Below, piece after piece: positions 1 through 64,000 of a DNA stretch of 64,000 nucleotides. Position 1 is the stretch's first letter; the number at the start of each line of letters is the position of its first letter. This DNA comes from Trileptium ribeirensis. Taxonomy: Eukaryota; Nematoda; Enoplea; Enoplida; Thoracostomopsidae. Made by a program: the position numbers and the translations under genes. The stretch spans positions 62,001-126,000 of the forward strand of contig JASANE010016281.1 of the NCBI GenBank assembly GCA_030248225.1, in the 5' to 3' direction. The notes below the pieces were generated by a model. That model was not told the DNA's origin. It ran no database searches and saw nothing but the letters and a program-made list of their open reading frames with translations.

Positions 1-3000
1 TCAGGTAGTGCTCACTAAATGGAACCACTGTAACTTTTAACCGTGTTCAGTAACAGGAACAAAACTAGGTCTTTCAAACAGCGCCCAAGTAAAGGGAACC
101 ACCTATCCACTCATGTCACCGTTCAAATAAGGGAAACCGTTGTGTTTTAGAATGTACTCTGTAGTATTTCTCGAACACAGATACGTTCTACAATCTTGGT
201 GCGACAATTCAGTGAAAAATGATGTCATTAAAAACCTAAACGGTGAAATAAAGTCTGTATTGTTGCGATCAGTACAGCACGAAGGACACGTCTTCTAACT
301 GATGTACACTAAAAAGTAGTTACTTCAAAACCGCAGGTGTGACCTTTCAGCAATCATTTCATTTAGCAATGTTTGGTTTGTCATAAAGACAATGTTGATA
401 TCAAAATAAACAAATGTGCAGTGGTGGTGGCGTAGCGACTGCTTATACCTTGAATTTATGCTGTTTTCTCGACGTAACAGGTCATTTTTGAATGCACTGA
501 AATTCTGTTTACCTGTGACCTTATTTGGGTGCTTCCTTGCTCGGGTACTAAATGACGTCAAATTTGCGACTCCTATTTGATGAGCGTGCCTGCGCCCGAG
601 CGCGATTAACATGTCACACACTGAAACATTTGTAGTACTACAAAACACAATGAAAGTGCAAATTTGTCATACATTTTGTTCTATTACAATAATAATACGC
701 TATATGCTATTTTGTGATCTTTACATTTTGGCAGCCAACCATCAGTGCCATATATGTCAGAAGGAATGCAGTAAAATCGGTCCTGCCAGTTTTTTGTCGG
801 GTTTCTTTTATAATTCCGACGTGATGTCTCTAAACGGGCTGCAATTTACAATATATGTCGCGATTCTCCATTTGATAAAACATAAATCTACTGCATTGTT
901 TCGAATTTAATAAAGAAAACGCATAAAACGTATTTAAATAACGTTTAACGTTCTCTTCATGCAAAATATATTTATTTAGTGACATTTGAATTCGCGATAT
1001 AGTGAGCTATGTTAATTTTGAAGTTCAGCGTCAATCGGTTGTAATAAAAAATCAAATACACGGCTAACATGATTAATGGTGCAGTACAAACATAAAAACT
1101 ACCTTATATGAAAATAGTCGAAAATCGACAGAATGTCAAAAATAATCTACATAGTCAATATAAAGTAATCTATATATTCATCTCATATCTATGAATACGC
1201 GTCTACAAGCATATAATATTCTCAAAGTTAAGTTAACTATGGGCCTAAATTTTCAGACCTAACAATACAGTAGTACAAAAACATCAGTTTGACGCGAGGA
1301 GTTGCCCAGGCTACGGGAACTAACCCGAGGCTACCCGTTTCCGTGGGCTCAGCTTTTGAGCTTCTACCCGGCTCAGCCCGTCGGTTGCCGTCCCCCGCAC
1401 AGATCTGACTCAGGTAACTATCGTCACATACGTTAGGCAACCTACAGAGGCATTCAATAATTGTTCAACATCACCAGTGTATCTCCGTCGGTTATGGATT
1501 GTTGTTTTCGTGTATTTAGGGTCTCATTTCCACTAACGTAATTATATATCTCCACCGCTTATGGAGATAGCACCGTTTTAATGCATCTGATTGGCATATT
1601 TAAAATCCAATTATAACACCGCGAGCTTAGTAATTTAAAAATGTTTTATATACAGTCGCATTGAATCTTAATTGCCCTTTCAAAATGGATTTGTTCAAAT
1701 GTGATTTGGCTAAAATACATACCTGAGGCTGGTTGTCGACATATTGCTAAGAACCTAATATTGTTAGACACTCTTTTTTCCCGAACTTGAAATGAAGGAA
1801 TTTATGCGCGGCTAAATTTAACATCGTCGTTGGCCATCCTATTTTGTTAAAGCCGATGTGGAATCGAAAACCATTGTTACGGACAAACAGGGAATTTGGC
1901 ACGGCTTTTCGTTAACCAAAATTGGACAAAGTGGAAACTAACTGCAAGAAATTACTAACTGTCTCGGAACAGAATTTTGGCGATTTCTTAGTAATAGAAA
2001 ACAGTTCACTGCTAATTAGAACATTGACTAATTCAGGATTCACTTTTGTTCGCCAACACGAACGTGGTTAAAATTTTTAGTTTTCAACATGCCCGAACAT
2101 TGCCATCTCAAATAAAATTGAACAAATTTTTGTTCACAAAACGAGTTAAATTTTGTGTAAATGTTCAAGCGTTCGCGAATAAACAATTTTCATATTTTAA
2201 ATTTTCAACAAATTTGTACAATCATTAAGTTATTAACCTGTTATCGTAGTCGATTACAAATATAGAAAAGAACTTGTTCGCGAACAATTTCACCCATAAA
2301 ATGTTCACAAATAAATTGTAGATTCAAGCACAGCGCGAAGACAATAATTCATTATCTACTAAGCAACTTTAATTTTAAAAAGCAAACTAAATTAAACATT
2401 TGATGTTTGGCGATTTTAACTATATGCTCATAGTGATGGCGCTTGCGTATTTGCCTATATGCCAAAATAATCTAAATTTATTTAAGAACTACGTTTGTGT
2501 TCGCGAACAACATATGCTTAAGAATATACGTTTGTGCTCGCGAATAAATTTTTTTATACGTTTGCGTTCACGAACAAGTTTAAAAATTCTTCATTTCAAA
2601 TATTGAACAACATGTTTAAAATAGTTTCCATCGCTGAGTTATTGCAGCTCATGTGTCGAGCGATGCCTCCCTGTAACACTGTTCACGAGCAAAACGCATG
2701 AATTTAAAACTCACAAAATTATGTTTTCAAATTTGTGGATTTCACAAACGAATTTGCGAACCAAAAATATCCTATTTCATACCATCTTACTGATGTTCTT
2801 AAATGGTTTTCCTACATTATGCAATCACAAAGAAGCGTTCTGTTACAAAAAATATAGCAATTTTGAAAATAGAATGGTAGGCGGGGTCATTGTAAATTTA
2901 GTCTCGCATTAAATCAGTAACGGGTAGAAATAGTCTTCTTTCGTTTAAGCTATCCCGCGAACCGATCAGACGTTGCAACATGTGTTATGCATTCGGCAAG

Positions 3001-4532
3001 ATAAAAGCCAAAAATTGTCAGTATCCAAATTTGCTGCATGAAAAATATTTCTTGACATTCAGCATTCAAATAATATGCGCATATCGTGGCTATTAACACA
3101 CAAAATTAATCGCTTCGCTACCATTGCACTTATGACCAGGATTCTTTAATTGCTATTATCTTTTCCCATCTTTTATCGCACGAAGTATACATGGTTTTGA
3201 GGTGTCTAAAATGGTTTAGAACGATAGCGCAAGCATGCTAAATAATGTATACAGTTACTGCACCCATTTTAGTGTGAGCCTTGCAGTGGGCGCTTCAGGA
3301 ATTTCGGGTAAACAGAGACGTTTCAGAGGCACGTAGTACCTCACGATTACTGATTCTTAAAGAGAATATGGTTTGTTTAATATGATCCTTTATGTGCACA
3401 ATTATAGTTAAAATTTAACATATTGTGGTACCACAACAAGCAGCAATCGACAAAACTTGCTTCTTGATTGATTTATGTTAATTTTGATAGCGGCCTAAGC
3501 CGTAGTTGCTGCAGTTCAAAAGTGCGGTTAAGCAGAACTGCATCAAAACAATTAGATATACCATGCAAGAACATCTTAAACATTTTGTTTTGGTCCCATG
3601 GACGTGATATCCGACGACGAAATGTTGCTATATTATACTCGAATATATAAATCCTTGTGGTAGGTGATACCAAATAATATTAAGTTTATTATGTCCCAAA
3701 ATTAAACTTTTGATTGATTGCTTTGTGGAAGTAGATTATTTGAGTGGCTATATTCAGAGGTAGAAATTTTATAAAAGAATATGACCCTCGGTTTTTCATG
3801 CTCCTGTACTTTACCTTGTCAGATGAAGTGTGGACATTTTTGGTCTACCCTTCCCAACGGATTGTAGAGGTAGCTCCTGAGTTCGATGGGGGCTATTGGT
3901 TTACCCCTCTCCTGAGTTTCTTGGCACAGTACAAATTGACAGGTTGCCAATTACAAGTTTCAATCCTTCGAAATAGGAATATATCAGGATAGAAAACCGA
4001 CTATAGCGGATAAAGTATACTAAATGAGTATAACCGAGTGTTATATACTTATACAAAATTTCTATAATACACTCTTCGTATAGGCAAGTCGCACAAGTGA
4101 GCCACCGTTATTAGTACAGGTACTGTTAAAGAATACATGTTCTGAAAACTTGGTCTATTTAGTCCGATCATTTTAACGCCGTTAAGATAAAATATCGATA
4201 TATAAGTTGTATTATTTTGTCTTTTAGGATTTAATCAATAATTAGTATCTCGTTGAGTAATAAGAAGCTGATAGTAAGAGAGTGTTCTTAGTGCAACATA
4301 GTATTTTAGCTATCTTCATATGCACATGTTAAACATTGTTGTCATACCATTCGAAAAGGATTATATATATGGAATGCGCTGTCGAACATATACGGTGGCC
4401 CCAAATATGAAATTGTGTTGAAAAAATGTGAAATTTGAATGGCCGAGCACTGTTTTGGGCGGCACATTTTGCACATGGACGCAATATTTATTGCTAGTTC
4501 TGTTGTAGAGTATATAATTCTGTCAATTGCAG
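1..4532. other. AT-rich non-coding stretch, probably intron/5' part of the GTPBP3-like gene
   Basis: No exon could be recognised here, although the phase of the exon at 4533 requires at least one more coding exon upstream. I looked for the GTPase P-loop and the DTAG motif of the MnmE G domain and did not see them, so the remaining exons lie in short pieces I missed or outside the window. A GC-richer patch at about 1280-1420 and the palindrome cluster at 2046-2580 are the only structured parts noticed. Confidence 0.5.
2046..2580. repeat. Cluster of TTCGCGAA palindromes
   Basis: Variants of a palindrome centred on TTCGCGAA recur in an otherwise AT-rich stretch, near 2046, 2170, 2273, 2497, 2535 and 2566. 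The copy at 2273-2286 is a perfect 14-bp palindrome (TTGTTCGCGAACAA). The last three share a longer unit beginning ACGTTTG and lie about 35-40 bp apart. This may be a degenerate tandem repeat or a group of protein-binding sites; the sequence cannot decide. Confidence 0.5.
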
Positions 4533-4779
4533 GTGTGAAAATGCTAGTGCAGAAATACCCTCTGTTGCCCGGATTCGGCATAAGGTTATATTGGAAAAAT
4601 GTTTGCGAAATTTGAATAATTTTACTACGACCAGCTACTGCGACAATGCTGAAAACGAATTGTTAATTGGTGCTGAGGAGCTCAAATCAGCGGCATATTG
4701 GCTTGGAAAAGTGACCGGCTTGATTGACGCTGAAGAAGTGTTTGATTCGATTTTTAGTCAGTTTTGTATCGGTAAATGA
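4533..4779 (+). CDS. GTPBP3: tRNA modification GTPase GTPBP3/MnmE-like, last coding exon
   Basis: GTPBP3 (bacterial MnmE) is a mitochondrial GTPase that, with MTO1/GidA, modifies the wobble uridine (U34) of certain mitochondrial tRNAs. This exon encodes about 81 residues of the C-terminal helical domain. It contains the RIRHKVILEKCL helix, equivalent to the RH..L..CL helix of the family, and a GAEELKSAAYWLGKVTG stretch. It ends in FCIGK followed by TGA; the catalytic Cys in a C-[IV]-G-K terminus is the family hallmark. The 5' edge is a good acceptor (tgtcaattgcag) at 4532/4533, and the first base completes a codon begun upstream. The G domain and N-terminal folate-binding domain are not recognised in the window. 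Identification is strong; the absence of further exons is unexplained. Confidence 0.85.
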
Positions 4780-5336
4780 TGTATTATAGCAGAAGTGCTT
4801 AATAAGGGACACTTGAAATTGCATGTTCCATTTAAGGGACATCAGGTTACTTTTTTCTTCAATTGTAAACTCTCAATAAGAACGAACCCTGCTTGTCGCA
4901 CCTCAAACGAAAGCTCATGAACAGACCAAAATGTTGGTAAGCAACAGAAACTCTTTTAACAACAAAAGTTTACTGAAAAAATAACAATATAAAATGTCCC
5001 TTAAATGGACAATATAGTTCAAATTAGGGCCACGCAGTAGCCATTTAAGGGACATCAAAAATGATGTCCCTTAAATGGGTGGTGTTGTTAATGTTGACCA
5101 TAGAGGGGACGCAATGAAATAACCAAACATCTAAATTATAACATAAAGTAAAACTAAACAGCTAACCAAATTATATAAAAAAGCGTTTTAGAGCATAAAC
5201 ATTAATATAGTACATAACGCTGGTAAAACAGAAATTGACCAATCGCGGATTTGTTCCTTATTTTAATCTAGACTCACTTTGTGGACTAAATGGTTCACTC
5301 AACATTGATTTCTAAATCAATCGGTATTATTATGCA
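4780..5336. other. 3' flank with repeated 'TTTAAGGGACAT' inverted motifs
   Basis: No gene is seen. The motif TTTAAGGGACAT and its reverse complement occur several times (about 4830, 4995, 5043 and 5066), suggesting a small unrecognised repeat element next to the GTPBP3-like stop codon. Confidence 0.5.
5041..5078. repeat. Perfect 17-bp inverted repeat with AAAA loop
   Basis: Positions 5041-5057 (CCATTTAAGGGACATCA) are exactly reverse-complementary to 5062-5078 and separated by AAAA. The palindrome could extrude as a hairpin. It is built from two copies of the local repeated motif, so it may simply be an inverted duplication. Confidence 0.8.
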
Positions 5337-6146
5337 GGTTTCACAGAATAATGAGTGCAAAAAGTGGGCAGTTTTGTCTTTAACAGCCGTTTGCAAGAAA
5401 CTAAGATCTCTAATGGTCGGTTATATGATATTTTAGTTTCTTGCAAACGCCCGCTAGAGATTTGTGTCTTTAATGACTGTTTGTTTGATATATATATAAA
5501 TCAATAACAGATAGCTGTAAGAGACTTTAGTTTTATATAGATAGCCAATAAAACAGAAATCTCTAACAATACTAACAGATTATTGTCTCTAGCGACTAGC
5601 TATTATAAACTTTTGTCTCTTACAGCCAATTATAAAATACAAAAGTATCTAATAGAGTTAGAATTAGAATTTCAAATATTTAACGGTTGGTTGTAAGAGA
5701 CTTTTGTATGTTACAGCTGGCTGTAAGAGCCAAAAGTTTCTAGCAGCTAGCCATTAGACACAAAAAACTGTTATTAACAAAAACTCACCAAGCTCTTTAT
5801 TAATATTGATACAGACAAAGCGTAACAGTACACAGATAAAATTAATACAAATGTATGTCTTTACACAGTTTCTCTTGTTACGCATCAGCTGTTTTGACTG
5901 CTTTTCTATCTCTAATACCGCGTACCACTCAAATTCTCAGAGTTGAGTTTATCGAAAATCAAAAATGTTTGCCATACTTATGCGCTAAATTTCACAGCGA
6001 ATCGATCACACTTGATCGAAATATTACTATGTTCCATGAATCTGAAAGATGACAATCTAAGTGGGCTTGAACAAAATGAAACTTTGAATTTGTGCTTTCG
6101 TAACAGTCGCTGTTTAACACCTGCTAGTAGAAACGGAGCCTAGAGA

Positions 6147-6400
6147 TAAATGATTTTAAAATTACGTGTCGATAGTTACACAAACTGTTATAAAAAGATA
6201 TGTCCCTACCCGTTCATAAGCCATAGTTGTGGTAAAACTTTGAATTTTAGCGCAGCAATCTGTCAACAAAATAAATGATTTTAGTATTACGTGTCGATAG
6301 TTACACAAACTATTATAAAAAGTTAATAATATCTCCCTACCCGTTCACAAGCCATATTTTAATAAAACTTTGAATTTTAGCACAGCAATATGTCAACAAT
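6147..6400. repeat. Two tandem ~125-bp units inside the foldback element
   Basis: Two direct copies share ttacgtgtcgatagttacac, ctacccgttca.aagccata and aactttgaattttagc in the same order, about 126 bp apart. They lie between the left arm and the minisatellite. Confidence 0.7.
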
Positions 6401-6404
6401 TTGG

Positions 6405-6610
6405 CGGAGTGGGGCACCAATATCAAACTGGAGGGGGCCAATATCAAACTGGAGGGGGACCAATATCAAGCTGGAGGGGGACCAATATCAAGCTGGAGGG
6501 GCCACCAATATCACACTGAGGAGGGGATAAATATCAAGCTGGAGTGGTCACCAATATCAAACTGGAGCGGGATACCAAATCAACCTGGAGGGGGCACCAA
6601 TATCAATAAT
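6405..6610 (+). repeat. 24-bp minisatellite (CCAATATCAAGCTGGAGGGGG)
   Basis: About eight imperfect units with core ACCAATATCAA.CTGGAGGGGG. The 79-codon open frame across it (6401-6640) is only the repeat read in one frame and is not considered a gene. Confidence 0.85.
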
Positions 6611-7089
6611 GAACTTCCTGAGCAGTTTTTTTGTTTCTAATGGCTACTGTTATAAACTTTTGTCTCTTACCGCCATCTGTAACATACAAAAATCTCTAAC
6701 AGCCAAGCGTAAAATAGTTGAAATTCTAATGCATAGCTATTAGAGACTTTTCTATTTTATAACTGGCTGTAAGACACAAAAGTTTCTAACAGCTAGCCAC
6801 TAGAGACAGTACTCTGTTATGGCTAGCTGCAAGAGATTTTAGTCTCTAACAGCTAGCTGCTAAAGATTTCTGTATTTATTGGCTATCTATATAAGACTAA
6901 AGTCTCTGACAGCTATCTGTTAGAAATTTAAATATCAATCAAGCAGTCATTAAAGACACAAATCTCTGGCAGCCGTTTGCAAGAGACAAAAATATCATAT
7001 AACCGTCCATTAGAAATTTTAGTTTCTCGCAGACGGCAGTTAAAGACAAAACGGACCACTTTTTTTCACTCATTATTCTGTGAAACCTT

Positions 7090-10075
7090 CATTGCTCAGC
7101 CGCCACTGCCATGAAATTATTGCACTGCTTTTGTATATTTCCATCACTGTTGCAGAGCTGTAATTCATATACACCGCTTGCAGAATACGAACTTTTTTTG
7201 TAGCCCACGCAGCACATTCTGAGTGAAGCCATTCACCGCATTCACTGTATACCACTGAGCACCATTCGCGTCCAGAGCATTCGATGACTACCAATTGCCA
7301 CACTCATAGCACATCCAGTCCTGTGGCGCAGCGTTTAAGCTTTGAGCACCTATTGCGCTTGTGTTAGGCTCTGGCGGTTCTGGTGGAGAACCGGCATTTG
7401 TCAATCGAGCTTGAAAGGATGCTTTGTGCATATAAATTATATATATATAATTATTCGATCTAAAGAGTGATATTACGCAGATGTAAAGTGTATTCTACGC
7501 AGCCTTTTCCTTGTATTTAGCGGTTTAGAGCGGAGGCAGTTTCAAAATGAGGCTAAAGTGGTCCCTTATTTGGATGTCGCTGACCCTTACATGGTAATGT
7601 TTGTGAAAAAACAGACTAATTAAGTTGGGACCACTGTGAAACAATATCGGTTCTCAGATACCCTAAAAGCTTGAAGCCAATCGCTAGGAAATCGATGTAG
7701 CTCTTGATTGATATAAATTTTATTTAAAAATTTTACCAAATGCAGCTGCAATGCGACTTTGAAGTTCCTGTTATGAAATGTTGATCGCAGGCAATATTCA
7801 GTTCAATTGCTAAAGTTATCAGAAAATGTGCATTATCTGTCGCGGTATACTTTAAGCACTTAACACCGAAATGTAGATCTCTTAGCGAGGCTTATAGTGA
7901 TATGAAGCAAAGCACGACAATCTATCTTGACAAGAATAAAGTTTACGGCTCCGTATAATGTCTATCGAGGCTTTGGAACAACTTTAGTTATCAAACTGCA
8001 AAAATTTATTAATATGCAGCCATTTAAAGAATTGCTTGGTTGGAAAGTTGTCATTTTTGAATTTAATGCCGTTTTTATAAATTATTGAACACACGCTGTA
8101 CGAATCTGTTAAAAACGAACAGCAAGTAGTGTACACCATTATAAGAATAAAATATTTGCGTATTTGTAACTACCAATGTTGTGATGCACGACGGATTTAG
8201 TAAAGACCAACGTGGTTCTACTGCAGAGCTGCAGCAGGAGTGCGTTATGCGTGCCCTTGCCCGTGCGCACCTTGCGCAACTCTGCGTCGAAATTGCATGT
8301 GGTTGCGTTTATTGAGCGATTTGAAAAAACATTGTGGTTCTTTGGAGCACCCCCTGTCAAAATTAGTAGATTATTCTGAGTTTTCAATATGTCTTCAATA
8401 GGGAGGGGTGTTGCTCGGCCCCTGAGGACCAAAGGGTAACCAAAGGTTAAATAATTCAAATAATTGTACTACAAATCTTATTGGTTTGAAGTAAACTTTA
8501 TGGGATTATATGGCAAAGTGCGTTTAAATATTACTGAATGTTCGAAAAACGTAATATACGCTTGAGATCATTTTAATCTCAAAAATACACTTATGATCAA
8601 ATACACTGCCATTTGCTATTCAAGCTAAATAATTTCAGAATTACATGGGCAACCTAATATGCCTGGGGGGTTGACCCGGTGCGGCTTCAGCACGGCGCTC
8701 AGGCCAGTTCGGGTTGATGTCCCCAGCAGCCAAAACCGAGTGATTCCTATTAATTCTACCGCCTGCCTTCCTTTATGAGCTAGTTTGCGTTCTTATCGAG
8801 GTGACAAAATTTTTCCAATTATTATTAGGCGGTGTTCAAAAGACTTGAAGGCTTGTTAACTTTGCTGTGTTATATCTAAAAATTACTTTAGCTTGTTGAC
8901 AGAGGTGTGCCTGATTTTTAATCTCTAGTGCGGCTGGGCTCTCCCGAAACATATCCGGCATTGTTCGGCTCTGAATGCACAGAGGCTAGGACAGGCTCTT
9001 CATGGACCATGTCCAACCATACTCTTCCGATATATATTTATTTATATCATTTCTTCAAGCGGATGCGTTGATTGTTACGATTGTAGTGATGGCCCTCTTC
9101 GAGAGCTTAGGAAGACGGCGCTGAGCACTCGCCTCTGCTCTTTGGACAAACATCGTTATCCCAACTGTGCACTGCTTTTGACTACGGACAACCCAAGTAG
9201 ATAGCCCTGCTCGGGCGAATACAATATTAACAAATTCGTAGCCTTTTACCGGCAAACTATAAAAACCAAATGCACTGGTAAGTTTAACTGTCGTCTTCTG
9301 GCAGATTTGCTTCGAACGATCGAGCAACAAGTTTTGCACAACTAACCCACTTTATTGCTACAAAGACCGCTTTTGTATATACATATGAACCTAAGATTAT
9401 TATAAAATTTTATGTAAATATGGATTTTTAAGCTTCACCAACTTCGAAACCACAACAGACTTCGCAGCTCAGAACTTATAAATTTAACAAATTTCGTAAC
9501 TTAATATAAAATTTCCATAAATGTCAGACGAAACGCGCAGCTTCATATTTCGTTTTCTGTAGTTTATTTTGAAAATTGGAAATGTCATACACACAAAGCT
9601 AGCAATCGTAACATAGATTTCGAGAGTCTATCGGTCATTTAGTGTTCACGATCCGCATTTTCTAGAAAATCCTCAAAGGCTTCCAGAGAATTTGACAGTT
9701 ACAGTGTTAATCAGTTTACGTCATTTTGCTCTTTGTCTGATAGCAAGCTAAATTTTTGAGCCTATACAATGTCTAAAATGTTACCCACTGGCAATATTTA
9801 CAGTAGCAAATAAGTGAGTGAATTTGGCATCGCACAATGTGATCTTGCCGTGTAATGCCAATGCTGACCATTTTAAATCACAAACTTTTAGCTCAAGCCA
9901 ATACACTGCTTTCCTATTAGTTATTGATATCTTGTTTATAGAGTTTTTCAGCTGATAGTTTTCCTGTTTGTTTTATATCAGTGACGTCATATTACGTACT
10001 TTACACTTATTGTATGTTAAGTTTTTAATATTTGCTGTCGCAAGCTACAAACTAAAGATAGAATTCGGGTTGCCT
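7090..10075. other. Non-coding stretch, no supported gene
   Basis: Only short frames without family features are present. On the minus strand between 7100 and 7330 there are words resembling a transposase-tail zinc finger (YSECGEWLHSECAAW, then a shifted WMCYECGNW), interrupted by a stop and a frame change. This may be the rim of an old DNA transposon next to the foldback element. A GC-rich patch lies at about 8660-8760. Confidence 0.4.
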
Positions 10076-11127
10076 TTTCCCGCCCGACCTGACGCGACAA
10101 CCGTGTCAGCCCGACCCGACCCTACAACCGTGTCACCCGACCCGACGCCACAACCGTGTCAGCCCGACCCGACGCCACAACCGTGTCAGCCCGACCCGAC
10201 GCCACAACCGTGTCAGCCCGACCCGACGCCACAACCGTGTCAGCCCGACCCGACGCCACAACCGTGTCAGCCCGACGCGACAACCGTGTCAGCCCGACCC
10301 GACCCAACAACCGTGTCAGCCCGACCCGACTCGACAACCGTGTCAGCCCGACCCGACGCGACAACCGTGTCAGCCCGACCCGACCCGACAACTGTGTCAG
10401 CCCGACCCGACAACTGTGTCAGCCCGACCCGACAACCGTGTCAGCCCGACCCGACCCGACAACCGTGTCAGCCCGACCCGACCCGACAACCGTGTCAGCC
10501 CGAGCCGACCCGACAACCGTGTCAGCCCGAGCCGACCCGACAACCGTGTCAGCCCGAGCCGACCCGACAACCGTGTCAGCCCGAGCCGACCCGACAACCG
10601 TGTCAGCCCGACCCGACCCGACAACCGTGTCAGCCCGACCCGACCCGACAACCGTGTCAGCCCGACCCGACCCGACAACCGTGTCAGCCCGACCCGACAA
10701 CCGTGTCAGCCGGACCCGACAACCGTGTCAGCCCGACCCGACAACCGTGTCAGCCCGACCCGACAACCGTGTCAGCCCGACCCGACAACCGTGTCAGCCC
10801 GACCCGACCCGACAACCGTGTCAGCCCGACCCGACCCGACAACCGTGTCAGCCCGACCCGACCCGACAACCGTGTCAGCCCGACCCGACAACCGTGTCAG
10901 CCCGACCCGACCCGACAACCGTGTCAGCCCGACCCGACCCGACAACCGTGTCAGCCCGACCCGACCCGACAACCGTGTCAGCCCGACCCGACCCGACAAC
11001 CGTGTCAGCCCGACCCGACCCGACAACCGTGTCAGCCCGACCCGACCCGACAACCGTGTCAGCCCGACCCGACCCGACAACCGTGTCAGCCCGACCCGAC
11101 AACCGTATCAGCCCGACCCGACCCGCC
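10076..11127. repeat. Large CCCGACCCGACAACCGTGTCAG minisatellite
   Basis: About 1.05 kb of head-to-tail units exist in two sizes: 22 bp (CAGCCCGACCCGACAACCGTGT) and 27 bp with one extra CCGAC. An early block (10140-10270) uses GACGCCACAACCG. Size variants alternate in runs, as expected from unequal exchange or slippage. The units contain no stop in several frames of both strands, which creates long artificial ORFs of 395 and 399 codons rich in PDPTRQPCQ or RPDPTTVSA. Nothing suggests that these are proteins. Related degenerate CCGACCC words recur at about 12040-12105. Confidence 0.95.
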
Positions 11128-13899
11128 TTTGTTTTTTTTTCTAAATCACATATAATATGCATTCCACAAAATTTAAGGCAAGCATGGTTCATTGCAGTCT
11201 GCACAGGTTGTTTCATCGCCCCGCCTATTTTTCAGCTTGTAGTAATAAAATTTGATGCTACTAATAGCGCAAGAAATAATTTTTGCAAATATTCCGGAAT
11301 GCGACTTTGGGAATTTCTAATCACGATTATCTTTTCAGTAGTTTTATTGAACTGATTCGGGTTGAATTTGTAAACCTGCAGAACCTACCGTGCCTATTAA
11401 CCGCTACAATACCATAGATAAAGAGAACGTAGCTACATAAATCGGCATAGGTCAAGTGACACGGTATGTTCTGCTATAAACCCATTGGTGCAAGCGAAGC
11501 ATCTAGTTACCGTTGGGTTCACACTAGGTAACACCAAACTTTAATTCGCGGGGTTTTAAAGTAGTAATGTTAATTGATTATCACTGTACAGAAAATTATT
11601 AAACGTAAGCCAACGGTCTCAGCGAAGAATCTAGTTTTTCAGTAAACTTCATTATTGAATATTTTTGGGTTATCGGACACTTCGCCCCCTCGCCATGTCG
11701 AAAATGTTTACTTTATAATCTAACTAGAAATTAATGACATGCAATACAGATAATTATGTAACAGCGCACCCTATTCCTGAAGGGGAGCGTGCGTAGCCTG
11801 CAGTAGCTAGCCTACAGTAGGTAAAGAAACAAAGGTAAAGGTAGCGTACGTACACAAATATTTTGTATAAAAATATCTACACATACATGGGTACATTTGT
11901 ACATTTTATTTTACTGTGCTTCAGCTGATAAGGTCTGCCATCCATCTGTAATCCGTTGCGCTGAGAATTCCAAACTTTACCACATAGCATTGCGCTTCTG
12001 ACTTGGAGTATCATATTTTCCTGTCGTGTGGCGCAACCCGATTTAATCCGACCCGACCTGCGAGCCCGCAACTCAACCCGACCCGCACTCCGCCCTACCC
12101 GACTTTCATCTTTAATACTACAAACTGCATAAGTAACTACATATTACTATATACCTATACAACATATGGTGGACCACACTTATAGTGAATGCGCTTTTAT
12201 AGAGAAAATTGTACTACAGTGCAATGTTCTATTCATCCCGGCCAAACAGTCTAAACTAAAAATAAAGCTAGATTTAGTAAGAATGACTTCATTGTGAATT
12301 TTTAGATTCCCGCAAGCGATGTCACTATAACCGATCCATGCGTTGTGTAACTACTTTTATATAGGAACGCACTATACAAACCAGTATTCGGTGTTTCTCG
12401 TATTTTGGGGTATTCTAGTTTGACCCCAGCCAGAATTTCGTCAATTTTAGATATTGTTATAATTTTGATAACATTTGACCATCGAGACGGGTCAGAATTA
12501 TCATAGCCATATTTAGCGAACCTTTCGTTGATATTTTTTATTGCAAAATGTTGGTCCATGTTTTTGTAAAAAATTTCTAAAATAATTATCTCGATAAATG
12601 TCTAATGTTATGTACTGTTTTTGACTCTATTGACGAGCAGAGTCCAACGGTACCAAAATTACTATATCTTCAGGGATGACGAAGTTTAGACAAGGGTTGA
12701 TCTACACGAAAAGACAAATTTTGGAACTTCATGTCACATAATATTTGGAAATCAAGCGTGCGAGTTGGTCAGCCGAGACCGGGTGACCTGAGAGTATGCT
12801 AGGAAAACAGCAGAAGTGCATACAGCGATAAAAATTGTCGAAATAACGCAGATTACTCCGCTAGTATTACGTAAATTTTAATATTTGCAGAATACAAATG
12901 CTTATTTCCATAAAAGATATATGGTACCGTTTTATTGCTGCTTATTTCTGAAAGTAATATTAGCCTCTCGTGTATTTAATACTATCGTTAAAGTCAAATA
13001 GTACTGAAATCGCAATGCCAATGTCTAGTATGCTCTTGATGAGGATTAAATTAAAATTTGCATTATGTAATAGTTGTGCATGTCCGGGTATTCAGATATA
13101 TGTATAATATAATGCATCTCGGCACTTAGTGCTTTGTCGTCCAAAGCACCAGGAACGGTCCAAGATTAATGAAGTGCTTTAAAATTTTCCTGGAGACCTA
13201 TGAAACGTAGATTGGATTGATCTCGATTTATGTTTTGGCGTACCGGCACTCCAGTTCTAGCTTCAGAAATGTCCGCTCTGCAATAACATCAACTCAACAT
13301 GTTATATACAAACATACCACACACAAATAGCAATTTGTTTATGCTTTCATGACAAATACCTACGTTATCATTTTCAAATACTTATAGTCGATTGTTCTTA
13401 GCTTATACTCGTCATTTCGACGCTTTCGTCGGGTTTGGATAATTTTTCAGAATTAGGACTTTGTGTTCATTTACAGCCCGTTACAACCACTATGCTCAAA
13501 TCTGACACTGTGTTGTAAGCCGACTGGTATCCGATGAAAAAAAATCCGATGATTGTTTATACATTCCAAGTAATCATTAATTTTGTCTTTAGTAATTAAA
13601 CACTTGTGGGTTACACTTTTCAGACATTTATTTAAACATATACATATATGTAGTTTTACTTTAGTGTTTTCACGTTTTTTCTGGGAGATTAGGATATATT
13701 TTGTATAAAATATGTTATTTTCCATAAAATATCGTATTTTCTATTGTTAATATCTTGTTTTCTATAAAATAATATTTTAACGTCTTTTAGCACATTACTC
13801 CATCTTTAAACTATTAATCGTATAATATATATAAAAGCGTTACATGTAGAATTGCTTGGAAAACCCTGGCAAGCTTGTTGTTGTCAAGTGCACGTTGTG
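11128..13899. other. Non-coding stretch upstream of the SV2-like gene
   Basis: No coding sequence with recognisable homology is seen. The 5' UTR and promoter of the downstream transporter are presumably here or just before 13900. A TATA-like AT run (tataatatatataaaag) occurs at about 13820-13837, but no start site can be assigned. Confidence 0.4.
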
Positions 13900-14017
13900 A
13901 TGATATTAAATTCATCCTCAACGACAAGATCCGGCGATAATTATTCAAATTTCACTGACAGCGATAGCAAAAGCATCGAAGGCGTGTACGATTATGACGA
14001 TGCTATTGAAGAAATCG
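13900..14017 (+). CDS. SV2-like exon 1 (residues 1-39)
   Basis: Encodes the Ser/Thr/Asp-rich cytosolic N-terminus, ending in YDYDDAIEEI. The donor G|gtaaga splits the following Gly codon. The frame stays open upstream to about 13852 without another ATG. Confidence 0.8.
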
Positions 14018-17000
14018 GTAAGATTGGCGGCACTTCTCTTAATTTCCACATCATGAACATTTTATCTCTTGTTTACATTTCGGAATTGATTTTCTAGTTT
14101 TACCGCATACATAGAACAGACTGCTTTAAAATCACAAACCATTTTTACGTCTGAAAACGATGAGCACGAAAATTTTGTTTTATGTTTTAGTTAGATTAAT
14201 TTTTTCTTACTGCTTCCCGTATAGAATTGTTTCTGAATTAACATCAATAAGCAGATATGATTAAAATTATATATAAATGACGCTGCAGAAGGGTACAATT
14301 TTGCTGGAAGGAGGATCGGCCTGGTAGATCAACGCAGCGTGAAAAATTTTTTACGTATTTTCTTTGTTTGTACCATGGACTGTTGAATACGCTAGAATAA
14401 CGTTTACTTTATAACAGGCCACGGATCGAAAGTCGCTAATTTTCGGAGGTCGATAAAATTATTGCAGCAAAATTGTGATTCTTAAATTTCGACACTTACC
14501 ATAGTTTTAGTAATTCGAGATAAAATAAACTGATCCCACTTGCCGGAAACTAAATCTGTTCATTCGCAGTACACAGAGCTAACACTGTCGACACACTATT
14601 TCCTCTGTCTATACCAGTTATTACTTTACGTAGAAATAGGTAAATATTAAAGTAGTCTTCAAAGTATTTAAATTATTTTACTGTTACGATAAATTCTTTA
14701 AATATTACCTTTTTTACTCCAATAAATCAATGGTTTGCGCGCATGTACTATTAATTTCGCTATGTTTAATGAAATTCTATTTTAGTGGCACATATATTCC
14801 GCTATCTGCTCTGGGGTTACAACCTCACTATGAAAAGCAATAGGTTTTATAACAATTACGCCACCTGATGTAAACCGAATCTTTCAAATTTGAATGTGGT
14901 GTATAATTGCTTTCAGGTCTGGGACGTTTTCATTTCAAACTGGTTCTCATTTGCGGATGGGCGAACGCTACCGATGCTGTTGAAGTACTCTGTGTCTCGC
15001 TTATTCTGACATTTGCCGCGTGTGATCCTAAGCTTGAAATGACGTCAAAAGATCTTGGAGTTTTGACGGCTTTAATGTTTGTTGGTAACAAGTATATCCT
15101 GTTGTAGTAAACGTTTTTAGTTTAACACAGTACTCACAAAAATGACTGTCGCTTGCTTGAAATTCGTTCGCGACTTGCTCTAAAGAAATTTGGTCTTAAA
15201 TAAAATTTGTTATTAATTGTTATAAGTTTCAGGAGAGCCACTCGCTCGAAATGCTACAGTCATTTCCGACGCATACTCTTGTTGCGTCGTTGGGAATGGT
15301 TGGCTTCATATGTTTATCACCCATGCTTAGATTGGCAGGATACTACGCACTCGTGCACGTAGCACCTTTACAGTCACCCTCGAATGATTCTAAGACTGCA
15401 GTATTTATTTTAAAGTGTCTATTACATAAATGAGCCGTGATTGGCCACCGCATTGTTTTCCAGTAGCAGTCGTGACTGGTTAGTAAGATGATGTATGTTA
15501 CTATTGGTTTGTTTGTCGATGGGGTTACTGAACTAAAGTTGCTACGTATAGTAAAACATTAACAAGTCGAATGGCAACATAATACAAGTTGGTTATGTTA
15601 GACGTTCACGGATAAAACTAAGCAAATCAAACCACCGGGCGATCACTACGATATGTGATGCAAAGGTATATATAAGTAGTGTTCCTGTTAATGTACTAGA
15701 CAGCGTTAACGTAAAAATGCCTGGCATTATAGAAACAAGTTACTGCACTTCATGTAACAGCAAATAGTGCCTATGTTAGTTAGTTTTCGGCGCGAGGAAA
15801 AATAGCTAGGTTTTGCCGCACTATTAAATCATCAACACCATGCTTATCCGCGAGCTTTCTGAAATCATATCGGACAGCAGAACGCTAGGGTGGTTTCAAT
15901 CTAATGGCTTGATCTATGCTCAAGTGCCGCGTTGCCCAGTTTGCTCAAATAGCATGACTATGATCAAACGAGCTCAACTGCAGATAACATTTACTATATT
16001 GTCTGAAATTTGTATAACAGCAGTATATAAGATATATAGGCAGTTCAAATGTATTATTATAGTAATCATTGGAAATGATTATTAACCTTTTATTTACAAC
16101 TGAGCATTGAAAAGGACATTCGTAAACATATGAATGTGTGTCACACTGGCTGGGTCACGCAACGCCACTCTAAAATGAGGTGTGCTATGGGAAAATTGGG
16201 AAGGTCACCTTGCGGTGGCCTCTTCTCGAAATAGGAGGGGGACGGCCCCTCTCTCCGCCCCACGGCGTGCTGCACCCGCGCGCCTCCAATACTACCTAAA
16301 ACAGTGTTCTTTATAAGTGTATATATATGAAACAATTTTATATTATTTTATTTTATGACGCAAGATTTGAGTTTAATTACCAATAATTTGATGTGAGAAA
16401 TATACCCACATAGTTGAAAATACGATGCACAACGAATGTACCAAAGTTTGGCTTTATAGCCTTATCATTTGAGGTCTATGCTACCTCAATTGCAATTTTT
16501 TGTTGCCTAAATGTGTTAAAACGAATCCGAGATCGTTTCAGTTGGTAAATGGACTCCTGCGATCGTGTCTTGAAGCATACAAGCACAGGTGCTAGGGGAT
16601 AGACGTTGCTTTGGGGCGGGGTGCGTGCCGTTCGGCGGGGGCGCTAGTTACGGATAGTTTAGTCTACACTTGTGTGTTAGCCAACGTGTAATCACGCAAC
16701 AAAATAATATGAGAGTGAGTTAAATAGGTAGGAAAAATATATTAACATAAGGGAAGCTCAGAATTGTCGAATTATGCACTCACTTTTTGACTCAGGTTTA
16801 TTGTTGTGCATGAGCTGAAGTTGGCCGACGAAATTGTGGTTTGGCACCCTATACAACATTCTCTTTTGAGGCTCCAGTAATGCGTGACTGCAATTTATTA
16901 GGAAGAGGCGAGCCGGAGCATGGAAATCCAGCTCATTCTTCTAACACGTAAGAAATATATCGAGACCGATCTGCATTGTTATTATAAGCGAATGAAAGCT

Positions 17001-20000
17001 TTTCTGCGCTCACTGGGATTCTGCTCTTCGTTATAGGATGGTTTTGTCTGGCGATGGCCTAAACATTTAAAACATTCCAAATCAATTCGGTACGAAAGTA
17101 CATTCAGCGATATCATTGCGGTCTTTGGCGGAACTGTTGCAAATAACGTATCTGTGGGACACGCAATCGCAAATAAAACGACAATCAAAATGGCGGGGCT
17201 CTGTAGCAAAACCGTGGTATATTTGTACCAGTTTTCCAGAGACACATGTTACCAATTTTTAATCACAAATCTAGTTAAAACCGGTGCGGTAGGCGGAATT
17301 GTCAAGATTGAGGAATCGCTTCTGACTAAAAGAAAAATAATATTGGTCATGTTGTGGATCAACGTTGGATATTCGGAGGTTACTGTGCAACTACTTGGGA
17401 AAGATTTCTTGAATTTGTCCCTTACAGAAGCGCTGCGACACTACTCCTTATACTGCGACGCTGCGCAATACGTTTAAATGTAATCCATTCAGATCAATGG
17501 GCAGGTTATTTTCAGATTTCGCAGATACCAGTTAACTCGCCGTATCAACTTTTTACCGTCAATAACACGCGTAATTTTGTTTGCCCTGCGACTGGTGCTC
17601 ACGCAAATCACGTTGATTATTTTTGGAAAAATGCTAAGCAAAAAACAAAGATCATGTGTTCGAATCAATCGAATCTATCATCGAATACAATTGAAAGCCA
17701 TATGGACGAATTTTATGGAGGGAACATTACAGAAAATCGGGCATGCATGCATTCAGTTCAAATAATAGTCATATTGGTTTGCTATACCCAGCACGAAAAC
17801 TTTGTTATAAATCCATGTATTCTGATGAAAAATTCGAAAAAATTTTGTCAGTTCAGTTTACTTATGAGAAATTTGGTGCCAACCACCAGTATTAGACTTA
17901 TTCACTAAACGTGTGAGTCTCTCACGTAAAATTTGATTTTGATTTGAACATGTTGTAGATTTCGAATGGCGCAAGCCTGTCGGCTATTGTAAACCTGGAT
18001 TTGTCAGAACATAATACAAAATTATGTAACTTCACAGGGGCGCAATACGCTACTCGGAAGTTGTTAAGGTGGCAGGCGCGCTGATGAGTAAGGGGGTGTT
18101 TGCGGAAAATTGCGGATCGCTGTCTAGGGCCGGTTCACCGACTCATCTTCCTGCGCCCCTGGTTATTCAGTTTCATTCATGAACTCGTAATGAAGTATTG
18201 TAACATCCTGAACGCAGATTACGTCGCTACACATCTTGTTCATGTTGCTACTATATACACATATTGTTACTGTTTATAATGAATACTAAATGATATGTAA
18301 CCTATATCCAACTAACTTTTTACAAAAAGTACTGTTGAGTAGCAATTAAGAATACATATCGAAAAATAAAATATATAGTCTTGCTGGCCAATCGCGACTC
18401 ATTTTCGATATAGACACTATTAAGACCGTTGAAAAATATGCTTGGGCTAATGTAGAGGTGCTAAGTACAGGAGTGTCGATACTACAATATTTGGTGCATG
18501 ACCTGGCCTACTGTGTATGTGGCCTTTAGCTAATGCTTAGTAATACTCTTCTTATTTTGTATTCACACTATATATATTGTTATTATTGCAACCGAGATAA
18601 TCAGCGAGCAATTAGAGTATCAGTAGCGTAAATAATTCTTGAAAAAAGGAAAAATTCAGGCACTGAAGACGACATGTATGACTGCTAGTATCCAAAATTC
18701 TCTATTCTAACGCTTATCATAACCATAATTTAACCCAAATGGTTTTTTTAATTTCTTGCCTTCAACAAGTCCTTAGCCGTTTTCTTTCAACTATATAATA
18801 ATTTCTTTACAACATTTTCTGTTTTACACTCTATTCTCTGAATGGTGGAATATATATGCTTGGAATTGAATGCGAAATATTTCTACGTATGGAAAGTGTT
18901 TTGTCATTTTTGATGTCTCGAACTATCAAAGCTTAAAAACATCAAGTGAAATACTTTGATTTGATATGACGTGTCTTGTGTTCACATGCATTGTCGCTTT
19001 ATGTGTTTCTACCAGGTGGCCATTTTTTACTTCCATACATACAATTTATTTTCAATGTTGTCAGATATGTACCATATTTGTCAGCAATTGTACGCATATC
19101 TATGTAGGATCGCATAGCTAGAGTAAATAATTGGCTCTAAGCATTAAATAATTTCGATCAGGTGTTTTGTGACAGTGTGCCAGATCTTGCTTGCTCTGTA
19201 CATGCACGTTTAAAGCTGAAGTACCTTTACAAGAATATTTGGATCGTTTTAAATAGACATGTAGATTTTAGTTTACTTTCACTTATAGATAGAAATATGC
19301 TACAGAATTGCTGTAGAAGCATTACAAAATTTCGTTTGTGCATCAATTTTGTAAAGATAATTCACATAAGCATACAAAAATTTCACCACTTGCTGACTGT
19401 GTTAAAATGTTAAACATTTTAGGAATGATGATCGGAAGTTATCTTTGGGGCACGTTGAGCGATATTATTGGCCGGCGTCCAACAATGTTTATTTCCCTGT
19501 TCCTTAATGGTCTATTTGGTATTTTATCGGCATTTTCGTCTGGATATTGGAATTTTGTGATATGTCGTTTTCTCAGTGGGCTTGGGTAAAAATTTTTAAT
19601 ATCTCAATCATAAAAATTTTTAACTGTTTTGTTTGAGTTTTGTATTCGCATAAAATCTTGTGTATGCAGCTCTTACTAATCTTTTTTGGAACTACAAATG
19701 GATGCAGATATGGGGATAGTGAGTCCAGACGCACACTTTTTACACAGCGCGACTGAACCCATCGCTTTTTAGTCTTGATGTGAAGTCCACACCCCGCTGC
19801 ACTGTTTAGTGTTTTCTGGTCTAAATAATAACAAATCTAAACTTAGGTACAGTACCTACCCGCTAAAAATGACTGTTGGTCGCTCTCGACTCGTTCGACA
19901 TAAATTTGGTTTAAATATAGTTTTTATTAATTTATTTATAATTTTTTATTAATTTAAATAGTTTCGAAATGTCGAAAGAGTCACTTGCTCGAGGCTTGCT

Positions 20001-23000
20001 CGCCCGAAATGCGACAGCCATTTCTTTCGCGTACTGTAGTGCTGCCCCCCCTACTGTTTAAGACAGATCAGCACTCCTGGATACAAGTTCAAACGAGTGG
20101 GAAAGTACGAAACGATTACCACCGTTGTAGCATTTACTACGTTGTGACCCTTGGGTTAACTTGTGCAGTATATGCTGTAAACATTTATCAGAACGTAGTG
20201 AAACGTAGTTGAGATTGTGTGTTGCGTGGGTGAAATGTTTTAAATTCCGTCTGTGTGTTTGTGTGTGTCTGCGTGTGTGTGTGTGTGATCGGCCATAACT
20301 CAGGAACAACTACCGATTTTCATGATCTTGGGCTTATTTGAACCGGCATAATCGATTTACCGTGTACATCCCGAGCGTTTTTTGATTTGGCGCCTGGTAC
20401 CGGGGTCAGGGGTCAATATGTGAGTTTTTTGCCCCATTTTACTCCATTTTAGTGCCCTACATGGAAGCAAAATTATTTTTAACTTAGCCTTCAAATTTTT
20501 TTCTCTGGATGGTTTTATTTCATATTAAAATGATAAATACCGATGCCTCTTTTTTGTTTTTCGATTAAGGCTCCGGTTCTGGAGTTATGGGGTTTGAAGT
20601 ATGGCACCCTCGTTGTTCCTCGACCAAAAATTCGAAAATTTGTTCTGACGTCCTGAGCGGCTGAAAAGGTTAACTTGGGGATTTTCGGCCATGGCAAATT
20701 CATTGCTGGTGTTGATTTTGCTCTGCGATCCATGGTTTCATTAGTAAGGGGGTATGGCGCCGCCATGGTTCATCGACCCAAATTTCCAAATTTTACTGTT
20801 ACGTCCTGGGATGCTGATAACTTGCACTTGGGGTTTTGGGGCATGGGAAACTTATTGCCGGTGTTAGTTTTGTTCTAACTTGTGCGATATTGTGTGATAT
20901 CCACATATAGCATATCGGCATAGACTATCGAGAGCTGATTTGCTGTGTACGCAAAAGGTATAGGTTTACCTACGCTTTACTACGTTCTGAAATCTCGTTA
21001 GAGTTACTAGTCTTATGTTCTTGGTCCGTTATTTGGGGCACAAATTTGCGGCAATCATTAACAATCTTATATGCATTCGGAGTGCTCACATCGTGATTTT
21101 AGCTAATGTCGTCCTAACTGGGCCATCCATCGACCCAAATTATCGTTCACGGTGTGTGATTGGTTTTAAGATCAGCCATATATTAAATATTTTGGAAATT
21201 GTTAAAGCGAAATTATGTAATATTAAACATTATTAAAATTGCTCCCATGTTAAAAATGAAAAACATTCACGTGTGGTTCGAAGCTCGGTTGAAAAATAAA
21301 ACGGTTTTCGATGTACACACAACATTAAGCTAGTGGCATTCCTGCAATACCGCGCATGTAATGTTGAACCCACCGTATTTTGTAAATTACAAACTCCAGG
21401 ATAGAAATAAACACCAGTATCGTGTTTTACGGGATAAAATACTATGTATATAATCATTTCCTAGAGATGTTTGCTAGAGTGTCTGCATAGCTTTTAGTTT
21501 TATGCAATGTATTGGTCTTGTGTGCCATAATCCTAATCAAAAATATCCGTTGAATATATTGTATCTTCAACCTGTGCACTTAACTGTAGAAACAATTATG
21601 TGTAGAATGTATTTGATCGTCTAGCGACTGCTTGGGGATATTATTTTAAACGGATTTGAAAGCGGTGCTACCACATGCGCGTAGTCGTTTAATATATATC
21701 GACAGTTTTTATATAATATAATAGCCAGAACGCAGTAGCAGCAGACGAAATAGCGTTTGACGTTATCTAGGGTTGCCAAACCATCGGCTATTATAATGTT
21801 CCAAAAACTTATGTGCCACAGCTATTCACATTTTCTGGTGTCCTCAACTTTAATGTTAGCTGTAAAATTACACATGCGTTCGCAACAACGATAATATGTT
21901 AGGTATATATATCAGTCAATGACGTATTAAAACTGTTGATATTTTGATTTAGACTCTGTGTAAAATACTGGATTTTGGCGCTGGAACTTACGCAAAATAA
22001 CGCAAAAGCAAGTTATTAAATTAAACATTTAGTAAATTAGTAAAACAAAGAATAAATTTTCGTTTATGAACGGAAAATGTTCCGGCAAAGCAGTGAATAG
22101 TCTTTAAATTCTTTACAGAGTCGGCGGAAGTATACCAACGATTTGGGCATATTTTGTCGAATTTCAGCCGGTCAAGACGCGGGGCACGATGATTACGTGG
22201 ATTGCTAGTTTTTGGATGGTTGGACAACTTTTGACAGCGGGTAATTAAACGTTGGGTACTGGTTCATACGTGGCAGTAAATTATATTAAATGGCTGTCTC
22301 GCAGGACGGCATAACATGGTAGAATTGCAAATCGAGATTTTATACATTTGTCGCATTGTACAAGGATTGGTCTGTGGTTCCGGACCTGTTTTCTAAGCTT
22401 CAGTTTTCAGCGTGAAAGCTAATACAAATTTAGTTTACAAGAAAACAAATCTGTTGTTATTTAGAAGGACACAATTATTCACTACTAATTTGTTTAGCAT
22501 CTTAGTTTCAGCGAATATTTCACTGCCACTAGCGTGGTATGCATGACAACAGATTGTACCCCGTGTTGGAATTTACAGTTGCATCCCATTCAATATAATG
22601 TATATGGCTTTGATAAGTATATATGATTGAAACAGAGCCATCTTTGTAAAGCAGAGTTTCCTCAAATAAAGTACATATAATTGTGCAAAAAATAATTTTT
22701 GAACCAACTGTTTTAGGCATAAATATTCACCAAATTGATGGATTGTAGCATTTTCATTTAACCCGTACTAGAATGTAGATGTGCACTTAGCTTTCTTTTT
22801 GCACTTCTCTGTTGCTTTCATGCCGAAATTCTTACAAATCGTGATACGAAATAGAGACTATTTTGATTTTGTCTATTTGGGTTTCCCTAATGTTAAGGTT
22901 ATAACTTACCAAAGGTATCGGATCGAAATATTGAGACCACTATGCAGAATCCAAAGCTTCAACTTTGCCGTCATGTATTTTTTGTAAGAGCCGCTCTTTT

Positions 23001-26000
23001 ATTTCTATGAGCCAAAGTCTAAAAAACAGCCTAAACAGTGAGATTTTCAAAATAACGTCAACGTAATGATGACATTTAAAAATGTGTATATATCGTAGGT
23101 TGTTCTTTGTCATTACAGTCGACCAAAACATACAGTCGCGGCCAGAAATAAGTACAATCGAAATCGATCCCAATATCTTTTTCCGATCGAAATTTCGTTT
23201 AAACGAATTCGATCAAAATTTCGTTTAATTGAAATCGACTGAAGTTTCGTGTAACTGAAATTGATCAATAGTTTGTTTAAAGGAACATAGATATCGGTAG
23301 TTGATTTATATCAACCTAAATTTAATTTGCCGAATCGAAATAAACTGACATTGCGTTCGCTCGTAATATATAGATAGTCCTTTCTAGCGACTACTTTTAT
23401 TGAAAAGTCATGCCGCAGTCTAGAATGGATTCGTTATTTCACAACACGCACATTTATTTAATCACGCTTGCATGAAATTACATTTTTCATAACGATGCAG
23501 TAGCCTTGCAAAACACAATAATGATTACATCATATGGCATTGCATCTTAAGTCCACATAATTTAACGAAACCGCATTGACTTTATTCTTCAATGGAAATG
23601 AAACACTTCAGAATACTTGATAATATAAAAGTAGATTACAATACTTTGCTATGTTGCTATAGGATATTTTATTATTCTAAATTAGCGATCTTACTCTAGA
23701 TTTGATCCAGTATCTGTAATTGTAACTAATTACAGTAGCGGTAAATATATAAAATGGTAGTAACACTAGTTACTTGTACGGTGATGGGACACTGATCGAG
23801 TGTGGCCAAGGGCGTATCCAAGAATTTTGAAGGGGGGGGGGGTCGCGGCCCACAGTGGGTACCTAAAAGGGGGATCGGGAGGGGGTCGCTCTCAGAAATG
23901 TGAAAGCGGGGTCCAGAATTGGTCTATTAAGTTCGCCATAGACAAGTAAAAATGTAACTGTTGCCAAAATAGCGACTTTTAATACAAAAATGTGAAGTTT
24001 AGTGAAAAATAGGGCTGAAAGTAATTGTTTTCTGTACGAGAGAGGCTTGTTTTAGGATAATTTCCGACAGGATTTTCAATAGGAATCGTTCAAAAAAATT
24101 TTGTTTGGGGCTGAACCAAAAAGGGAGGTCGCGATCCCCGCACCCCCTGGCTACGCCCTTGAGTGTGGCTACTCTGCACCAAGTGTTTCAATAAAAGCGT
24201 GGGTTACAGAACAAAACGCCATGCTTGTGTTGGTTTAATGTTTAATTTTTCTTTTGTTTGACAGAATTTTGCTGGCTTTACCTTGTGTGTCCTTTATCTA
24301 GAAACTACATCTGTAACTTAATTGGAATAATTAGCTTCCAAGCAAAATGATTTTTCAGTAGCGTCTTTGAAATGACGGCAGAACTGATCTGTAACTGTAG
24401 TGTAGCATTTCACCATGTATGCAAATATAAGGAGGTAGCATCTTATGTATAAGTATATTAATATTAAATATAGCATCCTTGCAAATTACAGGTTTGGCAT
24501 GGGGAATTTTGCCACACGAAGTGGTCAACGCGGATCTGGGATACATTCCGTTCAGCACTTGGCGTCTCTTTCTCGTTATCGCTACTGCGATTAGTATGTC
24601 GTCTGCAGCGTTGATACTATTGTTGCCAGAAAGCCCAAAGTTCTTACTCAAAGTTAGCTCGCTATTTACATTGTTGAGTCAGGTTTTCCTCGACGAAGAA
24701 AATTGTTCTAAATTAAATTTATTCACAGTTTTGTAATACTCACTAAACCCGGCAACTTTTACCGGTATACTAGTAAAACTATTCTTTTACAGGTATACTA
24801 GTAAATTCTTATTAGGGCAAAAATCTGAGAAACATGATTGTAAATCTAAGCGGATACATAATAATTTACATAAAGACTGTCTCAAACATTGATTGTACTC
24901 AGTTAATGACACTTGCTCTAGATATCATTATCGTTAGAATTACAGGTAGTGTTCACAATGTTTCATGTAGATACCGTGTGGGGTCAGTTGAATACAGGAG
25001 TATTCTGATCTCCGAAACAAAGCTTTATATGTATCATGATTAATACTCCAAAAATTGCTTTGGTGAAATATGCTACGTTGTCGATGCCAAGTGACCCAGA
25101 TTTTGGTTGCTGAGGTGCATTAATAGAAGGGACACCATCAATTTTCAGGTCGTTCCAGCGCCACTGGTCGGCGCCAGATGAAACTGTATTAAACTGATAA
25201 ATGTTATGATATTATAATTATTGGTGTTGTTTTCGAAGATTAAAAATCGTGATGGTAAAAAACTTGCTGATTGTGACTTTGTATATGAAATGTAAGCTTA
25301 GACGAAGCCAATTGTTTCAGAAACAAAGGAACGCCAAGGCTTTACGCATACTTCAACGAATTTACTGTTCGACGCATCGTACATCGGTAGCTAATTGTCC
25401 GGTAAGGTGCACCATGAGATTGAATGTACTGGTGTACTAGACGACTAGTCTTGTAACAGCGTCCCGTCTGCCAACCAGTAAGAAAAAACAACAAAGTAAT
25501 TATTTAGCATGTGCAACGTGTCCTGAGCGGTTTAAATAAGTATACATCAATAGATGGAAAATGGAGCTTTTGCCTCCCCCCACTCCAAGCAAGGTATATA
25601 ATTACTTAATGGGGTAATTACTCGCCTATTTTCGAACAGGTAATTAGACATCCCAATACTGATCACGCCCCTTCCTCCTAACTGATGTTTAATAGGGCGT
25701 TCATCCAACCTAGGTAATTAATTACCAGTTGGTTTATTTTTTCATATCCGGATAGGTAATAAAAAAATCTATTTTTGAACAGGTAATTAGTCATCCCACT
25801 ATTGACTACTCCTGCCCGACCTATTTAATTAATTACCCTACCATGGGGTAATTAATCAACTGTTTTGGAGCGTAATTTTATTCTGGTCTTAGGCTAAACC
25901 GGTCAAATCGATTCCTACGGAAGCCTAATAACGTACATACAAAGTACTGTGCACTGCATTCTAAAACTGAAAATTTTTGACCATGACTTATTTTCCAAAA

Positions 26001-29000
26001 TCAGAATAGTCTTATGCTGGTTTTATATTTAGAAAAAATAATCATATTATTTTTCGGAACAGTTCGTAGTCGTCTCGACGTGTTTATATAATATAAATAA
26101 TATCATTAAATGTGTGCATAGAAACCTCTCTGTTTTCTGCTGATAGCAGATAAAATTTTTATATAAAAATCAATAGTAAAAATTGAACCTTTTGGAAGAT
26201 ATGCTGTTGTTAGATATTTCAGGTTAAAATTATCTGGAACAAATGTGTGGCGATTATGTCAAGGTCTACTTTAATAAATATATAGTGCTGACATATGAAG
26301 CACATGAGATGCCTGTATATTTTAATTTTTACAGTGTTGTTATTATTGATAACATACTGATTTTATACACAAAACAGTTACCTCGCATAAAATCAGTTAT
26401 TGAAGCTGTGTACATTTCAGTGATATATCTAAGGTAAACAATATTGTTAGAAAGCGTTTTAAAAAATTTTCATACTTTTCAAAACTTGTCAAAGCATCTA
26501 TTTTTTTACTGCCTGGCAAACACAGTGGGGTGATCTATAACAGCTCGACGAAAAGTTTTAACATGCTTTTCAAAATAGTTTGAAGTTTTTTGAAGCGCCA
26601 TATACAATGATGGACAGAAATTGAATCAAAAAGTTTTTGAAAATTTTATCGTTAACATCGGCATACGGTGGTTTTCTGAGACACGAAATGCATACATGGT
26701 TTAAAAATTGAACTAAAAGGTTTTTCAAAACGTATCAATCTTTTGAAAGTTTGTCAGAATCGGTATGTTGGAGTTTTCTGCAGCGCCAAGTGCAATAGTG
26801 GAGTAGAAATTGAGCTCAAAGCAGCGTTTTTTTTCAAATCTGACCCTGAGCAAAAAGTTGAGAATTTCTAAGGAAAGTTGAGCATTTCTAAGAGATATTA
26901 AGCATTTTGGAGCAACCCCAAAACTGCATGCTTTTAAATTATTAAATGTTTCAGCAGTTCTTACGTATAGCCATAGTCTTATATAATTGACATAGTAATA
27001 AACTAGTTATACTTATTGTAGTAACACGTTCTAAAATCTAGTATCTTAACTACATGGTGTCAAAAGAGGATGGTTGGCCTCACATCTTAAGTTTATTATT
27101 GCATTGATGTTACCTTGCTATGTAAAAAGAAAATTTTTGAAAATGTTATTTTAGTTTCAAACTTTCAAATAAAAATAGAGCTGATAACAATTTTTTCAAA
27201 TATAATCCCGAAACTTTGGGCATTGAATAAACAAGAAAATTTAAGTGGTGACAGAGAACAGTAGAGTAGACGATATATATTCTTAGGGTTAACTGACATT
27301 GAGCAAAAGGTTGAGCATTTCTAAGAAACCTTGAGCATTTCTAAGAAAAGTTGAGCAAATGCTCAGTAAAATGCTCAAAAAAACCCTGGCTCAAAGAGTT
27401 CTTAAAAACTTTTCAAACTTTTGAAAAGTTATCGGATTTGGTACGTGGCGGTTTTATGAGGCCCCAAAAGTGATAATGAGATGAAAGTTGACCGAAAAGC
27501 TTTTCATCACTTTTCAGACTTTTTAAACAAGTTCTTAAAAGTTATAAAAATTGGCATATGGAGGTTTTCTGATAAAAAGACGTAAGCGGGAGCTTTATGG
27601 TGTTGTATTTTCAAACTTTTTATAGTTGTTTAACTTAAATATTTTAGATATGTATATTTCAAAAATGGAAGCTTAACTGAATATTTTATTCTAAGATTAA
27701 AGCTTTTTCTAAACTTCTGAAGTCTTCTTCTGCAAACTTATATTGTGAACGAAAAACTAAAGAAATGTGTTAACAGACACTGATGGCATTACAATATATA
27801 TTTCTGAATATAGGTAATTACAGGTGATATAACTCTGAATAAACACATATGGGTATTTATGCAGCCCTAGTTTGTCTTTGCTTCGCACCCCTATGTTTAC
27901 GCTTATACGCCTATTTTGTACCCCTGTTGGTACGCATGTACCCTACGTTGTACCTTTGTAGGTACGACCGTACTTCTACTTTGTACCCTTATTCTTTGAG
28001 TACGCATGTATCCCGACGAGTTCATTAGTGCCTCATATCTTACCCCTGCAGGTACACCTGTACCTCTATCGTTTACCGAAACGAGTTCATATGTAACTCA
28101 ACGGTTTGTTGTGTGCCTCTATTTGGTTACCTAATAGGCTCATATTTAGAAAATCATGGTTTGTCAGCTGAATATATTTTTTATTTTCCGTTTCAGCGAA
28201 TGTAAAACAGTTTATATGCTTGTAGTACAGAAAGCTGAAATTTTAACTTTTTATCAACTTTCAACATTGCACCTGATACCATGTAGTCGACGTTATTTTG
28301 GCAGAAATTATGTCTGAATGGACCATTGAAAGTATTTTGACACCAACTTTGTTAAGTTTTGTAAAAAAACCTAGATTGCAGGCTTTTGTTAGGACATTGT
28401 GATGAGCTTGTTGATTCGGTTTTGATTTTTCCTGATTTTTTTTATACTACATGCTGCGAGCCAAGGGCTTGGCAGTGTGTATTTCAAACAGAATTGATCG
28501 ATTCTTGTCAACTGCGTCAACGATACCCAATATCTAAACACACAATAACTGGGTGTACTTCTAAGTTGTTCTTCTTAAGTGACCATCTGAGCTGAATTTT
28601 GTATTTTAGATACAGAATTTGAAAGATAGCAAAACAAATGGTAGCTCAAGCACTGGAGGGTCCAATACGTCGAATTGGCATGAAAAATGCTTACAAATGA
28701 CTGCGAATGTATGTCAAAGTCCAACAATCTACATTATACTGGTTAATTCGAAAATATTGCTCATGTATAATTGCTTTTCTATACATGGCTCGGCATTGCC
28801 TACAGTTTCGGCATAATCTTTGTGAAAAATATCCAAAATTTACACAGTGTATAATTTACTTACGTTATGGTGTCAAGAGCGAACCGCTTAGATGTTTTCG
28901 GAATTTCGGGTGCGGCGGGTTCATTAAATTTTTGTAGATGTCGCAATTGCTAATAATTTGTATAATATTTTGCTCATAATTGCTACAGCTGTCAAATTTT

Positions 29001-32000
29001 CTGGGAATTATGGGCGGGGCCTCGTTGAAGGTGGTAAAATAGCTAGAGGAGCTATTGCTTCTTTCGTGAATATTTATGATGTACATACTTGTAATTGCAG
29101 CTTCCAGTATACATTAATTTTATCTAGTTTGCTCCTGTTGAACTTGTTACTACTATAACTTACAATATTATAATTTACAATAGCTCTAAGTTAGAGATGG
29201 AACTTGGTCACAGTCTCATGACCCAGTAACAATGGAAAGAGTGACCCAGTTTCCAAACTGACCCAGTTACCCGCTTAAAATAGTGACCAATTTGTCCTAG
29301 TTCTATCTCTGGTATCTGTCATGTTCACTCTGAAATTACGCAGGACAAAGAGCTCAATATGACTATCTCTATATTACGCACTTTCTATTTTTCCGAAAAC
29401 AAATGGAACCACGTATACCCTAATTTTTTTCACATAGGTGTGGATTCTTTGCTAGCGACATAGCGGTGCCCAGACTATGCCATGAGAAGGTCATCCACTC
29501 ACAGCTCACCACCCAACCAGCCACCCAAACATATGCGGAGCTTGGCCATAAAAGTGTTAAATTCAGAATTTTTAGAACGAATCTGTTTGATTCAAATAGT
29601 GTCAGCGACAGTAACTAGCAAGATGTAAATTAACGAAATAATTGAAATTAAGAAAATCTTTTGTAGTTACGACGCGGTGTTAAATGTGTACGGCTGCGTA
29701 ATGTTACGCGGGCTACTGTAATAGCGCCCAGTCAAGAGATCTGTCAAGTACGGCTGCTTTAAATACTATGTCGGCTATTTGAACTGAGCCCAGCCACGGG
29801 AAGCACTATGAACGGCTATCGTAATAGCGCCCAGTCAAGGGAACCGCCACATACGGCTGGTTTGCTGTCCGCGCCGCTTGGGTACCTGGGCACCGTATAC
29901 CTCTGGTTGCTCTGTAGCAAAAAGGTGTGTGTAGCAAGATTGGAGGGAAGGAGCGCAAACTAAGCTGCGTACCCCAGACTAATTACTGGGAAGGGCACAT
30001 TCCCAGTTTGTAACATCTATTTTCAGGTACCTCAACTTAAAACAAATTTCGGACCCCTACAACACATAGTAACTTACACTTTTCGGCATCGTCTGCGCTT
30101 ACAATAAACAGACTTTTTACACAAATTTTTAGCATAATTCAAATAGTTTTAAAACCTAAATAAAAACAGCAATGCTTGTAAAAATTCACAGTGAAATTGT
30201 TGTACAATGAAATCAGATTATATTTAAAAAAATAAAAAAAACAATAATACAGCTATTGTCATGAGGAGTGAAAGCGGAATGCATCAGATAGGTTAAGGGG
30301 CCCAACATTCGTAGCATAGGAGCAACTGTATCACGACCCACAACCCAATGACCCAGTGACACACCGAAGTGGTGGCCCAGTTGCCCAATTCCCCGAATAA
30401 CCCAGTGACCCAGTCAAAATAGTGACCCATTTAATCCAGTGATCCAGTTCCATCTCTGGCTCTAACGCATTGTCTAGGCTTAGGTTGGGAACGCTCTAAC
30501 GCAATGTCTAGGCTTTGGTAATGTAGGGAAGAATCATGTTTAGCATAGCAAGGGCCTTTATGAAAGTCTTCTAGCGTTTTATTTTATCCAGTGGCATTGC
30601 TTTAAATGTTTTTACACTGAAACGTAGGTCGTGTCAAATACGCCATGTTCAATAATACTCTGTTTTAATCAGGTTGTATTAGATAAACTCACGTAATATT
30701 AGACTTATACTGTGGTTGGTCTAATTTATAGTGTTGAAAATTATCGTCAAGTCATCCATAGAAAAGGCGACGCACCTCTGTTGTGGGGGTAAAGGTAAAT
30801 GCCACAGCGCTATTCGACGAGAAAAATTTCATCGTAAATTGAATATTATCACTAAGAAACCTGCTAATGTAAAAATATATAATATACTTTATATTATAAT
30901 GGTATGCATTATGATTCAGATAAAGCAATACCAACGAAGGGTTTACGGTTGTGTAACAGCATACTGGTTTTTGCCGCTATCTCCAGTCTTTGCCGTTTTT
31001 TTTTGCTTTTTCTGTAAAGGTTTACTCCAAGCAAACCAAGTTTTGGTGAACCGAAGGACTGAGATTGCAACATTGACAGACAACACATTATTTCTCCAAG
31101 AGGGCCCACACGTTCTTTTAACTGAGAGTTTATATTTTGTAATCGGTAATGACATCTAGCAATAAAAGTTGTTGTTTACACCTTTCTCGTAACAATTCAT
31201 AATGCTCAAACTTCATAGATTTGACTAGTAATCTGCTTTTTTACAACCTAGTTTATTCGCTGTTGACTCATGTTGATTGACTATATCAGAAATATTTGTC
31301 TTAATTTAATATGTATATTTCAAGTTCTTTCGACAAACCACTGCTTTGTTCAATCCACCAAATCTTCAGCCGGCAATGGCGTTAATTATTATCAATTTTT
31401 GCCTCGCATTCGGGTAAGTTGTCGGGATGCTACCCTGTGTATATTTCGAAAAACGTGCCTAGCCCATCTTGGGCTTCGTTAACTAACTAATTCAGCTGGA
31501 ACACTGGACACTTCCCAGCATATAAAACACTGAATAGTAGCTTAAGAAGGTATTATACATCAACTCTCGCAAGATACATACTTTCGTTGCATTTACTAAC
31601 ACCCGGGACATCATTCATAATCAACTACCACAATACATGTAGTAATAATTTCACACTATCAATACAGCATTATGCACTTTATGAAACATATCTTGCAAAT
31701 TCTTGCATGTCGCTACGCGTTATGCTATAGGAATGTTCGATGCTGTCACAAGATTTATTCAATAAAGTGTGGGCATACTAAATGTCGAGTTGCCGATTCG
31801 GGCTTGGGCGATCTTAGTTATATTCGCTTTGCATGTCTCAAACGGACCCAATCGTTAGTAAAATAAGGGGTGTATTCGTTTAGGCAATTTTATTTTTTTA
31901 TTATAATAATATGCTTTTCATTTTGGCTAAAGGTCAATAATATTAATAAATACTCTGTTGCTTTGTGAGGATGAGCAAGGTCAAACCAATGATTTTTCTA

Positions 32001-35000
32001 GCTTATTTTTCGGGCGACTAAAGCAGTTCTATAATGCACATTGAACATATATGTAAATGATTTTAGAATACGCCCTTATAAGTGCAAAGAAACCGTGACC
32101 ATTTATTAAGTGATGCATCATTTCATGAATAAGAGAAAACTTGTAAGATTACTTAAGAACAAGAGAAAACTTGTAGTAAGATTATTAAAAACTCTCACTT
32201 AAATAGTTTTGGACCTGTTTTAAAATATCTATATATAGTTCGCATGCAATCAATAGGTGTTGTTTGCTATCATTTGATACCAAGGAAAATACTAGGACAC
32301 TATCATTTTATAAAATGAAAGAACTTTTGAAAGATTTAGGACACTACGTATTTTTGAAGGGTTATTAGGTTACACAGTATTGTTTTGCAAGATTAGGCCG
32401 CTATATCGTTTTGCAAAATTAAGGCACTACAGTTTGGAAGTTAGGATATCATTTTTATTGATTCTGCAAAATTGGATACTGTAACAGTGAACAAAATATC
32501 TTTTAGAAAATAAGGTAACTTTTATTTTTTTATAAGACGTGGACACTATTCGTATCAAGGATTAGCATACTATATCATTGTGAAAGATTGGACAGTATAT
32601 TCTATTTAAAATTTTTGGCCCATATCCGTTGAATGTGTATGCATTGCTCGCAAATACATGTGAGCGAACTTTTTGATCATTGTATAACTGGTTGTGTGTC
32701 TTGTCTTGAAATATTGCTATTTACCTTACCTCGCAGATATTGATATCGTAAGCAGATATAATTCTATTTTCTAGACTATGGTCAGCTTGCTTTATAGCAT
32801 CCGGTAATTTTGGATTGATTTTAGCTTGAAAATCCGTTTGATAGCATTTTGGACACTTTATTGGGTATAGTAAGTATAATTATGTAATTAATATTAATCG
32901 CCTAGGTCGGCGAATTCCCTGCTAACGTAAAAAATATTGGATTTCAATGATAATTGAAAAATAGAGAAACAAAAAAGAAAACAACAAGCAAAACAAGAAA
33001 CATAAGCTTTGTAATGAATTACCATTATTACTAGTCGCCACAAGATTACAGTGTAGAAACCAGCAGAAATTCATTTTACCATTTGATTTGCAACCTTCAG
33101 CTTAGACATAGCCAAAAGTGGTAAAAGCCACAACTAGGTTTTGCAATAATATTTTGAGGCAAAATGGCATAATGTGTTGTGCTCTTTTCTATAAAGAATG
33201 TTGATTTGGTACAAAAATTGTTTGTTTTCCTCGAATTTACTGCACTAAAGGTCCTAACGGCAGTTGGGAATTTTATATTTCGCAAACATATGAAACAGTG
33301 ATAAATCTTAACCAAAGGAAAGTATATATGCTCAAGCAACCATAATTTAGACGCCAATAATCTTGCATAGTGACCTAAATTCCTTTAAATTAAGCCCTAA
33401 TGTTTGCGATGCTTAACTCAACCTAAAACTATTTCCCCGGAAGCTCTGTACATCTATATCTAATGCGTATTCGTAGTAATAATCTGCCGTGGAGCAAGCC
33501 TGCAGATGCATGTATGCTTCAACTTTCCTCTTAGCTCAATTTTCATACAAAAGAACTACAAAATATCCTTACTTACAGAATTCAAATATGTGCCGCCTAC
33601 AGAGTTTTCATGACTCAACATTCGCATCTTACCCCTCATTGAGATGTTATCGCGTCTTACGGCTAAACTATTCTTCTGGTAATTTAAATCTTACGTACCA
33701 TTGTTCGCTGTAGTAGGCATTAGTTTGCTCAAGACACTAAATGTTCACCAGTAGAATAACTAGCATTTTGGTTTCAGTATAAGCAGAGTTAAAGTGCTCA
33801 AAAATCGGAATTTCGTTCGATTGAGATCGTTTTCATTTAAACGAGAATCGATTGCGGTTAATTTAACCAAGTTTGATCGCATTAAAATAAAAAATTCATC
33901 GGATATTATGTATGTGTTTTATTTAACGAATTTTATTTAAAAGAAAGATTAATAGATTGTTGTGTCATTCGTTTTCGTTTGCGTCCGATTTTATGTTGTG
34001 CACTTAATTTTGATTGTAACTGTGCCTTGAATAAACCCAAAGGTCAACATTATTCTACACTTAGTGTCTTATCAAAATTTAAGGAATGTGTTGTTTCATC
34101 GAAAACCACACAAGCTTTCTGATAACGATTCTGACAGGAATTTGTAATTTATGTATGTTTGATTCAGGATCTATTTTAGTGTTTAGTTGGTAAGAAACCC
34201 TACATGTTTTAAAATACATCTAGAAGTTTCGCGTTCAATATGTGAGTGTATAAATAAATACGTGTTAGTGGAACTTTAGCACAAAGAAATGTATAAATTC
34301 CAAAAAAATATGTAAATATTCCCACATTTAATATGTACAATCAATGAGTCAAAAGATACTTTAAACATTAAGTTAATTTCTACAAACGTGGAAAATTGAA
34401 GAAAATTTGCACGAGTTTGATACAAATTATACCTGTTTTACATATCAATACGTGTTTACATTTGTTTGCGTTTTAGTATGTATGTATTTTACTTTGTATT
34501 TATTTGTTCGTTCAACTAAATGCATGTTCTTCAGGTACTACGGTCTCAATCTCTGGTTTCCAGAGCTGTTTACACGAGCTCACGCTTCGGGACACACTGG
34601 TTCAATGTGTGGCGCCGTCTCGAATATTAGTCAGTTAAATGAGAGCAGCACCACTACGAAGTGCAACATATCGGTTATCGGGAATCCAGCCGTGTTTCGC
34701 GACAATTTCATAATCGCCTCTGCACAGTTGCCAGGAAACGTTCTTTGCTTGCTATTTTTGGATTATATTGGGCGAAAGCCTATTTTTAGTAAGTTTCTAC
34801 CAATCTTCACTTTTGAAGGTAAAATCTAGCGATAATGTTTTAGTTCAACAGGCATATGAATGTTAAAGTCTATAAAACTTTAGAGTTGATCTTTGTGAAA
34901 GTCTGACTTCGCCAGTTATTACACTCTGTATATAGTCGACCGGTACTGGCCGGCTCAGCGGTGTGGCAAATCAAGTATGGATTATATAAATCGCAACAAA

Positions 35001-38000
35001 ATCAATTGCTTCCGCTGGTCATGGTATGACCAACACTGCAAACGATAAGGCCAACATACTTAGTAGTTACATATTTCTTGTGATAATTACAATAATTACA
35101 GTATATAATTTTAGGTATATTTATTCTATTCTGCGTTTGCTGTAAAATAATATTAGGATATTAGATTAAAGCTTGAAAAGTTTGAATTTCTCAAAAAATC
35201 AAACTCGAAAGTTCAATTTAAAAATCAAATTTAAAAGTTAGAATTGAGCTGTGCAAAAGTGAACAAACCTCGATTTGCGAATCTAATGCTTAGAAATATA
35301 TGTTGAACAGTAGAGTACATGTATAAATATGTTCAAAATAATTTAGGCCTTTAAGATAGTTCATATTGCCGAAATAATTGCTTGTAAAAGTATTAAGTGT
35401 TCGTCACAGTGTAAAATACATATTTCGTCTAACCACTTTTGAACCGCAGGAACAGGTCGCTCATCACTACATTGACCCACATCCAGTTTTAAAATTTGTT
35501 CTTAAAAACCTGCTTCTTCTTTACCGAATTCCAGAACAATGTTAAAACTAACTTCTCTCACTTCTTAACAGTCTTCCAGCTTTTTTATGCTGTATATACA
35601 GGTGGTCTCATAAGTAAAGCCCCAGAATTAAAGTGACCCAGCACGCTAAATAATAAGCATATCTAAAAATGCTTGGTTATGCGTGTACTGTCATATATAA
35701 CTTAGGTTTTTGATGAATAAAGCCCTAAGTGCGAACTTGGGCGCCTCCAAAATCAATGTATTCTTCCAGTCAAAAACGCACACTTCAGCAGACTTTTCAA
35801 ACGATGTCAGACCTCATCAGGGAAAGCTGCTCCGATATAGCCTCTTTCAGGCACAACAGTGATTGTGGTTTGCATATGGATACCTTCTCCTTCAATACTC
35901 CTCACAGAAAAAAGGCAGGAGGGTTTAGATCAAGAGAACGAGCAGGCCATTCGACAATGGTTCGGCGTCCCAACTAGCGGTCAGTGTAGTCGTTAAGTTT
36001 CGTCTAACCAAAGGCGCACAGCCATCGCAAAATGAGGAGGCGCGCCATCCTGCATAAAATGAACCCTGTCAATATTTGGTAACTGTTGAATGTTAAGGTA
36101 AAATTCATTTCTCAGTATCATTAAGATAGTTGTCTGTAATCACTGTACCATCGAAAAGAACGGACCAAACAATCCACCAGACCACATGTCGACCCATACT
36201 GTTAGACCAGTGACATTCATATGTTATTCTATATTGACATAATGGTTTCTGCATGCCAATAAACACAATTATGCCGGTTAATGTGGCCGCCCAGTTTAAA
36301 ATTGCTTTCGTTGTACCATATGAATTCTTCAGCTAAATCCGGTGCATTGCCAAGGCGCTATAGCCATTTTTAACAAAATTCAACACTGCGATCATAATCA
36401 TCCTCACTCAGACCATGACTTAACGTCGATCTAAAAGTTTGTAGACCTAGACTTTTAATAATTCAGAAAACAGTCGATGTATTTGCTGATGTTATCTATT
36501 TGCTGATGCCGATGTGAACAGCACAAGGGCGAATGGACTTTGTCGGACTATTGTCTAAATGATACTAAATATGAGCTATCGCAGCTTCACCAGATGTTGA
36601 CGATTGTCTCTCTGTTCGGACAAGTCAGCTACGGAATCTGTTAGATCTAACATTTTATGATTTGAAGCAATAGTTTTATGATATCTGGGCCGTGAAGACG
36701 AATGTCGGGACCATGGTCTCACAACTTCACGGAAATTTTGGTTAATTGAATACAGTCTCACTGCAGTTTGTTGATCAGCCAGTGATGTTAATCGAGTATC
36801 AGAAATTTGGTTATGCGTAGATGTTTATAACATGTTAGGTTATAGTTCCCGAAATTATGTGGGTTGTAAGTATATTATGTCAGTCTCAGAAACAGTTTGA
36901 TGTTAGGTCCTTATGGGATATCCTATATATAATAAGTTATGCGTTATGTCCCTCAGCGTATATAGTGGTGTATATATATACCCTGAAGATCATGAAATCA
37001 TATAACTAAAGTCATAAGATATTAGCCAATAAAGTTGGATAACTTGGTTCTAAAACGAAGTATTAAATATTAAACCTTCAATGTTGGAAATATCCAACTT
37101 TGATAGTGCGAAATGGCGTGCTTCCGCTGTAAACCAAACATATTAGATTAAAATATCAAATATTTATATCACTAAACTCAAAACTGTAGACAGAAATTTT
37201 TATCCAAAATTATACCGTCAATTTTGTGTATAGTTGCGGCAGTTTATGCAACTTACTTGTCAATAAACGATATCAAGTGAGATTCTTTATGATTTTGAGA
37301 AAAGCAATAATACTACCACGCGCATACCAGGGTGTTGTGGTTGAATCATTTTAGTCAATTGCTGTTTATATTTCGCTTATTGGTTGTTAGAAAATAAGCC
37401 ATTCAAAACCATTTTGCGCAATCTATCGTTTCAACCCTTGTTCGATGCACGAAAACAACTAATTCTAAAAGAGTTATTGGCTTGAGGGTGTATGACACGC
37501 TCAAACTGCCCACTGCTGCCAGCACGTTCAGATGACTCCAGATTAGCTTGCATTATATATCACTTTTTATGGTGAACGTAATTATTGTAAAAGATACGAC
37601 ATGGTATTTTCAGCCTAAATTTGCTTGCCCAGTCAAATTTTCGTGGAGTTTTAAATATATTTTAGTTATTGGAATTGTCCTCAGCGCAATCAGCATTTTC
37701 ACTGTTTACGCCGTTCAAACAGAGGCCGAGGTTGTTCTGTTGTCGAGTGTGTTCAGCGGTGTTTCGGTGTTGTGCTTCAATTGCTTAGACGCGTTTAGCA
37801 CTGAATTGTTTCCAACCGATCTAAGGTGAATATCATTGTATCATTTGACATGTCCCGGAGTTGAGTTAAAACTGTTGTCGCTCTCTCCTGTGCTATGTTG
37901 AAGTCTCTACAGGTCTGTGTTACTCAGTTTCTTGAAATTTTGGCAGTGGAATAACAGCTAAACGAAATTCCTATTAATATGTATATATAGGCTTTGTAAC

Positions 38001-39530
38001 GAGATGCATACCCTGTGATTCAACCAGAGTCAGCATAAGAGCATAATTCGTATGTCCATGTTTCGACGCGCAGTGATTTTTTATGTGATTAGAACGTTCA
38101 GTTGCTGCACGGACCCTTGCATTATTTTTAAGCACTAGGATTGCCATTTGTAACATTTGCAAGCCCAAACGTCAAACCCGATTTCTTGAAAAATACCATA
38201 CTGAATAGGTGTTCATTGATATCATGTCTTCGCCCGGCTTCGTACGTTTTCTTTCCTCTAAATTACCACGCCCAAGAAACTTTATCGCTTTGTTCATCAT
38301 AAGTCGCCCATCGTTGTCGCTGGTCATCAGCGAGTGTTTTAATTGCAGTTCTGATAACATTTGCTATCACTATGACGTAGAATAAAATGTCATAGTGCCG
38401 CCGCAGCCCCTTGCTTTTCAGGCATTTCACCACTGCGCGTTCTGGTAAATTCACGTATCAAAATAATTTCCTGATACTCGCTTAAAAACGCACATCACCT
38501 GTTACGCGTTTTTATCTTAGTATAAGGACGCCACAAATGTAAAGACGCGCATCTCCGGACGTTAAAGGATGCAAAAGTTAGGAGATACGCTAATTTGCCA
38601 AAGCTGTTCTTGTGCATATGCGTTAATGGCCAAATTGCCCCCGTTGACGAATTTGGTTTTTACTGCTGTGAAAAATCTGGCAAATTAAGTTAATGGGGCG
38701 ATAACTTTGGGTTCGTTTTAAAAATTTTAAAATTTTTAAAAAAGGTTTGTCGCGTTTATCTCGCTTTTATTTTTATATCTTTGTATCGCCTGTATCATTA
38801 TATACATCGACAGCGGACCGACACCCGCCTGCAAACTGGGCGGGAATTTTGGAAGACCTGGCCGACCCCAATTGCTAATAGGCTGGCCGGTCCGAAAAAT
38901 TGCGGCCGATTCTCACCTTTATTATACAGCAACCCTCCTAAACAAAAAGGCATACTGATAATGACTGCAAGTACGACGAGAGTGAGGAAATTTAATGAAT
39001 AATGCATGTAGTACTGTATATAAATACAAATGCATATATATGCTTATATTAGGCAGCAATTAATCATTTTCATTGATTTTGTATGTATATAGCTTTGATG
39101 TTGAAGGGTCTTTTCAGATTTTGATGGTACTGTGATGGAAAAGAAGTGAACGAAAATCATTTTCGGTCTTGCACAGTACGATAGCCTGCTAAACAGTTGT
39201 GATAAACACAAAGGCCCGTAAATTTAATTTAGAAACAGTAGTATAGGTAGAGATAATGTAATAACATTGTAATGCGGTATAAACTTAAACTTGGCACTAC
39301 AAAATCAAAGTCGTGAAGTTTAGATGTGTTCCAATTATATTTCTAGGTCGACGGCAATCGGAGTCACGCTGGTATGCGCCCGGATGGGAGCTATTTGTGG
39401 CAATCTTTCGTTTGGCTACTTAATAGACGAACATTGTGAGATTCCTCTGGCAATTGTCGCAGCTCTGCTCGTTGTTGGTGGAATAGCATCGTTTGCGCTC
39501 CGAGAGCCTACCAAACAGCATATTCAATAG
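13900..39530 (+). CDS. SV2/SVOP-like synaptic-vesicle MFS transporter (11 exons, spliced)
   Basis: This gene encodes a 12-helix major facilitator membrane protein related to synaptic vesicle glycoprotein 2 and its invertebrate relatives, expected in vesicle membranes; its substrate is unknown. Exons: 13900-14017, 14917-15084, 19423-19585, 22119-22240, 24492-24652, 25321-25401, 28610-28708, 31325-31413, 34535-34788, 37666-37825 and 39347-39530. All joints are GT..AG, all phases agree, and the total is 1,599 nt (532 codons plus TAG). Landmarks are the N-terminal YDYDDAIEEIG, the MFS loop SDIIGRRP after helix 2, the PESPKFLL motif after helix 6, FGYYGLNLWFPELF at helix 7, and ELFPTDLRSTA before helix 11. 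The 7-8 luminal loop is short (about 50 residues) with three N-glycosylation sequons, unlike the long loop of vertebrate SV2. The ATG at 13900 is the simplest start, but an upstream non-coding or coding exon is possible. Introns of up to 4.3 kb are full of transposons. Confidence 0.9.
14917..15084 (+). CDS. SV2-like exon 2 (helix 1)
   Basis: Acceptor ttgctttcag. Encodes GLGRFHFKLVLICGW...DAVEVLCVSLI, which is transmembrane helix 1 with the family's D-A-V-E, then the luminal loop. Donor G|gtaaca. Confidence 0.88.
15126..15280. mobile_element. Small MITE, copy 1
   Basis: An inverted pair (AAAATGACTGTCGC... and the reverse complement of ...GCTACAGTCATTTC) encloses an AT-rich centre with AAATTTGGT.TTAAATA. 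It is homologous to the copy at 19845-20040. Both copies lie in introns of the SV2-like gene. Confidence 0.5.
16990..17800 (+). pseudogene. Merlin-type (ISXO2-like DDE) transposase relic
   Basis: The family moves Merlin/IS1595 transposons. The first frame, to about 17345, carries GLCSKTVVYLYQF..DTCY and the strand IVKIEESLLTKRK. One base is then missing in an A-run, and the second frame continues with DQRWIFGGYC, RSAATLL, IHSDQWAGY, FTVNNTRNFVCP, GAHANHV and SHMDEF. These are the ordered landmarks of the DDE-fold transposase. The first catalytic Asp of the IDES motif is Glu here, so the copy would probably be inactive even without the frameshift. It lies in SV2-like intron 2. The N-terminal zinc ribbon is not visible. 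Confidence 0.75.
19423..19585 (+). CDS. SV2-like exon 3 (helices 2-3)
   Basis: Acceptor aacattttag. Encodes MMIGSYLWGTLSDIIGRRP, the MFS signature loop between helices 2 and 3, then helix 3 up to RFLSGLG. Donor GG|gtaaaa. Confidence 0.92.
19845..20040. mobile_element. Small MITE, copy 2
   Basis: Same termini and AT-rich centre as the 15126 copy, with outer ends reading acagtac...gtactgt. This one is longer and more symmetrical, with TTCGAC..GTCGAA inner arms. Confidence 0.5.
20240..20875. repeat. TG microsatellite and two ~153-bp tandem units
   Basis: A (TG)n tract is at about 20255-20288. From about 20595, two diverged direct units of about 153 bp follow (gtatggc[ag]cc..., tt.accaaaattt/ccaaatttcc, gacgtcct/acgtcctg, gg.attttcgg/ggttttgg). 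Open frames here on both strands follow the repeat and are not considered genes. Confidence 0.55.
22119..22240 (+). CDS. SV2-like exon 4 (helix 4 and start of 5)
   Basis: Acceptor ttctttacag. Encodes VGGSIPTIWAYFVEFQP, typical of helix 4 in the SV2 family, then FWMVGQLLTA. Donor G|gtaatt. Too short and phase-split to stand out as an ORF. Confidence 0.9.
23807..24161. mobile_element. hAT-type MITE with perfect 8-bp target duplication
   Basis: A 355-bp element with termini CAAGGGCGTATCCA and, reverse-complemented, CAAGGGCGTAGCCA. It is flanked by identical AGTGTGGC at 23799-23806 and 24162-24169. It has no coding capacity and carries long G-runs just inside the left end. The 8-bp duplication and CA..TG ends indicate mobilisation by a hAT-like transposase. 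It lies in SV2-like intron 4. Confidence 0.9.
24492..24652 (+). CDS. SV2-like exon 5 (helices 5-6)
   Basis: Acceptor gcaaattacag. Encodes GLAWGILPHEVV, STWRLFLVIATAI and LLLPESPKFLLK. The donor AAA|gttagc is weak but gives the required phase. Confidence 0.9.
25321..25401 (+). CDS. SV2-like exon 6 (cytosolic loop)
   Basis: Acceptor attgtttcag, donor CCG|gtaagg. Encodes 27 residues including NAKALRILQRIY, the helix that follows PESPKFLL in the family. Confidence 0.85.
25600..25870. repeat. Tandem duplication with GGTAATTAATTACC palindromes
   Basis: Two copies about 143 bp apart share gaacaggtaattag.catccca.ta.tga. TAATTAATTA palindromes occur repeatedly between and beside them. Confidence 0.6.
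26460..27600. repeat. Degenerate ~135-bp repeats with TTGAGCATTTCTAAG inserts
   Basis: Units containing AAAGTTTTTGAAAA, ATCGG.ATACGG.GG and TTTTCTGA.. recur around 26560, 26710, 27400 and 27520. Two clusters of a 20-21-bp word (TTGAGCATTTCTAAGAAA), at 26850-26920 and 27300-27360, bracket the unrelated central part. Confidence 0.55.
27870..28140. repeat. GTAC-rich minisatellite
   Basis: Short degenerate units of the form TTTGTACCCCTGT.GGTACGCATGTACC give about ten GTAC tetramers in 150 bp, fading into a less regular tail. Confidence 0.6.
28610..28708 (+). CDS. SV2-like exon 7 (Ser-rich cytosolic loop)
   Basis: Acceptor tgtattttag, donor AAT|gtatgt; 33 codons with phase 0 at both ends, so it could be an optional exon. 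The encoded Ser/Gly/Asn-rich loop has no strongly conserved motif. This makes it the least certain of the 11 exons, though it fits the position of the large central cytosolic loop. Confidence 0.6.
29191..30458. mobile_element. Non-autonomous hAT-like element
   Basis: Ends read AGAGATGGAAC inward from both sides. They are flanked by GCTCTAAG (29183-29190) and GCTCTAAC (30459-30466), an 8-bp target duplication with one mismatch. The subterminal regions on both sides carry many TGACCCAGT words. The interior includes repeated AGCGCCCAGTCAAG..ACGGCT units at 29690-29860. No transposase is visible. It lies in SV2-like intron 7. Confidence 0.7.
31325..31413 (+). CDS. SV2-like exon 8 (start of helix 7)
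   Basis: Acceptor atatttcaag, donor GG|gtaagt. Encodes TALFNPPNLQP and MALIIINFCLAFG, matching the loop and first half of helix 7 in SV2-family proteins. Confidence 0.88.
32270..32640. repeat. Degenerate ~40-bp tandem repeat
   Basis: Repeated words of the type GGACACTAT.ATTTT...AAAGATTA recur at roughly 35-45-bp spacing in SV2-like intron 8. Confidence 0.45.
34535..34788 (+). CDS. SV2-like exon 9 (helix 7 end, luminal loop, helix 8)
   Basis: Acceptor tgttcttcag, donor A|gtaagt. Encodes YYGLNLWFPELF, a loop with NIS, NES and NIS glycosylation sequons and Cys residues, VFRDNFIIASAQLPGN, and LLFLDYIGRKP at the helix 8-9 loop. Confidence 0.92.
35597..36928 (-). mobile_element. Decayed mariner/Tc-type transposon
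   Basis: Inverted termini (TATACAGGTGGTCTCATAAG at the low end; a 16/20 match reverse-complemented at 36909-36928) sit at TA sites. On the minus strand several frames together give transposase landmarks: a cro/HTH-linker region with RPRYHK near 36680, FGPFFFDG.VI..NYL near 36190, and a DGAPPHFA-like segment followed by LGRRTIVEWPARSLDLNPP near 35900-36060. Many stops and frameshifts make it a dead copy. It lies in SV2-like intron 9. Confidence 0.8.
37666..37825 (+). CDS. SV2-like exon 10 (helices 9-10)
   Basis: The acceptor tatattttag at 37665 gives phase 1 as required; the nearer-looking acceptor after ggtattttcag at about 37612 would run into a stop. Encodes IGIVLSAISIFTVYAVQ and FNCLDAFSTELFPTDLR. 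Donor AG|gtgaat. Confidence 0.9.
37974..38454 (-). pseudogene. Possible decayed coding remnant, unidentified
   Basis: One minus-strand frame runs from 38360 to 37974 with a single TGA. A second overlapping frame extends it upstream to 38454 (words such as LADDQRQRWATYDEQSDK and ATERSNHIKNHCASKHGH). The mixed charged/hydrophobic composition looks protein-like, but I recognise no family. It lies in SV2-like intron 10 and would probably be mobile-element debris. Confidence 0.25.
39347..39530 (+). CDS. SV2-like exon 11 (helices 11-12, stop)
   Basis: Acceptor atatttctag. Encodes STAIGVTLVCARMGAICGN, then a last helix rich in Ala/Val/Ile, then LREPTKQHIQ and TAG at 39528-39530. Confidence 0.9.
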
Positions 39531-42193
39531 CAACGGAAACCTGTGGTGGAAAAGGAGCGTTGTAATTCAAATACATTCCAACAGCAATCCATTAAAATTG
39601 TCAACCTGTGGATTCCATCACCGCCTATAATTTTGAAAGATCAGTGATTAGCTTCGAGTTTTTTATGTCAAACATGATTACACTTCTTGTATCTAGAACA
39701 AGTTATTTTCACGTCATTTGTTTACGAAGAGCCGAAAGCTTGAGAAAAGTTTTATCTTCAAGTGAATAAATTTCAAAACAACTCTATGCAAACTCATTCG
39801 AATCAGGGCGACATATTAGTAGGATTGCATGCACTGTCACCGCCAGCACATTTATCATGTTCGTAAAATATACAATTTTACGTATGCAATGGAATTTACC
39901 ATGGAAGAACCCAAATTTTTGTTAAATACGCACAATTTACTACTAAATTATATACCAAAACGGACGAAATCACTGTCATGCCGAGTTAGGCCTAATATTC
40001 TTTATTTTGTTCCAATTATATATACACAAATGCTGTCTGCAGCTTCTGTATCACGTAATTATCTTATATATTGTCACGTATATATGTAAATTAAATTGTT
40101 AGCATTAGTGCGGGGGTACATATGCCAGGTGGAATTCAAGTGTCATTTTCACTTTACTTTAATGCCAAACCAAACTGTCATGGACCATTATAAACATCTT
40201 CATCGCAAAATGTAAAAATGTTTTGCAGGAACTGTATGAACCAAGGATAATGTGATTACAGCTAACCAACAGTTCAGCTCGTTGCCCTGTGTGCTACATA
40301 AAATACAGCTTCATCGAGTTTTACCTAACATTAAATAATTTACTTTTCACAAGACAAATATATAACATCGCATATGTTAGCTAGACCAGAAATAGCTACA
40401 AGACATACCCCTGCCGTTGGTTAGTGTTTAGGCCTCTTTTGTAGCAAAGTACTGGTGCTGTGCACGTTTGCTTGGGACAACTAAGAGCATCATGAGTTTT
40501 GCGTGCCCCAACGTGCTCGTTATGGCACAAACTTTATTTTTGGTCCTGTATAATTGATAAACGGATAATATTGAATGCTCCAATAGTAGAGGCTTTTCCG
40601 GTGGTTAGTAAACTTTACCATATAAACTTGTGAAACATGCCCGCATGACCAGCTTTGGCAGCGAAACGTATATTAGTTTGACAGTTTGTAACGTGACAAA
40701 ATATAAAATCAGTCGGGAGCAGTAAGCTATATCTATTTGTTTCATACGCACTCCAACAACTAACAGCTGCGTCGATAACTGCAAAACAGCGGTATGGTTC
40801 TAGCTATATATAATTACAGCATCATGCGTTATGTACATACATGCAAGGTGAAAGCTTAATTCAAATATCTTTTACACCATCATCCTGACGGATGGTGGTG
40901 AATAAATTACACCGAAAATATATATTGAATTCATATTTAAAATATATGAAGAAAGAGTTAACCACTGTTGCCTTTGTGAAGTTCTGTTGGAAACGCCACT
41001 TTCTGAAAGGCAATATATTTTCCTGATCAGCTCACACGTTATCGGCAAGATAAAATTCTATTAGTGTGATCATAAACCAGGGAATAACCGTAATTTCGGT
41101 TCCGTCGAAAATCGTGTTCCGGCTGCGGTTCCGGTAAGACAAAACCATTCTAAAACCGAAATTCGGGTTTAAAAGTTTTGTATAAAACTTTCCACAGTTT
41201 GCTTCATCTGTGGTGCAAACATACGTTTATACACAGTGATCAATTTCCAGTACAATCAAACAAAAGAAAATATTAGCTCACCCAATTGTGCTATGAAACG
41301 TAAGTGTGACATCGTATGACTTAAGCATTCGCATAAATTCACTAGGAATTTTTTTATCCTGACCCTGCAGCAGCGTGTTAAACAAGGCTAGGGGGTGCTT
41401 GTAGCACCTGTTTCACCCATTTAGAGAGTTGCGGTGTATTATATAAATGAACCGGCCCAACGTTATATGCATAAGAGGGTATGGATTGTTTAGAAGTACT
41501 TAGTTGTTTGCTTAGCTAAATTGCGCCAAGTGCTAGCCAGTGCTCTTGAAAATTTTGTAAATCAGCCTATATTAGAGTAAAATAACATCCAATATAGCCA
41601 GAAACTGCGTTCGTAGTAATGGACTCTAGTTGTTGAAACTGTGAGAGCAGTGTCACAGTTTCTCTTATAGCATTCTAATCAGAAAATCATCGTTATAATC
41701 AGACTGATAGGTACTGGTTGCCTAACGCTAACCCGAAGTATTTATCTGACCACTGATCAGAAAATTATAGTATACTTTTATTTTCTTTTTGAACAATATA
41801 AACCAATAATTTCAAGTTTCCTCTGAATAACATGTAACAAAACCCGCGGTACCGTCGGTTGGGGGAAGGGTCCTCTGAAGAGCACCACCCTACCCCCGAA
41901 CCCTTGCTACGGCATATATGGTATGACACTTATATGTTGGGTGGTGTCGAAAATCTTTTGCCACGTTTCAGCGCATAAAATATTACGCGTTCGGCGTTCG
42001 TATATCCGAGATGCGCATCTGTGCGTATATATCAATACATTTCATATCACTTGCAACTTTTAGTTATGTTTTTCAATAAAGTTAACTTCATTGAAAACAA
42101 ATGGTCGGTATAATTAGTTTATTACTATACGACGGCTTCCTCGTTCAAATAATTAAGGAGATATCCTGTCAAGGTTACAGTTGCCTCTTACAG
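39531..42193. other. 3' flank of SV2-like gene and intergenic/intronic DNA
   Basis: The SV2-like 3' UTR presumably starts here; no confident polyadenylation site was assigned. No other coding sequence is recognised. Upstream exons of the unidentified gene at 42194 may be hidden here. Confidence 0.4.
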
Positions 42194-42556
42194 CCGCCAT
42201 ATATTTATTTCAAGACATTTGGACAATTGTTCTATCCTTTGAACCAGAGCTGCTGGGTTATAACAAAGCCTGCCTGGATTTTCTCGAATACTGTTCGACA
42301 ATTTCCGCAAGTGATAGGTTTACGTATTTAAGGTATACCAACATATATAAAGAAAATACATTTCAGTTGCCATTTAGAATGTGCTCTTCGCGCATTGCCC
42401 GCACTTCTGCTAGATCTCTCAACTCAAACCGTAAAACTACATTTAAATGGCCCAACTTTATGGTTAGTGCTAATAGCTACGACCATGATTTCAAATATAT
42501 ATGTCAAGGATTATCCTAAGCTTTTGCGGTTGTTTAGATATCTAGGCAACTTATAA
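42194..42556 (+). CDS. C-terminal coding sequence of an unidentified helical protein
   Basis: A frame preceded by acceptor cctcttacag reads AIYLFQDIWTIVLSFEPELL...LEYCSTISASDRFTYL to a donor at 42332/42333. After a 34-bp GT..AG gap the frame resumes at 42367 with CHLECALRALPALLLDLST, continues through LWLVLIATTM and KDYPKLLRLFRYLGNL, and stops at TAA 42554-42556. Composition suggests amphipathic helical repeats (HEAT/ARM-like), but I cannot name the family. The gap could be a very short intron or two indels in a decaying gene. An in-frame stretch just upstream (42101-42174, IISLLLYDGFLVQIIKEISC) may belong too, separated by 20 bp. Confidence 0.35.
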
Positions 42557-44450
42557 TTCATTGGCATAAAAAATTGTCGTAAAGAAGATAAATACCTAGG
42601 TTTCTTGTTATAAATCTGAGAGTGCACGTAACAACATTAGCGATGTTACATACAAGCGCTTGTGCGTAACAACCTCAATAAAGTTGTTACACAGAACCCG
42701 TTTTGCGTAACAACTCACGAAGGTTGTACTATCGAATGTACTGTTTCCATACACACGTGTGTATATGCTGACGATGTCGAGTAAGCGCACACATTTCTCT
42801 GTAACGACGCAATATGTATACTGGGATTGGAGATAGAGCTATATTGTATAGTCTACGCTCCATGCATTACAAGCGCACTCAGGCTGACGCATGGAAAGCA
42901 TTTTTTGCTTTGCTGCACCAAAAACCGACATCTTGATAGATAAAAACATGATTAGCTTCCTCAGGACCTTCAAAGTTTCAGAGTGTTAATAATGGCACCG
43001 CAAATGTTAATTATGTTTAATGTAAAATATATTTTATTACATTTTTAATGGACAGTACCTTCTTTTATTTCTTGATCTATTATTTTACCATATATAAGTT
43101 CCGAAGACTAGGTTCTAATTTAAATGAAGTTTCCGATTGCTGGTTCCAATTCCGGTTATTCTGTGCCGTAAATATTAGCGTTTGCAACTCCAAAATGCTA
43201 AATAATAGTTAGTTTAATTCCAAAACCCAAGAAAATGTTACTAATATTTCTTTAAAACGGTTACTTATCTGCTCATTTTAAACGTGGGTTTGCCGAGGTT
43301 TCTTGAGAATTTTATAAGTTTATAAATATCCTTCGCGTTAACGAATTTAGTATATATATATATGGTTGACGTATACAATGTTTGTGGTTATTCTGTTGTT
43401 TAAGAAGAAAAATCGTGAATTTTTGGAGTGTTCCGTACCTACATTCATTGGAACCACAATTTGCAGCATGTTGAGAATTTACCACAGCAGAGTGTTGCTC
43501 GTCAGTTTCCTTATACGACAATGATATGAACATACCTGAAGGGCTTTGGGCGGCCTTCATATGAACGCATCAATGTTGCATGAGCACTAACATTAATCGT
43601 TGAGGTGGTTTACTCGTGTGTCAATGTTTTAATACCTTGGGCCATTGTGAGTATGTAAATATATTAGTAGATAAAAAAGGCTGGTTTTACCCCCCCCCCC
43701 ACACAGTGGTGGGGGAAGTGGGGTGATGACTCATGGCCCCCACACAAGTGATATATATACATAAATAATAACCCCACATAAATAACCCCACACAGATGTG
43801 GGGTACTATGTATGTGTTTATGCATAATATATATCGATGTATGTAATACATATAATGTTGTAAGGGAGATCAAGTTGCTTAGAATAAAAAACAAACCGTG
43901 TCATATACAGCTTAGTTACAAATTAATCAAGGCATATATTTGTTTCCATAACAACCAGTTCATAAATATAACATTTATCTGGTTACATAGGCGTGGTGTA
44001 CTTTTAATCTATTATTTCTGACAGCAGTAATAGATAAACACATATATTTAATTATTGTTTCCGGAAATTATGACATCATGCTTTAATCAAACGCAATGTA
44101 ATTATATTAGTTTTCATGATTATGATGTCATTTCAAATGCGGTTATAACACAAGACTGGATACCCGAGGGAACGGAACACCTACGTCTGGTAAAAAGAGG
44201 GAACCATGTTAGTTATTTGTTTAAATATATTTGGAATGATACTCGGGTTGTGCTTGTTGAACTCTATACTATGATTAATACCCATATGCAACATAGATTT
44301 GGCTTGTTTTTGTTTGGATTGAAATCGATATCATTTGAATTATCAATACGTTTCAAATTACATTGTGGAGTACGCAAATTTCACGACATCCGTCAGAATA
44401 AACAAAAATATGTATCTGTAACGTGTTGCGGGTTCTATTGTGGACTGAAC
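42557..44450. other. Intergenic stretch, nothing recognised
   Basis: AT-rich, with a C-run and short CCCCACA repeats at about 43690-43805. The open frame at 44055-44492 lacks recognisable features. Confidence 0.4.
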
Positions 44451-44451
44451 T

Positions 44452-44608
44452 TGCTTTCTTCAAGCATGTTTTGCTGTTGTCGATGGCTGTGAGTGATCGC
44501 TCTCTTCGAGCGATTTTGAATGCGCAGCTATACAATTGATGTAGCCCTCTTCAGGCTAATAAATCGATAGCCTTCTTCAGGCGACTAAATCAATAGCCTT
44601 CTTCAGGC
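44452..44608. repeat. Array of five small hairpins with a constant TTCTTCA loop
   Basis: Five stem-loops at 44452-44466, 44496-44514, 44542-44558, 44570-44582 and 44596-44608 share a 7-nt loop YTCTTCR but have different, internally complementary stems (TGCT/AGCA, ATCGCT/AGCGAT, TAGCC/GGCTA, GCC/GGC, GCC/GGC). Spacing of the last three is about 26-28 bp. The array ends 17 bp outside the retroelement LTR. Confidence 0.65.
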
Positions 44609-44625
44609 GAATAAATCAATATAAA

Positions 44626-44982
44626 TGTAACTATCGTCGTCTGACAAGACGGTATGGGTGATGAAAGCACAAAAATGATTTAGCACAACTGAATCTATTT
44701 ACTGTCACGAGCACCGATTATATATACCCAATAACCCACGCAAGTTATATAATAAATATCAAAATGTCATCTGGATTTTCCAAAGTTCACAAACTGCAAA
44801 TTATATTTTCACAATGCTCACAAACTTCACAATTTATAAATCATACAATAAATCTCAATTGCAATACAAACCACCAGCTATAATGTTCTGCAGCCCAGGA
44901 ATCTAAAATTTATCGAAATGTCAGATTTTAAAATTTATCGAAATGTCAAATCCGATACATAGCCTACTCACGCATTGTTACA
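44626..44982 (-). repeat. 3' LTR of the Ty3/Gypsy element
   Basis: The 357-bp sequence begins TGTAAC and ends GTTACA, giving the TG..CA ends and short terminal inversion of an LTR, and lies next to a polypurine tract on the correct side. It contains a duplicated AAAATTTATCGAAATGTCA word at 44907-44950. With no second copy in the window the boundaries rest on termini and tract only. Confidence 0.75.
44718..44727 (-). promoter_or_regulatory. Possible TATA box in LTR
   Basis: The minus strand reads GGGTATATATAATCGG, a TATA-like element inside the LTR at a place suitable for a U3 promoter. No start site can be verified. Confidence 0.35.
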
Positions 44983-44985
44983 CTA

Positions 44986-44995
44986 CTCCCCCTTC
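44986..44995 (-). other. Polypurine tract
   Basis: GAAGGGGGAG on the minus strand lies three bases before the LTR's TGTAAC. This is the expected primer site for plus-strand DNA synthesis in LTR elements. Confidence 0.75.
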
Positions 44996-45044
44996 AAGCT
45001 ACTTTGTCCTCAAAGTAAAGACCCATTTACATACCCATGCCTGT

Positions 45045-45893
45045 TTATAATCCTTGTTCTGCTAATCGTCGTAATATTCTTCGCCGTTTAGCACCTTGTC
45101 CGCGTTTCGTGTTTCGACGCATTTCATCGGAATCGGCAGGAAGGTGACGGCGCTCACCTTCAATATTTTGCGGTTGCTGACCGTTATCGTTCGATTCATG
45201 GTGATCGATTTCGTTATTCACTGGATGGACAATGGGTTCCTGGATAACTGCTGGATTGGCTGTGCAGTTGTGATGAATTGTATCTTCATCTGGTTTGAAC
45301 TTTGGGAGAGATAACTCCATTTGTCTTTTGCCCAAGCGTGGATCAGCGGGGGGTTGTGGTCCTTCGCGTCGTGGCGAAAGCGGTACTATGCGCGGTATTT
45401 TGTACAGCACTTTCTTAATTGTATCGTTATCTTCACGTTTACGCTTTGAAGTCCGAATTGCAGTTGAAGTAGGAATAAACGACAACAACAACTCCCGCTC
45501 CCGATTACCGTGGGCGTCCGGAGATCGACAGTACGATTTGAATCGTGTGATGTCTGGCATGCGCCAATTTGCTGCGGGATCGTATTCGTTTGCTGATGCA
45601 GTAATTGCTCTATCGACCGGTTGGAAATAATTACTCGACCAGGTCTCGTTGCAACTCGGTTCCCACTTTATTAATTTCTTGCCTTTCTCGCGTCTATGTA
45701 ACTTTCGGCGAGAAGATTCGCGTGACGGTAATTTAACTGTGATGGAGCATCGCGCCATATACGAAACTATGAATGTTGTAGCTGCTGCTCCAACCCGGCC
45801 TGGACAGTCCATGTCATAATGACCATTATACAGTTGCGCAGTTCCTTCACATATTCGGGTTACCGCGAAATGAGGGGATATATTATGTGACAT
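45045..45893 (-). CDS. Accessory ORF 2 of the retroelement (Arg-rich, 282 aa)
   Basis: An intact ATG-started ORF between the polypurine tract and accessory ORF 1. No known family is recognised. It is strongly basic. A segment at residues about 101-136 (YDPAANWR, DITRFKSYCRSPDAHG, then an acidic/Leu stretch) is clearly shared with the 392-aa neighbour. The C-terminus is an arginine-rich block (TKRGQGAKRRRILRRLAEQ), the kind of sequence that can act as nuclear localisation or RNA-binding signal. Its position 3' of pol is where retroviruses keep regulatory or envelope genes; a Rev/Tat-like role is only a guess. It would need a spliced or subgenomic mRNA for translation. Confidence 0.7.
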   Translation of the reverse strand: MSHNISPHFAVTRICEGTAQLYNGHYDMDCPGRVGAAATTFIVSYMARCSITVKLPSRESSRRKLHRREKGKKLIKWEPSCNETWSSNYFQPVDRAITASANEYDPAANWRMPDITRFKSYCRSPDAHGNRERELLLSFIPTSTAIRTSKRKREDNDTIKKVLYKIPRIVPLSPRREGPQPPADPRLGKRQMELSLPKFKPDEDTIHHNCTANPAVIQEPIVHPVNNEIDHHESNDNGQQPQNIEGERRHLPADSDEMRRNTKRGQGAKRRRILRRLAEQGL

Positions 45894-47064
45894 CGCACAA
45901 CGCGCTTTCAGAGTTAACCGTTTAATCGAATAATACAGATGATATATTAGGCCGTGTTAAACGATTATTCTCACGCTCAGTATTACAGGTCAAGCCAATT
46001 ACTACTGTTGCTGTCACTTTAATTTATTGAAGTTACGACCGTGGTTAAATATTAGAACAATAAGATAAGCTGAAATGTAGCAGTAACTATAATTATTTGA
46101 CATGTGCACGATTTTTTATACTACCGTCGCTGAATCTTTCCAGTTATCTATTTTAAACTGTGTTTATAAAATTATAGCTACAACAGTCTTAACTATGCCA
46201 TCGCCGTAATCGTAGGTACAAAGTTAGTTTAAAAGCGGGTAGGCACCACATGCTCAGGATACGTTTGGCTGCCTTCTACAGGCAATACAATTGCTTTCTG
46301 CAAGCAACAAAAGTTTATTGCTTATAGTTGATACGAATGCATTCTTCATGCAAAAGCAAAGCCGAGTGCCGCTCGCAGCTTATGAAAAACCAAGAAATAA
46401 GAATTGAATTGTCAGCGCTGAGGCATTGCAGATATTATAGAAAACGATGCAGAAACTAACAACATGATATATACTATCGAACATCGTAAGCAACGTGCGA
46501 TTATGATTTTAGAAAAGCTTTAGTCTGTGTGAAAAATTCGTAATATTTTTTGTTGCTTTGCACACCAGACATTATGTTGCCGTATTGTAAAATTCGAGTC
46601 ATGCAAGCTTAGAGTTTGGACCATCAATATGACGTGCTACATGAAACATAGTTTCAGAAAGAACAGAGAAGCGTTAGAACTATATGCATTCGTACATAAG
46701 CGTATTAGTTTGTTTAAATGTATCGATAAGTTGGGCATCTAGAACGCAGATGATATCTTTTTAATCCTGGTCTGCGAGCTATATCACATTCATGTAATTT
46801 CAATCTGTTAGGGACATTTCCCTGCTCGCTTGAACGTAGCAAAGTCTCTTCGCCATCATCACTTTCCCCGATGGATTAGCGTGTCTCACGCGCCATCGAC
46901 ACAAAAAACATAATCAAAGCAATTGACGAATTAATATAGTTGTGCACATGACTCGAACATAAATGACCATGTTACCAAACCGTTACATGCATTATGTTTT
47001 AATTAGCCATTGATATTTGTACTGGCTATTGTTTTGATGAAATATTGTATGCACTGCTGATTGG
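45894..47064. other. Spacer between the two accessory ORFs
   Basis: No coding sequence was found in this 1.2-kb part of the element. It includes three TTCTNCA-loop hairpins (separate entry) and could hold splice signals for accessory ORF 2. Confidence 0.45.
46270..46352. repeat. Three hairpins with TTCTNCA loops inside the element
   Basis: Stem-loops at 46270-46284 (TGCC/GGCA), 46291-46307 (TTGCT/AGCAA) and 46338-46352 (TGCA/TGCA) each enclose a 7-nt loop TTCTACA, TTCTGCA or TTCTTCA. They are the same design as the array at 44452-44608. Confidence 0.65.
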
Positions 47065-48243
47065 TTATCTACGTCCGCGACGCTGCTGTTGTTTAACTAT
47101 CTCGCGCCACTTGGACAGGTAGCGTTCCCTTGACGCTTTCCCCCGTCGCCGTGCACGTTGGTAGTTCATATTTGATTCACTCGCCTGATCACGGACGCAC
47201 TGCCATTGTGGGACATGCTGATGTTGTGCGTATTGTTGGCGATAATGTTGCTGATTTCCATATTGCAATTCGAAAGCAGTTAACCGTGAACTGGTTGACG
47301 GTAACGGTTCCGCAACATTGTATTGCAGCGGGGAAACGGTGTTACCATACTTCTCTGGCGGCGATATTGTATTACCCGTAAAATTCGTGCCCACCGTGGA
47401 ATTGCCAACCAAATGATGCGTATTATAAGTCATAAAATGTGCGATTGTTGCAGCTATTATTGCTATATTTCGCGCTTGCACAGACAACTCTCCCGAGCGA
47501 TTTGCTTGGAAAGATTGTTCCGTAGCACCATTTATCTGTGCTTGATGATCTGTCTCCGCTTTATTTTGCTCTGTACCGTTTGAAGTTGTCTCGGCGATAA
47601 CCACATTTGGTTGTATATTAAAATCGTGACGCGTCACCGATTCTATATCCACCTTGCGGTTCGCATGTTGTTTCATTTCGGACAGCAGCTGTGCTGTGCG
47701 CGATCCAGGAGCGTCTGGTGACCGATTAGACGACCTTAACCGCGTAGTATCCGGTGGTGCGTCCTCTGTTTTCCCATTGCCATTTACCTTCCAGTTGTAT
47801 ACCGGATCATATTGCAATTGGAATCGGGCCCTCGATCGGATTGTTTTGTCACTCCACCCATTGTGATCTGTATCAGCATAGTATTTGCGATGAAATTGAA
47901 CCCACCGTCGACAACTAACATTACTTTTGATCAATGGTAACTGGTTTAATTGCCAAATGCCGGTAGACTTTCTGGACGCACGATGATCTCTCGCACTGTT
48001 ATTTGATGGAATATTTCGCTGTTTACCGTGTGCGTGTCGATGTTTAGCAGGTGTATTTTTAGCACGTTGACGTCGTTTATCTGGATCCTGACGTTTACGC
48101 TCTGCCAACCCGGCCTTTGTGCGCGTCGTAAGTTGATGCTGCTTATTACTGTCGATTGGCTGCGAAACGTTAGTATGCGTAATTATAATGCCATCCTCAA
48201 CTTCGTGAATTTCCACACTGGGCTCTTCCCCAATGTCATCCAT
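47065..48243 (-). CDS. Accessory ORF 1 of the retroelement (392 aa)
   Basis: An intact ATG-started ORF that begins 175 bp after the stop of the giant polyprotein. It has an acidic N-terminus (MDDIGEEPSVEIHEVEDG), a basic Lys/Arg/His-rich stretch (residues about 45-90), and a WQLNQLPLIK..CRRWVQFHRKYYADT segment. The shared motif YDPVYNWK...DTTRLRSSNRSPDAPGS at about 135-180 is followed by a Gln/Asn/Thr-rich half and an Arg-rich C-terminus. The same motif in accessory ORF 2 makes the two paralogous, probably by duplication within the element. No database family is recognised. A regulatory or nucleic-acid-binding role is inferred from composition only. Confidence 0.7.
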   Translation of the reverse strand: MDDIGEEPSVEIHEVEDGIIITHTNVSQPIDSNKQHQLTTRTKAGLAERKRQDPDKRRQRAKNTPAKHRHAHGKQRNIPSNNSARDHRASRKSTGIWQLNQLPLIKSNVSCRRWVQFHRKYYADTDHNGWSDKTIRSRARFQLQYDPVYNWKVNGNGKTEDAPPDTTRLRSSNRSPDAPGSRTAQLLSEMKQHANRKVDIESVTRHDFNIQPNVVIAETTSNGTEQNKAETDHQAQINGATEQSFQANRSGELSVQARNIAIIAATIAHFMTYNTHHLVGNSTVGTNFTGNTISPPEKYGNTVSPLQYNVAEPLPSTSSRLTAFELQYGNQQHYRQQYAQHQHVPQWQCVRDQASESNMNYQRARRRGKASRERYLSKWREIVKQQQRRGRR

Positions 48244-48418
48244 ATTATACTTTACGATTGCAACGGATATTTTAGTTACCGAGCTTTATTAAAATAGTCT
48301 GAATTTAAATTTTGCCGAAATCAACTGGAATATTTACAACCAAAATATACAGCGAGAATTTTTTTAAAGAATATTTAAAACATAGATATATAGCACACAT
48401 ACACTATTACCAAGAACT

Positions 48419-51400
48419 TCACTTCTGGTATGAACGTAAGTTATACCTTCTAGCTGGTACCGATACTAAACGGCGTTTCCTTGTACAAACATTTGAGTGT
48501 TGTGTTTTGCCATTTACCATTATTCTTCCATCATCCTGGTCTTCATTTAAACTGAACTTACTGTCACTACGTAGCCTAGATACAGCTAATTTCGCGATTC
48601 CGGTTACATGAGTTTCTTTACTCATGCACTGTGATGATTTTCCACGGCGTACACTAATTGAATTACTACATGATCGATCCGTATTCGGTATTTCTGTGTA
48701 CTCCTTTGTTGGGTCAACTGGCCCATGGTATTTCACTGCAGTTTGACCGGATTGCTCTGCCAATTCGTCAAGTTCGTCATCTGATTCTATTAAACTCTGC
48801 TCGTGTTTTGTAGGTGCTAATATAGGAGTGTCAATGGGTGCCTGCTTCAAACGGCGAACGTTAACACGTTTAGGTGTATTTCTGATCGATTTAAATACTG
48901 GTTCGACAACTGCTCCAGTTCCATCTGCCGTAAGTTCGGTTACCCGATATGGCCCCCTCCAATGACGAGCGAGCTTCTTCGACTTGCCACGTACGGTAGG
49001 AACATGCAAATACACTTTGTCTCCCTCAACAAAAGGAAGATTTCTTGCTTTACGATCATGGTAAAACTTTTGTTTGTCCTGCGCCTTTTGTACGCATGTT
49101 GACGCCAACTCCCATGCTTCGTGGAAGCGGTTACATAGCGAAAACACAAAGTCCTCCGTATCTGACTCTTCTCCATGGTTCGCTCTTGTCATAAGATCGA
49201 TGGGTAGCATTGGGTCTCGACCAAAATTTAAGAAGAACGGTGTTTCCTTCGTGGTCTCGTGGACGCTACTTCGATAAGCAAAACACGCGTAAGGCAAGAT
49301 CTCGTCCCAGTTGTCTTGATTCGTATTAACGTATAGGCTTATCATTGCTTCCATTGTACGATTAAATCGTTCCACCATACCGTCACACGCTGGATGATAG
49401 GCCGCGGTATTCAGTTTCTTAATACCCAGCAGTCGACATACTTCCATCATTGTCTCGGAGATAAGATTTGGTCCCCGGTCAGTGAGAAACCGCGCAGGCA
49501 CCCCAAATCTACATACTATTTGTTCCACAAATATTTTAGCAATCGTTGTTGATTTCATATCAGCTACAGCAACACATTCTACCCACTTTGTAAAATAATC
49601 CATGAAAACTACGACATATTTATTTTTGGACTTTGTTAGCGGCAAAGGCCCCACGATGTCACACGCGATTTGGTACCACGGAGCGACAACAGGGATAGGC
49701 TGTAATGGGGGAATGGTGTACTTCGTTGGATTTTTCCTTGTTGCACATGCGGCACAGCTCGCACACCACCGTTTCACATCACTGTATACTGTGGGCCAAT
49801 AGAAACGATCGGACACCTTCTTAAACGTTTTGCGTATGCCTAGGTGACCACCTAACAAATGGTCGTGGCAGGCGATCAAAACTTGTTCCCGCAACGTTTT
49901 TGGCACATAACATTGCATTTGTCCCCGCACGTTACTTTTATGGTATAACATTCCCTGCACCAGACTCCAATCGTCATTTGCCGTCTCGTCCGTTGATTCT
50001 AAACGTGAAATTATCACTCTTGCGAAATCATCATTCGTCTGTGCTTCGTGCCAACTGTTAGTGCCATCTTCTATACTGTCCGTAGTCACGTCGATATTCG
50101 CTACTGGCGCGACAGTTATTTCCTCGTTGACTGATGCCTTAAGCATGTCCGTACAGGTTTGACAGCTTGTCAGCGACTCACCCAAATCGCAATTCTGTAA
50201 TGTCGGTACATTCTCCCGTCTGCGCGACAAAGCATCCGCGTTTGAATTCTCTTTGCCAGGCTTGTGCACAATCGTAATGTCGTATTCTTGTAGTAGCAAG
50301 CTCCATCGACATAACCTGCCATGAGGATCACGTGCAGTTAGCAACCATTTTAACGGCTGGTGATCTGTCACCACCGAAAATCCTCGACCGTACAGGTATG
50401 GCCGGAAATGTCGTATTGCCCAAACAACAGCAAGTGTTTCTCTTTCTACCACTGGATATTGCCGTTCAGCCTTTGTTAATGTACGACTCGCATAAGATAT
50501 CGGATGATCCTTGCCGTTGTCGTCGGTTTGGCTGAGCACAGCGCCGATAGCTTTATCGCTTGCATCAGTTTGAACTATAAATGGCTTGGAGAAATCAGGA
50601 AACGCAAGAATTGGTTTACTGGATAGCCGCGATTTCAGCTCATCAAATGCGCGTTGGCAATCATCCGACCACATAAACTTCGTATTCTTCTTGTATAATG
50701 CGTGCAGGGGTGCTGCAATTTTCGCGAAGCACCACACAAATTGTCGATAGTATGATGCTAGGCCCATAAAACTTTGCACTTCCTTGGCGGACGACGGTAT
50801 TGGCCAATCGATGATCTTACGGACCTTTTCACATTCGGGAAAAAATCCGTCACTAGACAACACGTGTCCAAGATACGGCACACTGCTTCGTCCAAACTGG
50901 CATTTTTTCATGGTTAGCTTAAGATCGGCCAACCTTAAACGATCGAAAACCATTTTTAATCGTTGAAGCAATTCATCCGGTGTTGATCCAATAACTAAAA
51001 TATCGTCGAGATAAACTAGGCAGATCTTCCAATCTAAACCAGCTAACACGTTCTCCATCAACCGCTGGAAAGTAGCTGGAGCATTCGATAACCCAAACGG
51101 TAATTTTCGGAACTGGTAAAGTCCATCGTACGTGATAAACGCTGTTTTATGCTTACTACTAGTGTCCATCTGTATTTGGTGATAACCACTTTTCATGTCC
51201 AGTGTACAGAATAACTTCGCCTTATTTAGCGAACACATTACATCATCGATACGCTTCATAGGGTAACTATCCCTTCGAGTAACTGCATTCAATTTTCTAT
51301 AGTCCACACAGAATCGCCACGTACCATCCTTCTTTTTTACTAACACAATAGGAGAAGCCCACTCGCTTGTGGATGGTTCAATTATTCCATTGTTAAGCAT

Positions 51401-54400
51401 TTCCTTGACCTTCCTCGTTACAACTTCGCGCAGTGAGAATGCTGTTCGGTAAGGCTTCTGTCTTATTGGCGCGGCTGTTCCAGTGTCGATAACGTGTTGA
51501 ACCCCTTTTGCGGACCCTAGATTATCATCACCCGAAGCAAACAAATCACTATATTCCTGAAGCAACAGTAGTAGTCGGTTTCGATCACTTCCTAGTAAAG
51601 CACATTCGGTCAAGTCCAGATCTTCCAACATTTTGGATTTGTTGTCGTTGTCAAGTGAGCTAGTACCTTGTACAGAGTTCACAATTGCGTCTGAAGCACA
51701 GACTTGTAGATCCACATCGTTAAGTTGGCTTTGTGACAGCTGTATGTCGGTCGCTATGCGCACGCCACTGTGCAAGACTGCGGGTGCATCCGTTGGATTC
51801 AGTAGCCGAATAGGAACACAACCGTCACCCATAGCTTTACAGACAGTTGGCGCTCCAACGATGTGATGTCGCTCCATGGCCGCCGGATGCGGTTCAAGTA
51901 ATCGTGGTCTGCTATCTATCCTGCCTGATTTCGCCCACACTAAAGCTTCTGTCTTCGGTGGAAGCTTGATGGTGTCGATCAGCGTTACATACATTGGTGA
52001 ATCTGCATCTGCAATAGCCGAATCGCCCAGCTGCACGACTTGGTCATTGAACGTTAGGATGCCATTGCGATAGTCTAATTGGAACTGTCCCAGTTGCTTC
52101 AAAAAGTCTCTGCCTATAATCACGTCATATGGCAAGGTCGGCGATATAGCCAACGGTCCTTCGAACTTACTGTTCGCCAATTCCACGACAGCATTTAGAA
52201 TTCTTGAAATTGGCATCATATGACCAGAAGCTGACCGAACGGACCCTGAACTAATTTTTGTGCATGCAGTCCACTGCGGTATACGTTGCGTGGCCGCCGC
52301 TGAAATGATTGAAATTTGTGCGCCTGTATCGATAAGCGCATCCATCTGAATCCCGTTCACAGTTATTTTAGCTGTTCCAGCATTTCCATCCGTCACGAAA
52401 GCGGAGTTCAGGTTGTAGGGTTGAAATCGTTGGTTAGTTGTCGGTTGGCTGTCTGTCGCGGATGATTCGGTCTCTGCATTACGCTCAGGCAAGCTGGTCT
52501 GAAACACGGTAACCGTTTCGACGGTGGCGTTCTCTTCGGCCACCGGTAGAGAAACGCTTTCCATCTGAGCCATGGTTGCAGCGGTAGGTCGTCTGCCTAT
52601 TCTCGCAAATTTAAGCGGCATACGAAGTTGGTTGGAAGCCAGTCGTGTGAATGTCTGCCTTATCCATCTACGCAGTATTTTCCACAATACATTCAATGTG
52701 ACAAAGGCACAACAACAAAAGATCCATAATTGTCGTAGATCTAAGTCTATGCCAAATAGAAAACTGAACAACCCGGCGCGTACTATCCTGGACGCTGCCT
52801 TGGTGGCTGTTTGTTCGACGGACCGATCCTCGGAATCTACCCCTAAAGCACTCAATATCTGCTGTTGTTGATTGTACACGTGGAAAATATCGTTTAAGGT
52901 AACATGAGTGCGCAGTTCTGCAACGTGGTACATCACGACTGGTTGAAATATAATATCCGGCAATAGTGTCGTATTCGGCAACGCCCAAGATGCGTAATTT
53001 GGCAACGTTCTGTAGTCGTTGATTACCCGTATAGAACCTGTTCTGCTATAGCTATATGTGCCGTTTCTAAGTGTTATCGGTACTTCCTCGGTTAGCTGAC
53101 AGTCAATATCGTGACTATATTGTGTGATGATATTTGTTTCCGCATCCATATAACCTTGTCGCGTGCTGTTGGCTATCCGATATATTAATGGTACGCCCTT
53201 AGTGCAACTCCCGTTCATGGGCACAAAACTGAAATGTCCATTTTCCAGTTCGATGCAGGGCCATATTTCGACAAAATCTCCGGCTGCCGAAGCAACAAGA
53301 TTAGAGTGCTTCAGCCAGGCCCTCATGGCCAGCGTCGGGTTTGCCGCAACAAACACCTTGACCATGCGGCCCATGTGTTGCATCAAATTACACGTGGATG
53401 CCATGGCATGATCAAACGCAAACGATATTGATCGTGTAGTATGGATTTCCAATGCCTGTAGGCTAGACGCTAGTAATTCGGATGTAACAATTCCAACGTC
53501 ACTATTGTCACGTTTTCGACGAAGTTTTGGTTGACCCGACCTTGACGCTTTATGCTGGCTCGCCAAATGCTTCACGAGGACATGAGCTCCGAATTTAGTT
53601 GACTTGTGATCTTTGGACACAATTCGGAACGGAATTCCCTGGTTACTCATGTGCAGTTGAGTACCATTGCAGCTTTGCACTGTTTCTTCACTTCCGAACG
53701 TCAGCGCTAATGTACCATCTGCGGAAACCCATTGCGTGCCACGTAGTGCACCAGACATCGTTCGCCACGCTAAGTATTCGCATTGTTCGACCAGATTTGG
53801 CTCCCAAATCAAAAATCGGCCGTTACTTATGGCACACGATCCTCCAACATAGGAGCAGTGTTTCACATCACCGGCCGTTGATTCCATTACTGTTTCACCG
53901 TGCCGCTTGTACACGTTGGCCGTTGTCAGAATACAGTTTGTGGCTTCGAACTTATTCCAACGACAGCAGTGAATGCCCCCGCCGGGATAGCTCCAATCCA
54001 GTTTATTATCGGTCATCCACATCGTGCCGTGTTGCTTAAGGACACCCGCGGAACATTCTTTAAATTCTTTCATCCTTCTGCACTCTCCTTTGGATACCGA
54101 TTCATCCTTTCTTGCTGTCTTCTTCAGGTTTTCGTCGTTGAAAAAATAGGTGAATGTTTCCACTTGAACTGTTGCTTTCGAACACAACCAAGCTTGACTG
54201 ACATATTGAATCACATTTTTCCTATATAGCTGTATTACCGCATCTACTGGGGATTCGGCTCGCTGCCTGGCGATCGGTCCACATGGCCGTGGATCAGCCA
54301 ACCGCCAAATTTGCCTGTCGGTGTGCCTCTGGCATATTAGCGGATTTGTACTTGTAGCGTTCCCGGCTATTGCTGCAACTAGACCCGTTACAATTGCGAT

Positions 54401-57400
54401 TATCAGCAAAACTTGAAATGATGTTCGATTCGCGCGCCGCACTGTTTCCACGTCACCCATCGACCTCGGCTGTTTCGTTGCTGTCCGTTGTTGATGCAAA
54501 CTCTCCCCGTTTGACCGTTCTTCGTGATTTTTGGAATCAAAGTTAGGGCTTGACGCGCACTTCCTAATCCTTGTCGGTCTCGGTCGATCGATTTCCCCTG
54601 AGCGCACTTTTGTTACCATTAGATCGAATAGCTTCCGACGAAGTCGTCGCAACATCGTCGGACTCGTCGGAGGTTCAGTGTGATTTTGCACCGCTCCTAG
54701 GATACTCTGTTGAGAGCATTTTTGTACTTCACAGCTGACGTTCCGCGCTCGCTCCTCCTCTTCTTCCGCGTCCAAACTTTCCTCCCGTTCTATACGTAGC
54801 GCTTCCAACAATCGTAGTCGCGGTATCACTCCAGCTGGCAACAAACGATCGGATATTCGTTCTGGAGGATGCTGTTCAGCTTCCGGTAAGTCCTCGTGGT
54901 TAACACGCATTGCGCCGAACAAGAAACGACGAGTGATCATTATTCCTATATTTGCTGATGTATACGCAACACCCCATTCTGGCCTTCCGTGCTGAGCCAT
55001 CTGCGGCGTAGCGAATCCGTGGACGCGGAACGAGAACGATTCGCCTAATCGGAACATTGCCAGATCCGTAAGATACGGCGGTTGGGTTAAAACATATTGA
55101 ATTTCGTCTTGTAAGATATTGTCGTTTTCGATTACGGAGTGTACAACTCCGGGTGTACGCAGCTGTCGCACGTAGAAGTCTAGGTAGTGTCGGAAGCAGC
55201 GTAGTTGGTCGGGTGCAACATCATTACGGCGCGTAACATTTGACCAGTAAACCCGCTTGATTGGGATGCGCAGTGTTTCCAGAACAGCGTGTGTACGCCG
55301 GAGGCCGCGCGATATCTGGCTAATTATTCTCTGTTCATATTGCCCCTCCTCAATTTCATCTGCAGACAAGTTATAGGCTCCAGCGTGGATGACTATGGTG
55401 AGTATTATTCCATCAGTTGCGATTGCTTCCAGTGCTTCATCCAACAGTTCGTCAACTTGTTCTAGTTTTAATCCAGGCCTCCAAAATATACTAGTGTTTG
55501 GAACGTGTTCCATACGTTGCAGTTGATCATCACCGATAAACAGATACCAGTCAGTTAGATTTGACAATATCGGCCGACGGGCTACTCTCGGTCTTGCGCC
55601 TTGCTGATTCATCTGACCAACATTCAAATTCTGAAACGGGCGGCGATTATTGCCATCACCTACTTGTGAACGATCGCCATTCCAAGTCGGAGGTCCTTGG
55701 TCACTTCCAGCACAATTGACATTGGGCCCAACCATCCGCTTTGGACCGCAGCAATCCGTATTGTCTGATTTGGTTACACTAGCAAGTGCTGCAGATTTTG
55801 CCATGTACTCCCCGTTGCTCGTATACACGCCGACAGCTTTGTCTCTGTCATCCTTTGACGTACGATCATGCTCCCTACTTCTGAACGACTTTTCCGAATC
55901 GACATTGTGTTGTGGCTGCTGTGTTCGGCTTTCTAGCAGTTCCTTTTTCGTACCAGCTAACCGTGGGCCTGGCGCACTGAAAGCCACTACATCGACGATA
56001 GCAGCTGACCGAACAACACCGTTTGAACTGTTCAACGTTCGCTTTGCATGATCATAAGCAGTACATTGGTCCATGTTAGCTACTAATTGATGAACGGCGT
56101 TCGCGTCCTCTCGACATAAGCCGACGTTATCAGCATTGCTGTTTTTTCGCACTGGTTCGTAACACTGTTGCGACCGATTAACAGTATCTGCGTTCCGATA
56201 CCTACCTCCAGTCTTCGGTTCGGCGTCCGTAATCTGTGCTGCTAACGACTTAGCAACTACCGTCGCTTCCTGCGACTCGATACAACTGACTTTGGGAATG
56301 TTCGGAAATTTTGTAATAGGTCGCTGCTGTACGTCAGAACTACCAAGCGATCGGGAAGGGTTTGCCGCTTGGTAACCATTGTCACCAGTCGCGGTAATGT
56401 TTACCAGCTGCCAAGAAGGCAAGACTTGATTACACGTTACCGTACCAAGAAATGATGTGAAGGTCGGTTGGGCGACATCTGAGTTAGTTGCGTTGTGCGC
56501 GCCGCCGTCCGCGGCTTCGCTTTGGGCACCTGCTAGCGGACTTTTCATGTGTTGTAGTGCATTGGCGAACGGTGTGCGAACAGTATTCGCATTACCTCGC
56601 ACCGGTGCGTCCCTCTGTCTAAATTGCCTGGATGGACCCGTTCGTAGTTGGGTCCCAGTTGGCCTTGATCTTTCTGCTGCTCTCCTCGCGCGGCAGTCTT
56701 CAGTACGATGCCCTGAGCGGCAGTGATACTCGCAATAGCCATTGCGTTGAGACCCTTGGTTGCGGCACTGCAACGCTGTGTGACCCGACTTAAAGCAAAT
56801 TTGGCAGATGGGGCGATTTGACAAGTTGAAGTTTTGTCTTCCATACATAGTTGAGCCGAAGTCGCGGTATGTGCCGCCAGAAGCGCCGTTCTCACGCGAG
56901 CTAGCAGTGTTAGTGGCTGTACACGCTGATGGTGCCGTTTCCAGTTTTTCCAGCCTTTGTGTTATGCGGTCAAGCAAGTGTACTGACTGTAGTGGCAGAC
57001 AAGAAGCTGTGTCCGTTGCGCTCCATTGATTAACCGCGGACAAACTAGCAGTGGTGTCTTTTTCAGCCTTCAACTTCGTTTCAATTCTTTCCGCGGCTAA
57101 GATAGCCTCAGCCATGGAACTTGGTCCCATCACCTTTACTTCCTCTCGGATGCGCGGTTGCAAACCTGCTATGAACTTATTTCGTAGATTAGTCTGCTTT
57201 TCGGCATCCACTGTCATGTAGCTCAGAGCTGACTGCGCCAATTCAGTAAGCGACTGGGCGTAGCGACTAACACTTTCGCCAGACCTTTGCGTACGGATGT
57301 CATACTCGTCGCTCAGGAACCGTTTCCGATCCTCGGTCATGAGTTGTTGCTCCAATGTGACAACTAGTTGGTCGTAATTTTGCTTTACGACTTCGCTAAG

Positions 57401-57934
57401 CCCGTTGTACACAAACCTAGCGTGTCCCGCCAAATGTACGCCCAACAAAAATGGTTTGTTGGCTTCGGGCCAGTTGTTTGCCAAAAACTTGATTTCGAAT
57501 TCGTTTTGTCGCCAGCTCTGGAAGTCCTCAGTCTTGTCCCCATTAAACGGTGTAATTGGTATGTTAGGCCCACGATTATTCATCTTTCCGTGACCGGAGC
57601 CTGTGTGATTCGATGTTACTTGCGTAGCGTTATCTAACGCCTGATGCAATAGCTGTTCGTGCTTCACCAAGGTATCAGCCTGTTTTTCCAAATCGTTTTT
57701 CGTGGCATCCGCCAGGGTACTGAGCGAAATGTGGTTCCGATCTAGCGCTGATTGCACCGCTCGGCTTTGTTCCAAAATACTAGTCGACGATCTATGTGTG
57801 ATGGAAGTATTATCGGACAATATTTTCTGATGGCTGAGTATCGCCTCACGGACAGTATCTAATTGCCCAGCTATTAGGTTTGCTGTATGCGTTGAGCGTA
57901 CTGTTTTCTTCGCAGATTGTTTTAGTCTTCTCAC
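48419..57934 (-). CDS. Gag-SGNH-Env-Pol polyprotein of Ty3/Gypsy-type element (3,171 codons)
   Basis: One uninterrupted frame, GTG to TGA. Residues 1-117 are coiled-coil-like; the first Met is 118. Then come: Gag capsid-like region with zinc knuckles 377-390 (CX2CX4HX4C) and 401-414 (second Cys replaced by His); a low-complexity linker; an SGNH-hydrolase-like domain at about 793-985 (FIGDDQL at 799, HAGAYNL at 850); and an envelope-like module with a hydrophobic segment (1173-1192), Cys-rich ectodomain, furin-type RRKR at 1472-1475 and a transmembrane helix near 1732-1760. Pol follows: aspartic protease LIDTGA (Asp1869), RT (YLDD 2308-2311), RNase H (TDASDKAIG), integrase zinc domain (from His2690), DDE core, and GPY/F near 2993. 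Normal Gypsy elements have env after pol. GTG directly follows an in-frame TAA, so the true start (non-AUG, spliced leader exon, or Met118) is open. Confidence 0.92.
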   Translation of the reverse strand: MRRLKQSAKKTVRSTHTANLIAGQLDTVREAILSHQKILSDNTSITHRSSTSILEQSRAVQSALDRNHISLSTLADATKNDLEKQADTLVKHEQLLHQALDNATQVTSNHTGSGHGKMNNRGPNIPITPFNGDKTEDFQSWRQNEFEIKFLANNWPEANKPFLLGVHLAGHARFVYNGLSEVVKQNYDQLVVTLEQQLMTEDRKRFLSDEYDIRTQRSGESVSRYAQSLTELAQSALSYMTVDAEKQTNLRNKFIAGLQPRIREEVKVMGPSSMAEAILAAERIETKLKAEKDTTASLSAVNQWSATDTASCLPLQSVHLLDRITQRLEKLETAPSACTATNTASSRENGASGGTYRDFGSTMYGRQNFNLSNRPICQICFKSGHTALQCRNQGSQRNGYCEYHCRSGHRTEDCRARRAAERSRPTGTQLRTGPSRQFRQRDAPVRGNANTVRTPFANALQHMKSPLAGAQSEAADGGAHNATNSDVAQPTFTSFLGTVTCNQVLPSWQLVNITATGDNGYQAANPSRSLGSSDVQQRPITKFPNIPKVSCIESQEATVVAKSLAAQITDAEPKTGGRYRNADTVNRSQQCYEPVRKNSNADNVGLCREDANAVHQLVANMDQCTAYDHAKRTLNSSNGVVRSAAIVDVVAFSAPGPRLAGTKKELLESRTQQPQHNVDSEKSFRSREHDRTSKDDRDKAVGVYTSNGEYMAKSAALASVTKSDNTDCCGPKRMVGPNVNCAGSDQGPPTWNGDRSQVGDGNNRRPFQNLNVGQMNQQGARPRVARRPILSNLTDWYLFIGDDQLQRMEHVPNTSIFWRPGLKLEQVDELLDEALEAIATDGIILTIVIHAGAYNLSADEIEEGQYEQRIISQISRGLRRTHAVLETLRIPIKRVYWSNVTRRNDVAPDQLRCFRHYLDFYVRQLRTPGVVHSVIENDNILQDEIQYVLTQPPYLTDLAMFRLGESFSFRVHGFATPQMAQHGRPEWGVAYTSANIGIMITRRFLFGAMRVNHEDLPEAEQHPPERISDRLLPAGVIPRLRLLEALRIEREESLDAEEEEERARNVSCEVQKCSQQSILGAVQNHTEPPTSPTMLRRLRRKLFDLMVTKVRSGEIDRPRPTRIRKCASSPNFDSKNHEERSNGESLHQQRTATKQPRSMGDVETVRRANRTSFQVLLIIAIVTGLVAAIAGNATSTNPLICQRHTDRQIWRLADPRPCGPIARQRAESPVDAVIQLYRKNVIQYVSQAWLCSKATVQVETFTYFFNDENLKKTARKDESVSKGECRRMKEFKECSAGVLKQHGTMWMTDNKLDWSYPGGGIHCCRWNKFEATNCILTTANVYKRHGETVMESTAGDVKHCSYVGGSCAISNGRFLIWEPNLVEQCEYLAWRTMSGALRGTQWVSADGTLALTFGSEETVQSCNGTQLHMSNQGIPFRIVSKDHKSTKFGAHVLVKHLASQHKASRSGQPKLRRKRDNSDVGIVTSELLASSLQALEIHTTRSISFAFDHAMASTCNLMQHMGRMVKVFVAANPTLAMRAWLKHSNLVASAAGDFVEIWPCIELENGHFSFVPMNGSCTKGVPLIYRIANSTRQGYMDAETNIITQYSHDIDCQLTEEVPITLRNGTYSYSRTGSIRVINDYRTLPNYASWALPNTTLLPDIIFQPVVMYHVAELRTHVTLNDIFHVYNQQQQILSALGVDSEDRSVEQTATKAASRIVRAGLFSFLFGIDLDLRQLWIFCCCAFVTLNVLWKILRRWIRQTFTRLASNQLRMPLKFARIGRRPTAATMAQMESVSLPVAEENATVETVTVFQTSLPERNAETESSATDSQPTTNQRFQPYNLNSAFVTDGNAGTAKITVNGIQMDALIDTGAQISIISAAATQRIPQWTACTKISSGSVRSASGHMMPISRILNAVVELANSKFEGPLAISPTLPYDVIIGRDFLKQLGQFQLDYRNGILTFNDQVVQLGDSAIADADSPMYVTLIDTIKLPPKTEALVWAKSGRIDSRPRLLEPHPAAMERHHIVGAPTVCKAMGDGCVPIRLLNPTDAPAVLHSGVRIATDIQLSQSQLNDVDLQVCASDAIVNSVQGTSSLDNDNKSKMLEDLDLTECALLGSDRNRLLLLLQEYSDLFASGDDNLGSAKGVQHVIDTGTAAPIRQKPYRTAFSLREVVTRKVKEMLNNGIIEPSTSEWASPIVLVKKKDGTWRFCVDYRKLNAVTRRDSYPMKRIDDVMCSLNKAKLFCTLDMKSGYHQIQMDTSSKHKTAFITYDGLYQFRKLPFGLSNAPATFQRLMENVLAGLDWKICLVYLDDILVIGSTPDELLQRLKMVFDRLRLADLKLTMKKCQFGRSSVPYLGHVLSSDGFFPECEKVRKIIDWPIPSSAKEVQSFMGLASYYRQFVWCFAKIAAPLHALYKKNTKFMWSDDCQRAFDELKSRLSSKPILAFPDFSKPFIVQTDASDKAIGAVLSQTDDNGKDHPISYASRTLTKAERQYPVVERETLAVVWAIRHFRPYLYGRGFSVVTDHQPLKWLLTARDPHGRLCRWSLLLQEYDITIVHKPGKENSNADALSRRRENVPTLQNCDLGESLTSCQTCTDMLKASVNEEITVAPVANIDVTTDSIEDGTNSWHEAQTNDDFARVIISRLESTDETANDDWSLVQGMLYHKSNVRGQMQCYVPKTLREQVLIACHDHLLGGHLGIRKTFKKVSDRFYWPTVYSDVKRWCASCAACATRKNPTKYTIPPLQPIPVVAPWYQIACDIVGPLPLTKSKNKYVVVFMDYFTKWVECVAVADMKSTTIAKIFVEQIVCRFGVPARFLTDRGPNLISETMMEVCRLLGIKKLNTAAYHPACDGMVERFNRTMEAMISLYVNTNQDNWDEILPYACFAYRSSVHETTKETPFFLNFGRDPMLPIDLMTRANHGEESDTEDFVFSLCNRFHEAWELASTCVQKAQDKQKFYHDRKARNLPFVEGDKVYLHVPTVRGKSKKLARHWRGPYRVTELTADGTGAVVEPVFKSIRNTPKRVNVRRLKQAPIDTPILAPTKHEQSLIESDDELDELAEQSGQTAVKYHGPVDPTKEYTEIPNTDRSCSNSISVRRGKSSQCMSKETHVTGIAKLAVSRLRSDSKFSLNEDQDDGRIMVNGKTQHSNVCTRKRRLVSVPARRYNLRSYQK

Positions 57935-59191
57935 TTATCGCACACACACCAACGCGCCTATTAAACGTGTTCTCAGCTGCTCTGTCCCCCTCCCGTCCGG
58001 CCCCTCTCTCTCTTTAATTAAAAGCTCGCGGCCCCCTCCCTGTTAGCGCGCCGCGAGGGAGATCCAATAATTACTGCCCGCCCCCCCCCCCCCTACATTT
58101 TATTTTTCAGCCCCATCATCCCCCTTAAGCCCTACGCTCAACTCATTCGCCGTACGCGCCAACTGTGCAACTCTTCCGCTTATTCCTCCAATTTTTTCCC
58201 CCTTATACGCCAGCATGCCACCAATCCCCCCCTTCCCACCACTTCTAACTTTTGGTTTTCTTTTTCTTACTTACCTTCCTCCCTCCTTCTATCCTTTTTT
58301 GCTTGGTTGTATCGCTCCCTCCCACCATTTATTCCATATACCATACACTACCCCTCTCCCCCTCTAATACTTATAACCTCTCCCCTCGCCTACTCATCAA
58401 TTCCATCAACCCCCTACACAACAATAAAAAAATAAAAATCTCTTATCATAGTCTATAATAATAAAAAATAAAAATACAACAAAAATATTCACCACAATTA
58501 CATTTCATTACCACCAGCAACAACTATCCAAAATCCCATAAAACACACAAAATATATAAAAAAAATATCAAAATTTCATCTACTTTACATAATATACACA
58601 CAATCATTATATATTCACACAACTCACAAATCACACAATATATATAATACAAAAAATAACCTTTATTATAAAAACAACCAGCTATAAAGAACTTCTTCCC
58701 GCCAAGAAACAAAAAATTAATTAAATATATATAAAAAAAAATCAATTTAAATATCAAATCTTATCAAAATAAATTATAAATTTCTTAAAAATTACTTGAT
58801 GACTCAGAAAAAACTAAACCATTCAGCTAAAAAAAAAAAAACAAATCATTATTTTATAATATACACAAAATTTATATAAAAAATATACAAAATATATACA
58901 TATATATATAAAAATATATATATTTTGAATTAAAAATTATATAAAAAATAGAAGTCACAATATTTTATCCAATAAAATCATATCAAGGTGCTTCTCTTTT
59001 TTAAAAAATTTTTGAATATTTTTTATTTATTATTTTAAATTTAAAAATTCTACTAACAAATATATATTCCTACAAAATCAAAAATTTATAAAAAAAAAAA
59101 ATACAAAAAAAAAAATAATAAAACAAACTAAACTAAAACTACTATCGAAATCTCAACTATTTATATCTATCTGTAATCAATCACAAAAAAT
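57935..59191. other. G-depleted, pyrimidine- then A-rich junction sequence
   Basis: After the polyprotein's first codon the plus strand becomes C/T-rich (C-run at about 58080) and then A/C/T-rich. By eye only three G occur between 58321 and 58680. No LTR, primer-binding site or gene is visible. It links the retroelement to the polymerase element and may be real asymmetric DNA, an extreme leader region, or unreliable consensus. Confidence 0.7.
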
Positions 59192-60190
59192 TACATAGCT
59201 AATAATTTTTACATTATAATAGAATAACTTTTTAAATAACTGTCATAAAGTAACAAAAATTTATACTTATAGGTGTTTTTAATATTCTGATTTCATTTCT
59301 ACTATTTAAATAAAGCTAAGTTACATAGCTAATAGTTTATAGACTATTTGTTAATAACATGATAAGTATTAGTAGTAAAGTTATCAAAATTGGTAACTAT
59401 AGGTATTCCACTATGAGGAATTTTATTATTTTATTAAAATTTGCATAAATTACATAGCTAATAGTTTACGGGTTATGTATTAATAACTTTATAACTATTA
59501 ATAGTAAAGTTACCAAAATTGGTAACTATAGGCTTTCGACTATGAGGAATTTAATTATTTTATTAAAATTTGCATAAATTACATAGCTAATAGTTTACGG
59601 GTTATGTATTAATAACTTTATAACTATTAATAGTAAAGTTACCAAAATTGGTAACTATAGGCTTTCGACTATGAGGAATTTAATTATTTTGTTAAAATTT
59701 GTGTAAATTACATAGCTAATAATTTATGCGTTATTCCTTAATAACTTTATAACTATTAATAGTAAAGTTATGAAAATTGGTATTTATATGTTATCGACTA
59801 TGGGGAATTTAATTATGTTATTAAAATTTACATAAAGTACATAGCTAATAGCTTATGGGTTATTCGTTAATAGCTTTATAACTATTAGTAGTAAAGTTAC
59901 TAAAGTTGGTAACTATATGTTATCAACTATGGGGAATTTATTTATTTTAATAAAATTTGCATAGATTACATAGCTAATAATTTATGAGCTTTTTGGTTAA
60001 TAACTTTATAACTATTAGTAGTAAATTTGTGAAAATTCATAATAATAGGTTTTCAGCTACGTTGAATCTAATTATGGTTACATAGCTAATAATTTATAAT
60101 AACTTCATGACTATTAGTTGTAAATTCATAAATATAGGACGCTGAATCTCATACGCTTATAGCTAATAAATATGAGTAGCAAATTTGGTT
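59192..60190. repeat. 129-bp tandem repeat array upstream of the DNA polymerase ORF
   Basis: The word TACATAGCTAATA starts at 59192, 59322, 59451, 59580, 59709, 59838, 59967 and 60079, giving a period of 129-130 bp (last interval 112). Units at 59451 and 59580 are almost identical; the outer ones are diverged. Each full unit contains ACTATTAATAGT (perfect palindrome) and GTTACCAA..TTGGTAAC arms. Its place directly before the polymerase start suggests a terminal or promoter/origin region of that element. Confidence 0.9.
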
Positions 60191-60246
60191 TTATAATTGT
60201 GGTATGCATCCTTTTTAAGACTTTATTTCAGAAGTTCTTAAAAGCA

Positions 60247-63200
60247 ATGGCACTTACTTGTAATAAGTGTAATAAAAGCTTTACTAGACGCGATCATCTA
60301 AAGCGTCATATTAACACTGTTCATGGTATGCAACTTAATTGGTGCGAATATTGCGGCAAAATATTTTCGCGTCAGGACGCTCTTACACGACACCAGAAAA
60401 AATATTGTCAACCACAAATTCCGACCGCTATGGAATCGACCAACGACCAAACGGTGGAGCAATCGATGCTCGACGCTGGTCGCCAATCATCAATGCTCGA
60501 CGCTGTGCAACCATCGACGTCGAGTGATGTTGCTCACCGAGAGCAACCGTGCGATCCGACGCATCAAGCAACGATGTATGCTGTTGTTCACCAACCAACG
60601 ACGTCGACCGTCGAACAAATGATGGATCACCCAACATCTGACGCCGCTCACCAACAAACTGATCACGACCACCTAGATCAGTTGCATGGGATGGCGCAAG
60701 AGATCGTTGATCAGTCTATTATCGAGCAATCCGATTCGATGACGCTACGACAATGGATCAAGGCGTTGAAAGGGTATCTGCTCAGTTACTATCTGATGCC
60801 CAAACATCACATCAACGATCTTTCCGTCTTCCTGGCGCAATCGCGTCAGATGTTGGAGCGGTTGATCGAAGTTCAGCTCAAACGTGGAATCAAGCTGTGG
60901 ATCTCCGTCAAATGTGTGCTACGCAAACTGGACGGCACACAAATGACGGCACACTTCAACACAAAATCCCGCGCAATCCTACGTGGGAACAACATCGACG
61001 TCGAGCTCAGCAGCTTCTTCAACGAGCTGACAAAGAAGCTAGACGATTTTCAACGGTTAGGATCCGGATGGGTCCTACAAGACGTCCAACATGCTGATGT
61101 ACACATCAGCAAATATCGACCACTGCGTGCATCCTCCTATGTCGAGCTACCAACATCGATCCGCAACAAACATGCGGTGCTCAACATTCAAAACAATGAC
61201 AATAAATGCTTTTTATGGTCGGTATTGGCGGCGCTGCACCCTCTCAGTTATAATCAACACGCTGAGAGGGTATCAAACTATGAACAATATATTAATGAAC
61301 TAAATATGAACGGTATTCAGTACCCCGTTAAACTTAAAGATATTCCACGATTCGAACGACAAAACAATATTACTATTAATGTATACGGACTGGAAGATGG
61401 TGTTATTTACCCATTGTATATATCTAAATCCCTACATCTACAATACATCCATCTTCTGCTGTATAAAGAACACTACTGTCTAGTTCGCAATTTGGATTCG
61501 TTGCTGAATCGTCAACGGCGAAAAACTAACAAACTATTCTTTTGTGATAAATGTCTCGTTCCATGCTACAGTGCAGCTAAACGTGATGAACATTTGCAAC
61601 GTTGTCGACACGATCAACCCTCCAGAATTCAAACGTCACTTCCAAACTCCACACTTCAATTCGCAAACATTCAACGAATGCAGCGATCCCCTTACGTTAT
61701 ATATGCTGATTTCGAGTGTATACTCGAAAAGGTTCCAACATGTGAACCGTCAACATCCACCTCATATACAAATCCCTATCAACGTCACACCCCATGCGGT
61801 TATGGACTTTTGGATTGTTTTGGATGTTGCAACGATAAAGTCCAAATTGGTGAACCTCGTATATATCGAGGAGACAATACCGTCAAACACTTCCTTAATA
61901 ATGTAATAGAACTATCTGAACAGTATCAAAAGGTACCTCATAAACCCTTAAGCTTGTCCGATAGTGAACAGGTTGAATTTAACGCTGCAACGCAATGTTA
62001 TTTGTGTAATACCCCCATGGATTCTGACGATAAAGCGCGTGATCACTGTCACCTCTGCGGTCGATACAGAGGTGCAGCTCACTTAAAATGTAACATTGGT
62101 TATAGACTTAATCGTGATGTAACTGTGTTATTTCACAATTTACGCAGATACGATGGACATCTCATAATGCAAGAACTTGGTGCTATATGTAAGCAAAAGG
62201 GACTGGAGATTGAATGTATCGCGAAAGGCATGGAGGACTATATGACGTTCTCCATCAAACGGAAATCAAAGAAGACGAGCGATGGTGGTGGTAGCAATCC
62301 ATTCATAATGGATGAAGTGGATGTTGACGATGATGACGATGACGAATGCTGGGATGAGAATGTAGACGGCGTCGACTTCATATTAGGCAACGATGATGTC
62401 GCTGAAGACGAAGTTGGATGGAAAATCCGTTTTATCGATACCATCCAATTTCTCCCATCATCTCTTCAAACGTTGGTCGACAATTTAAAAAAGACTGGTG
62501 TCGATCAATTTCAAGCGATGAAGCGTGTTTTCGGAGATAAACTGGATTTAATGCTGCGTAAGGGTATATACCCCTATGAATATATGGATTGTGTCGATCG
62601 ATTTGCAGAAACAGCATTACCTCATCAACGAGACTTTTATTCTAGTCTCACCGAAAGTGGTATCAGCGACGAAGATTACCAACAGGCTCAAGCTGTTTGG
62701 CGGGAGATGAATGTTCAAACCCTTGGTCAATACCACGACCTATACCTCAAAACCGACGTCCTATTACTTCGTGACATCTTTGAAAACTTTCGATTGTTTT
62801 GTCTAGACAAATTCCGTCTAGACCCCGCTCACTACATCACACTGCCCAGCTTCGCATGGGACGCTTGTCTTATGAAGACAGGCGTCAAGCTGGAACTCAT
62901 CTCCGATCCGGATATGTACGCATTCTTCGAAGATGGAATCCGAGGCGGCGTCTCAGTAATCTCCCACCGATATGCAAAAGCGAACAATCCATACGTTGAC
63001 GGTTACAACGCTGCAGAACTCATCAACTACATAATGTATCTCGACGCAAATAATTTATACGGCTGGTCGATGGTTCAAAAACTCCCCTACAATAATTTCA
63101 AGTGGCTTTCCCAAACCCAAATCGGTTTAATCGATTGGTACTCAGTGAACGCAAACGGAGATACTGGATATATCCTGGAAGTGGACTTAAATTATCCATA

Positions 63201-64000
63201 TCATCTCCACAACCTACACAATGACTACCCACTAGCTCCAGAACGTTTAAAGATTTCCGATTCAATGTTGTCTCCATATTGCAGTGCAATCAAACAAGAT
63301 CGTTCTCCACCAGTTGAGAAATTGGTTCCCAACTTAAACGATAAATATCATTATAAAGTCCACATCCGCAACCTTCAACAATACCTTGCACTTGGTTTGG
63401 AACTTACAAAAGTGCATCGAGTCATCTCCTTCCAACAGTCTGAATGGATGGAACCTTATATCTCCTTTAATACTGAAATGCGAAAGAACGCAAACAGCGA
63501 CTTTGAGAAAGACTTGTATAAGCTTCTCAACAACGCTGTGTTCGGCAAAACTATGGAGAACGTACGAGCTTATGTTGACATTAAACTTATAACCAACGAA
63601 CGGAAATTTGAAAAGTTGGTTGCGAATCCTCGTTACTCCATGTCCTCAATATTCAACGAAGACCTTGTTGCGGTTAAAATGCATCGCAAAACTGTCAAAC
63701 TGTGTAAACCCATTTATGTTGGGTTTACAGTTTTGGAACTGTCGAAATCTCTCATGTACAATTTCCATTATAATTATATGAAACCAATGTATGATGATAA
63801 ATGCAAACTACTCTTTACAGACACTGACTCTTTGTGTTATTCTGTGGAAACCAAAGACATTTATGAAGATATGCGTGACAATATCGGCTTCTTCGATACC
63901 AGCGATTACCCCACAGATCACCCCCTCTTCTCAACGGCGAATAAGAAAATATTGGGTAAAATGAAAGACGAAACGGCGGGAATACCAATAGAGGAATTTG
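60247..64000 (+). CDS. Family-B (protein-primed type) DNA polymerase fusion of an adintovirus/Maverick-like element, 3' incomplete
   Basis: The frame is open to the window edge (1,251 codons so far). Two zinc fingers (from Cys5; HTVH and ..KKYC ends) are followed by a Gln/His/Asp-rich linker, a helical region, and a segment with KCFLWSVLAALHP (Cys321) and LLLYKEHYC (His409) that resembles a papain/OTU-type cysteine protease. The exonuclease domain has Exo I (ADFE, 487-490), Exo II (RRYDGH, near 635) and Exo III (YHDLYLKTD, from 829). An endonuclease-VII-like zinc motif (CYLC..DHCHLCGRYRG, 584-606) is inserted between Exo I and II. The polymerase has motif A (YLDANNLYG, 931), motif B (LLNNAVFGKT, 1093) and motif C (FTDTDSL, 1190). 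An in-frame ATG at 60172 would add a hydrophobic 25-residue leader; I prefer 60247, which directly precedes the zinc finger. The open frame suggests a recent copy. Confidence 0.9.
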   Translation, partial: MALTCNKCNKSFTRRDHLKRHINTVHGMQLNWCEYCGKIFSRQDALTRHQKKYCQPQIPTAMESTNDQTVEQSMLDAGRQSSMLDAVQPSTSSDVAHREQPCDPTHQATMYAVVHQPTTSTVEQMMDHPTSDAAHQQTDHDHLDQLHGMAQEIVDQSIIEQSDSMTLRQWIKALKGYLLSYYLMPKHHINDLSVFLAQSRQMLERLIEVQLKRGIKLWISVKCVLRKLDGTQMTAHFNTKSRAILRGNNIDVELSSFFNELTKKLDDFQRLGSGWVLQDVQHADVHISKYRPLRASSYVELPTSIRNKHAVLNIQNNDNKCFLWSVLAALHPLSYNQHAERVSNYEQYINELNMNGIQYPVKLKDIPRFERQNNITINVYGLEDGVIYPLYISKSLHLQYIHLLLYKEHYCLVRNLDSLLNRQRRKTNKLFFCDKCLVPCYSAAKRDEHLQRCRHDQPSRIQTSLPNSTLQFANIQRMQRSPYVIYADFECILEKVPTCEPSTSTSYTNPYQRHTPCGYGLLDCFGCCNDKVQIGEPRIYRGDNTVKHFLNNVIELSEQYQKVPHKPLSLSDSEQVEFNAATQCYLCNTPMDSDDKARDHCHLCGRYRGAAHLKCNIGYRLNRDVTVLFHNLRRYDGHLIMQELGAICKQKGLEIECIAKGMEDYMTFSIKRKSKKTSDGGGSNPFIMDEVDVDDDDDDECWDENVDGVDFILGNDDVAEDEVGWKIRFIDTIQFLPSSLQTLVDNLKKTGVDQFQAMKRVFGDKLDLMLRKGIYPYEYMDCVDRFAETALPHQRDFYSSLTESGISDEDYQQAQAVWREMNVQTLGQYHDLYLKTDVLLLRDIFENFRLFCLDKFRLDPAHYITLPSFAWDACLMKTGVKLELISDPDMYAFFEDGIRGGVSVISHRYAKANNPYVDGYNAAELINYIMYLDANNLYGWSMVQKLPYNNFKWLSQTQIGLIDWYSVNANGDTGYILEVDLNYPYHLHNLHNDYPLAPERLKISDSMLSPYCSAIKQDRSPPVEKLVPNLNDKYHYKVHIRNLQQYLALGLELTKVHRVISFQQSEWMEPYISFNTEMRKNANSDFEKDLYKLLNNAVFGKTMENVRAYVDIKLITNERKFEKLVANPRYSMSSIFNEDLVAVKMHRKTVKLCKPIYVGFTVLELSKSLMYNFHYNYMKPMYDDKCKLLFTDTDSLCYSVETKDIYEDMRDNIGFFDTSDYPTDHPLFSTANKKILGKMKDETAGIPIEEF

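What the first reader, a model, noticed from the sequence alone, without database searches (positions are those of the whole stretch)
48419..57934. Envelope-like glycoprotein embedded between Gag and Pol in a single Gypsy-type ORF
Seen: one 9.5-kb frame contains zinc knuckles, then a hydrophobic segment, Cys-rich ectodomain, furin-type RRKR and membrane helix, and only then protease, RT, RNase H and integrase. Known: Ty3/Gypsy errantiviruses and retroviruses carry env 3' of pol and express it from a spliced RNA. Inference: here the pol enzymes would be made as the cytosolic tail of a membrane-spanning precursor, or splicing must separate the modules. The region after RRKR weakly resembles the mononegavirus/chuvirus-type fusion glycoproteins found in some LTR elements, which would mean an independent capture.
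Basis: partly seen in the sequence, partly recalled or inferred. Interest (0 to 1): 0.88.

Follow-up and report, generated by a model that had tools for sequence, protein, structure and literature searches.

The report
Gypsy retroelement with mid-polyprotein envelope
This is a family of retrovirus-like jumping genes in an unidentified animal genome that carry a virus-type membrane fusion protein in the middle of one giant polyprotein, between the shell protein and the copying enzymes, rather than at the end as in textbook retroviruses.

Summary
Env scores to the Monjiviricetes/chuvirus fusion family and gB, below Pfam cut-offs in the window but above in one relative.

It is neither a one-off nor a misassembly. 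The same genome gave 72 env loci (583 candidates, 72 scored), 15 in open frames of at least 2800 codons; RT follows at a nearly fixed distance. Proteins from other assemblies show gag-env-PR in one frame. Env is under purifying selection.

Only two hydrophobic segments occur in the ORF and they bracket Env, so Gag and Pol would both be cytosolic. Most likely Env is made inside one Gag-Env-Pol precursor cut by signal peptidase, furin and PR; splicing is not excluded.

Other Gypsy families in this genome carry different modules in the same slot: an apparently F-like Env, or a helicase. The slot looks like an exchangeable bay. New variant of env-carrying Gypsy elements; the most relevant survey (Chary and Hayashi 2025) could not be read.

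The parts
48419..57934 (-). single gag-env-pol open frame, 3171 codons
57158..57439 (-). Gag capsid-like region (residues 166-259)
   Evidence: PF03732 E 7.8e-4, below cut-off
56680..56815 (-). two zinc-knuckle-like motifs (about residues 374-418)
   Evidence: read; PF13917 E 0.34
54986..55624 (-). SGNH-hydrolase-like domain (residues 771-983), serine position replaced
   Evidence: motifs read; homologous stretch in other copies; no Pfam hit
54362..54418 (-). first hydrophobic segment, signal-type (residues 1173-1191)
   Evidence: kept in 16 of 20 loci whose match reaches it
52730..54361 (-). Env ectodomain (residues 1192-1735)
   Evidence: PF24664 and PF00606; alignment A1
53510..53521 (-). 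furin-type RRKR (residue 1472)
   Evidence: R-x-K/R-R in Env of 20 of 20 own-genome loci examined
52673..52729 (-). second hydrophobic segment, membrane helix (residues 1736-1754)
52088..52378 (-). aspartic protease
   Evidence: PF00077 4e-11
51640..51760 (-). mosaic breakpoint between two element subfamilies
50861..51340 (-). reverse transcriptase
   Evidence: PF00078 1.8e-34
50282..50596 (-). RNase H
   Evidence: PF17917 2e-44
49391..49906 (-). integrase: zinc-binding domain and core
   Evidence: PF17921 1.7e-22, PF00665 4.5e-13
48947..48955 (-). GPY motif of integrase C-terminus
47065..48243 (-). accessory ORF P0002, Arg-rich C-terminus
   Evidence: homologues after pol in three other copies
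45045..45893 (-). second ORF P0003, shares a short motif block with P0002
   Evidence: E 1e-7; membership in this element uncertain

Best explanation
A multi-copy Ty3/Gypsy-type LTR element whose captured, probably class III (gB/chuvirus-like) envelope glycoprotein sits in frame between nucleocapsid and protease. Shown: the order, the open frame, its conservation across copies and assemblies, purifying selection on Env, and that only two hydrophobic segments exist in the frame and bracket Env. Inferred: the ribosome makes one Gag-Env-Pol chain; the first segment opens translocation into the ER; signal peptidase frees Gag; the ectodomain is glycosylated and cut by furin at RRKR; the second segment stops transfer; PR, RT, RNase H and IN are made on the cytosolic side and PR frees them. 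Env then lets particles pass between cells.
For: Open frames of at least 2800 codons around Env at 15 of 72 loci. 8 of 20 loci examined are open to about the 500-residue flank limit on both sides of an Env without stops; 16 of 20 have an in-frame protease motif after Env; none of 20 has NPGP. RT follows Env by 1237-1510 nt, same strand, in 40 of 40 paired contigs. P0012 from another assembly has Gag, Env and PR in one ORF; P0011 has Env and PR. Two hydrophobic segments only, bracketing Env. Env pS 0.78-0.85 against pN 0.16-0.26 versus L010/L011. P0011 has a 2A sequence just before the Env signal peptide, so in that relative a frame leading into Env appears to be translated.
Against: No RNA or protein data. 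A full chain gives equal Gag, Env and Pol, unusual for retroelements. Gag itself has no in-frame AUG in its first 100-167 conserved codons in six copies, so the start of translation is unclear and a 5' exon is possible. Window Pfam scores for Env are below curated cut-offs. The fold model is poor, pLDDT 51.7 and pTM 0.29. In L010/L011 Gag-side and Env frames differ, though those copies are decayed.
Confidence: 0.6

Rival explanations
1. Same element, but splicing separates the modules: an Env mRNA with a 5' exon joined upstream of the signal segment, and/or a Gag-Pol mRNA with Env removed.
For: Insect errantivirus Env is made from spliced RNAs (passage in PMC12992720) and Cer1 CERV comes from a spliced mRNA (PMC10309623). 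Gag lacks an in-frame AUG for 100-167 codons, which a 5' exon could explain.
Against: The frame stays open from Gag through Env into PR in many divergent copies and in P0012, which splicing would not need. No splice analysis was possible without RNA.
Confidence: 0.3
2. Env is released by ribosome skipping (2A) or by internal or re-initiation.
For: A canonical 2A motif stands before the Env signal peptide in P0011.
Against: No NPGP in the window pieces searched or in 20 own-genome loci. Several loci show no Met in the stretch printed before the signal segment (by eye), though the window has one.
Confidence: 0.07
3. The inserted region is a captured cellular secreted protein, not a viral fusion glycoprotein.
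For: Window scores to PF24664 and PF00606 are below curated cut-offs; no PDB sequence match; poor model.
Against: PF24664 is hit by the window and by six of the ten other proteins scanned: P0006, P0007, P0008, P0010, P0011, P0012, P0008 above cut-off; signal, furin-type site, membrane helix and Cys pattern are conserved.
Confidence: 0.05
4. Misassembly or a nested insertion produced the order at this locus only.
For: A corrupt stretch lies beside the ORF and a mosaic breakpoint inside it.
Against: Other contigs span gag-env and the breakpoint at about 97-98% (L002, L003, L004, L013); the order recurs in divergent copies and other assemblies.
Confidence: 0.01

Closest known systems
Errantiviruses and other env-carrying Ty3/Gypsy elements (Metaviridae)
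   Same: Gypsy-type pol, LTRs, a viral-type envelope glycoprotein with furin-type site and membrane helix
   Different: There env is a third ORF after pol, F-type, made from spliced RNA in the insect elements (passages of PMC12992720); here Env lies between nucleocapsid and PR and is gB/chuvirus-like. Chary and Hayashi 2025, the metazoan survey, was not held and could not be compared.
Anakin (BEL/Pao elements with chuvirus glycoprotein, mosquitoes; PMC7642597, passages)
   Same: Capture of a chuvirus-type glycoprotein by an LTR element
   Different: BEL/Pao rather than Gypsy pol; single frame with Env before PR not described in the passages seen
Bdelloid rotifer LTR elements (PMC5408684, passages)
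   Same: Exchange of extra modules, including paramyxovirus-type F Env and GDSL/SGNH esterases, among LTR elements
   Different: There the extra ORF3 lies downstream of pol; here SGNH-like and Env modules lie upstream of PR in one frame, and the SGNH serine is replaced
Cer1 of C. elegans and its CERV protein (PMC10309623, abstract and passages)
   Different: No sequence relation was tested; Cer1 has no Env between gag and pol in the passages seen
Flavivirus and alphavirus structural polyproteins (recalled)
   Same: Works-like: capsid and glycoprotein in one chain, separated through an internal signal and host signal peptidase
   Different: Analogy only, unrelated viruses

Membership tests
Ty3/Gypsy (Metaviridae) | pol order PR-RT-RNase H-IN | tested here: met
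Ty3/Gypsy (Metaviridae) | GPY/F motif at integrase C-terminus | tested here: met
   GPY at residue 2994; also present in Retroviridae and Odin according to PMC12440569
Ty3/Gypsy (Metaviridae) | LTR pair with TG..CA ends and target-site duplication | tested here: met
   C9082 copy: LTRs 96.4% identical over 675 nt; ends and a possible 4-base duplication inside an AT repeat read by eye. Not found for the window copy itself
Ty3/Gypsy (Metaviridae) | RT tree position | not tested
   no named reference elements at hand
Errantivirus | env as a third ORF downstream of pol, baculovirus F type | tested here: not met
   Env lies before PR and scores to PF24664/gB
Retroviridae | gag-pol-env order | tested here: not met
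Class III fusion glycoproteins (gB / Monjiviricetes) | family profile above cut-off | tested here: inconclusive
   window 22.3 bits against 27; P0008 30.3 bits, passes
Class III fusion glycoproteins (gB / Monjiviricetes) | class III fold | tested here: inconclusive
   model pLDDT 51.7, pTM 0.29; fold searches not run, machine full
Anakin | BEL/Pao pol | not tested
   no BEL/Pao reference compared; GPY motif argues for Gypsy
SGNH hydrolases | catalytic serine in block I | tested here: not met
   D or E at that place in the window and in the 5 divergent loci printed; block III Asn kept; Pfam no hit
Class I F-like Env (L050 family) | match to known F proteins | tested here: inconclusive
   no Pfam hit; all nine PDB sequences at E up to 1 are called fusion glycoprotein, E 0.11-0.72

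The most novel reading that the evidence does not exclude
A Gypsy lineage has an in-frame module bay between nucleocapsid and protease. In this one genome it has held a class III glycoprotein with an SGNH-like domain, a class I F-like glycoprotein, and a superfamily 1 (UPF1-like) RNA helicase, each inside one giant polyprotein. Envelopes are swapped in place and made as the membrane-spanning centre of a Gag-Env-Pol chain.
Probability: 0.5. Interest if true: 0.93.

Novelty: new variant of a known kind. Interest (0 to 1): 0.86.

Why it matters
Where the passages I read give a position, env of env-bearing LTR elements lies 3' of pol. A conserved Gag-Env-Pol chain is a different answer to how a retrotransposon becomes retrovirus-like, and poses a testable question of how one chain is threaded through a membrane and still yields soluble Gag and Pol. 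Families in the same genome with other modules in the same slot make envelope gain, loss and swap directly testable.

Tried and rejected
No relatives of Env in viral contigs or genome contigs: 27 and 159 pattern hits, none confirmed. A protein search with a longer piece found nothing at E 0.01. PDB sequence searches with Env gave one haemoglobin-like chain at E 0.018 and, with the profile, none. No tRNA and no Rfam family in the window. LTRs of the window copy were not found; its 5' side is corrupt, and own-genome searches with the window's two flanks did not complete. I considered that L010 and L011 show a separate Env ORF and set it aside because both share further frame breaks inside Env. 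Protease readings of P0006 and P0008 are by eye without Pfam hits and are not counted.

Papers. Abstract and passages: PMC12440569, PMC10309623. Passages only: PMC5408684, PMC13172572, PMC7642597, PMC12859917, PMC12992720, PMC5563155. Chary and Hayashi 2025 (eLife 108449) is not held; I saw only how others cite it. Novelty rests on the listings of searches. In 72, none of the 20 listed of 3,866 held 'gag-env-pol'; one (that term with 'LTR retrotransposon') found 0 papers; one (LTR retrotransposon, UPF1, helicase domain, gag) found 3, and in the passages of the one opened the helicases are in non-LTR elements.

Full report
What is there. The frame 48419-57934 lies on the minus strand and runs 3171 codons without a stop. 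Pfam on five overlapping pieces gives, in order, Gag, a viral fusion glycoprotein (PF24664 3.8e-5, PF00606 2e-4), PR, RT, RNase H and integrase. The Gag, PF24664 and gB scores are below Pfam's curated cut-offs. A motif-level SGNH-hydrolase-like domain lies at residues 771-983, before the first hydrophobic segment. Pfam does not see it; its serine position is D or E in the window and in the five divergent loci printed, and a homologous stretch is present in other copies. The integrase carries a GPY motif.

Topology. A 19-residue hydropathy scan of the pieces finds only two hydrophobic segments, 1173-1191 and 1736-1754, on either side of the Env ectodomain; RRKR is at 1472. With the first as signal and the second as stop-transfer, Gag and Pol are both cytosolic (inference). 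In own-genome loci a P-[LM]-x-C type motif after the first segment is found in 16 of 20; in the other four the Env match begins further in.

Relatives elsewhere. A protein search found 5 relatives and a profile search 11 in all, the 5 included, each at E 2.7e-86 or better. P0012 has Gag (PF03732 1.2e-11), zinc knuckle, Env and PR in one 1835-residue ORF; P0011 has Env and PR in one ORF. P0009 has a zinc finger, a Gag part related to that of L050, then Env. The other eight show no gag or PR hit in Pfam or were too short. P0011 carries a 2A sequence just before the Env signal peptide. A furin-type R-x-K/R-R lies in the ectodomain of 7 of 11 (P0006, P0007, P0010, P0011, P0012, P0015, P0016); P0008 has such motifs only after the membrane helix, and P0009, P0013 and P0014 have none, the last two being short pieces. 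Three bear bacterial MAG labels; I take these as eukaryotic contamination (inference).

Copies in the same genome. The window is part of a 687-Mb assembly of 20229 contigs. A 601-base Env probe gave 15 matches, 7 at 94-100%, the window included. The Env protein gave 73 matches at 72 loci, 72 candidates scored of 583, so a lower bound. 15 loci lie in open frames of 2800 codons or more and 30 in frames of 2000 or more; many of the rest have stops. Of 20 loci examined, 8 are open to about the 500-residue limit on both sides and have no stop in Env, 16 have an in-frame protease motif, 20 have a furin-type site, none has NPGP. I copied 47 of the 150 RT rows by hand; 40 share a contig with an Env row, and in all 40 RT lies 1237-1510 nt after Env on the same strand, 39 of them within 1237-1365. 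Of the seven without an Env row, two (C14708, C9082) have Env by DNA. A tree puts the 20 own-genome Envs in one clade, support 1.0, against six outside relatives.

Selection and mosaic structure. Window against L010 and L011: Env pS 0.78-0.85, pN 0.16-0.26; gag pS 0.77-0.82, pN 0.23-0.26. Synonymous change is saturated, protein change is not, so Env has been held by selection. Against close but broken copies the ratio is higher: L012 Env 0.60-0.84, L014 0.57, L019 1.23 over 73 codons; L013 0.14-0.29. RT-RH is nearly identical to L010/L011 (pS 0.10-0.13) but saturated against L012, while gag to PR is the reverse. The window element is therefore a mosaic joined between PR and RT, near 51.64-51.76 kb. 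L002, L004 and L013 cross this point at about 97-98%, and L003 too, with a gap further on, so the join is real.

Full element. The C9082 copy has two LTRs, C9082:5435-6109 and 17818-18491, 96.4% identical over 675 nt. An accessory ORF after pol (P0002) has homologues in the same place in three other copies, 24-36% identical over their main stretches, with saturated pS and pN 0.36-0.53. Its position recalls CERV of Cer1; no relation was tested. P0003 shares a short block with it.

The slot in other families. Below the Env family the RT list holds a group at 53-57% identity, some with frames near 2450 codons. One, L050, has Gag, zinc knuckle, a different glycoprotein, then PR and the start of RT in one frame. 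That glycoprotein has a furin-type site followed by a hydrophobic, glycine-rich stretch, and a membrane helix. Pfam does not recognise it. All nine PDB sequences listed at E up to 1 are called fusion glycoprotein, one naming hMPV, at E 0.11-0.72: weak singly, consistent together. It gave 77 matches, 72 candidates scored of 2147, with 12 loci in frames of 2400 codons or more (counted by hand). It lies 1189-1195 nt before RT in 13 contigs present in both lists; a fourteenth, C5251, has a truncated match (by hand). Further families, L051 and L052/L053, have a superfamily 1 helicase (AAA_12 5.9e-48 and 4.7e-50, AAA_11 3.5e-42 and 1.4e-40 in L051 and L052), then PR and the start of RT; no hydrophobic segment was found there. 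L053 was not scanned by Pfam but is 98.7% identical to L052. A zinc knuckle precedes the helicase in L051 and L052; the L053 stretch begins too late to show it. 'UPF1-like' is my reading of the helicase motifs. The relation between families rests on RT identity and on 27-31% identity over PR and the start of RT, not on a tree.

How it works. I think the whole chain is translated, Env enters the ER through its internal signal, signal peptidase and furin cut it, and PR releases the enzymes. Splicing remains a serious rival. Neither has been tested.

Limits. The fold model is poor and fold searches could not be run. The host is unidentified. Novelty is relative to the papers I could open; the most relevant survey was not held.

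Noticed in passing
L051 (C9293), L052 (C19153), L053 (C12059): Gypsy elements with a superfamily 1 helicase in frame between zinc knuckle and protease (Pfam in L051 and L052). Such a helicase could act on RNA decay or silencing; function not tested.
   Followed up: partly
L050 (C15084) and the loci: A different, apparently class I F-like glycoprotein in the same gag-PR slot, many copies, 12 loci in frames of 2400 codons or more.
   Followed up: partly
leaders of L010, L016, L018, L022, L047, L048; window 57587-57934: Gag has no in-frame ATG in its first 100-167 codons, and the leader plus this stretch hold 0-2 ATGs in any frame where 6.5-12.9 are expected (six copies). L015 has one ATG 60 nt upstream. 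Non-AUG start or a 5' exon is likely.
   Followed up: partly
P0011: A canonical 2A ribosome-skipping motif directly before the Env signal peptide in a relative from another assembly.
   Followed up: partly
window 57960-59200: G falls from about 20% to 1-6% over about a kilobase, and related copies lose similarity there: probably corrupt assembly that hides the 5' LTR.
   Followed up: partly
window 51640-51760: Mosaic breakpoint: gag to PR from one subfamily, RT-RH from another.
   Followed up: yes
window 59188-60091: Tandem array with a 129-base period.
   Followed up: no
window 10082-11125: 27-base tandem repeat, about 40 copies, open in several frames.
   Followed up: no
window about 19.4, 24.5, 34.7 and 37.7 kb, plus strand: Exon-like pieces of a sugar-transporter/SV2-type membrane protein, recognised by eye; probably a host gene with long introns.
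   Followed up: no
P0008, P0009, P0016: Retroelement Env proteins filed under bacterial MAG names, probably eukaryotic contamination.
   Followed up: no
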